Assembly (NCBI GenBank): GCA_028876495.1
Contig: JAGWRO010000086.1
Location: 1-35,343, forward strand
Reading direction: 5' to 3'
DNA length: 35,343 nt
From: Bacteroidota bacterium
GTDB lineage: Bacteria > Bacteroidota > Bacteroidia > Chitinophagales > Chitinophagaceae
Shown: positions 1 to 35,343 of the stretch, one piece after another
Position numbering within the stretch: position 1 is the first letter of the stretch
Layout: each line of letters opens with the position of its first letter
Position numbers and translations under genes: made by a program
The notes under the pieces: model-generated
What the model was told of the DNA's origin: nothing
What the model saw: only the letters and a program-made list of their open reading frames with translations
Databases searched by the model: none

Positions 1-120
1 CAACCACAACGGTCTACTTACTTATTTTACCAACGGCTTTTGCCTGCGCGCCAGCCCGGAAAAACGCGCGGAGCAATCGGAGCCTGTCCGACCTTTTGGC
101 GGATTTTCCTTGATTTTTTG

Positions 121-147
121 TTTCTTTTGTATCAAAGACAAAAGAAA
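121..147. repeat. Left-edge intergenic region with a perfect 10-bp hairpin
   Basis: The first ~397 bases hold no convincing gene. The clearest structure is an inverted repeat, TTTCTTTTGT (121-130) and ACAAAAGAAA (138-147), around a 7-base loop. It could act as a terminator for a gene beyond the left edge, but no T-run follows directly, so this is only possible. The open frames across this stretch have arginine/lysine-rich composition without recognisable domains and look fortuitous. Confidence 0.4.
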
Positions 148-234
148 AGACAAAACATGCTTTCGATATGCCGATTTTTTTTTTAACCTCACCCCAACCA
201 TCCCAAATAGTCGGGAGGGATAACTTGCGCTTGT

Positions 235-290
235 CTCCCGGCCAACGACATGTTTTGCCACTCATTCCACTTCGACAGGCTCAGTGTGAC
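235..290 (+). repeat. Intergenic repeat modules (CTCCCGGCCAAC family and CTTCGACAGGCTCAG family)
   Basis: Two short modules lie side by side. Positions 235-260 match the start of longer copies at 3766 and 3915 (CTCCCG-CCAAC-ACA-GT-TTGCCAC). Positions 267-290 carry CTTCGACAGGCTCAGTGTGAC, a member of a widespread REP-like family with other copies near 2179, 10423 (inside hsdR), 20735-20772, 25087, 31863 and 32160. The same two modules recur in degraded form after the next gene (about 2150-2202). Confidence 0.6.
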
Positions 291-397
291 AACCAACCTA
301 ACCTTGTACTATTTACTTGTATAATTGCCTGGGGAAATTTATATTTTTAAGGCGTAATCATTGTATTTTTAGCACTAATATCAATTGGTCTATAAAA

Positions 398-2122
398 ATG
401 AAAAGAAAAATTGTCATTAGCCTGGTAAGCTTTTTATGGATGGTATGCCTTTACTCCTGTAATTCAGGAGGCGCTTCTAAGGAAACTTCAATCTCAACCG
501 ATGAAGCAACGATCGCTAAAGGGCAAACCCTCTTTACTCAAAACTGCAGCGGCTGCCATGGCTTTCGGCAAAATGGAATAGGCCCCCGGTTAGACGGGAT
601 AACCCAGGATACCACCGCCGCGTGGATCAGGCAATTTATAAAAGATCCCCAAAAAGTAATTGAATCAGGAGACCCAAGGGCCCTGTTATTGCATAAAAAA
701 TATAGTACCCCAATGCCCTCCTTTACCTATTTGCAGGATGAAGGCATTGATGCCATTATTGCTTTTTTAAATACCAAAAAAAGAGAAGGTAATATCGCTG
801 CAGGTAAAGATAAAAACGCCATAGCCAATCCTATTCCTGATACGATACCACTTTCTAACCTGGTGGTTAATCTAAAAGAGATAGCTCAGTTCCCGCCTTC
901 CAGCGAGGGAGGTAAATTACCCCTCACACGGATTACCCAACTCGCCAACCAGCCGGGCAGCAGCGATCCCTTCATTCTCGATCTTAGGGGTAAGCTCTAT
1001 AAACTACAAAATAACAAGCCGGTAGTCTATATGGATATGGCTGCGCTGAGGCCGAAATTTATTAATGTTCCCGGCCTGGCTACCGGTTTCGGCAGCTTTG
1101 CTTTTCATCCTGACTTTGCTAAAAACGGGCTTTTGTACACCAGTCATTCAGAAGTAGCAGGCAGTGCCAAACCCGATTTCGGCTACCCGGATTCCATTGA
1201 AACTACCGTGCAATGGGTGGTAACCGAATGGAAGACCGATAATCCCGGTGCGGTTCCGTTTTCCGGTAAGGGGCGCGAACTTTTCAGGATCAATATGGTG
1301 CAGGGCATTCACGGCATACAGGAAATTGCTTTTAACCCTTTTTCCAAACCCGGCGATAAAGATTACGGTATGTTGTACATCTGTATCGGCGATGGGGGAA
1401 GCGTGGAAGAAGGATACCCTTTTCTTGCCCACAATCAGGAAAAGCCATGGGGAACCATTCTTCGTATAGACCCTGCGGGCAGAAACAGCCGCAACGGTAA
1501 ATATGGTATCCCTGCTGATAATCCTTTTGTTAACAGCCCTGACCCTAAAGTACTCAAAGAGATCTATGCCTATGGTTTTAGAAACCCGCATCGTATTTCG
1601 TGGACGCTTTCAGGGCAAATGCTGGCCTGTAATATTGGGTTTTCCAATATTGAAGCGGTGGATTTGATTAAACCAGGCCATGATTATGGATGGCCCATCC
1701 GCGAAGGCAATTTTTTGTTGAAACCCGGCGGCAACCTCGATTATGTGTACCCGCTTCCGGCCAACGATAGCAGCTTTCATATTACGTATCCTGTTGCAGA
1801 ATACGATCATGATGAAGGCAAGGCTATTTGCGGCGGATATGAATACCAGGGCCATGAAGTGCCGCAATTAAAAGGAAAATATTTCTTTGGTGATATACCC
1901 ACCGGCAGGTTGTTTTATGTAAACATGGCCGATATTAAACAAGGTACTTATGCACCCATTAAAGAATGGCGGGTAGCGGTAAACGGGGTGGTAAAAACGC
2001 TAAGGCAGCTTTGCGGAACCAACAGGGTAGACCTTCACTTTGGACAAGATGTCAATGGCGAATTGTATATCCTGACCAAGCCTGACGGCAAACTATACAG
2101 GATGGAGAGTGTGTTGCAGTAG
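398..2122 (+). CDS. Cytochrome c domain + PQQ-type glucose/sorbosone dehydrogenase lipoprotein
   Basis: Predicted periplasm-facing lipoprotein oxidoreductase of about 574 residues. The ATG at 398 is preferred over the upstream frame opening at 317 because it starts a lysine-rich, hydrophobic signal peptide ending in a lipobox with Cys21 (LYSCNS). A class I cytochrome c domain follows: heme motif CSGCH (C50, C53, H54) and a plausible axial Met near residue 106 in TPMPSF. From about residue 150 to the end the protein has the six-bladed propeller signature of the glucose/sorbosone dehydrogenase family (GFGSFAFHPDF, YAYGFRNPHRISW, HDYGWPIREGN). In this family PQQ in the propeller oxidises sugars or aldoses and passes electrons to the heme. 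The substrate cannot be told from sequence. The gene stands alone; no PQQ biosynthesis gene is in the window. Confidence 0.9.
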   Translation: MKRKIVISLVSFLWMVCLYSCNSGGASKETSISTDEATIAKGQTLFTQNCSGCHGFRQNGIGPRLDGITQDTTAAWIRQFIKDPQKVIESGDPRALLLHKKYSTPMPSFTYLQDEGIDAIIAFLNTKKREGNIAAGKDKNAIANPIPDTIPLSNLVVNLKEIAQFPPSSEGGKLPLTRITQLANQPGSSDPFILDLRGKLYKLQNNKPVVYMDMAALRPKFINVPGLATGFGSFAFHPDFAKNGLLYTSHSEVAGSAKPDFGYPDSIETTVQWVVTEWKTDNPGAVPFSGKGRELFRINMVQGIHGIQEIAFNPFSKPGDKDYGMLYICIGDGGSVEEGYPFLAHNQEKPWGTILRIDPAGRNSRNGKYGIPADNPFVNSPDPKVLKEIYAYGFRNPHRISWTLSGQMLACNIGFSNIEAVDLIKPGHDYGWPIREGNFLLKPGGNLDYVYPLPANDSSFHITYPVAEYDHDEGKAICGGYEYQGHEVPQLKGKYFFGDIPTGRLFYVNMADIKQGTYAPIKEWRVAVNGVVKTLRQLCGTNRVDLHFGQDVNGELYILTKPDGKLYRMESVLQ

Positions 2123-2178
2123 GTCATTAGATAAGTCATTGCCGTCGCCTGGTCACACGACCAACGAAAGGTTTAATT

Positions 2179-2202
2179 CCACTTCGACAGGATCAGTATA
2201 AC
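2179..2202 (+). repeat. Degenerate REP-like module (ACTTCGACAGG-TCAGT)
   Basis: A degraded copy of the CTTCGACAGGCTCAG family seen at 267-290. It is preceded by ACGACCAACGA, a remnant of the CCAACGACA module, so the two-module order of the left-edge copy is kept. It sits in the gap between two convergent genes. Confidence 0.5.
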
Positions 2203-2259
2203 AGGAAAATCGAACTTTCAGCATCCAGTATCCTCTATTTAACCCCGTTACTTCTTTTT

Positions 2260-3609
2260 TTATTTACTGCCAGCGGTAATATGGTCCCCGGTCAATTTAA
2301 ATTCAACAATGTATTCTGATAAATAAGGACTCTTGTCCTGGTATTGGTCTTTATAAAACAATCTTGCTTTTTTACCCAATTTTACAGAAGTATACTTTTT
2401 TTCCCTGACATCATTAGTAGACAATGGTTGAAGTGAGGAATACCAGATTGTATGCCCCGGTTTGTCTAACAGTAGTTTTGGAACCGACCATTCCTGGGAA
2501 TTTTTTCCTTCGCCCAGGTCTGCATTTGGATTAAAGGAGATATAAATACTGCTTCCCTTCCATGAAGGACCTTCTGCTTTTGCCATCAGCATTACCCAGC
2601 AATTCAAATAGGTATTCCAGCTAACAGAAGGCCCCCAAAAATATTTGGCCGTGGGAGATGAAGCCGGTCCGCCACCTTCGTTTTGCGGAATTTGTAATGA
2701 GGCAACGGGTTTCCCAACACTGTCTGCAGGAGCATTAAAGCGGCTGCCATCCCATCTCTTTGCTTTACCTGCAGGATCGTCAAGATCTGCTAACGGAATG
2801 CGCGCAATGCTGATACATTGGCCACTCCATTCGATCGAAGGATCATAGGAGGATGAATCGTAGGTACCTGGATAACCATATTCTCCATAGAAAATATACA
2901 GATAACTGCCATTGGCAACCGCGGAAGGATCACCTACACCACCTGCAAAATTAATTGCTGTGTTATGCGGCTTAAGTATAAGCCTTGGCTGGTAGTCTTG
3001 TAAAAGAATGCCTTTATCTGTCCAGCTTTTGCCGCCGTCCAGCGATTTCATAATGCCTATCCTGCAAACTGCAGTTTTTGTTCCCGGGCCTTTGAGTCCC
3101 TGTGGCCAATCAACATCACGGTAGCCCGTTCCATTTGCCGCATCATAAGGAAATGTAGACGGATAGTTTTCGTTGTGATATAATGCAAATAGTGTTTTGC
3201 CGGTTTGATCACGCGGGTCTTTATACAGGGTTTCAAACCACACAGCGCCATGCAAACCTTTTGTACCGGCAGGGGCATTCGGGGGCATAGAAGGTTCGAT
3301 AAATTCAGCAGGTTTCTTAGCAAACACTTCATCTACAGAAGAGCCGCTGGCATATTTCAATTCACGTGAATCTCCCCACAATGGATCTTCTCCATATTTA
3401 CCTGGAAATATTCTAAAGGTATCGCCAACCCAGACGGTTGCCATATTGCAATCGACAAATGAATTGAAGATAAATTTTTGGGAAGGTACCAGCGCTACTG
3501 CCGGCATTTCATTTGCCTGTCCTGATTTCTTTTTTGATTGCTCTTTACAGGAGGTAAGCAAGACCGACAGAAGCACTATTGAGGAAGAAGCGGCTTTAAT
3601 TATATTCAT
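2260..3609 (-). CDS. Secreted beta-propeller lipoprotein (sialidase/DUF4185-like)
   Basis: A 449-residue lipoprotein. The start at 3609 gives a signal peptide with lipobox Cys21 (LLTSCKE). The rest is rich in tryptophan, glycine and aromatic residues, with an Asp-box (SLDGGKSW) as found in sialidase-type propellers, and segments such as GVGDPSAVANGSYLYIFY and WGPSVSWNTYLNCW that resemble the repeated blades of GH32/43/DUF4185-type propellers. It may bind or cleave glycans at the cell surface. I cannot assign catalytic residues with confidence, so it may be non-catalytic. It converges with the dehydrogenase gene; its upstream region holds repeats, not a visible operon partner. Confidence 0.75.
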   Translation of the reverse strand: MNIIKAASSSIVLLSVLLTSCKEQSKKKSGQANEMPAVALVPSQKFIFNSFVDCNMATVWVGDTFRIFPGKYGEDPLWGDSRELKYASGSSVDEVFAKKPAEFIEPSMPPNAPAGTKGLHGAVWFETLYKDPRDQTGKTLFALYHNENYPSTFPYDAANGTGYRDVDWPQGLKGPGTKTAVCRIGIMKSLDGGKSWTDKGILLQDYQPRLILKPHNTAINFAGGVGDPSAVANGSYLYIFYGEYGYPGTYDSSSYDPSIEWSGQCISIARIPLADLDDPAGKAKRWDGSRFNAPADSVGKPVASLQIPQNEGGGPASSPTAKYFWGPSVSWNTYLNCWVMLMAKAEGPSWKGSSIYISFNPNADLGEGKNSQEWSVPKLLLDKPGHTIWYSSLQPLSTNDVREKKYTSVKLGKKARLFYKDQYQDKSPYLSEYIVEFKLTGDHITAGSK

Positions 3610-3703
3610 AAACTAATAAGATGTTTATTTAAGTGCACAGAAAGTGATTTACTTTGATAAAAGGCGCATGACAGTCGTTGTAATTGTGCCAAAACCATCG
3701 CGC

Positions 3704-3752
3704 CGTGGCAATCTTCGCATCAGGATGATAAACGCAAGGGAAGATTGCCACG
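3704..3752. repeat. Perfect 12-bp inverted repeat CGTGGCAATCTT / AAGATTGCCACG
   Basis: The arms at 3704-3715 and 3741-3752 are perfectly complementary around a 25-base spacer. A related pair, GGCAATCTT (5489-5497) and AAGATTGCC (5525-5533), lies in another gap, and single arms followed by GCGTCGCCATT occur near 5525 and 33316. This is therefore a mobile or amplified hairpin family and not a gene-specific terminator. Confidence 0.65.
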
Positions 3753-3765
3753 TCGCCATTTCAAT

Positions 3766-3839
3766 CTCCCGACCAACGACATGTATTGCCACGGATTACC
3801 TGCAGCCTCACCCCGGCCCTCTCCCCAGGGAGAGGGAGA
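3766..3839 (+). repeat. ~74-bp intergenic direct repeat, copy 1
   Basis: Begins CTCCCGACCAACGAC and ends in CCCTCTCCCCAGGGAGAGGG, itself a hairpin (CCCTCTCC/GGAGAGGG type). It matches copy 2 at 3915-3988 almost base for base, with several substitutions. The purine-rich hairpin module also appears in inverted orientation at 31029-31060. Confidence 0.7.
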
Positions 3840-3858
3840 AGTCAAAATAGCACATCAA

Positions 3859-3896
3859 CTGGCGCGGGGTCTCCAGACCCGTGCCTGTTCGTTACT
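3859..3896 (+). repeat. CTGGCGC-GGTCTCCAGACC repeat module
   Basis: This copy (CTGGCGCGGGGTCTCCAGAC, then CCGTGCCTGTTCGTTACT) matches the two inverted ends of the MITE-like element at 7253-7445. The palindrome GGTCTCCAGACC... is its centre. It lies between the two copies of the 74-bp repeat. Confidence 0.6.
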
Positions 3897-3914
3897 TAAA
3901 ACCGTCGTCTGGCT

Positions 3915-3988
3915 CTCCCGGCCAACAACACGTATTGCCACGGATTATCTGAAGCCTCACCCTAACCCTCTCCCCAGAGAGAGGGAGA
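3915..3988 (+). repeat. ~74-bp intergenic direct repeat, copy 2
   Basis: Second copy of the repeat at 3766-3839, offset by about 149 bases. It differs by substitutions such as CCAACAACACG for CCAACGACATG. Together with the module between them, the two copies fill most of the 428-base gap between the two divergent-looking minus-strand lipoprotein genes; I see no gene in this gap. Confidence 0.7.
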
Positions 3989-4037
3989 GCCCGTTTCTGC
4001 GCATTTTTAAAGAATGAAATAGATCACTTGTAGCTGG

Positions 4038-5315
4038 TTAATATATCCAAAATTCGTTCGTCGGAAAAGCACTTTGAAAAAGTTGCGATATTCCGGTTCC
4101 GATAATGGCCCTGCCGGCCACCACTCCTGCAACCCCTGCAGATTGTGACCCGGGAAAGTCTGCAACTTGTGTCCACTTATCCAGTGAGGGATCATATTCC
4201 CACACATCATTTAAACCTACACCCACATATTGCCCTTGTGATGGATTATCTATCGTAGTGCCACATGCAATATATCCCTTGCCATTTATTACAAACGTAT
4301 AGGGTGCTGCTCTTCCCTTACCCGGAAAATCATTCTTTTTAGTCCATAGATCTTCGGAAGCATCGTATTCATAAACTGTTTTAAGATTAGTTACGTTTTC
4401 GATACCTGAAACCTGGTAGCCTTTATTATTGATCGCGAAATAATAAGGACCTAAATCAACGGTAGTTGCGGGGAATACAGCTTTTGTCGTTAATGAATCA
4501 CCGGATGGATCAAATTGATACAATGTTTTATAATATAAAATGTAAGCTTTTGTATCTGTAGCAAATAAAGCGGAAGTGATCGGTATATTTTCATCTATAT
4601 TACTAAAAGTTGTAACCTGCGTCCAGCTATTGGTTTGCGGATCAAACTGCCAGACATCGTAATATTTTATGTCCACGAAATTTATATTTTGGCCCATTGC
4701 AATATATCCTTTCCCATTTATTGCAAATCCTTTTGCAAACTCCCTTGGTCCTCCGGGAAAATTGGGGAGTTGTGTCCAGGTATCGGTAGTTAAATCATAC
4801 CGGTAAAAATCACTCACATCTTGATCGGAATTTGAGACTCTGGCTCTTCCCAGTCCTACATAAAAATAATTTCCTATAGCAAAACTTGACGCCGCGATTC
4901 TTTCTGCTCCTGGTAAAGGCGCAATTTGTTTCCACTGTTTTTCTACTAATTGGGTCACTTTAATAGTTACTGCCGGCACAGAATTATTTTTTGAATTAAG
5001 CAAAATATCTGCTGTTCGAACAGAAGAGGTTTTATTGGCTTCAAGAGCTTTGATCCGCACAATGGACGAACCGCTTCCCACAGTGGTATCTAATTTAAAC
5101 CAGGTAACTGACGAAGGGCTCAGCGATAGTGTCCATTGTCCGGTATAATAAACCTTGAAAGAATCAATGTTGTTAATACTTCCTCCAAGTGTAAGACTGC
5201 TGCTGTCAGCTGTTAACGGTGAATACGAAGATGAATTATTTTGCTGGTTGCTTTGCTTTTTGCAAGCGATTAAATAAAGAAATGTAACAAAAAGGATAAT
5301 GGGTATTTTTTTCAT
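4038..5315 (-). CDS. BACON domain + Kelch-repeat lipoprotein
   Basis: A 425-residue surface lipoprotein. The start at 5315 gives signal peptide and lipobox Cys18 (YLIACKK), followed by a Ser/Asn-rich linker. Residues ~35-125 look like a BACON beta-sandwich (GQWTLSLSPSSVTWFKLD, ending in TIKVTQ), common in Bacteroidota surface proteins. The rest is made of five to six Kelch blades, each with a glycine-rich strand and a Y-x-Y-D...W-T/K pattern (FYRYDLTTDTWTQL, VWQFDPQTNSWTQV, VYEYDASEDLWTKK, VWEYDPSLDKWTQV). Kelch propellers of this kind bind carbohydrate or protein ligands; galactose-oxidase copper ligands are not evident, so enzymatic activity is not claimed. No partner gene adjoins it. Confidence 0.88.
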   Translation of the reverse strand: MKKIPIILFVTFLYLIACKKQSNQQNNSSSYSPLTADSSSLTLGGSINNIDSFKVYYTGQWTLSLSPSSVTWFKLDTTVGSGSSIVRIKALEANKTSSVRTADILLNSKNNSVPAVTIKVTQLVEKQWKQIAPLPGAERIAASSFAIGNYFYVGLGRARVSNSDQDVSDFYRYDLTTDTWTQLPNFPGGPREFAKGFAINGKGYIAMGQNINFVDIKYYDVWQFDPQTNSWTQVTTFSNIDENIPITSALFATDTKAYILYYKTLYQFDPSGDSLTTKAVFPATTVDLGPYYFAINNKGYQVSGIENVTNLKTVYEYDASEDLWTKKNDFPGKGRAAPYTFVINGKGYIACGTTIDNPSQGQYVGVGLNDVWEYDPSLDKWTQVADFPGSQSAGVAGVVAGRAIIGTGISQLFQSAFPTNEFWIY

Positions 5316-5378
5316 AGCTAGTTAATTTTGACTATAAAACTATAATTTTTTTATTTGAAAGACCTTTTTTTTATTTTC

Positions 5379-5490
5379 ATGTATGAAAGCACCGGTGAAG
5401 TTACCCGCTTCACTGATTTTCGGGATCCTAAGCCACGATCAAGACCGGTGTTTACGTTTCACCGTCCTGAAACTTTTAATGAACGGCTGG
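5379..5490 (+). pseudogene. hsdR gene fragment (relic of a type I restriction subunit)
   Basis: About 112 bases here align with hsdR at roughly 8278-8390. The frame from the ATG at 5379 reads MYESTGEVTRFTDFRDPKP, then RSRPVFTFHRPETFNERL, against YESTGEVTRFTDYRDPKP in HsdR (about residues 103-137). Most differences are silent third-position changes, so the piece diverged under or after protein-level constraint. It is not a recent copy. The homology stops abruptly at 5490, where the GGCAATCTT inverted repeat begins; the frame runs on to a stop at 5505-5507. It is probably a remnant of another type I locus. Confidence 0.8.
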
Positions 5491-5533
5491 CAATCTTACC
5501 ATCTTGAACCATGAACACAAGCAAAAGATTGCC
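5489..5533. repeat. Inverted repeat GGCAATCTT / AAGATTGCC
   Basis: Arms at 5489-5497 and 5525-5533, the same family as 3704-3752. It begins exactly where the hsdR relic ends, which suggests that insertion or recombination at the repeat made the junction. The rest of the 360-base gap (5316-5675) contains another GGCAATCT half-site near 5600 and a CTTACAATGACG module near 5580, and no gene. Confidence 0.55.
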
Positions 5534-5675
5534 GCGTCGCCATTTCAATTTACCGTGCGAAGGAAGATTTTCTAAGGCTCCTTACAATGACGCAAGCCGG
5601 TTGGCAATCTCCCCATCATGAACCTTCCCCCTTCCCCAATAAAAATCTGCTTTATTTCTTTGCTTACTGAAAAAA

Positions 5676-6290
5676 TTACTGTGCCCACATGCTTGCCGGG
5701 CTGCTATACGCCTTTTGTTTACCGGTGCCCAAAACCGCAATCCTTACCCAGTATCTTTGCCCGGGCGTAAGGTTGGTAAAAGTGTACTTCCTGCGGCTAC
5801 AGCTATGCGTTTCCCAGGTACTGTCCGAAGTTAAAGCGCCGTAGGTAATCTCAAAAATGTAATATTTGGCGCCCTTCACCGCTTTTATCATACCGGTAAT
5901 CTCGCCACTGCTAATACCGGATCTAAGTGTGGGCTGTTGCGGTGTTTCCAGTTTATTTTCCACAGGTTTTTTGGTAAGATTGTAGCCGCTGCTTACTAAA
6001 ATCGCTTCACTTTCATCTGCCACATACATTACATATAATGCCAGGCGGCCAAGCTGATGCTCCAGTCGTTTCCTCAACTGGTTTTTTAAGGCAATATCCA
6101 CTATATTTTTCGTTGCTGCATCTGTGAGTGACTCGCTAAATTGGTTCACTAATTCACTGATCGTTTCCAGTGGTGGAACCGGGTCAGGAAAATGAGGATT
6201 GTTTTTCATGCTGAACACAATGTTCTCGGCAAATACTAAAAAACCGGCGTCGTTGTAAGGGACAAAGTTGGTACTTAAGGCTTGTTTCAT
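5676..6290 (-). CDS. Fibronectin type III domain protein
   Basis: A 204-residue protein with no visible signal peptide. Residues ~1-105 are predicted helical and start with a recognisable module (FVPYNDAGFLVFAENIV ... LRKRLEHQLGRLALYV). Residues ~115-204 form a fibronectin type III sandwich: the E-to-G strands read YYIFEITYG, KYTFTNLTPGQRYWVRIAVL and AYSSPASMWA. Proteins of this size and layout recur in Bacteroidota, but their role is unknown to me. The start at 6290 is supported by an in-frame Met just after an A/T-rich leader. The 21-bp tandem repeat lies upstream of it. Confidence 0.8.
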   Translation of the reverse strand: MKQALSTNFVPYNDAGFLVFAENIVFSMKNNPHFPDPVPPLETISELVNQFSESLTDAATKNIVDIALKNQLRKRLEHQLGRLALYVMYVADESEAILVSSGYNLTKKPVENKLETPQQPTLRSGISSGEITGMIKAVKGAKYYIFEITYGALTSDSTWETHSCSRRKYTFTNLTPGQRYWVRIAVLGTGKQKAYSSPASMWAQ

Positions 6291-6399
6291 GAGTTGTTAG
6301 TTTTAGAAGTTATTGTTGGTAAACGACTGCGCAGCTCTCATTATTGTTTTCCTTAATAATTTAATGAATAGTTGCAGTGGTTTGGCGGATGATCCCCAA

Positions 6400-6630
6400 C
6401 ATTCATTGAATAACGCAAAACATTTGGTAAATGATCTTTATCATTCGTTGAAACACCGGCATCATTCAACAAATTATTGTAGTAATGCAACGAATTATCT
6501 TCTTAATTCAATAAATTATAGTTATCATTCATCAAAAGAGCGTAATCATTCATCAAATGGTTGTAATCATTCATCGAATGATTGTGATAATTCATCGAAT
6601 TATTGAAATCATTCGTTGGATAATTGGCAA
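6400..6630. repeat. Eleven exact-length 21-bp tandem repeat units
   Basis: From 6400 the sequence divides into eleven consecutive 21-base units with no indel, most starting CATTC or AATTC (for example CATTCATCGAATGATTGTGAT at 6568, of which the first 17 bases are near-palindromic). Units diverge by substitution only. Because 21 is divisible by three, a + strand frame (6313-6606) reads a heptapeptide repeat such as HSSNGCN HSSNDCD. That 97-codon frame is stopped by TGA at 6604 before the last unit, so coding status is doubtful. The array lies upstream of the minus-strand fibronectin-III gene and could be part of its leader. Confidence 0.85.
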
Positions 6631-6933
6631 TAACAGGCTTAAAATGAGCTTCCGGATAAGGGTACGATCATTTTGTGCAGATAAATAATCGGATGTAGGC
6701 AATGGTTCGGGGAGGTTTTGCTAACAAATGATCGTATGTGCGTAATGGTAGTACCGTCATTGGTGTATAGGATGGCTGTCTTGTACTCACTTTCAGGGAA
6801 GTTGTTGCATGGGGAAGGGTAGTATTAGCCAGGTTTTTTCGGCTCAGGCAGTGGGTATTTATTCTTTTTAAATTAATTTTATCCGGGGGCATAAACCAAA
6901 ACCATAGAATCGCATAAGCGATAAATCAATTGT

Positions 6934-7188
6934 ATGAAAGAAAATAAAATACTACAGCAAATCATTTTTGATATAATAGAAAACCAGGTAAGGGATGCTA
7001 ATCCCCCGGAAACCAAACAAACATTGGAACGCCTCCTGCAATCAGGTTATAGCGACGCAGACGCTAAAAAATATATCGGTCAATGCGTTGCGGTTGAATT
7101 GTTCCACGTAATGAATCATCAACAACCCTTCAATGAAAAAAGGTATGTTCAAAATTTATTGAACCTGCCCAAAGAGCCATTTGATTAG
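6934..7188 (+). CDS. Small conserved hypothetical protein (84 aa)
   Basis: An 84-residue acidic, mostly helical protein without signal peptide or membrane segment. It reads like a genuine gene: good composition, an ATG after an A/T-rich leader, and a compact pattern (NPPETKQTLERLLQSGYS, IGQCVAVELFHVMNHQQPFN, then RYVQNLLNLP). I have the impression of a widespread family of small proteins with this ending, but I cannot name it. The stretch 6631-6933 upstream contains no supported feature. Confidence 0.7.
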   Translation: MKENKILQQIIFDIIENQVRDANPPETKQTLERLLQSGYSDADAKKYIGQCVAVELFHVMNHQQPFNEKRYVQNLLNLPKEPFD

Positions 7189-7252
7189 TTCAGCGGATTG
7201 CCGGCAAGAGAAGGGTAGTGGAAGAAGAAAAAAGGAAGATTTTTATTTGACA

Positions 7253-7445
7253 GCTGGCGCAGGACTCCCGACCTGTGACTTTTCGTTACTCTGTTAAGAT
7301 GTATCGTCCTGAAAAAAGTTTACACAATTTTAAGATAATCCGGTTATAAATGTACATAATAGATTATGATTTGCTTTTTATATAGTGTGTCTGATAACGC
7401 AATTCAAGTAACGCTGTTGCACAGGTCTGGAGACCTGCGCCAGCA
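7253..7445. repeat. MITE-like element with ~40-bp imperfect terminal inverted repeats
   Basis: The left end (7253-7292) starts GCTGGCGCAGGACTCCCGAC, and the reverse complement of the right end (about 7404-7445) starts GCTGGCGCAGGTCTCCAGAC. Both continue through ACCTGTG to CGTTAC. The ~110-base interior has no open frame. A solo end occurs at 3859-3896. No target-site duplication is obvious, so it may instead be two inverted solo repeats. Confidence 0.5.
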
Positions 7446-7566
7446 AGAGGATTAAAAAGCGCTTCCTCTTCTATGGAACACAGCCGTATGTGCCTGGTTT
7501 TTAACGTGCAAGCACATTTGCCTTGTTTTTTTGGGAGCCAGCTTTTACAAGAATAGGGTAGTTTTT

Positions 7567-7661
7567 GGCAGACGCTGCCCGTACGGTACAGCTCTGTGCC
7601 ATTTATTAACCCTGTAAAGCAGGCTAACCCAACTTCCGGTGGAAAAGCCGGAAGATTTTTT
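7567..7661 (+). terminator. Run of small hairpins ending in a terminator-like stem
   Basis: Within the 786-base gap before hsdR there are three hairpins on the + strand: GGCAG-ACG-CTGCC (7567-7579), GGTACA-GCTC-TGTGCC (7585-7600) and CTTCCGG-8 nt-CCGGAAG (7633-7654), the last followed by ATTTTTT. The final one has the form of an intrinsic terminator. It is ~445 bases after the last gene, so it may end an unannotated small RNA; no known RNA family is recognised. The remaining 7662-7974 stretch is A/T-rich and presumably holds the hsdR promoter; I could not fix a clear -7/-33 pair. Confidence 0.4.
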
Positions 7662-7974
7662 GTGGGAGGTATTATAAAATGGTTTAACCCGAAGGATGTT
7701 TCGCCTTGTTTTATTTGTTATTAAAGGTAACCAGGCTCATAATAGCTTAAGGCATAGGCCTTCCTATAAAAATTACTTTTTGTTTTATTATTTTAAACAT
7801 TACCTTTAAAATCTATAATTGTTAATCAGGCACTTTAAACTAAAACCCAAAACGCTTCATTGAAACAAAGAATTATAAGGCCTTAACGTTCAATTTATAT
7901 CGAACCCTTTTTGTCTTTTGTATAGAGTAAGTGCGTTATAAGTTTTTTTGTTTTATTGAATTTATTTAATAATA

Positions 7975-10776
7975 ATGCCAAACCAAAACCCGGAGCAACT
8001 CGCAAGGGATAATATCGATAAGGAACTTCTCGCCTGTGGCTGGGTGATTCAATCTAAGAATGAAATCAATCTTATTGCAGGTTTAGGTGTTGCTGTCAGG
8101 GAATACCAAACCGATGTAGGTCCTGCTGATTATGTATTATTCGTTGACAAAAAACCGGTTGGTGTCATAGAAGCCAAAAGAGCCGAAGAAGGCGTCCATC
8201 TTACCGTGCACGAAGATCAATCAGAAGGTTATGCTTCCGCAAAACTGAAATATTGCAACAATGAAAAACTTCCTTTTGTATATGAAAGCACAGGGGAAGT
8301 AACCCGCTTTACCGATTATCGTGATCCTAAACCGCGGTCAAGGCCGGTATTTACTTTTCATCGTCCTGAAACTTTTGCTGAATGGCTCAGGCAGGGCAAT
8401 TCGTTAAGGGCAAGATTACACGATCTACCTGAATTACCGGAAGAAGGATTGAGGGATTGCCAGATAAATGCGATTCATAACCTTGAAAAATCTTTCAAAC
8501 AATACCATCCGAAAGCACTCATACAGATGGCAACCGGCTCCGGAAAAACTTATACGGCCATTACTTTTATCTATCGCCTTTTAAAATATGCTAAAGCAAA
8601 AAGAGTATTGTTTTTGGTAGATACCAAAAATCTTGGCGAGCAGGCAGAACAGGAGTTTATGGCCTATGTGCCGAATGATGATAACAGGAAGTTTACTGAG
8701 TTATATGCGGTAACAAGATTGAAAAGCAGTTTTATACCCACCGATAACCAGGTGTATATTTCTACGATTCAAAGAATGTATTCTATTTTAAAGGGAACGG
8801 AGTTGGATGAAAGTGCTGAGGAACTGAACCCTAACGAATACAAACAGAAAGAACCGCAACCGGTAATTTACAATGAAAAAGTACCGATAGAGTTTTTTGA
8901 TTTTATTGTAATTGACGAGTGCCACCGCAGCATATATAATTTATGGAAACAGGTGCTTGATTATTTCGACGCTTTCCAGGTGGGCCTCACTGCCACGCCT
9001 GACAACCGCACCTTTGGATATTTTAATCAAAACCTGGTTAGTGATTATGGATATGAAAAAGCCGTGATTGACGGAGTGCTGGTGCCTTACAATGTATTTA
9101 CGGTTGAAACGAAAATAACCAAAGACGGGAGCAGGATAGCGTTGGGAGAAAAAGTGGACAAACGGGAAAGGATAACGAGGCGAAAGTTTTGGGAAGAAGT
9201 GGATGAAGATATTGAATATACAGGCAAGCAACTCGACAGGGATATTGTAAACCCGAGCACCATAAGAACGATTGTTCGTGCGATAAAAGAAAATACACCT
9301 GCCATGTTCCCGGACAGGCTTGGAAAAGATGGTAGCTTTGAAATTCCTAAAACGTTGATCTTTGCCAAGACAGATTCTCACGCAGAAGATATTATTGAGA
9401 TTGTAAGAGAAGAATTCGGGGAAGAAAATAAGTTTTGCAAAAAGGTAACCTACAAAAGTGACGAGGACCCCAAGACTGTTTTATCCAATTTCAGGAATGA
9501 TTATTATCCGCGTATAGCCGTTACCGTTGACATGATTGCAACGGGCACAGACATACGCCCTTTGGAGATTTTGGTGTTTATGCGTGACGTGAAGAGCCGT
9601 AGTTATTATGAACAAATGAAGGGCCGCGGCACGCGCACCTGTTCGCTGGAAGACCTTAAAGCAAAGGGCACACCCTCGGCAAAATTTACGAAAGATCATT
9701 TTGTAATTATTGATGCGATTGGTGTGGAAAGTTCACAAAAGACAGATAGCCGCCCATTGGAAAAAAAGCCGGGACTTACATTGAAAGATCTTTTGCAAAA
9801 CGTGATCATGGGAAATACGGATGAAGAAATATTAAGCTCACTTGCCAACCGGTTGATACGTTTGGATAAACAAATAAACGCTACCGAAAAAAACACTTTT
9901 ACCGAACATGCCAATGGCGCTACCATTCATCATGTAGTACAGCAATTGCTGAATGCACACGACCCGGACACGATAAAAAATGCAGAAACGATTATAAGGA
10001 AGGACCTGCAGGGACAGGCGCCTGTGGTAATAGAAGCTGCCATACAAACAGAGAAACAAAAAATAGTAGATGAAGCTATAAACGTTTTTCATAATCCTGA
10101 ACTGAGGAATTATATTTTGGATGTTCGTAAAAAGTACGACCAGGTAATTGACGGCATCAACATAGATGAGATCACTAACATTGGCTGGGTAAAAGACCAG
10201 GAAGCAGCAGCAGAATTGACCATTAGCAATTTTACCGCATGGATAGAAGCGCACAAAGATGAGATAACTGCCCTGCAAATATTTTATGGCCAGCCTTACC
10301 GGCGCCGTGAGCTTACTTATAAAATGATAAAGGAACTGTATGATAAAATAAAAATGGAGCAGCCGTTGTTAGACCCGGTAATTGTATGGAGGGCATTTGA
10401 AAAAGTACAACCAAAGGAAGATGTCACCCTGAGCTTGTCGAAGGGGCCAAAAAATGAATTGATTGCGTTGGTAAGCCTTGTACGTAAAGTGAGTGGCGTT
10501 GATAAAACACTTACTCGCTATGATAGTGCGGTTGACAGGAATTTTAAAGACTGGCTGTTTAAACAAAATGCCGGGCAACATAATAAGTTTACGGAAGAGC
10601 AAATGCAATGGCTGCGCATGATAAAAGATTATATAGCCAACAGCTTTCACGTTGAGAAAGAAGATTTTGAACTGGACCCCTTTAATAAAAACGGGGGCCT
10701 TGGAAAGATGTGGCAATTATTTGGAGAGAAGACGGATGAAATAATTGAGGAGTTAAATGAGGTGCTGGCGGCTTAA
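7975..10776 (+). CDS. hsdR: Type I restriction enzyme, R (endonuclease/translocase) subunit
   Basis: A 933-residue HsdR of the EcoEI-like subgroup, which translocates and cleaves DNA in complex with HsdM and HsdS. An N-terminal PD-(D/E)xK nuclease is visible: D52 in GPADYV, then E66-x-K68 in GVIEAKRAEEG. The SF2 motor follows, with Walker A ATGSGKT (~186-192), DECH box VIDECHRS (~312-319), LTATP (~338) and motif V/VI ATGTDIRP ... YYEQMKGRGTR (~544-554). The C-terminal ~200 residues are the helical assembly domain (ELTYKMIKELYDKIKMEQP). All key motifs are intact. A REP-like module is built into the reading frame near residue 817. It opens the island; the next gene starts 99 bases on, and base composition shifts clearly to AT-rich there. 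Confidence 0.97.
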   Translation: MPNQNPEQLARDNIDKELLACGWVIQSKNEINLIAGLGVAVREYQTDVGPADYVLFVDKKPVGVIEAKRAEEGVHLTVHEDQSEGYASAKLKYCNNEKLPFVYESTGEVTRFTDYRDPKPRSRPVFTFHRPETFAEWLRQGNSLRARLHDLPELPEEGLRDCQINAIHNLEKSFKQYHPKALIQMATGSGKTYTAITFIYRLLKYAKAKRVLFLVDTKNLGEQAEQEFMAYVPNDDNRKFTELYAVTRLKSSFIPTDNQVYISTIQRMYSILKGTELDESAEELNPNEYKQKEPQPVIYNEKVPIEFFDFIVIDECHRSIYNLWKQVLDYFDAFQVGLTATPDNRTFGYFNQNLVSDYGYEKAVIDGVLVPYNVFTVETKITKDGSRIALGEKVDKRERITRRKFWEEVDEDIEYTGKQLDRDIVNPSTIRTIVRAIKENTPAMFPDRLGKDGSFEIPKTLIFAKTDSHAEDIIEIVREEFGEENKFCKKVTYKSDEDPKTVLSNFRNDYYPRIAVTVDMIATGTDIRPLEILVFMRDVKSRSYYEQMKGRGTRTCSLEDLKAKGTPSAKFTKDHFVIIDAIGVESSQKTDSRPLEKKPGLTLKDLLQNVIMGNTDEEILSSLANRLIRLDKQINATEKNTFTEHANGATIHHVVQQLLNAHDPDTIKNAETIIRKDLQGQAPVVIEAAIQTEKQKIVDEAINVFHNPELRNYILDVRKKYDQVIDGINIDEITNIGWVKDQEAAAELTISNFTAWIEAHKDEITALQIFYGQPYRRRELTYKMIKELYDKIKMEQPLLDPVIVWRAFEKVQPKEDVTLSLSKGPKNELIALVSLVRKVSGVDKTLTRYDSAVDRNFKDWLFKQNAGQHNKFTEEQMQWLRMIKDYIANSFHVEKEDFELDPFNKNGGLGKMWQLFGEKTDEIIEELNEVLAA
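10423..10445 (-). repeat. REP-like module inside hsdR, translated as VTLSLSKG
   Basis: The bases GTCACCCTGAGCTTGTCGAA-GGG are the reverse complement of the intergenic CCCTTCGACAAGCTCAGGGTGAC module (compare 20749-20771). Here it lies in frame in hsdR, giving the characteristic peptide VTLSLSKG at residues ~817-824, between two helical segments of the C-terminal domain. It is more intact than many intergenic copies in the window. Confidence 0.85.
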
Positions 10777-10875
10777 GAGACGAAAGTGGCTGAATCTGCA
10801 TTTTAAAAAATAGAAGGTAAAATGAATTGGCAATGCAAAGACATTAACTGACACAAAATGTACTAAACAAAAAAT

Positions 10876-11751
10876 ATGGCAACAGACAAAAAAAGTAAAG
10901 ATCTTCAATTCTATTATTATCGTTATCAGATTGTTCCTACTAGTAGTTCAATTCAAACGACTATAGATGATTACGAAATAAAGGATTATGAGGATTTAGT
11001 TTCAAAGAAAAATAGAATTTTTCGGGACGTTGTTAATTCGAAATCAATCCTAATGCAAGGAAGAAGTGCAGATTATATTTATAAGGTGTTATCTGTTGAA
11101 CATAATTATTTTTTACTGAGAATTGCAAGAAAAAAAGATATTAATATAGATAAGGAAGACTTTTCAGAAGAGACTATAGTTTCATATCCTAATGTATTAA
11201 TCTTAATAGACAATAGGCCGAGCGTCCAACAGTTAATAATACAAATGAATTATAAAGCTTTCGAAAGTACAGAGGTAGTAGCAAACATTTTAGAAAAGAA
11301 TTTTAACAGGTATTTACATCAGTATCAACTTTCTTTTTACTTAAGACCCATTACAGAAAAAAAAGAGTTTTGGGAATTAACTAAGAAATATGAGGATCGA
11401 ATAACTCAAGTTGCGTTTGAGATTATTAAGCCTAATATGGCAAACATTTCAAAAAATCTGAGCGAAGATTTAAAAAGCTTACAAAAAGACACTAATAGCC
11501 ATAAGACTAAAATTGAACTAAATTCAGCTCAAGACAGTAGATTGGAAAATTTAAATGAGAAAAATGGTGAATTGGCTGGATTGGTGCATTACGCAAATGA
11601 AGGCGGAGGAGAGATTATTGTAAAAGTTAAAGGAATACGAAAGAAGCTACATACAAATAAGCAAGTGATAACTGAATCTATAGATGAAATTGCTATTAAA
11701 GGCACCGATCCCAAAAAAATGCTTGATATTTTAAAAGCAGTTTTAGTATAA
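10876..11751 (+). CDS. Unrecognised protein between hsdR and hsdS (291 aa)
   Basis: A soluble, lysine-rich protein of 291 residues with no signal peptide or membrane helix. I do not recognise a named family with confidence. Visible layout: an N-terminal alpha/beta part (FYYYRYQIVPTSSS ... YPNVLILIDNRPSVQQLIIQ), a middle section ending FWELTKKYEDRITQVAFEII and PNMANISKNLSEDL, and a C-terminal segment with LAGLVHYANEGGGEIIVKVKG. The architecture recalls the loosely defined DUF4747/RexA-type antiphage proteins, but this is an impression. The next gene, a small membrane protein, begins after a 1-base gap, so the two are almost certainly co-translated and probably work together, as RexA and RexB do in lambda. 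Strongly AT-rich compared with hsdR. Confidence 0.8.
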   Translation: MATDKKSKDLQFYYYRYQIVPTSSSIQTTIDDYEIKDYEDLVSKKNRIFRDVVNSKSILMQGRSADYIYKVLSVEHNYFLLRIARKKDINIDKEDFSEETIVSYPNVLILIDNRPSVQQLIIQMNYKAFESTEVVANILEKNFNRYLHQYQLSFYLRPITEKKEFWELTKKYEDRITQVAFEIIKPNMANISKNLSEDLKSLQKDTNSHKTKIELNSAQDSRLENLNEKNGELAGLVHYANEGGGEIIVKVKGIRKKLHTNKQVITESIDEIAIKGTDPKKMLDILKAVLV

Positions 11752-11752
11752 T

Positions 11753-12181
11753 ATGAATTTGGTAAAAAACATATCGTTCTATATCCTCTTGGCAGTTGTA
11801 ATCAATTGTTCTGCAAATTATTTGAATAGCGATTTTATTGGACCTTTTTTAAAAAATAACATTGTTTCAATTCTTATAAATCTGCTAGCAATAAATATTG
11901 CCACATGTACTATTTTAATGACAAAACTTAATGAAATAAAAGAAAAACACCAGGTTGATTTTTCCTCGACTTATAAGGAACTTAAGCTTTCTTTAAAGGA
12001 ACAAGTTATATTGATTGCTATTTCTTTTATTGCGTTAGTCTTTGATAAAAGCACCGTCTTAATTGCCTTTATCCCACATTATACAATATGTATTAATGTG
12101 ATCCTTACTGCTGTTTTTATTTATGCAATTGATATTTTGTGGGATATAGGTAAAGCGGTATTTACAATAATTAATCGTTGA
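11753..12181 (+). CDS. Small four-helix membrane protein
   Basis: A 142-residue protein with four likely transmembrane helices at about residues 6-24, 35-56, 82-100 and 110-132, linked by a charged loop (TKLNEIKEKHQVDFSSTYKE). It starts one base after the stop of the 291-aa gene and ends 7 bases before hsdS. Length, topology and order (soluble ~280 aa, then ~140 aa 4-TM) parallel lambda rexA-rexB, in which RexB is a membrane effector, and more loosely Kiwa (membrane KwaA, soluble KwaB). I see no diagnostic sequence match to either, so a membrane effector role is inference from context. Confidence 0.8.
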   Translation: MNLVKNISFYILLAVVINCSANYLNSDFIGPFLKNNIVSILINLLAINIATCTILMTKLNEIKEKHQVDFSSTYKELKLSLKEQVILIAISFIALVFDKSTVLIAFIPHYTICINVILTAVFIYAIDILWDIGKAVFTIINR

Positions 12182-12188
12182 TGTAAGA

Positions 12189-13532
12189 ATGGAAGAAATA
12201 GTAAAGAATTCAAAATGGGTAAAATTGGGAGAATACGTAATTTCCGTAAAAGGGAAAAAGCCTAAACGTGTTTCAAAAGAAAAGACTAAGGAATATTCAA
12301 TCCCGTATGTAAATATCAAAGCTTTTGAAAAAAAAATTATTGATGAATATACAGATGGGGTTGGATGTGCTTTATGTGAAGATAGAGATTTTTTAATGGT
12401 CTGGGACGGCTCACGTTCAGGATATGTTGGTAAAGCAATTAAAGGTGCATTAGGAAGTACTTTAGTGAAATTGAATTTTCCGGATATTGAAAATAATTAT
12501 GCTTATTATTTTTTGCAATCAAAATTCATTGAAATAAATACTAGAGCAAAAGGAGTTGGTATTCCACATGTTGATCCTAACATTCTTTGGAATTATGATT
12601 TATTAATTCCTCCTAAAATCACTCAACAAGCCATTGTTTCCAAAATAGAAGAACTCTTTAGCGAAATAGAAAATGGCATTAAAAGTTTGCTTACTGCGCA
12701 GCAGCAATTAAAAACTTACCGGCAAAGTGTGTTGAAATGGGCGTTTGAGGGAAAGTTGACTAATAGCCTAAACTATGATTCTTTTGATTTGCCTGATGAA
12801 AATGATTTAAGCATGGTAGCGGAGCCGGATACTGAATATAAAATCAAAAAAAATCAGAATAATCAAAATAATCAAATAAATCATAGTTCAGATAAAGGGG
12901 AATTGCCGGAGGGGTGGAAGTGGGTGAAAACAATTGATGTAATTAAAATTATCAATAACGGTTACACGCCAACAAGCCAATACTTATCTCAAGGTTCTGG
13001 AGAAGTTCCTTTTATTAAAGTGTACAACCTTAATTTCAATGGTACTTTAAACTTTGAAAAAAATCCCACATTCATTCCTGAAGTCATACATAAAAAAGAC
13101 CTGAAACGTTCTATTTGTTTGCCTGGGGATGTTTTAATAAATATTGTTGGACCACCTCTTGGAAAAGTCTCTATTGTTACAAATCAATATCCCGAATGGA
13201 ATATTAATCAGGCAATCGTTATGTTCAGACCAAATGAAGATGTAATATCCAAGTATATTTCCTATTTCATGCAGAACGTGGTAACAACTAGTTGGCTCGA
13301 AAATACTTCAAAGGCAACAGCGGGACAATGGAATGTAAAGGTTTCTACTTGCAGGGAAATCCCTTTTCCGTTCTGCTCAATTGATGAACAGCAAAAGGTT
13401 GTTGAGGCCATAGAAAGCCGCCTTAGCGTAGCTGACAAATTGGAAGAAAGTATAAACCAAAGCCTTCAACAGGCAGAGGCATTGAAACAAAGTATTTTAA
13501 AGAAGGCGTTTGAGGGAAGATTAATAAAATAA
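12189..13532 (+). CDS. hsdS: Type I restriction enzyme, S (specificity) subunit
   Basis: A 447-residue HsdS with the usual two-fold layout. TRD1 covers ~1-145. The central conserved region follows (QQAIVSKIEELFSEIENGIK ... YRQSVLKWAFEGKL). TRD2 starts at LPEGWKWVKTIDV, ~235-390, and the distal conserved region (DEQQKVVEAIESRL ... LKQSILKKAFEGRL) mirrors the central one. Each TRD should read half of a bipartite DNA target. The linker between the halves contains an A8 run and a 9-bp tandem repeat encoding an Asn/Gln-rich stretch. The gene starts 7 bases after the membrane protein and ends 10 bases before the GHKL ATPase. Confidence 0.96.
   Translation: MEEIVKNSKWVKLGEYVISVKGKKPKRVSKEKTKEYSIPYVNIKAFEKKIIDEYTDGVGCALCEDRDFLMVWDGSRSGYVGKAIKGALGSTLVKLNFPDIENNYAYYFLQSKFIEINTRAKGVGIPHVDPNILWNYDLLIPPKITQQAIVSKIEELFSEIENGIKSLLTAQQQLKTYRQSVLKWAFEGKLTNSLNYDSFDLPDENDLSMVAEPDTEYKIKKNQNNQNNQINHSSDKGELPEGWKWVKTIDVIKIINNGYTPTSQYLSQGSGEVPFIKVYNLNFNGTLNFEKNPTFIPEVIHKKDLKRSICLPGDVLINIVGPPLGKVSIVTNQYPEWNINQAIVMFRPNEDVISKYISYFMQNVVTTSWLENTSKATAGQWNVKVSTCREIPFPFCSIDEQQKVVEAIESRLSVADKLEESINQSLQQAEALKQSILKKAFEGRLIK
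12846..12884 (+). repeat. A8 run and 9-bp tandem repeat in the HsdS linker
   Basis: Eight A residues (12846-12853) run into about 3.5 copies of a 9-base unit (AATCAGAAT, AATCAAAAT, AATCAAATA, AATCAT; 12852-12884), coding KKNQNNQNNQINH. Slippage of the 9-mer would change linker length by three residues; slippage of the A-run would shift the frame and give a half-length HsdS. Confidence 0.75.
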
Positions 13533-13542
13533 TTACAAGAGA

Positions 13543-14748
13543 ATGTTTCAAATTAAAATAAATAAGAGTATCAAATTAGATGAGGTTGAACAACTCTATA
13601 TACAGTTGTATCGACACATCAAGTTAGATATTGTCGTTGATTTGCTTTTACCTGTTGAACTTGACAGCAGCTATATTGGTATTGTGCCAACTCTTTACCA
13701 ATTTGTTTTTACTTGGATGCGATATGAAAAGTCAGGAAAACTATTATTAGATATTTCTAATCCCGAAGCAACAGACTATAATGAGTTGTATGAAAACGAA
13801 TTGATTTTTCCATTAGTAAGCTTAGTTTGGGATAAGAACGAAGTTTTTGATAAAACAGGAAAGATTAACCTTAGGAAGCATTTGAAAAAATACAATGCTA
13901 TCTATTTTGATAGAATGAAAGCGGTCACTGCCCAAAAAAATTGGAAACTGTTACTGACAAATTTTGACCACTTATCAGAAGACCGCGGAATCTTGCCATG
14001 CTTTGAAATAAATGGGGTATTCATTGCCAACGAAACTTCATTGTCAAATAATTTAAAAGGCGGAATCCAACAACTTCTTGCTTATTCAAAAGATGCTCAA
14101 AAATCTTACGATGATATTCAAGGTCATTTAATGGGGATTGTTTACGAACTAATGAAAAACACATTTGAATGGGGAAACAAAGATGAATATAATGTTCCAT
14201 TAGACCCTAGTTTGAGAGGAATTTTAATCAAGTTCTATAAAAAGACCAGACGAAAATTGGTTGAGGAATTTAAAGCTCATAAGGGACTTTCAACATACTT
14301 TAAAAGCGATGTTTTAAAAGAGAACAATTTATCAGAGATATACTTTTTGGAAATTGATGTATTTGATAGCGGGATTGGCTTTGTAAAAAAATACAAATCG
14401 CTTAATCCTACCGAAAAGTTATCAGATATAGATATAATCAAGAAATGTTTGATTAAGCACAACACATCAGCCAAAGGATTAGAAAAAGGAGATAAAGGGA
14501 TTGGGCTAGACAGAATCCTAAGCATCCTTGACGGCAAAGGATTTCTGAGAATAAAGACAGGGTGCAATATTATTTATAGAAATCTTATTAGCGACCCTTA
14601 CAAAAAAATAGAAAAGGAATCGGTAGCAGACATGGAACTTTTTGACTGGAAAAATAACAGCAATGAAGTTTATACGACTTACCCCTTTGCAGAAGGTAGT
14701 ATAATTACAATTATTTATCCTTTATCCTTCAACTTAAAAGATGAATAA
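13543..14748 (+). CDS. GHKL-type (HATPase) ATP-binding protein within the R-M operon
   Basis: A 401-residue protein with a Bergerat ATP-binding fold in its second half. The N box is VYELMKNTFEW (E~202, N~206). The G1 box is DVFDSGIGF (D~275, G~277, G~279). The G2 region is KGDKGIGLDRIL (~314-325), and a final strand reads GSIITIIYPL. The first ~185 residues match no domain I recognise; they could be a sensor or a partner-binding part. There is no DHp/His phosphoacceptor or receiver, so it is not a standard histidine kinase. GHKL ATPases of the MutL/MORC kind are known to accompany restriction systems. The stop overlaps the start of the next gene by 8 bases (ATGAATAA), a strong sign of translational coupling. 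Confidence 0.85.
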   Translation: MFQIKINKSIKLDEVEQLYIQLYRHIKLDIVVDLLLPVELDSSYIGIVPTLYQFVFTWMRYEKSGKLLLDISNPEATDYNELYENELIFPLVSLVWDKNEVFDKTGKINLRKHLKKYNAIYFDRMKAVTAQKNWKLLLTNFDHLSEDRGILPCFEINGVFIANETSLSNNLKGGIQQLLAYSKDAQKSYDDIQGHLMGIVYELMKNTFEWGNKDEYNVPLDPSLRGILIKFYKKTRRKLVEEFKAHKGLSTYFKSDVLKENNLSEIYFLEIDVFDSGIGFVKKYKSLNPTEKLSDIDIIKKCLIKHNTSAKGLEKGDKGIGLDRILSILDGKGFLRIKTGCNIIYRNLISDPYKKIEKESVADMELFDWKNNSNEVYTTYPFAEGSIITIIYPLSFNLKDE

Positions 14749-17110
14749 TTTTTATATATATAAATTCAACTACACAAAAAAAGAAGAAGGAAATGACAAA
14801 ATCATTTCTGTTTCTGTAATTTTTTGCGATAGAGAAACTATAAACGAGGATAACCTTAAAGATGAGATTAGAAAGTTCTATGAAATGAACTATCAAACGG
14901 ATGAAATTTATGTAATTGGTAGTCAGCTTCAGAAGGGTTTATTGAAAGAAGTATTCATTGATAACCAAGGCAAGACTTTTATAGGGATACCTAAGAAACA
15001 AGAAACACATTTATCAGAAAGTCTTTACATACTCACTTTTAACAAACTTGGAGAACTAAGTTGTTGTAACGAAAAGAAAATACCAAAAGAGTTTTTAAAA
15101 AACTTTTTGAATGAAGGATTGCAAAACATTTTTATCACACGAGGTGGTTTAGTTACATCAGAAGGGTCACATCACTTTGTTTTTCCATCAGGAAAACATT
15201 GTGATAAATTTTTAAGGACTGGAAATGTTCTGCTGATTAGTTCAGAAATATATTTTGTTGCTTTCGCACTACTCAAACATTTTGATGAAACAAAGCACAA
15301 TCAAATATATTGTGATACATCTTCAATAAACAGTGTTGCCTTTGCTCTTTCTGAATTAAAAAACAGGTTTATTCCCATCGCCGAACGCAAACAAATTCCA
15401 ATTGAAAGTTTTAGTTCTTATGACGGATTGTATAAAAATGAACTGTCATATACTAAGAATGCATTTCTAATTATTTCCGCTTCTACATCATCAAATATCA
15501 TAGCTTATATTTTGAATAGTCACAAAATTTTAAGCCGTGAAAATATTACAGTTTTGTATTATTTAGGCGATGCAAATAATTATGTTCAGATAAAAGACAA
15601 AACTATTTGCAACCTGACTTACAAATTAAAGACAAATCCAAATGGAATCCCTTTCATAAAGACTTTCAAAGGCGATGATTGCGAGTATTGCAAAAGAGGC
15701 TCTTATGCCGTTGAGGTTAAGGGTGATGTTTTCCTTTTAGAAAAGCCTAAAATAAATCCAATTGTTTTAAGTATCAAAGACCCTGAAAAATATTTATCGG
15801 GTTTGCTTGAACAATTCAAATCAGTTGAAAGAAAGCAAAATATTTTCAAGGTTAATTATAAAGAAAATTCAAATTTCAAATATGAGATTTACATAAATTT
15901 TTATGAAATTCTTGAGGGAATTAAAAACGGCAGGTATGATAAGTTCAACCAAAAATTAAATGACTATATAAATCAATTCGTTCCAAGTAATCTGAAATAT
16001 CTTATTACTCTCAATGATGTTGCTTCATCTGACCTTGCTAATTATATAATAGATAAAATCAAACAAAATTACAAGAAGGCTAAACTTCCTAAGAAAATTA
16101 CACAGGATGAGTTAAGTGAAATCAAAATGAATTCAGAAGGAACTGCTTTGGTTGTTGGATCGTGCATCGCTAACGGTAAAAATTTATTATTCATAAGCAG
16201 GGCTTTGAGAAAGTTTGATAAACTGAGAATAGTTTATTTTGTTGGAATATCAAGAACAAAAAACAGAGAGTATTTAGCATTTTTAAAGAGTAATTTAAAG
16301 CAGGGTAAACATGGTAGTGAATCAAGTAGTTTTATTGATGTTGAATCTATTTACTGCAACAATGATTCTAAAAACACATCATGGCTTTCTGAAATTAAGT
16401 TTCTTAAAAAGCTGATTGAATTTGTAAGTGATGAAGATTCATCTTCCGCCCACTTGCAATATTTGAAGGAAAGAAAAAAAATGCTTGAATCAAGCCAGGG
16501 GGACAGAGATAAAGGGCTCGCTAATAAATTATTTTACCCAAGATTTTCAAATTCAAAAATTGAGGAATTAAGCATTAGGAAAAATTTTGCCTTTTTCAAT
16601 TTTGACCACTATGATACTGATGTTTCACAAGCAGATATTTATTTCACTATTTCCAACATCATAAATACTTTAAGAAATTCAAATCCGAATGGGAATAGTG
16701 AAAAATCTGAAAGAACTTTAAAACAATCTGTGTATGTTAGAAATATTCTTGACCCAGCAAACTTTAGCAGATTCAATGACGGCATAATTCAATCTTCCAT
16801 TTTAAGAGCAGCTTATCCAGAAGAACTTAGTTACGGAATTGATAATGACATTTCACAAGAAATGACAAATACACTTGAAACTATTATCAAGTATTGTGTT
16901 GATGAGCAAGGAGAGGCTTTACTTGAATTCTTGTATGCTATTGCCAATAAAAAAATGACTTTAAAAAAGATTCATTTGCAGAAAATAGTTGATTTGCTAA
17001 CTGAAAGAATCGAAACAGATTTGATAAAATGGTTCACAAAATATATTGACAAGAAAGTTTTAAATGAGGAGGAAATTACTTTGAAAAAACTTTTCCCTCG
17101 AACTCCTTAA
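14741..17110 (+). CDS. Large phosphoribosyltransferase-like protein paired with the GHKL ATPase
   Basis: A 789-residue soluble protein with no family I can name firmly. Two regions look like class I phosphoribosyltransferase folds. Around residues 130-210 there is FPSGKHCDKFLRTGNVL, then IYCDTSSINSVAFALSEL. Around 465-500 there is EGTALVVGSCIANGKNLLFI, then SRALRKFDKLRIVYFVGISR. The second aligns with the PRPP-loop pattern (hydrophobic strand, acidic pair, loop, helix), but the usual DD pair is replaced by GS, so catalysis may be lost or altered. A CEYC pair (~314-317) could bind metal. The C-terminal ~150 residues are helical. It starts inside the end of the GHKL gene and stops 14 bases before hsdM. 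Likely forms one functional unit with the GHKL protein; function unknown. Confidence 0.8.
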   Translation: MNNFYIYKFNYTKKEEGNDKIISVSVIFCDRETINEDNLKDEIRKFYEMNYQTDEIYVIGSQLQKGLLKEVFIDNQGKTFIGIPKKQETHLSESLYILTFNKLGELSCCNEKKIPKEFLKNFLNEGLQNIFITRGGLVTSEGSHHFVFPSGKHCDKFLRTGNVLLISSEIYFVAFALLKHFDETKHNQIYCDTSSINSVAFALSELKNRFIPIAERKQIPIESFSSYDGLYKNELSYTKNAFLIISASTSSNIIAYILNSHKILSRENITVLYYLGDANNYVQIKDKTICNLTYKLKTNPNGIPFIKTFKGDDCEYCKRGSYAVEVKGDVFLLEKPKINPIVLSIKDPEKYLSGLLEQFKSVERKQNIFKVNYKENSNFKYEIYINFYEILEGIKNGRYDKFNQKLNDYINQFVPSNLKYLITLNDVASSDLANYIIDKIKQNYKKAKLPKKITQDELSEIKMNSEGTALVVGSCIANGKNLLFISRALRKFDKLRIVYFVGISRTKNREYLAFLKSNLKQGKHGSESSSFIDVESIYCNNDSKNTSWLSEIKFLKKLIEFVSDEDSSSAHLQYLKERKKMLESSQGDRDKGLANKLFYPRFSNSKIEELSIRKNFAFFNFDHYDTDVSQADIYFTISNIINTLRNSNPNGNSEKSERTLKQSVYVRNILDPANFSRFNDGIIQSSILRAAYPEELSYGIDNDISQEMTNTLETIIKYCVDEQGEALLEFLYAIANKKMTLKKIHLQKIVDLLTERIETDLIKWFTKYIDKKVLNEEEITLKKLFPRTP

Positions 17111-17124
17111 AAGAAAAAAATACA

Positions 17125-18624
17125 ATGAGCAAAAACACGAATAATACTTCTTCCATCGTTTCCAAAATCTGGGCCTTCTGTAATACCCTTCGTGATGATG
17201 GAGTAGGCTATGGCGATTATTTGGAGCAACTAACTTACCTGCTGTTTTTAAAAATGGCAGATGAATATAATAAGCCGCCTTACAATCGTACCATGCCCAT
17301 TCCAAAAGCTTATTCATGGGAAACGCTTACCAATAAAAGCGGCGATGAGTTAGAGGTTCATTACAATAACCTGCTGCGCGAACTGGCAAAAGAAAAGGGC
17401 ATACTCGGGCAGATTTTTACCAAGAGCCAGAACAAGATACAGGACCCTGCGAAGTTGTATAAACTCATTGCCCTCATTGATGCAGAGCAATGGGTGCTGA
17501 TGGGCGTAAAAGACAAAGGCGATATTTATGAAGGCCTGCTGGAGAAAAATGCGGAAGATACCAAGAGTGGTGCCGGTCAGTACTTTACGCCAAGGGCATT
17601 AATTAAATGCATGGTAGAATGTTTGCGCCCGGAGCCAATGAAAACCATTGCTGATCCTGCATGTGGTACTGGTGGTTTCTTTTTAGCCGCTTATGATTTT
17701 ATTACCGATGAAAATAATTATACACTCGATCACGATCAAAAGAAATTTCTTAAATACGATACCTTCTTTGGAAATGAAATTGTAGCAGGTACAAGAAGGC
17801 TTGCCTTAATGAATTTGTTCCTGCATAATATAGGAGATATTGATAGTGATCACGTAATGATATCTTCTAACGATTCATTAATTGCCTCTTCAGAAACAAG
17901 GTATGATTATGTGCTGGCCAATCCGCCCTTTGGTAAAAAAAGCAGCATGACCTTTACCAACGAAGAAGGTGAGCAGGAAAAAGAAGACCTAACTTATAAC
18001 CGCCAGGATTTTTGGGTTACTACCAGTAACAAACAACTCAACTTTGTACAGCACATAAAATCAATGCTAAAGACAACAGGTCTGGCAGCAGTGGTTTTAC
18101 CGGATAATGTTTTATTTGAAGGTGGCGCCGGTGAGACCGTAAGAAAGAAATTATTAGAAACAACAGACCTGCACACCATACTTCGTTTGCCAACAGGAAT
18201 CTTTTATGCCAATGGCGTAAAAGCAAATGTTTTATTCTGGGATGGCAAACCGTCCAGCAAAGACCCATGGACAAAAGAAGTATGGATATACGATTATCGT
18301 ACGAACATTCATCATACTTTAAAAAAGAATCCATTAAAGCTGGATGACCTTAAAGATTTTATAAATTGTTACAACCCAACGAACAGGCATAAACGAAATG
18401 AAACTTATACTGAAGCAAACCCTGATGGTCGCTGGCGAAAATTTACTTACGAAGAAATATTAGCCAGGGATAAAACCTCTTTGGATATCACATGGCTGAA
18501 AGATAAATCATTGGCAGACTTAGATAACCTTCCTGATCCGGATGTATTGGCGTTGGACATTGTTGAGAACCTGGAAGCAGGGTTGGAAAGTTTTAAGGCA
18601 ATAATTGCTTCGTTGAATAAATAA
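17125..18624 (+). CDS. hsdM: Type I restriction enzyme, M (N6-adenine methyltransferase) subunit
   Basis: A 499-residue HsdM. The N-terminal helical HsdM_N domain spans ~1-135 (DDGVGYGDYLEQLTYLLFLK is typical). The methyltransferase has the family lead-in GQYFTPRALIKCMVECL, SAM motif I DPACGTGGF (~177-185) and catalytic motif IV NPPF (266-269), so it is predicted active. HsdM with HsdS methylates adenine at the target sequence and protects host DNA from HsdR. It lies 14 bases after the PRTase-like gene, i.e. separated from hsdS by two cargo genes, which is unusual; hsdM and hsdS are commonly adjacent. Base composition returns to that of hsdR here. Confidence 0.97.
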   Translation: MSKNTNNTSSIVSKIWAFCNTLRDDGVGYGDYLEQLTYLLFLKMADEYNKPPYNRTMPIPKAYSWETLTNKSGDELEVHYNNLLRELAKEKGILGQIFTKSQNKIQDPAKLYKLIALIDAEQWVLMGVKDKGDIYEGLLEKNAEDTKSGAGQYFTPRALIKCMVECLRPEPMKTIADPACGTGGFFLAAYDFITDENNYTLDHDQKKFLKYDTFFGNEIVAGTRRLALMNLFLHNIGDIDSDHVMISSNDSLIASSETRYDYVLANPPFGKKSSMTFTNEEGEQEKEDLTYNRQDFWVTTSNKQLNFVQHIKSMLKTTGLAAVVLPDNVLFEGGAGETVRKKLLETTDLHTILRLPTGIFYANGVKANVLFWDGKPSSKDPWTKEVWIYDYRTNIHHTLKKNPLKLDDLKDFINCYNPTNRHKRNETYTEANPDGRWRKFTYEEILARDKTSLDITWLKDKSLADLDNLPDPDVLALDIVENLEAGLESFKAIIASLNK

Positions 18625-18684
18625 CATTTAATAACTAGGGACAGTGGTCGAATGAAAAGCAAAGATTAATAAACCTTGTCAATT

Positions 18685-19340
18685 ATGTCTAACGAAGAAA
18701 TCTTCCAAGAGCTCCTTGAGCAAACAAAACAAGCTTTTACTGATAGCCCAATTTACCTAAAGCAGAAGGAACTTGCGAAAAAGTGGAACTATTCGGTTTG
18801 TGGTACGCCTATTCAAACTTCAAAGGCTGTCCTTATGGGCATCAACTGGGGGTAGATGGAGATCACGAGCCTCAAAATACTTTGCCGGATGGTAAGGATA
18901 TAGCCGGTTATCCTTTTATTAAAAGAAGCAGAAAGTACCTGGAAAATTATCTTCACCTGGATTTTGATGATATAAACTTTAATTATACAAATCTTTGTTT
19001 TTTTCGTTCACCCCAGCAGAAAGATTTAAACTATCATGATTACAAAGTATCGCTTAAGCTTTTCAAACAATTTGTTGATTACATAAAGCCTCCGTGGATA
19101 TTTTCTCTTGGTGATTCCAATAGTAAACTTCTCGAAGAATTAAATGTTTTGGATAACAAAAATGAACTGCCAAATAAGGACGCGAAATTTAGGGGTATTA
19201 CTGGTGAACTTTGGGGGATTACCTATTTCTCCGTTCCTCATCCTAATGCACGGGTAAAATCTGAACTGAGAGAAGAGATTTGGAAGTGTATTGGAGATGA
19301 ATTTAATAAAAGGTTCAGAGGTAATGATTTTAAAAAATAA
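18685..19340 (+). CDS. Uracil-DNA-glycosylase-superfamily-like protein, interrupted by a -1 frameshift
   Basis: The ATG at 18685 opens a 56-codon frame ending KAVLMGINWG and a TAG at 18853. The other frame continues directly as VDGDHEPQ... to 19340. Adding one base to the G5 run at 18848-18852 would join them into a ~218-residue protein. The joined protein has the layout of the glycosylase superfamily: VLMGINWG (motif 1 strand-loop), FNYTNLCFF, KPPWIFSLGDSNSKLLEEL, and VPHPNAR as the second active-site loop. A shorter start (GTG at 18783) would lose motif 1. It follows hsdM by 60 bases and precedes a second glycosylase-like gene by 14. It may be a pseudogene, a sequencing error in a homopolymer, or (less likely) recoding. 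Confidence 0.7.
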
Positions 19341-19354
19341 TAAAGTAGTAAAAA

Positions 19355-20077
19355 ATGAGTCTTGACGAATTATTTAAAGCATCAAAAGAATTAAATTATT
19401 CCCAGTCAAATGGAATGATAAAAGTGAATGAGATGAGAGGCCCGGGTTTCTTTCCCGGCTGCACTGGTACAATAGATTCATTAGAAAACATTTCAGGTTT
19501 ACGGTTCATGATATTGGGACAGGACTTCGATACAAAAGCAAACCATAAAGAAATTAATCCTATAAAAGGAGAAATAGAAACAAATACTACATGGCGTAAT
19601 TTGAGGAAATTATTGAAAGAAGTTGGTATTAATGAAAAGGAATGTTTTTTTACCAATGCTTACATGGGATTGAGGCCGGATAATACTAAAAGTGCTAAAA
19701 CTAAAAACACCGGGAAAAGTCCTGCTGCTAAAAAGGGAGCGGAGGGTTTTTCGGACCAATGCTTAAAGTTTTTCAAAACACAATTGCAGATAGTAAAGCC
19801 CGAAGTGGTTTTGGTGCTAGGAAAAGAAACAGCACAATTTGTTGCAAATGCTTTTCCAGAATGTTCGAAATGGTCACATATAAAAACCTTGAAGACATTT
19901 TATGAAAATGAAACAACTGTATTTGCTGAAGTAACGTTTGATAATCGGAGTATCCATTTTCTTTTTGTTATTCATCCTTCATTGAATATTGTCAACCGCT
20001 CAAAGATTTGGGGAAAGGAAGAGGGAAAAGAAAAAGAACAGAAGTTGCTGAAAAAATTGTTATCAGGAATTTCTTAG
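19355..20077 (+). CDS. Uracil-DNA-glycosylase-superfamily-like protein
   Basis: A 240-residue protein with the alpha/beta order of the UDG superfamily: MILGQDFD (G55-Q56-D57, like the water-activating GQD motif of family 1), CFFTNAYMGLRP (~97-108), VKPEVVLVLGKETAQF (~148-162) and FVIHPSLNIVNR (H207-P208-S209, like the HPS loop). Both active-site loops appear intact, so base-excising activity is plausible; whether the substrate is uracil or a modified phage base cannot be read. Antiviral glycosylases of this superfamily that act on modified phage DNA (Brig1) are known. It lies in a downstream group with the preceding related gene and an HNH endonuclease, all on the same strand as hsdM. Confidence 0.78.
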   Translation: MSLDELFKASKELNYSQSNGMIKVNEMRGPGFFPGCTGTIDSLENISGLRFMILGQDFDTKANHKEINPIKGEIETNTTWRNLRKLLKEVGINEKECFFTNAYMGLRPDNTKSAKTKNTGKSPAAKKGAEGFSDQCLKFFKTQLQIVKPEVVLVLGKETAQFVANAFPECSKWSHIKTLKTFYENETTVFAEVTFDNRSIHFLFVIHPSLNIVNRSKIWGKEEGKEKEQKLLKKLLSGIS

Positions 20078-20157
20078 AAGTCCTTAACTCCAGTTGTTCG
20101 TGCCAACGAAACACCACAAGAATATAATTCCTCTTTAAGAAATAAATCAAATATTCA

Positions 20158-20610
20158 ATGAGTGCACCACCGGAACTTAAATTACTCCGTTCCATTAAAA
20201 CCGGAAAAGGATTGCAAAAGTTAATTAAAAGCCTGAAATTAAACCTTAAAGAAAGCAAGGTAAAAGAGGTAAAACGTAAAGCGCTTACAAAGAAACAGCG
20301 GGAAGCTGTTTTGGCAAAAACCGATGGGCGTTGCCACATGTGCGGTATAGAAATCGACATCAATAATTTTCATGCAGATCATGTTAAGTCTCATATAACA
20401 GGTGGCGTCCACGAAGCAAATAATTATTTACCAAGTTGCAGTACCTGTAATAATCTTCGTTGGCATTATAGTTCAGAAGAGATACAAATTATTCTAAAGT
20501 TGGGAAGGTGGTTAAAAACAAGAGTAACAAAAGAAGATGAATTAGCTCTAACGCTTGCCAACGAGTTTATAAAACATGAGATGACTTTGAGGAATAGGAA
20601 AAAGTCGTGA
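20158..20610 (+). CDS. HNH endonuclease
   Basis: A 150-residue HNH protein. The first ~50 residues are basic and helical (KLIKSLKLNLKESKVKEVKR). Zinc and catalytic elements follow: C59-x2-C62 (CHMCG), ADH with D74-H75, then N-x-L-P-S-C94-x2-C97-N98. The set is complete, so nuclease activity is likely. It follows the second glycosylase-like gene by 80 bases on the same strand. Cleavage after base removal is one possible cooperation; alternatively it is an independent restriction nuclease or mobile-element remnant. Confidence 0.88.
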   Translation: MSAPPELKLLRSIKTGKGLQKLIKSLKLNLKESKVKEVKRKALTKKQREAVLAKTDGRCHMCGIEIDINNFHADHVKSHITGGVHEANNYLPSCSTCNNLRWHYSSEEIQIILKLGRWLKTRVTKEDELALTLANEFIKHEMTLRNRKKS

Positions 20611-20623
20611 GTTAGGTAATCAA

Positions 20624-20839
20624 AATAAAAATCCTTCTCATTTGTTTGTTTACTGCCAGGTAATGATGAAAGATTGCCCCGAAAATTTACGGGCAGGCTG
20701 CGTAGCCAATTGCATTTCATTAAACGAATAACACCCCTTCGACAAGCTCCCTTCGACAAGCTCAGGGTGACAGCACCTCTTTGCAAAGATGTAAACCGGG
20801 AGATTATAATTGTGGTTTGTGAGACACGAACCATGGCGT
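20624..20839 (+). repeat. Composite repeat block, copy 1, ending in the GGTTCGTG palindrome
   Basis: About 150 bases (AAATAAAAATCC..., TTTACTGCCAGG-AATGATGAAA, GATTGCCCC-GAAAATT-ACGGGCAGGCTG, then CATTAAACGAATA) are shared with 24971-25114. Two CCCTTCGACAAGCTC modules follow (20735-20772). The block ends at a copy of the palindrome (20809-20839, with GGTTTGTG in one arm, still pairing by G-U). The lead-in TTGCAAAGATGTAAACCGGGAG is shared with 24335. No gene is seen between 20611 and 20979. Confidence 0.8.
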
Positions 20840-20885
20840 GGGTGTGATCACCAGCCAATTCTCCCGGAATGCTTACCTGCGCTCA

Positions 20886-20924
20886 ATTCTGTAGCAATTC
20901 TGTATTAACGTTTCATTGTTAAGC
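20886..20924 (+). promoter_or_regulatory. Conserved upstream element with TTAAC-N8-GTTAA dyad
   Basis: The stretch ATTCTGTAGCAATTCTGTAT, followed by TAACGTTTCATTGTTAAGC, is matched almost exactly upstream of the paralogous gene at 31208-31582 (element at 31638-31676, minus strand). The dyad TTAAC (20905-20909) / GTTAA (20918-20922) is conserved in both. Its distance from each start codon is about 55 bases, fitting a promoter/operator or a structured leader. Confidence 0.6.
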
Positions 20925-20979
20925 TTATTGATAAAAGCATCGTCTTATAAGTATTCAATCACCATTTAAAAATACAATA

Positions 20980-21326
20980 ATGAAAAAATTTATTACCATA
21001 TTATTCTTTGCAGGGTTTTTAACCACTGCTTCTTATGCACAATCCGGGCACCGTCAGCAAAAAATAATCAATCTAACGGTAAGGGTTACCCGTCAAGCCA
21101 AAATTCCGGAAACAATCGTGATCAATATTCCCAAAACTCCCGTAATGACCATGGTGGTTACAGGGATAATGAGCAGAATAACCGCAATAATGAAAATGAT
21201 TATCGGTATAACGACGACCGGCATAACCGTGATAGATATAGGAGGGAAGGAAGAGATGGTTACCAACGTCACCATTACAGAAGGGATGAAGATCATAGCT
21301 ATAGAAACGATCGCAGGAGCTGGTAA
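20980..21326 (+). pseudogene. Small secreted Asn/Arg/Tyr-rich protein, frameshifted
   Basis: The start (MKKFITILFFAGFLTTASYAQ) is a clear signal peptide and matches the paralogue at 31208-31582. In the original frame, the sequence after the A6 run at 21059-21064 becomes a meaningless Ile/Thr/Met-rich string to 21342. Reading one base back after the A6 gives a hydrophilic chain (NNQSNGKGYPSSQNSGNNRD ... YRRDEDHSYRNDRRSW) ending at TAA 21324-21326. This has the same composition as the intact paralogue. So the gene carries an apparent one-base loss in a homopolymer. It could be a true pseudogene, a sequencing error, or slippage on AAA. Function unknown. Confidence 0.75.
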
Positions 21327-21361
21327 TTCCAACAGGAATTAGTCAATCATACCACTTGAAG

Positions 21362-21387
21362 GCTGTCTCGCAAGAGGCAGCTTTTTT
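21362..21387 (+). terminator. Intrinsic terminator
   Basis: Stem GCTGTCTC / GAGGCAGC with one G-U pair, closed by a GCAA tetraloop and followed by six T. It sits 36 bases after the end of the frameshifted secreted protein gene and is the clearest terminator in the window. The remaining bases to 21604 contain no gene. Confidence 0.85.
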
Positions 21388-21604
21388 AGTATCCTGCTGT
21401 TGGCGCAAGCTCATCCTTCACCCGGCAGGGACTTTAGTGTCCGCTTGTGTTCGAATTGAAAAGAACCATGAATAAAAAAGTAGGAAGCCTGCGTATATGG
21501 ATAACTGTTAGTAAGCCTTAATTATATCCGGATTACGTTTCTGTTTTGACCGGGATTCGAAAAATAAGGGAACCAAAGATGATTAAAATATGATAAACCA
21601 TGCC

Positions 21605-24001
21605 CTAAACAATCGGTCGTATCTGCAACTGAATACCCGCTTCGGATAAGGTATTTTTAATATCAATCATTGCCGAACTTCGCACAGTTCCACCGCTTGC
21701 CTTGTCTGGTACCCACAATAGTATCCTTATATTGATTGCATAATCTGAAAAATCCTGGATAATAATTACAGGCGAAGGTGTGTGTAAAATATGGGTATTG
21801 GATTTTAGTTTTTCTTCAATTAAATTTCTTGCTACATCCAAATTGGTACTGTAGGGCACACCAATGGTAAATTCTACCCGTTTGCTCCGGTCTTGCATCG
21901 TCCAGTTTATTAAGTGCTGCGAAAGCAGATCGCCGTTGGGTATTATTATATCAGCACCTTCAGGATTATGTACTTTACTGGCACGTACGCCAATCTCTTT
22001 CACCGTACCCGATTTGCCACCGATTTCTATCTGGTCGCCCACTTGTATTGGACGTTCAAATGCGAGTATCACGCCTGAGACTAAATTATTAACTATCGTT
22101 TGTAAACCAAAACCAATACCTACACCAAGAGCACCAATCATTATGGAAATCCTGTCTAATGGAATTCCTGCTGCGGCTACTGCTATTAAAAAACCAACTG
22201 TCCAGATAGCCAGCCGGATCAGCAGGATTACTGAATTTAAACTGCTTCGCTTACCGGTTTCAACCGTTTTATCATAACCAAAGAAAAACCTTATAAATCT
22301 TGCTATCATTGCGGAAATCCAAATAATTAAAATGAATATGGCCACACTGGCATAATCAAATTTATAATTCCCAATGGTCCTCGGTTGATTGAAAAACATA
22401 GAAGTAAATTTCAGCATCCAGGTATAAAGTGTGAGATCACGGATAAACGCAATCACCCAAACCAATGACGCTAAAACCCATAAATATCCCCTGATTCTGG
22501 ATTTCAATTCTTTGAAATTAATAAACGCTGAAAACCGGCTATCGCGGTAGGCTTCTGTTTGCAGGAAAATCTCTTCTAACAGGATCGTGCAAAATACCTT
22601 TAAAGTAATTCCAAATATCAAACATTGAATGGCGCTCTCACCTAAAATTTTCGCAAGTGATAAACGGCCTGTTATATTAAAAGCAATAGACAACAGGACT
22701 TGAATCAATGTAAAAATCACTATAACTTTTGTTACAGGCGATTCTTCAATTTTAATAAAAATCTTATTCCTGCTAAAAATAATTTTCAGGCAAACAAAGG
22801 CCAACACAAAACCAGCTATTAACAACCACCAACGCTCGCCGAATGCAGTTTGGAGCAATATATCATCAATTGCGTAAAATATCCACAACAGGCATAACAG
22901 CGAAAATAAAATTTTAGATTGTCTCGTTAAAAATGGGAAAATCAAAAAGCAAAGTGAGGCCAAACGAAGCAACTCGAAGATATGCAGGAAAGGCATAGGC
23001 GGGTTGGCAAAGAACAATGGAGTGTACGTAAAAAAAAGCAGCAGGTTACTTACCAATACACTTCTTTTCAAAAAATTGATCTGCCCGAAAACACTATCAG
23101 CATCTTCGATTTTCCTTACCCGACGCATATTTGACCGGCACCATAATTGCAAAAAGATGAACAATAACAACCCTGCTATAATCAAACTGAATTTGCCTGA
23201 AATATAAATAGCAATAATCTTATAAGAAATTTGCAAACCATTGACAATAGCCTGTTCAAATGAAAGTGGATATTGATTCTTTTTAGTATAAAATAAAGGC
23301 GGTTCCTCCTGCAACCACATATTGGTCTTTTTGGATATAGTTAAATAACCCATATCGGATGCAATATCATTTGCCTGCAATAAACTAACAGAAACCCGGC
23401 TGCGTAATAAATTCACTTTTGCCAATGTCAGTTTTTGCAGGGTATCTAAATTTCTGCCCTCGGTAAGTAAATCATGCATCTGGTCATTAAGTACGGAATC
23501 GGATACCAATTGGGTAAGCGCCGAGTCGCTGAGTATTTTTTTTATAATCTTCCCGCTATTGGTTAACTGGAGGTTGTAATCCGTAAGGACCGCTTTATAG
23601 TCAGTTAATTTTTTTGAGGTTTCTTCCAATAATATGATGGCACTGTTAAGTCCCCTTAGGTTCATAACTTGCCCTTTTTGTTCAAATCTTAATTCAAAAC
23701 CATCTAATCGTTTTTCAATATCAGGCAAGGCTTTTTTAATTGGATCCAGGTTGAAGTTTCGTCTGAGCAGAAAATCATTCCTGTCTATCGTATAGGTATA
23801 TGACGCTACCTTATTTACCAATTCAGGTATCAGGGTATCGTTCAACATCCGGATTTCTGTTGTATGGGGCCGTACAAAGGGGTGATACCCGCGAACTTCA
23901 TGTTTCTTTTTTTGTGCGAAAGCAGCAATTGCAATGAATGAGAATAATCCCAGGCACAAAAATATCCGCAGGCATCTTTTACAAATATTCATTGAAATCA
24001 T
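21605..24001 (-). CDS. Mechanosensitive channel of the MscS/MscK type
   Basis: A 798-residue inner-membrane channel. A signal peptide (CLGLFSFIAIAAFAQ) is followed by a ~200-residue periplasmic, coiled-coil-prone region, then about ten or eleven membrane helices. The MscS core is at the C-terminus: pore helix with Gly/Ala spacing (IMIGALGVGIGFGLQTIVNN), the motif FERPIQVGDQIEIGGKSGTV, and a cytoplasmic beta domain to the end (NPEGADIIIPNGDLLSQHLI). Size and periplasmic domain fit the MscK/YbiO type and not the short MscS. It opens on membrane tension during osmotic downshock. It stands alone, and the start at 24001 fits the signal peptide. Confidence 0.92.
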   Translation of the reverse strand: MISMNICKRCLRIFLCLGLFSFIAIAAFAQKKKHEVRGYHPFVRPHTTEIRMLNDTLIPELVNKVASYTYTIDRNDFLLRRNFNLDPIKKALPDIEKRLDGFELRFEQKGQVMNLRGLNSAIILLEETSKKLTDYKAVLTDYNLQLTNSGKIIKKILSDSALTQLVSDSVLNDQMHDLLTEGRNLDTLQKLTLAKVNLLRSRVSVSLLQANDIASDMGYLTISKKTNMWLQEEPPLFYTKKNQYPLSFEQAIVNGLQISYKIIAIYISGKFSLIIAGLLLFIFLQLWCRSNMRRVRKIEDADSVFGQINFLKRSVLVSNLLLFFTYTPLFFANPPMPFLHIFELLRLASLCFLIFPFLTRQSKILFSLLCLLWIFYAIDDILLQTAFGERWWLLIAGFVLAFVCLKIIFSRNKIFIKIEESPVTKVIVIFTLIQVLLSIAFNITGRLSLAKILGESAIQCLIFGITLKVFCTILLEEIFLQTEAYRDSRFSAFINFKELKSRIRGYLWVLASLVWVIAFIRDLTLYTWMLKFTSMFFNQPRTIGNYKFDYASVAIFILIIWISAMIARFIRFFFGYDKTVETGKRSSLNSVILLIRLAIWTVGFLIAVAAAGIPLDRISIMIGALGVGIGFGLQTIVNNLVSGVILAFERPIQVGDQIEIGGKSGTVKEIGVRASKVHNPEGADIIIPNGDLLSQHLINWTMQDRSKRVEFTIGVPYSTNLDVARNLIEEKLKSNTHILHTPSPVIIIQDFSDYAINIRILLWVPDKASGGTVRSSAMIDIKNTLSEAGIQLQIRPIV

Positions 24002-24334
24002 ATAGCTAATCTCTGTTTTTTACAATTAGTATGGTTACAATATATTTTAGAGGTATTCTTCATTTTTTATTTTAATTTTTAAATAAAATTTCATCCGTAT
24101 TAATACAATATCCCTGGTATTACAAGGAATTATTCCTTTTCTTCCTGCGTCGAATGTTCTTTTTTATTTCTTCATAAAGAAGAACGAAAGGGTATAGCCT
24201 CAGTCTTTTTATTTGAAATTATAAAACCTTGCAAGAAAAATCAGCACGTCAAAAGTAATATTTCCCATTAATCATTTATAGACTATTTAATTTTACCCTG
24301 TAAAGAAATGCCTGCTATTTTCAAAGTGGCTTCT

Positions 24335-24392
24335 TGCAAAGAAGTAAACCGGGAGGTTATAATTGTGGTTCGTGAGACACGAACCTTGGCGT
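24335..24392 (+). repeat. Palindrome copy with its ~27-base lead-in
   Basis: TTGCAAAGAAGTAAACCGGG, then AGGTTATA, lead into the palindrome at 24362-24392. The lead-in matches that at 20782. One base outside the stem differs (CGAACCTTGG for CGAACCATGG). It lies in the 466-base gap between two minus-strand genes, where I see no gene; the open frame across it is built from the repeat. Confidence 0.8.
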
Positions 24393-24467
24393 GGAGCAAA
24401 AAACTTACTATCACTAATCCATCTGGGTGGGGAAGTGGTTACACAATTAAAGGAGAGGGAGAACAGG

Positions 24468-24761
24468 TTAGGATGGCTCAGTTAATCTAAGATTATAGTA
24501 TTCCATTCTTACAACAGTTTCCGTAACGTGTACTGAAAAGTCTTTCCATACGGTATCGGCAGCTTCTTTTGCAATAGCCACTGTTTGTGTAGCTGAAATA
24601 CCACCAGCCAGTAAATACATGGAGTGAGGTAAGTCGTATCGGCTACCGTTATCCATAAATGATCTTGAGAATCCTTTTTCTTTCATCGCGATATGAAGAT
24701 TGTTGTAAACCTCTTCGGATGGTGTGCCGTATAACTCCACTCTTGTAACAAAACTTGCCAT
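24468..24761 (-). CDS. Small conserved protein, possibly ferredoxin-like fold
   Basis: A 97-residue protein (MASFVTRVELYGTPSEEVYN..., FSRSFMDNGSRYDLPHSMYL, FSVHVTETVVRMEY) with a beta-alpha-beta-beta-alpha-beta pattern suggesting a ferredoxin-like fold, as in GhoS/Cas2-like small proteins. The resemblance is one of pattern only, and no toxin partner is adjacent. The absence of low-complexity sequence and a sensible start support a real gene. Confidence 0.65.
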   Translation of the reverse strand: MASFVTRVELYGTPSEEVYNNLHIAMKEKGFSRSFMDNGSRYDLPHSMYLLAGGISATQTVAIAKEAADTVWKDFSVHVTETVVRMEYYNLRLTEPS

Positions 24762-24970
24762 TATAGTTGTGATTTTTTTTGTTTAAAACAGTTGTCTTTA
24801 TTTGTTGTAAAGGTGGCTTTTCAAAAGTTAATGATATTTTAATAATTAGTTTCTGTAAGAAAATTCTCTATTTCAATACTGGTAATAACTTTGGCTCACA
24901 ACAACCTTGTTCTTGTATTTACCAATCACATCAATAATTCGGTTTCGTGATTGCATGAGCGGGGACAAGG

Positions 24971-25114
24971 CCAAAATAAAATCCTTTTTATTGGTTGGTT
25001 TACTGCCAGGCAATGATGAAAAGATTGCCCCCGAAAATTGACGGGCAGGCTGCCTAGACAATTGCATTTTATTAAACGAATATCATCCCTTCGACAGGCT
25101 CCCTTCGATAGGCT
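24971..25114 (+). repeat. Composite repeat block, copy 2
   Basis: Matches 20624-20760 over most of its length (AAATAAAATCC, GGTTTACTGCCAGGCAATGA, GATTGCCCCCGAAAATT-ACGGGCAGGC, TTATTAAACGAATA, CCCTTCGACAGGCTCCCTTCG). It leads directly into the palindrome array at 25118. A shorter, weaker relative starts near 31783. The region 24762-24970 shows nothing else. Confidence 0.8.
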
Positions 25115-25117
25115 ATA

Positions 25118-25259
25118 ATTGTGGTTCGTGAGACACGAACCATGGCGTGGATTGTGGTTCGTGAGATACGAACCATGGCGTCAAACTGCGGGGAGATTGT
25201 GGTTCGTGAGACACAAACCATGGCGTTAATTGTGGTTCGTGAGATACGAACCATGGCGT
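25118..25259 (+). repeat. Array of four palindrome copies
   Basis: Four 31-base copies at 25118-25148, 25151-25181, 25196-25226 and 25229-25259, spaced by 2, 14 and 2 bases. Core GGTTCGTG-AGA-CACGAACC; copies 2 and 4 have GATACGAACC, which keeps pairing through G-U, and copy 3 has ACACAAACC with one mismatch. The layout of pairs at 2 bases resembles BIME arrays of REP elements. Between 25260 and 25781 I see no gene or recognisable element. Confidence 0.9.
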
Positions 25260-25781
25260 TAAGGGTGGTCCGGCCGGGATAGAGGAAAGCCAAATGACCA
25301 TTTCACCTTTACAATAACAAGGTGTTCGAATGGAACAATTGATGGCATGTTTCCAGGAACACTTTCAAGAGATGGCTCTACCTGACAAACTGCAATAATT
25401 TCTAACGGGCAATTTTCAAATATTACCGTTATGTTTTGAAACGAAGAAGGGTTTTTTTTGCCGTGGCAGAATATTATCCGGATTTGTTTGCTATAACCTG
25501 GAATGATCTATTAAATTTATCATGTAGTTAATCGAACTAATACCCGTAATTGTAATCTTTCAAGCCTATAACAGTAAGGGCTGTACGCATATTTTTCCTC
25601 TGACTTTACAAACTAATGGCTCCTGCCGGCCATCAGACTTACTCTCCCGATAAATAAATGATTTTTAAAAGCATTTTAATTTTCTGATTAATGTGACACT
25701 AATCATTTGTTCTGCTGACAGAGGTCAGCCGAAAAAAAAGAACTCCTGGTTAGATTTGAAGACGCTATAAAAGTCAAAAAA

Positions 25782-26522
25782 ATGAAGACTTTATGTTTAA
25801 TCATTGCCTTTAATTTCTTCCATCCTCTTTTTGCGCAGAATGCCTCCGATATTGTAAAGAAAGCAGATGAAAAAATGCGCGGCTCTACGTCCCAGGCCGA
25901 ACTTACTATTAAAACAATACGTCCTTCATGGACAAGAAGCATGGAGGTAAAAGTTTGGGTTAAGGGAAATGATTATTCAATGATATTGGTACAATCGCCC
26001 GCAAAAGATAAGGGCATTGTTTTTCTTAAGCGCAAAAAAGAAGTATGGAACTGGATGCCTGCCCTGGAACGAACCATTAAACTGCCTCCTTCAATGATGA
26101 GCCAAAACTGGATGGGCACTGATTTTACCAATGATGACCTGGTAAAAGAATCTTCAGTGGTTAATGATTATGATCATAGCATTGTTGGTGATACAGTTAT
26201 TGATAACCGAAGCTGCTATATCATACAAATGATTCCTAAGCCTGAAGCTGCAGTAGTATGGAGTAAATTAATTGTTTGCATTGATAAAAAGGATTTCCTC
26301 GAATTACACACCCGTTTTTATGATGAAGAGGGAAAAATCATCAACATCATGAATGCATATGATGTAAAAACAATGGATGGCAGGCTAATACCTACCCGTT
26401 TTGAAATGATACCGGCAGATAAGAAAAATCAAAAAACAGAAATGACTTATAAAACCATTAAATACAACAGGCCTATTGAAGATGCATTTTTTACATCAGA
26501 AAAAATGAAAACCCTAAATTAA
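25782..26522 (+). CDS. LolA-like outer membrane lipoprotein-sorting family protein
   Basis: A 246-residue secreted protein: signal peptide to ~19 (FFHPLFAQ), then the family pattern SDIVKKADEKMRGSTSQAEL, VWVKGNDYSMILVQSPAKDK, KKKEVWNWMPALERTIKLPP, MSQNWMGTDFTNDDLVKESS and a final YNRPIEDAFFTSEKMK. This is the LolA-like fold family annotated as outer-membrane lipoprotein-sorting protein, expected to be a periplasmic carrier of lipid or lipoprotein. It opens a five-gene operon; the permease gene starts 2 bases after its stop, so the two probably act together. Confidence 0.88.
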   Translation: MKTLCLIIAFNFFHPLFAQNASDIVKKADEKMRGSTSQAELTIKTIRPSWTRSMEVKVWVKGNDYSMILVQSPAKDKGIVFLKRKKEVWNWMPALERTIKLPPSMMSQNWMGTDFTNDDLVKESSVVNDYDHSIVGDTVIDNRSCYIIQMIPKPEAAVVWSKLIVCIDKKDFLELHTRFYDEEGKIINIMNAYDVKTMDGRLIPTRFEMIPADKKNQKTEMTYKTIKYNRPIEDAFFTSEKMKTLN

Positions 26523-26524
26523 TT

Positions 26525-27742
26525 ATGTGGTTAATAAAAATGGCATGGAAAAACATGTGGCGCAACCGCAACCGGACTGTCATTACCATGGCAGCAATTT
26601 TCTTTGCTGTCATCTTATCCGTGATTACCAGCAGCCTGAAAACAGGAATATTCGATAATCTCGTTAAAAATGTAGTAAGCTTTTATACCGGCTATGTACA
26701 GGTACACAAGCAAGGATATTGGAGCGAACAAATACTTGATAATAGTTTTGACACTTCAGGCAATATTGAAAATAAAATTTTATCAACTGAGACAGTAAGT
26801 CAAATTGCACCACGCCTGGAATCTTTTGCACTGGCCTCCTCAAAGGATATCACCAAAGGTTGTCTTATTGTGGGAATTGATCCTCAAAAAGAAAATGATA
26901 TTACCCGATTGAAATCAAAATTAATAGAAGGCAATTATTTAAAGAATAGCGACCCAGGCGTGTTGCTATCCGAAGGTTTGGCAAAGAGGTTACAATTAAT
27001 TCCGGGCGACACTATCGTTTTGATCAGCCAGGGATTCCACGGCGCTACCGCGGCCGGCAAATATCGAATCCAGGGTATATTAAAATTTGGCTCCCCTGAA
27101 TTAAATGACAAAGCATTATTTATGCCATTGCCATTGGCCCAGGATCTTTTCAGTGCGTATGGTATGATCACTTCCTACGTGCTATCATTAAAAAATCCAA
27201 AATTATTAGAACAGACAGCCCAATCAATCCGGTCGGCCATAGGAAGTGATTACGAGGTTATGACCTGGAAGCAAATGATGCCGGAAATTCAACAGCATAT
27301 TGCCACCGATTCAAATAATATGCAGGCGGTTCAGGCGCTTTTGTACTTGTTGATCAGCTTTGGAATTTTCAGCACTTTATTAATGTTAATGGTAGAAAGA
27401 AAATTTGAAATGGGAATGCTGGTAGCGGTCGGCATGAAGAAAATAAAGCTGGCCATACTACTTTTAATTGAGTCCATTCTTACTGTTATCAGTGGTTGTG
27501 TTTTAGGGATATTAGTTAGTATTCCTTTGGTATATTATTTAAATAAACATCCTATACGGTTAGGTGGAGAAACGGCTAAAATATATGAGCGCTTTGGTTT
27601 TGAAGCTATTTTCCCTACTTCTACCAATATTGAAATTTTTATATCGCAGGGAATAATTGTATTAGTAATTGGGTTGATATTATCCCTCTATCCTGTTTAT
27701 AAAACCATTCGTTTAAACCCCGTCGCAGCTATGAAAAAATAA
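26525..27742 (+). CDS. FtsX/MacB-type ABC permease 1
   Basis: A 405-residue permease with one N-terminal membrane helix (~17-37), a large periplasmic domain (~40-270) and three C-terminal helices (ALLYLLISFGIFSTLLMLMV, LLIESILTVISGCVLGILV, then IIVLVIGLILSLYP). It ends in the family's LNPVAAMKK tail. Such type VII/LolCDE-like permeases do not move substrate through the membrane but transmit ATP-driven force to the periplasm, for example to extract lipoproteins. It follows the LolA-like gene by 2 bases. Confidence 0.9.
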   Translation: MWLIKMAWKNMWRNRNRTVITMAAIFFAVILSVITSSLKTGIFDNLVKNVVSFYTGYVQVHKQGYWSEQILDNSFDTSGNIENKILSTETVSQIAPRLESFALASSKDITKGCLIVGIDPQKENDITRLKSKLIEGNYLKNSDPGVLLSEGLAKRLQLIPGDTIVLISQGFHGATAAGKYRIQGILKFGSPELNDKALFMPLPLAQDLFSAYGMITSYVLSLKNPKLLEQTAQSIRSAIGSDYEVMTWKQMMPEIQQHIATDSNNMQAVQALLYLLISFGIFSTLLMLMVERKFEMGMLVAVGMKKIKLAILLLIESILTVISGCVLGILVSIPLVYYLNKHPIRLGGETAKIYERFGFEAIFPTSTNIEIFISQGIIVLVIGLILSLYPVYKTIRLNPVAAMKK

Positions 27743-27759
27743 ATCGTAAACTATTGGTA

Positions 27760-28974
27760 ATGATTTTTATAATGGCCTGGCGTAATATATGGCGCAATAA
27801 AATGCGCAGCATCGTTATCATCATATCAGTGGCAATAGGATTATTTGCCGGGATTGCAGTGCTTGCTTTATATAACGGAATGCTGCATGGCCGCGTGCGT
27901 ACAGTAATTGACGCGGAAGTGGCTCATATTCAAATTCATGACACCTCCTTTAAAAAAGATTATGATCCTGCTTATGTAATAGTAAAGGGTGATACTATTT
28001 TGAAAGCATTGGGGTTAATGACACAGGTAAAAGCATTTTCTGCCAGGAGTATAACACAGGGAATGCTGGTAACTACAACAGGAAGTGCCGGCGTGCAAAT
28101 AAATGGGGTACAACCCCGTGAAGAATATGAGGTCTCCGGGTTAAAGAAAAAAATTATCGAAGGTGAAGGCTTTAAACCCGGAAAAAAAAATGAAATACTC
28201 ATTGGTAAAAAGCTGGCCGATAAAATGAAATTAAAAATCGGTTCAAAGTTGGTACTCACCTTTACAGATTCTGCGGCTAATATCGTTTCCGCAGCCTTTC
28301 GCGTAGCGGCAATTTATCGTTCCAATAATGCACCACTTGATGAACGGAATGTATATGTTGAAAAAGAAACCCTTAACGAACTACTCAATATCGGTAACGG
28401 ATTTCACGAAATTGCTGTGCTTCTTTATCGTGATGAAGACATGAGCCTGGTTCAACAACAATTACAAAAACAATTCCCTTCTTACAAGGTGGAAACATGG
28501 CGGCAAATTTCTCCCGAAACGGATTTAATGGTGAATACAGTGGATGTATATTCTTACATCATCATGATCATCATCATGTTTGCGCTCGCCTTTGGCATTA
28601 TCAATACGATGCTGATGGCTATTTTAGAAAGAACAAGAGAAATAGGAATGATTACAGCATTGGGCATGAAACGGTTTCGGCTTTTTTTTCTCGTGTTATT
28701 TGAAACTATTTTTTTAACCATTTCCGGCACTCCCATTGGTTTAGCCACAGCGTGGCTGGCAGTCAGGTACTTTAATAAAAATGGTTTGGATTTGTCTGGC
28801 ATGGGCAAAGAACTGATGAGCAGTTTTGGATATAGCACCATAATTTATCCTGAGTTTCCATCTGATAAAATAATCATTGTATTGCTTATAGTAATAATTA
28901 CCGCAATTGTATCCTGCTTGTTTCCTGCGCTAAAGGCCCTGAGGTTACAACCGGTTGAAGCATTAAGAAGATAA
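27760..28974 (+). CDS. FtsX/MacB-type ABC permease 2
   Basis: About 404 residues with the same topology as the preceding permease (MIFIMAWRNIWRNKMRSIVI start; C-terminal helices beginning MIIIMFALAFGIINTMLMA; tail LQPVEALRR). The ATG at 27760 is chosen over a TTG two codons earlier. Two different permeases with one ATPase imply a heterodimeric transporter like LolC/LolE with LolD. The gene starts 17 bases after permease 1 and ends 10 bases before the ATPase gene. Confidence 0.9.
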   Translation: MIFIMAWRNIWRNKMRSIVIIISVAIGLFAGIAVLALYNGMLHGRVRTVIDAEVAHIQIHDTSFKKDYDPAYVIVKGDTILKALGLMTQVKAFSARSITQGMLVTTTGSAGVQINGVQPREEYEVSGLKKKIIEGEGFKPGKKNEILIGKKLADKMKLKIGSKLVLTFTDSAANIVSAAFRVAAIYRSNNAPLDERNVYVEKETLNELLNIGNGFHEIAVLLYRDEDMSLVQQQLQKQFPSYKVETWRQISPETDLMVNTVDVYSYIIMIIIMFALAFGIINTMLMAILERTREIGMITALGMKRFRLFFLVLFETIFLTISGTPIGLATAWLAVRYFNKNGLDLSGMGKELMSSFGYSTIIYPEFPSDKIIIVLLIVIITAIVSCLFPALKALRLQPVEALRR

Positions 28975-28984
28975 AAATACTTTT

Positions 28985-29704
28985 ATGGACACAGTCATCG
29001 ATGCACACAATATTAGTAAAATATACAACCCCGATACTATCCCGGTATATGCAGTCAATAATGTGCACCTGCATTTGCAAAAGGGTGAATTCACTGCCCT
29101 CGTTGGTCCCTCAGGTTCAGGTAAAACCACTTTGCTAAATTTAATTGGAGGATTGGACAAAACAGATACAGGAAACATTTTTATAAATGGAATAGATATT
29201 ACCAAACTTTCTGCCGGCAGGTTGATTGATTTTCGTTTACATAATATAGGTTTTGTCTTTCAATCGTTCAACCTGATTCCCGTACTTACCGCAAAAGAAA
29301 ATGTAGAATTTATAATGCAGTTGCAGGGCATCAAAAAATCAGAAAGAGAAAAAAGAATTTATCCTCTTTTTAAACAAATCGGCCTGGAAGATAAAATGAA
29401 TAGCAGGCCGTCGCAATTATCCGGCGGGCAGCAACAAAGAGTTGCTGTAGCAAGAGCATTGGCTTCCAAACCTCAATTTGTATTGGCTGATGAGCCAACG
29501 GCTAATCTTGATTCTAAATCTGCTTCCAATTTATTAGACATAATGGCTCTGCTCAATAAAGAAGAGAATATGACATTTATATTCTCGACCCATGATCAGC
29601 GTGTAATTGAACGGGCGAGAAGAGTGATAACGCTGGTAGATGGGAAAGTAGAATCTGATACTGCTGTAGTTGATACCAGTGTATTGCACGAAACCGAAAA
29701 ATAA
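28985..29704 (+). CDS. ABC transporter ATPase (LolD/MacB-type)
   Basis: A 239-residue ATPase: Walker A GPSGSGKT (41-48), Q-loop FVFQSFNLIPVLTAKENVEF, signature LSGGQQQRVAVARAL (~144-158), Walker B FVLADEPTANLD, and H-loop FSTHD. The sequence is typical of the MacB/LolD/FtsE group that pairs with FtsX-type permeases. It powers the two permeases encoded immediately upstream. All motifs are intact. Confidence 0.95.
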   Translation: MDTVIDAHNISKIYNPDTIPVYAVNNVHLHLQKGEFTALVGPSGSGKTTLLNLIGGLDKTDTGNIFINGIDITKLSAGRLIDFRLHNIGFVFQSFNLIPVLTAKENVEFIMQLQGIKKSEREKRIYPLFKQIGLEDKMNSRPSQLSGGQQQRVAVARALASKPQFVLADEPTANLDSKSASNLLDIMALLNKEENMTFIFSTHDQRVIERARRVITLVDGKVESDTAVVDTSVLHETEK

Positions 29705-29709
29705 AAAAT

Positions 29710-30864
29710 GTGAAATGGCTATTCATTATATCAGCAATAATCGCCGGCAGTTCTGTCTTTGCACAAGATAGTGCAGAGAGCAAAACAGGTAAATGGGAAA
29801 TTAATGGCTACATCAAAAACATGCAATCTCTTTATTTTGATAAAAACTTTAATAATTCGGTTTCAGGTAATCTTCTTCATAACCGAATTAATATTAAGTG
29901 GAAGCCTTCTGAAAAAATAACAACTGTCGCTGAAGTAAGGAGCCGGTTATTTTGGGGAGAAGAAGTGAAACTGACACCCGAATTTGCTTCACAGCTAAGA
30001 AATGAAAATGAAATAGTAAATCTGCAGCAAACGTGGATAAATAAAACTTCCCTGGTGCTGCTTTCAAATGTTGAACGTTTGTATATTGATTACCAGGAAC
30101 GGAATTGGAATCTTCGTATCGGCCGGCAAAGAATTAACTGGGGAGAAACGATTACATGGAACCCCAATGATATTTTTAATACTTATAACTTTTTAGATTT
30201 TGATTATGAAGAGAGGCCCGGTGTGGATGGAGGGAAATTTAAATATCTCCTCAATAATTTTTCTAATATTGAACTTGCCTGCGCAACAAATGGAAATAAG
30301 GATGGCTCAGTTGCTGCCATAAAGTATGCGCTTAATAAATGGGGATACGATATGCAAATCATTACCGGTTGGTATCATAACCAGCCAACAATCGGTGCAG
30401 GCTGGGCAGGCAATATTAAAGAGGCTGGCTTTAAGGGAGAAGTACAATATTTTATACCTGCCCGGGATTCTTTACCTCATTTGAATGTAACATTGGAGTC
30501 AGATTATATGTTTAAAAAAGGCTGGTATGTAAATTTTGGTTTACTATATACCAACCAGGGTTTTTATAAACCGGTAGATAATTGGGAAGATATACATCTA
30601 CAATTTTCACCTAAAAACCTGATGCCTACGAAGTGGAATATTATGCTAACCACCTCCAAACAATTTACACCGCTATTTACCGGAAGTATGAGTACAGTAT
30701 ATGCTCCCGGGACTAATCTACTCATCATTTTTCCCACATTTCAGTATAACATCGCCACCAATTTGGATATTACTCTTGTGTGGCAATCTTTTTTTTCCCG
30801 GTACCAAAACAGATTCCAGGCAGGGAACCATAGCGTATTTTTAAGAATGAAATGGAGTTTCTGA
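29710..30864 (+). CDS. Probable outer-membrane beta-barrel protein of the ABC cluster
   Basis: A 384-residue protein with signal peptide (LFIISAIIAGSSVFAQD) and alternating aromatic strands ending in a C-terminal phenylalanine (VFLRMKWSF), a hallmark of outer-membrane barrels. Internal features include RIGRQRINWGETITWNPNDI and FNTYNFLDFDYEERPG, which recall DUF1302-type barrels. The GTG at 29710 is the start, since the ATG at 29708 is followed at once by a stop. It is 5 bases after the ATPase gene, so the operon spans both membranes: inner-membrane ABC, periplasmic LolA-like carrier and outer-membrane barrel. Confidence 0.78.
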   Translation: MKWLFIISAIIAGSSVFAQDSAESKTGKWEINGYIKNMQSLYFDKNFNNSVSGNLLHNRINIKWKPSEKITTVAEVRSRLFWGEEVKLTPEFASQLRNENEIVNLQQTWINKTSLVLLSNVERLYIDYQERNWNLRIGRQRINWGETITWNPNDIFNTYNFLDFDYEERPGVDGGKFKYLLNNFSNIELACATNGNKDGSVAAIKYALNKWGYDMQIITGWYHNQPTIGAGWAGNIKEAGFKGEVQYFIPARDSLPHLNVTLESDYMFKKGWYVNFGLLYTNQGFYKPVDNWEDIHLQFSPKNLMPTKWNIMLTTSKQFTPLFTGSMSTVYAPGTNLLIIFPTFQYNIATNLDITLVWQSFFSRYQNRFQAGNHSVFLRMKWSF

Positions 30865-30984
30865 TTTTTCTTATTTCATAAAGAAGTAAGATCTTCCTCC
30901 CTCTTGGCGGGTGTTGCACCCAACTTTTAGAAATAGATATTATCCTTGAAAAATGAGCAATTTATTAATCTTTTAAAATCAATA

Positions 30985-31015
30985 ATTCTGGTTCGTGAGA
31001 TACGAACCATGGCGT
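30985..31015 (+). repeat. Palindrome copy
   Basis: Begins ATTCTGGTTCGTGAGATACG and ends in AACCATGGCGT. The T in GATACG keeps the stem by G-U pairing. It shares the ATTCTGG lead with the copies at 33215 and 33281, whereas the 20-25 kb copies have ATTGTGG, so there are two subfamilies. Confidence 0.88.
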
Positions 31016-31028
31016 GAGTGAATCAGAT

Positions 31029-31060
31029 CCCTCTCCTTTTGGAGAGGGCGGGGGTGAGGC
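31029..31060 (-). repeat. CCCTCTCC-TTTT-GGAGAGGG hairpin module
   Basis: Perfect 8-bp stem with a T4 loop, followed by CGGGGGTGAGGC. It is the inverted form of the CCTCACCC...CCCTCTCCCC module in the 74-bp repeats at 3766 and 3915. It lies in the 343-base gap 30865-31207, which also contains a weak stem GGGTG-TTG-CACCC (30909-30921) after the barrel gene and a TCATTGTAAGAAGC module (31134). No gene is seen. Confidence 0.6.
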
Positions 31061-31159
31061 TTTTAACTATCGGCCTCACTTCAACAATTTCGTTTCGCGA
31101 GTTAGGAACCGGGGAGTGACGCCCAATGGACGTCATTGTAAGAAGCCCGGCACTGATTG

Positions 31160-31184
31160 AAAAACAACCCCGCAAGAGCGGGGG
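31160..31184 (-). terminator. Intrinsic terminator for the minus-strand secreted protein gene
   Basis: On the minus strand, CCCCGC-TCTT-GCGGGG is followed by TTGTTTTTC. It lies ~24 bases beyond the stop of the gene at 31208-31582, in the right orientation. The stem is strong and the tail is mostly T. Confidence 0.75.
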
Positions 31185-31207
31185 TGGTAGAAATCGAATA
31201 GAAGTTA

Positions 31208-31582
31208 TTAGTGACGGTCGTGATGGCCGATAACAACCTGTAAGGAAGCAAAAGGTACAATGTATCCGTATAAATTTGGTCTTACTTCCCTGTAATCGTA
31301 ATCGTCATCATCGCGATGGCGCCTGCGGTATCTGCGGTCATCACGGTCCCTTCTTTCTCTGCGGTCGCGGTCATAATGTTCATCGCGGTAGCTGTCGTCG
31401 CCCCGCCGGTTTCGCCATTGGTGGTCGTTATCATACCTGTCATCTTTGCGACTATAGCCGTCGTGTGAATTTCTGTAGTTGTTGTATTGTTCGTTATTTT
31501 GGCGGTGTCTTTCTCCGTCCTGGGCAAACGCTGCCGTACTGAGGCATCCTGCAAAGAACAATAATATAAAAATCTTTTTCAT
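31208..31582 (-). CDS. Small secreted Arg/Asp/Tyr-rich protein
   Basis: A 124-residue protein: signal peptide MKKIFILLFFAGCLSTAAFA-Q, then a very charged low-complexity chain (repeats such as DRRERRDRDDRRYRRRHRD) and a more ordered end (PNLYGYIVPFASLQVVIGHH). It is the intact paralogue of the frameshifted gene at 20980; signal peptide and upstream region are conserved between them. Function unknown. The charge pattern suggests an extended or disordered periplasmic or surface protein. Its terminator is at 31160-31184. Confidence 0.75.
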   Translation of the reverse strand: MKKIFILLFFAGCLSTAAFAQDGERHRQNNEQYNNYRNSHDGYSRKDDRYDNDHQWRNRRGDDSYRDEHYDRDRRERRDRDDRRYRRRHRDDDDYDYREVRPNLYGYIVPFASLQVVIGHHDRH

Positions 31583-31637
31583 AATAATATGGGTTTATTT
31601 GTGAATAATGTAGGTGAGACGGTGTAATGATCTCCGG

Positions 31638-31676
31638 GCTTAACAACGAAATGTTAATACAGATTTGCTTCAGAAT
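31638..31676 (-). promoter_or_regulatory. Conserved upstream element, second copy
   Basis: Read on the minus strand: ATTCTGAAGCAAATCTGTAT, then TAACATTTCGTTGTTAAGC, matching 20886-20924 with only a few substitutions while keeping the TTAAC/GTTAA dyad and a ~56-base distance to the start codon. Conservation of a non-coding block while the protein sequence has diverged favours a regulatory role. Confidence 0.6.
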
Positions 31677-31782
31677 TGCCCATGCTGACATTTATCTGTG
31701 ATCCTTTCGTACGGCACAGCACTTTTTGATCAGGATTACCTTGCAATGTAAAATCGTTTATTCATTTCTGTTATACTAATTC

Positions 31783-32182
31783 GAAATAAAAATCTTTACA
31801 AATTGTTTGCTTACTGTGGGTGAAATTGTTGATCTGCTTAGGGTGAGTGTAACATGGAGCAACCCTTCGGCAAGCTCACGTTAGGTTGTCGGGCAGTAGT
31901 TTCGTTTCGTAAGCCATAAACCTTGACAACATGAATACCTTGAAGGCTGGTTTTTCCCTTTAGTTGTTTAGTCGTTATGTTGATTTTTTTGTGCCATCGC
32001 GCGGCAAAAGACGATGGGGTATAATGATTACAATCGGACAATCTAAAAGGGTAGCGTCATTGTAAGAAGCCTTTTTGATGCTTTCGGTTACGTTATAACT
32101 TAAGGTGAAGAAGCAATCTCCTTATTATGAGTTCTTTTGGAAAGATTGCTGGGGCGCAACCCTTCGACAGGCTAAGGATGAC
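31783..32182. repeat. Degenerate repeat mosaic
   Basis: The 909-base gap 31583-32491 shows no convincing gene. It holds a weak relative of the composite block (AAATAAAAATCTTTACAA, 31783), two CCCTTCG-CA-GCT modules (31863-31884 and 32160-32182), a TCATTGTAAGAAGC module (32056) with an inverted counterpart CTTACAATGACG (32193), and decayed palindrome-like sequences near 31893 and 32219. All are more diverged than copies elsewhere. Confidence 0.5.
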
Positions 32183-32491
32183 GAAGCCCCTTACAATGAC
32201 GTAAAGTGTTAAGTCAATGATTGTGTTTTGTAAGGCATGAACTTTTACGACAAATCTTCCACGCGCAATGTTCACACTGTCTTCTCCCGGTCCGTGAGTC
32301 TAATCAAGGCTCCTCACCCGTTTTACTGAATGAAAAGTATCTTAGAAAACTGCAAGGAGTTTTTAAGTATCAAGGGTTAAGAAAAAGCCATTAGTTATAT
32401 GATTAACAAATGTCGGTTGGGGACATCTGCAAGGATATAGGCTTACCATCGCAGGCATTTTTTCCTTATTATTGTATTCAAATAAAAATTT

Positions 32492-33196
32492 ATGCAGAAA
32501 GCATTGCTGGCAATATTTTTTATTGCCGTTTTAAGTTCATGCAAAATGATCTCCGGAAACGGGAACGTGAAAAAGGAAACCCGCAATCCGGGAACATTTA
32601 CCAAAATACATGCTTCAGGTTCAGCAGACGTGGTCGTATCCAGCGGAAGCCACTGCGCGGTAACCGTAGAAGACGATGAAAACTTAATACCTTACATGGA
32701 AACTGTTGTTAAAAACGGAACTTTAGAAATTCACTACCAGGATGGGATATCTGTATCCAACGACCATGCAAAAATTTATGTTACGGCTCCTACCTTGTCT
32801 GACGTAACTACTTCCGGCACTTCCAACATAACGATGTCCGACCTTTTGCAGAATCCAGATAAGATTTCATTCCATACCAGCGGCACCGGAAATATTGAGG
32901 GTGAAGTGGATGCGCCTGCGATTTCGGTTAGCCTATCCGGCACAGGCACCGTAAAGCTTCGTGGGCGTACAAAAGATTTTGATTGCAATATATCGGGGGT
33001 TGGCCACGCGGACTGCGGAAACCTGGAAAGTGAAAACACTACAGTGAGTGTTTCGGGTGTGGGTGACGCACATGTATTTGCCAGTGTTCATCTGAAGGCG
33101 ACGGTTAGTGGCACCGGTAGTGTGTATTATCGTGGTAATCCGCAAAACCCTGAAATTCATACATCCGGCGTGGGTAGTATAAAACCTGAAAATTGA
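32492..33196 (+). CDS. DUF2807 (GIN domain) lipoprotein
   Basis: A 234-residue lipoprotein: lipobox Cys17 (AVLSSCKM), then a right-handed beta-helix-like GIN domain with its repeated SG-x-G/TSG turns (HASGSADVVVSSGSHCAVTV, TSGTSNITMSDL, TSGTGNIEGEV, SGTGTVKLRG, SGVGHADCGN, SGTGSVYYRG, SGVGSIKPEN). This head domain is widespread in Bacteroidota surface proteins; the biochemical role is not established. The 3' end of the gene is included in a 66-bp tandem duplication. Confidence 0.92.
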   Translation: MQKALLAIFFIAVLSSCKMISGNGNVKKETRNPGTFTKIHASGSADVVVSSGSHCAVTVEDDENLIPYMETVVKNGTLEIHYQDGISVSNDHAKIYVTAPTLSDVTTSGTSNITMSDLLQNPDKISFHTSGTGNIEGEVDAPAISVSLSGTGTVKLRGRTKDFDCNISGVGHADCGNLESENTTVSVSGVGDAHVFASVHLKATVSGTGSVYYRGNPQNPEIHTSGVGSIKPEN

Positions 33197-33313
33197 TGGG
33201 CTGATATTTCTATAATTCTGGTTCGTGAGACACGAACCATGGCGTGGAAACCTGAAAATTGATGGGATGATATTTCTATAATTCTGGTTCGTGAGACACG
33301 AACCATGGCGTGG
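33182..33313 (+). repeat. 66-bp tandem duplication with gene 3' end and palindrome
   Basis: Two units, 33182-33247 and 33248-33313. Each contains AAACCTGAAAATTGATGGG (the last codons and stop of the GIN-domain gene), TGATATTTCTATA, and a full palindrome copy (33215-33245, 33281-33311). The units differ at one visible base (GGGCTG against GGGATG), so the duplication is recent. Confidence 0.9.
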
Positions 33314-33396
33314 AAAGATTGCCGCGTCGCCATTGTGATTAACTAAGCGATAATCATATTAGAGGGCTTCCCACAAAGACGTAACTTGTGATTATG

Positions 33397-33414
33397 ATTG
33401 TGGCTCGTGAGACA
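33397..33414 (+). repeat. Left half of the palindrome split by the group II intron
   Basis: ATTGTGGCTCGTGAGACA is the first 18 bases of the palindrome unit (one change, GGCTCG for GGTTCG). The unit resumes after the intron with CGAACCATGGC at 35333-35343, at the window edge. Removing 33415-35332 restores the unit without loss or duplication of a base. Confidence 0.9.
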
Positions 33415-33417
33415 GTC

Positions 33418-33450
33418 GAGTAGGCAAGGACATTACAGTCCAAACCGCTC
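33418..33450 (-). ncRNA. Group II intron domain VI with branch-point A
   Basis: On the minus strand GAG...CUC closes a stem containing GGAC-UGUAAU-GUCC. The A at 33421 is unpaired on the 3' arm and is the seventh base from the intron end, the usual position of the lariat branch point. It is separated from domain V by three bases. Confidence 0.7.
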
Positions 33451-33453
33451 AAG

Positions 33454-33487
33454 GAACCGTACGTGAAAGTCTCCCTTCATACGGCTC
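33454..33487 (-). ncRNA. Group II intron domain V
   Basis: Exactly 34 bases. Minus-strand stem GAGCCGUA/UACGGUUC (one G-U pair), a two-base CG bulge, an upper stem UGAAGG/CUUUCA, and a GAGA (GNRA) tetraloop. The catalytic AGC triad is at bases 2-4. Size and all conserved parts match a functional domain V. Confidence 0.93.
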
Positions 33488-33499
33488 GTGCTATCTAAA

Positions 33500-34747
33500 T
33501 CAAGCTTTTATTCCAATCTTCCAATGATAAAACAACAATGGATATTCTGATTGCAACAATCTGTATTTATTATACAATCGCTTTTTGCTGCCTATTTTAT
33601 ATTTGTGCTTCATCCATTTACGGATTAGTTCATTCAAATAATAAAATACGCCATGCGCTTCATCTCTGTTAAACCTTGTGTAGTAATTGATCCAGCCTCG
33701 TATTTTTGGATTTAGCTTCTCTGCAAACCATTCTAAGGTTAGTGTACTCCATTGTGCCCGCAATACTTCTTTGATTGCTGTTCTGATACTCGTTTTTGCA
33801 TTATTGCAGATGGCTGCACCAAACACCAACAAGCGTTTTGCATTGTCAAATTTACTCTTGACTGTTCTTGGCTGAAAGCTATAACTTAGAAAAGTAAAAC
33901 TCTCATTATCATGCTTTTCATGGCGCTGATAATTTTTGCAATACACAATCTTTGTCTTTTCAGGATGCAGCGTTAATTCAAAATCCTGCATTCTTACTTT
34001 TAGTGCTTCCAGCAACTTTTCCGCTTCTTCTTTACTGCTGCAATGGATAACGATGTCGTCTGCATAGCGTTCAAATGGACATGGCTGATGTGTCTCATCC
34101 ATCCACTTGTCGAAAGCATGATGCAGGTAAATATTAGCCAGCAATGGACTAACCACTCCGCCTTGCGGTGTGCCTTTCGTCCTTGCTGTGATGCTTCCAT
34201 CTTCCTGTTCTACTCCTGCCTTCAACCATCTTTCTACATACATCAGCACCCACTTTTCCTGTGTATGCTGCCCGAGCAAATTCAACATAATACTGTGACT
34301 GATATTATCAAAGAACCCTTTTATATCAACATCTAACACCCATGCCTTCTGTTTACAATTGGTCTGACATTGAACAAGTGCATCATGTGCACTTCTGCCT
34401 GGCCTGTATCCAAATGAGCTGTTGTGAAAGATTGCATCCACCGACGGTTCCAGATAATCTTTTACTACTCCCTGCGCTATGCGGTCTCCTACCGTTGGTA
34501 TGCCCAACGGTCTTAATCCGCCTTGCTTCTTTGGAATAAATACCGTTCGTACCGGTGGGGGGAAATAACTACCCGATGCCATCCGGTTGTAAATCTTGTA
34601 CAGGTTCTTACTCATGTTGGCATTGAACATTTCAATGCTTTCACGGTCTATGCCTGCACCTCCTTGCTTTGACACCGTTTTTAAATAACTATCATACACC
34701 ATCCGCTTACTTACCGGCAATGATTTTGTCTTTTCTTCTTGCATCAT
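33500..34747 (-). CDS. ltrA: Group II intron reverse transcriptase/maturase
   Basis: A 415-residue intron-encoded protein. RT blocks are visible: RTVFIPKKQGGLRPLGIPTV (RT2), FGYRPGRSAHDAL (RT3), WVLDVDIKGFFDNI (RT3/4), TPQGGVVSPLLANIYL (RT4) and the catalytic FERYADDIVI with YADD at 228-231 (RT5). The maturase domain X follows (~300-390, LNPKIRGWINYYTRF). There is no C-terminal HNH endonuclease, so retrohoming would need a nascent-strand primer at a replication fork, as known for endonuclease-less introns. It lies in domain IV, ending 12 bases before domain V. The symbol is used generically. Confidence 0.94.
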   Translation of the reverse strand: MMQEEKTKSLPVSKRMVYDSYLKTVSKQGGAGIDRESIEMFNANMSKNLYKIYNRMASGSYFPPPVRTVFIPKKQGGLRPLGIPTVGDRIAQGVVKDYLEPSVDAIFHNSSFGYRPGRSAHDALVQCQTNCKQKAWVLDVDIKGFFDNISHSIMLNLLGQHTQEKWVLMYVERWLKAGVEQEDGSITARTKGTPQGGVVSPLLANIYLHHAFDKWMDETHQPCPFERYADDIVIHCSSKEEAEKLLEALKVRMQDFELTLHPEKTKIVYCKNYQRHEKHDNESFTFLSYSFQPRTVKSKFDNAKRLLVFGAAICNNAKTSIRTAIKEVLRAQWSTLTLEWFAEKLNPKIRGWINYYTRFNRDEAHGVFYYLNELIRKWMKHKYKIGSKKRLYNKYRLLQSEYPLLFYHWKIGIKA

Positions 34748-35070
34748 CCTCTTTTTAATTAAGAGTTGTTTAAAAATAATTCGACTTAGATAACCGAAGC
34801 CCTTCGCTCCATCTCCATTACAGAAACTTCTTCGCTACTATGGCTTCGTCCGACGCTTCCTGTTGCTTCTCCTGCCTAAGGCAAGATTGAGTTGCAGTAT
34901 GAACTGTAGAATATTTATTGAACAGTCGCTTCTAAAAAAACTTCCTGCAAAGCCAATTAGCACATCAACCGGAAAGCCTCTCACGTTCCGTATAAAAGCC
35001 TGTGTAAAGCTCCTGCCGCCTTAATGCCGGTTGTTCTGTAGCCGGTAAACAGATAACTTCTACAGTCTTC

Positions 35071-35094
35071 GTATCAACGGTTCGAGACCGATAC
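35071..35094 (-). ncRNA. Candidate EBS1 hairpin of the intron
   Basis: On the minus strand, GUAUC...GAUAC forms a 5-bp stem with a 14-base loop containing CGAACC (plus 35079-35084 reads GGTTCG). CGAACC is perfectly complementary to GGTTCG, the last six bases of the 5' exon (35338-35333). Position in the 5' domain and loop display both fit EBS1. EBS2 and EBS3 were not identified. Confidence 0.75.
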
Positions 35095-35343
35095 TTTTAA
35101 CAACGAGGTACCGTTTCGACATGTCTTCGGTCGGTTTACTTTCGTTCAGCTTCTTTACACTTACCTGATGTCTTTACAGACACCTTTTCCTAAACGTTCA
35201 GCACCATATCTTTTGAATACAGCACCTCCAGGTGGTTTGCATACTCCGTCTGCACAGCGTATGCGGTAGGCCTGCTACCATCTTTTATACAACATTGAAA
35301 AGAACTATCTATTCTATTCATTCGTGACACACCGAACCATGGC

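Follow-up and report, generated by a model that had tools for sequence, protein, structure and literature searches.

Two overlapping genes embedded in a type I restriction operon of a Chitinophagaceae bacterium (Bacteroidota) form a member of the two-protein defence candidate PDC-M65, and the larger of their products is, judged from its sequence, a conserved tandem pseudo-phosphoribosyltransferase that has lost the acidic pair at both of its PRPP-binding loops in all 81 relatives aligned. A defence role for the pair is probable, and the reading that we tentatively favour is that of a portable, ATP-switched anti-phage module that may act on pyrimidine nucleotides. An unexplained database candidate is hereby turned into a testable hypothesis, in which the larger protein gains a fold and a likely ancestor.

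The window, that is, the whole stretch of 35,343 nucleotides that was analyzed, carries the pair on the forward strand, as it does the three hsd genes and the motifs of A and B given below. Gene A (13543-14748; an ORF call of 401 codons) overlaps gene B (14741-17110; 789 codons) by 8 bases, and the pair is preceded by hsdR (7975-10776; Pfam ResIII 5e-41, EcoEI_R_C 3e-38) and by hsdS (12189-13532; Methylase_S 9e-23), which ends 10 nt upstream of A, and followed 14 nt downstream of B by hsdM (17125-18624; N6_Mtase 6e-68, HsdM_N). ORF coordinates and Pfam therefore agree with an earlier note on this DNA, which had reported both the 8-base overlap and the setting between hsdS and hsdM. A and B are probably cotranscribed with the restriction operon in the window; promoter and terminator scans gave a result at chance level, and a search for plasmid relatives of mid1 (10876-11751) found none. 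Both proteins match family models of PADLOC-DB 2.0.0 over their full length, A matching PDLC04764 (PDC-M65A; 492 bits, E 2e-148, residues 1-397 to profile positions 1-396 of 398) and B matching PDLC04765 (PDC-M65B; 994 bits, E ~1e-299, residues 1-773 to 1-759 of 763), and because both matches are full-length the two ORFs are not a chance pairing. The view of the earlier note that this pairing was not a described defence system has to be corrected in that PADLOC-DB v2.0.0 (2023) already holds it as a two-protein candidate; literature searches for PDC-M65 found no paper on the pairing.

Relatives were collected by a genome scan with one peptide pattern from the C-terminal block of B, and of the 118 relatives confirmed the 80 best were kept, so that counts are skewed toward relatives retaining that pattern. 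In 77 of the 81 loci sampled A immediately precedes B in the same orientation, with three of the exceptions at contig ends, and the distance matrices of A and B across 74 loci are correlated with an r of 0.96 (maximum 0.13 over 2000 permutations). The sampled relatives include some MAG contigs, in which binning errors are possible, as well as some redundancy (B is identical in L026 and L031, and L038 and L040 come from one genome). Distribution is patchy, with true relatives in 5 of 395 genomes of the phylum. IMG/VR yielded one relative, phage records contained no protein matching B, and nothing in E. coli genomes matched the pair of Pantoea at the DNA level.

The same sample separates the pair from the operon in which it was found. 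Nesting between hsdS and hsdM is true of the window, but is one of several positions, the pair being internal to a type I operon, last in it or first in it, and most relatives lie outside such operons altogether. A type I subunit was found within 4 kb at 15 of 94 loci (14 by BLAST, together with L076 by HMM search; L064, included in the count, has no more than a gene of SF2 type, which lies on the opposite strand); among loci with 4 kb on both sides, 8 of 71 have a type I gene and 63 do not, so that presence with hsdR, hsdM or hsdS is not consistent. On a tree of B, the restriction label is carried by 14 of 81 rows and changes 9 times, at least 7 of these changes being forced by well supported branches (an earlier count of 11 rows and 8 changes was extended by L043, L051, and L076). 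On this tree the pair, moving as a unit, has gone into or out of type I restriction operons 7 times or more. These observations bear on the proposal of an accessory or regulatory role for the pair in its host type I system, where it would control for example HsdR or HsdS. Such a role would suit the short spacings and probable cotranscription in the window, the HsdR-like cluster that is the commonest neighbour in clustering (12 of 94 loci), and a label that is more clustered on the B tree than chance (shuffled mean 13.2 changes); the absence of type I subunits from 63 of 71 full-flank loci, the repeated changes of label, and the varying operon position speak against it. We rejected this role on the distribution and the tree, and consider it very improbable.

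The identification of gene A as a GHKL ATPase with intact N, G1, and G2 boxes, made in the earlier note, is supported by its motifs. Predicted secondary structure and motifs delimit an N-terminal alpha/beta region (residues ~1-160) and a C-terminal GHKL ATPase region (~183-393 of 401), in which the N box (E202...N206; 14146-14160), the G1 box (DSGIG, 275-279; 14365-14379), and the G2 box (GIGL, 319-322; 14497-14508) follow in order, with E202, N206, D275, G277, G279, G319, G321, and L322 unchanged throughout the 75 A proteins aligned. A stretch modelled with low confidence just before G2 (311-314) would fit a mobile ATP lid. Foldseek with the model of A (pLDDT 93) gave no match at E <= 0.001, the best PDB folds being weak matches to ParE/GyrB (E >= 0.07) and MORC2 (E >= 0.19); a viral fold search likewise gave none at this threshold (top match a 233-aa protein, E 0.017), and a sequence search of PDB chains returned one insignificant match only (0.86). 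The Pfam scan of window A was without a match, HATPase_c being matched at E <= 0.05 by 6 of 75 A proteins, which do not include that of the window. Because fold and Pfam support is weak, the GHKL call is based mainly on the order and invariance of the motifs. Members of the MutL/MORC type have an N-terminal GHKL region followed by an S5 domain, and such ATPases occur in restriction islands. A resembles them in its ExxxN, DxGxG, and GxGL boxes and in its genomic link to restriction, but differs in that these boxes are C-terminal, after the alpha/beta region, and in that the chain is predicted to stop ~8 residues past the last strand, too early to accommodate S5; the MutL/MORC likeness drawn earlier was accordingly rejected on architecture.

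For gene B, structure prediction recovered the phosphoribosyltransferase (PRTase) fold for which this check had been suggested. The model is confident (pLDDT 90.3) and its best Foldseek matches are orotate PRTases (E 1e-4, probability 1.0); ten PDB chains match at E <= 0.001, eight of them orotate PRTase or UMP synthase and two HP1257, a hypothetical protein entry, and lower matches are to helicases and remodellers (E 0.004-0.009, probability 0.2-0.5). A sequence search of PDB chains with B found nothing. For comparison by hhalign, 29 of 32 PyrE-like ORFs passed a 265 aa length filter and L111 and L123 were then omitted, the sets comprising 10 cysteine-tailed and 17 other sequences. The N-terminal half of B scored 41.5 and 36.2 against the cysteine-tailed set, where 20 column shuffles reached at most 20.5; hhalign probabilities were moderate (61% and 33%, and 84% with the N-terminal half alone). 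The canonical PyrE set (17 sequences) reached only 24.5 with B, at its C-terminal half; at the N-terminal half the score was 21.5. The Foldseek matches are given for B as a whole. Of the two PRTase-like regions previously proposed for this protein, the N-terminal one is supported in addition by hhalign, and the C-terminal one is read from a homologous domain in the divergent relative L019 and from the marginal score of 24.5. Taken together, these comparisons suggest that B descends from a duplicated fold like that of the cysteine-tailed orotate phosphoribosyltransferases, the duplication being read partly from divergent relatives. The cysteine-tailed set itself may not be PyrE proper, because its members fall below the NCBIfam pyrE cut-off (8 of 10 members seen).

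Conserved positions lie both in the PRTase-like part of B and in its C-terminal region, which is helical and conserved. The PyrE-like hood motif, HFVFPSGKHCDKFLRTGNVL (residues 145-164; 15173-15232), aligns with that of the PyrE-like L008 and retains H145, F157, and R159 in 81/81; it is followed by the place of the pyrophosphate loop, so named by analogy (IYCDTSSI, 189-196; 15305-15328), in which D192 is invariant in 81/81. The two PRPP-loop positions (FLIISASTSS, 242-251, 15464-15493; and the ALVVGSCIANG region, 470-479, 16148-16177) have an acidic residue in 0/81 at 245 and 246 and in 0/81 at 473 and 474, where a catalytic phosphoribosyltransferase carries its acidic pair. S246 is invariant, and the Ser/Thr-rich loop of phosphate type is kept, followed by Gly in 74/81 and by Ser in the window protein. 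The CxxC (C314/C317; 15680-15691), retained in 76/81, is colinear with the CPLC tail of the PyrE-like subfamily in a second hhalign segment (B 307-324 to L008 166-182), and W548 and E551 (16382-16393), both invariant in 81, occupy the place of the second CPWCRE motif of divergent pairs. The CxxC and the GS that replaces the acidic pair in the C-terminal loop (VVGSCIANG) had been read correctly from the window before; the N-terminal loop (IISASTSS), which also lacks the pair, had gone unmentioned. The most conserved block, R677-F-N-D-G-I-I-Q...R689 (16769-16807), has R677, N679, D680, G681, I683, Q684, and R689 invariant in 81, an invariance partly imposed by the use of a pattern from this block to find the relatives.

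Since the acidic pair is gone from both loops, B is not an ordinary phosphoribosyltransferase, and it may be that it binds no nucleotide at all. It is possible, although on balance unlikely, that the pair is a defence module in which B serves as scaffold or sensor, its degenerate fold binding phage DNA, a protein or a signal nucleotide, while activity resides in the C-terminal RxNDGxIQ block or in A. The lack of acidic pairs throughout the alignment beside a C-terminal block holding 8 of the 20 invariant residues is consistent with this, as are the best, if weak, fold matches of A, which are to families acting on DNA; yet H145, R159, and S246 are also invariant, as expected of a working ligand pocket, the invariance of the C-terminal block is in part an effect of the search pattern, and the association with thyX described below would be left unexplained.

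A defence-type context, as asserted in the earlier note, is seen among the relatives. Besides type I genes, Qat lies near the pair in P. aeruginosa and TIR proteins in Rhizobium; these are individual loci, from the part of the sample in which neighbours were annotated for defence genes. A divergent pair in the window's own genome adjoins a type III restriction system and an Argonaute/TIR pair (E 8e-192 and 6e-113; PADLOC labels pAgo_I and Aga_TIR), which we take to be SPARTA, and another adjoins Avs1b/Avs1c in Cupriavidus. Both L019 and L132, which are divergent pairs, carry DD at the second PRPP-loop position, together with CPWCRE, as placed by adding the two sequences to a fixed alignment, and Pfam agrees for L019. 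Among 395 phylum genomes, close relatives only being counted, the divergent B of L019 occurs in 1, that of the window; it was also found on one Cupriavidus plasmid, in two records, and it matches PRTase-CE (0.0018) and PRTase_III-A (0.0047). Recombinases, an integrase or transposases adjoin the pair at some loci. In five Rhizobiales loci, all of one group, the neighbour is thyX, upstream in four and downstream in one, and it is kept although B is 34-35% identical between the two gene orders. In two genomes checked, the ThyX of this locus is the sole Thy1 found, beside one ThyA; since both also have thyA, ThyX would there serve as a bypass enzyme or as a partner.

The orotate PRTase-like fold of B, the thyX neighbour, and the adjoining mobile genes would also agree with a mobile metabolic or regulatory module for pyrimidine salvage or stress response, having no anti-phage role. 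We consider this distinctly improbable in view of the patchy distribution, the repeated placement in restriction operons, and the Qat, TIR, Argonaute, and Avs1 neighbours. In the anti-phage module that we favour, A, with its ATPase motifs, would be sensor and switch, ATP binding shutting the lid and altering its contact with B. B, with hood and phosphate-type loop kept, would bind a pyrimidine (deoxy)nucleotide, a link to thymidylate being suggested by the adjoining thyX. Upon infection A would let B go, B would attack or lock up that nucleotide pool, and phage replication would stop at cost to the cell. A broader proposal, improbable as it stands, is that M65 represents an immunity class of pseudo-phosphoribosyltransferases in which a GHKL partner gated by ATP sets free a tandem protein of PyrE descent, which then sequesters or degrades a pyrimidine deoxynucleotide on the thymidylate side, with ThyX as an embedded self-protection or bypass enzyme, and in which a sister class, beside Argonaute/TIR and Avs1 and having a working second-half loop, performs true phosphoribosyl transfer or its reverse. 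The catalytic acidic residues are absent across the sampled family, and thyX and the PyrE-like ancestry point first to pyrimidine nucleotides.

Among known systems, the window pair is a member of PDC-M65 with no difference seen, the PADLOC entry being a candidate without a description. With PyrE and its cysteine-tailed PyrE-like subfamily, B shares the fold, the hood motif, and the colinear CxxC tail, but it differs from PyrE in its 789 aa, its PRPP loops without the acidic pair, and its long C-terminal helical region. With the retron type III-A effector and PRTase-CE (PF24390) it has in common a PRTase domain in a conflict system, but window B is without such a match and its partner is a GHKL-type ATPase; a Pfam scan of ten window proteins revealed no reverse transcriptase, and literature searches for PRTase-CE found no paper. 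Among the systems validated with DefensePredictor, one has a thymidylate synthase domain, and a PRTase is listed in a figure of validated systems, known here by description rather than by sequence (PMC13092281). Embedded defences are the subject of a preprint by Payne and colleagues cited in PMC12255303. PDC-M66, also a two-gene PADLOC candidate, is similar in architecture to the validated system DS-6 (HipA-like kinase and DUF3037; PMC12548924); its proteins are unrelated to A and B, and the case illustrates no more than that a candidate in PADLOC may turn out to be active. The pairing itself is thus already catalogued, and the new leads are the divergent pairs with an intact second loop and the association with thyX.

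The two genes under study, gene A (positions 13543-14748; 401 aa, GHKL-type) and gene B (14741-17110; 789 aa, tandem PRTase-like), are a member of an already catalogued candidate. In PADLOC-DB v2.0.0, A matches PDC-M65A (E 2e-148) and B matches PDC-M65B (E 1.2e-299), both over their full length; the earlier note had not recognised the pairing as a described defence system. PDC stands for 'phage defense candidate', and another candidate, PDC-M66, has an architecture resembling that of the validated system DS-6 (PMC12548924). A literature term search on 'PDC-M65' found no paper. Pfam searches returned nothing for A and one insignificant match for B (0.1), and NCBIfam searches returned nothing for either protein.

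The B model matched seven of 395 genomes of the phylum, comprising five true relatives (the window's genome among them) and two short PyrE-like genes, and none of 14 control genomes. A scan of GTDB genomes, from which the best 80 of 118 confirmed relatives were taken, and the one relative found among viral contigs provided a set of 81 loci; ten plasmid records also carried relatives. A immediately precedes B, in the same orientation, in 77 of these 81 loci. In three of the other four, B ends or begins no more than 310 bases from the edge of its contig, and the fourth has a short B without A. Distances among A proteins correlate with those among B proteins (r 0.96, 74 loci); the two genes are co-inherited and the pair is mobile. 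On the B tree, the nearest relatives of the window protein are from Bacteroidota, and relatives overall are mostly from Bacteroidota and Pseudomonadota, with single members from Planctomycetota, Acidobacteriota, and Melainabacteria. A Limnohabitans MAG is placed among Bacteroidota, suggesting either horizontal transfer or a binning error. On a Spirosoma plasmid (L010, 9974-12327) B is interrupted, its coding sequence being divided between two overlapping frames, and this copy may be inactive.

The window constitutes an entire contig of a 4.7-Mb genome in 99 contigs. A compact operon-like run begins with hsdR (7975-10776) and continues through two small genes (10876-11751 and 11753-12181), hsdS (12189-13532), A, B, and hsdM (17125-18624). 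The end of A runs 8 bases into B, and the gaps flanking the pair are 10 and 14 nt, spacings that make cotranscription with the flanking operon genes likely; scans for promoters and terminators yielded numbers no different from chance. The two small genes encode a 291-aa protein and a hydrophobic 142-aa protein, possibly a second embedded module; they have no significant family match and no counterpart among 100 loci compared, and the first has no plasmid relatives. Directly 3' of hsdM are two tandem family-4 uracil-DNA-glycosylase-like genes (18783-20077), with nothing similar in the compared loci.

This setting could indicate that the pair is an accessory of the type I restriction system, and the restriction label (14 of 81 rows) is indeed more clustered on the B tree than in shuffles (9 changes against a shuffled mean of 13.2). 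Seven of those changes, however, are forced by strongly supported branches, and a type I subunit lies within 4 kb in 15 of 94 loci, or 8 of the 71 with 4 kb of sequence on both sides. The survey of the pair with and without type I genes upheld a consistent A-B pairing but not a consistent type I link. Position within the operon also varies: S-A-B-M in the window, S-A-B-R and A-B-M-S in one locus each, R-M-S-A-B in two, and M-S-x-R-A-B in three. An accessory role is very unlikely; given the varied positions and repeated label changes, the pair is a recurrent guest in type I operons and not a subunit. Other neighbours include Qat, TIR proteins, and a ThiF/multiubiquitin set, and a module outside defence is an improbable reading.

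The PRTase-like fold claimed for B is borne out by a confident predicted model (pLDDT 90.3), for which orotate phosphoribosyltransferases head the PDB matches (4rv4, E 1.2e-4, probability 1.0); helicases and remodellers are also listed at lower probability. Independently of structure, the PDC-M65B model matched two PyrE-like genes, at E 2e-6 and 7e-4; Pfam assigns Pribosyltran (3e-13) to one of them. With hhalign, B was compared with a set of ten cysteine-tailed PyrE-like proteins, members of which score under the NCBIfam pyrE cut-off. B residues 124-200 aligned to residues 3-73, followed in colinear order by the CxxC region (307-324), which aligned to the CPLC tail (residues 166-182). Scores were 41.5 and 36.2 (HHsuite probabilities 61% and 33%, or 84% when the N-terminal half of B was used by itself), while 20 column shuffles reached at most 20.5, the reversed control 16.1, and canonical PyrE only 24.5 and 21.5. 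From these alignments and the PDC-M65B matches, the N-terminal half of B most likely derives from a cysteine-tailed PyrE-like protein. L007, L008, and L124-L131 represent a PyrE-like subfamily of the phylum with the tail CPLCxxG...PGSR, colinear with the CxxC of B. For the C-terminal half, direct hhalign was marginal (24.5); in a divergent relative from the window's own genome (L019), this half matches Pribosyltran (1.7e-4, residues 468-522) and PRTase-CE (0.0018, residues 423-540), both under Pfam gathering scores.

The absence of the acidic pair from the C-terminal PRTase-like region proved general to the family, with no acidic residue at either PRPP-loop position in any of the 81 B proteins. 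The loops are not decaying, as S246 (81/81), S250 (80/81), G479 (78/81), and R490 (81/81) are conserved. The family has been maintained in a non-canonical form, which suggests that B either has a different ligand or serves in binding. It is possible, if rather doubtful, that the pair is a defence module whose B protein works as a scaffold or sensor. The strictest block is C-terminal (RxNDGxIQ...R plus E729), although its conservation must be read with caution, since the search pattern for relatives lay within it.

The predicted model of A is also confident (pLDDT 93), with an N-terminal alpha/beta region followed by a C-terminal region that carries the GHKL boxes. The N, G1, and G2 boxes are intact as first described, E202, N206, D275, G277, G279, G319, G321, and L322 being invariant in 75 of 75 A proteins. 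GyrB, MutL, and Hsp90 share this ExxxN spacing and use the glutamate to activate water. Foldseek ranked ParE and GyrB first and MORC2 next, none reaching 0.001, and Pfam matches were weak and limited to 6 of the 75.

In five Rhizobiales loci (three Rhizobium, one Agrobacterium, and one Bosea), the pair has thyX, the gene for an FAD-dependent thymidylate synthase, as its immediate neighbour in the same orientation; thyX precedes the pair in four and follows it in Bosea. Bosea ThyX is 63% identical to the others and its B only 34-35%, so the association either survived an extended separation and a rearrangement of gene order or had two origins. Two genomes were checked for thymidylate synthases, R. 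bangladeshense 1002 and Bosea Root483D1: each has a ThyA match besides the thyX of the locus, its sole Thy1 match, so this thyX encodes an additional synthase. Its presence and the PyrE-like ancestry of B jointly point to pyrimidine nucleotides. We tentatively propose that A would sense infection and gate B through an ATP-driven change, that B would act on a pyrimidine (deoxy)nucleotide, and that ThyX would protect or assist.

L019, on contig C41 (443-3335, 4226-6856, and 7230-10684), holds a second, divergent pair, whose members match the A model at E 3e-15 and the B model at E 4e-20. It is preceded by a SPARTA-like set of a TIR-Aga protein and a short Argonaute (PADLOC E 6e-113 and 8e-192) and by a type III restriction gene. 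Another adjoins Avs1b and Avs1c on Cupriavidus necator H16 plasmid pHG1 (L132, 6371-9788); its A matches PDC-M65A at 9e-6 and its B has no PADLOC match at 0.001. In both B proteins the second PRPP loop contains DD, and CPWCRE stands where M65B has xSWxxE; that of the plasmid has two CxxC motifs. Given the DD, the second half of B in this sister kind may be an active enzyme, and M65B may be a degenerate relative of it, a lead from two examples. Term searches of one literature library found no paper on the sister kind, the thyX link, the PyrE-like ancestry, or the absence of the acidic pair throughout the family. Compared with orotate phosphoribosyltransferase (PyrE), B has the fold in common but differs in lacking the acidic pair in both of its PRPP loops.
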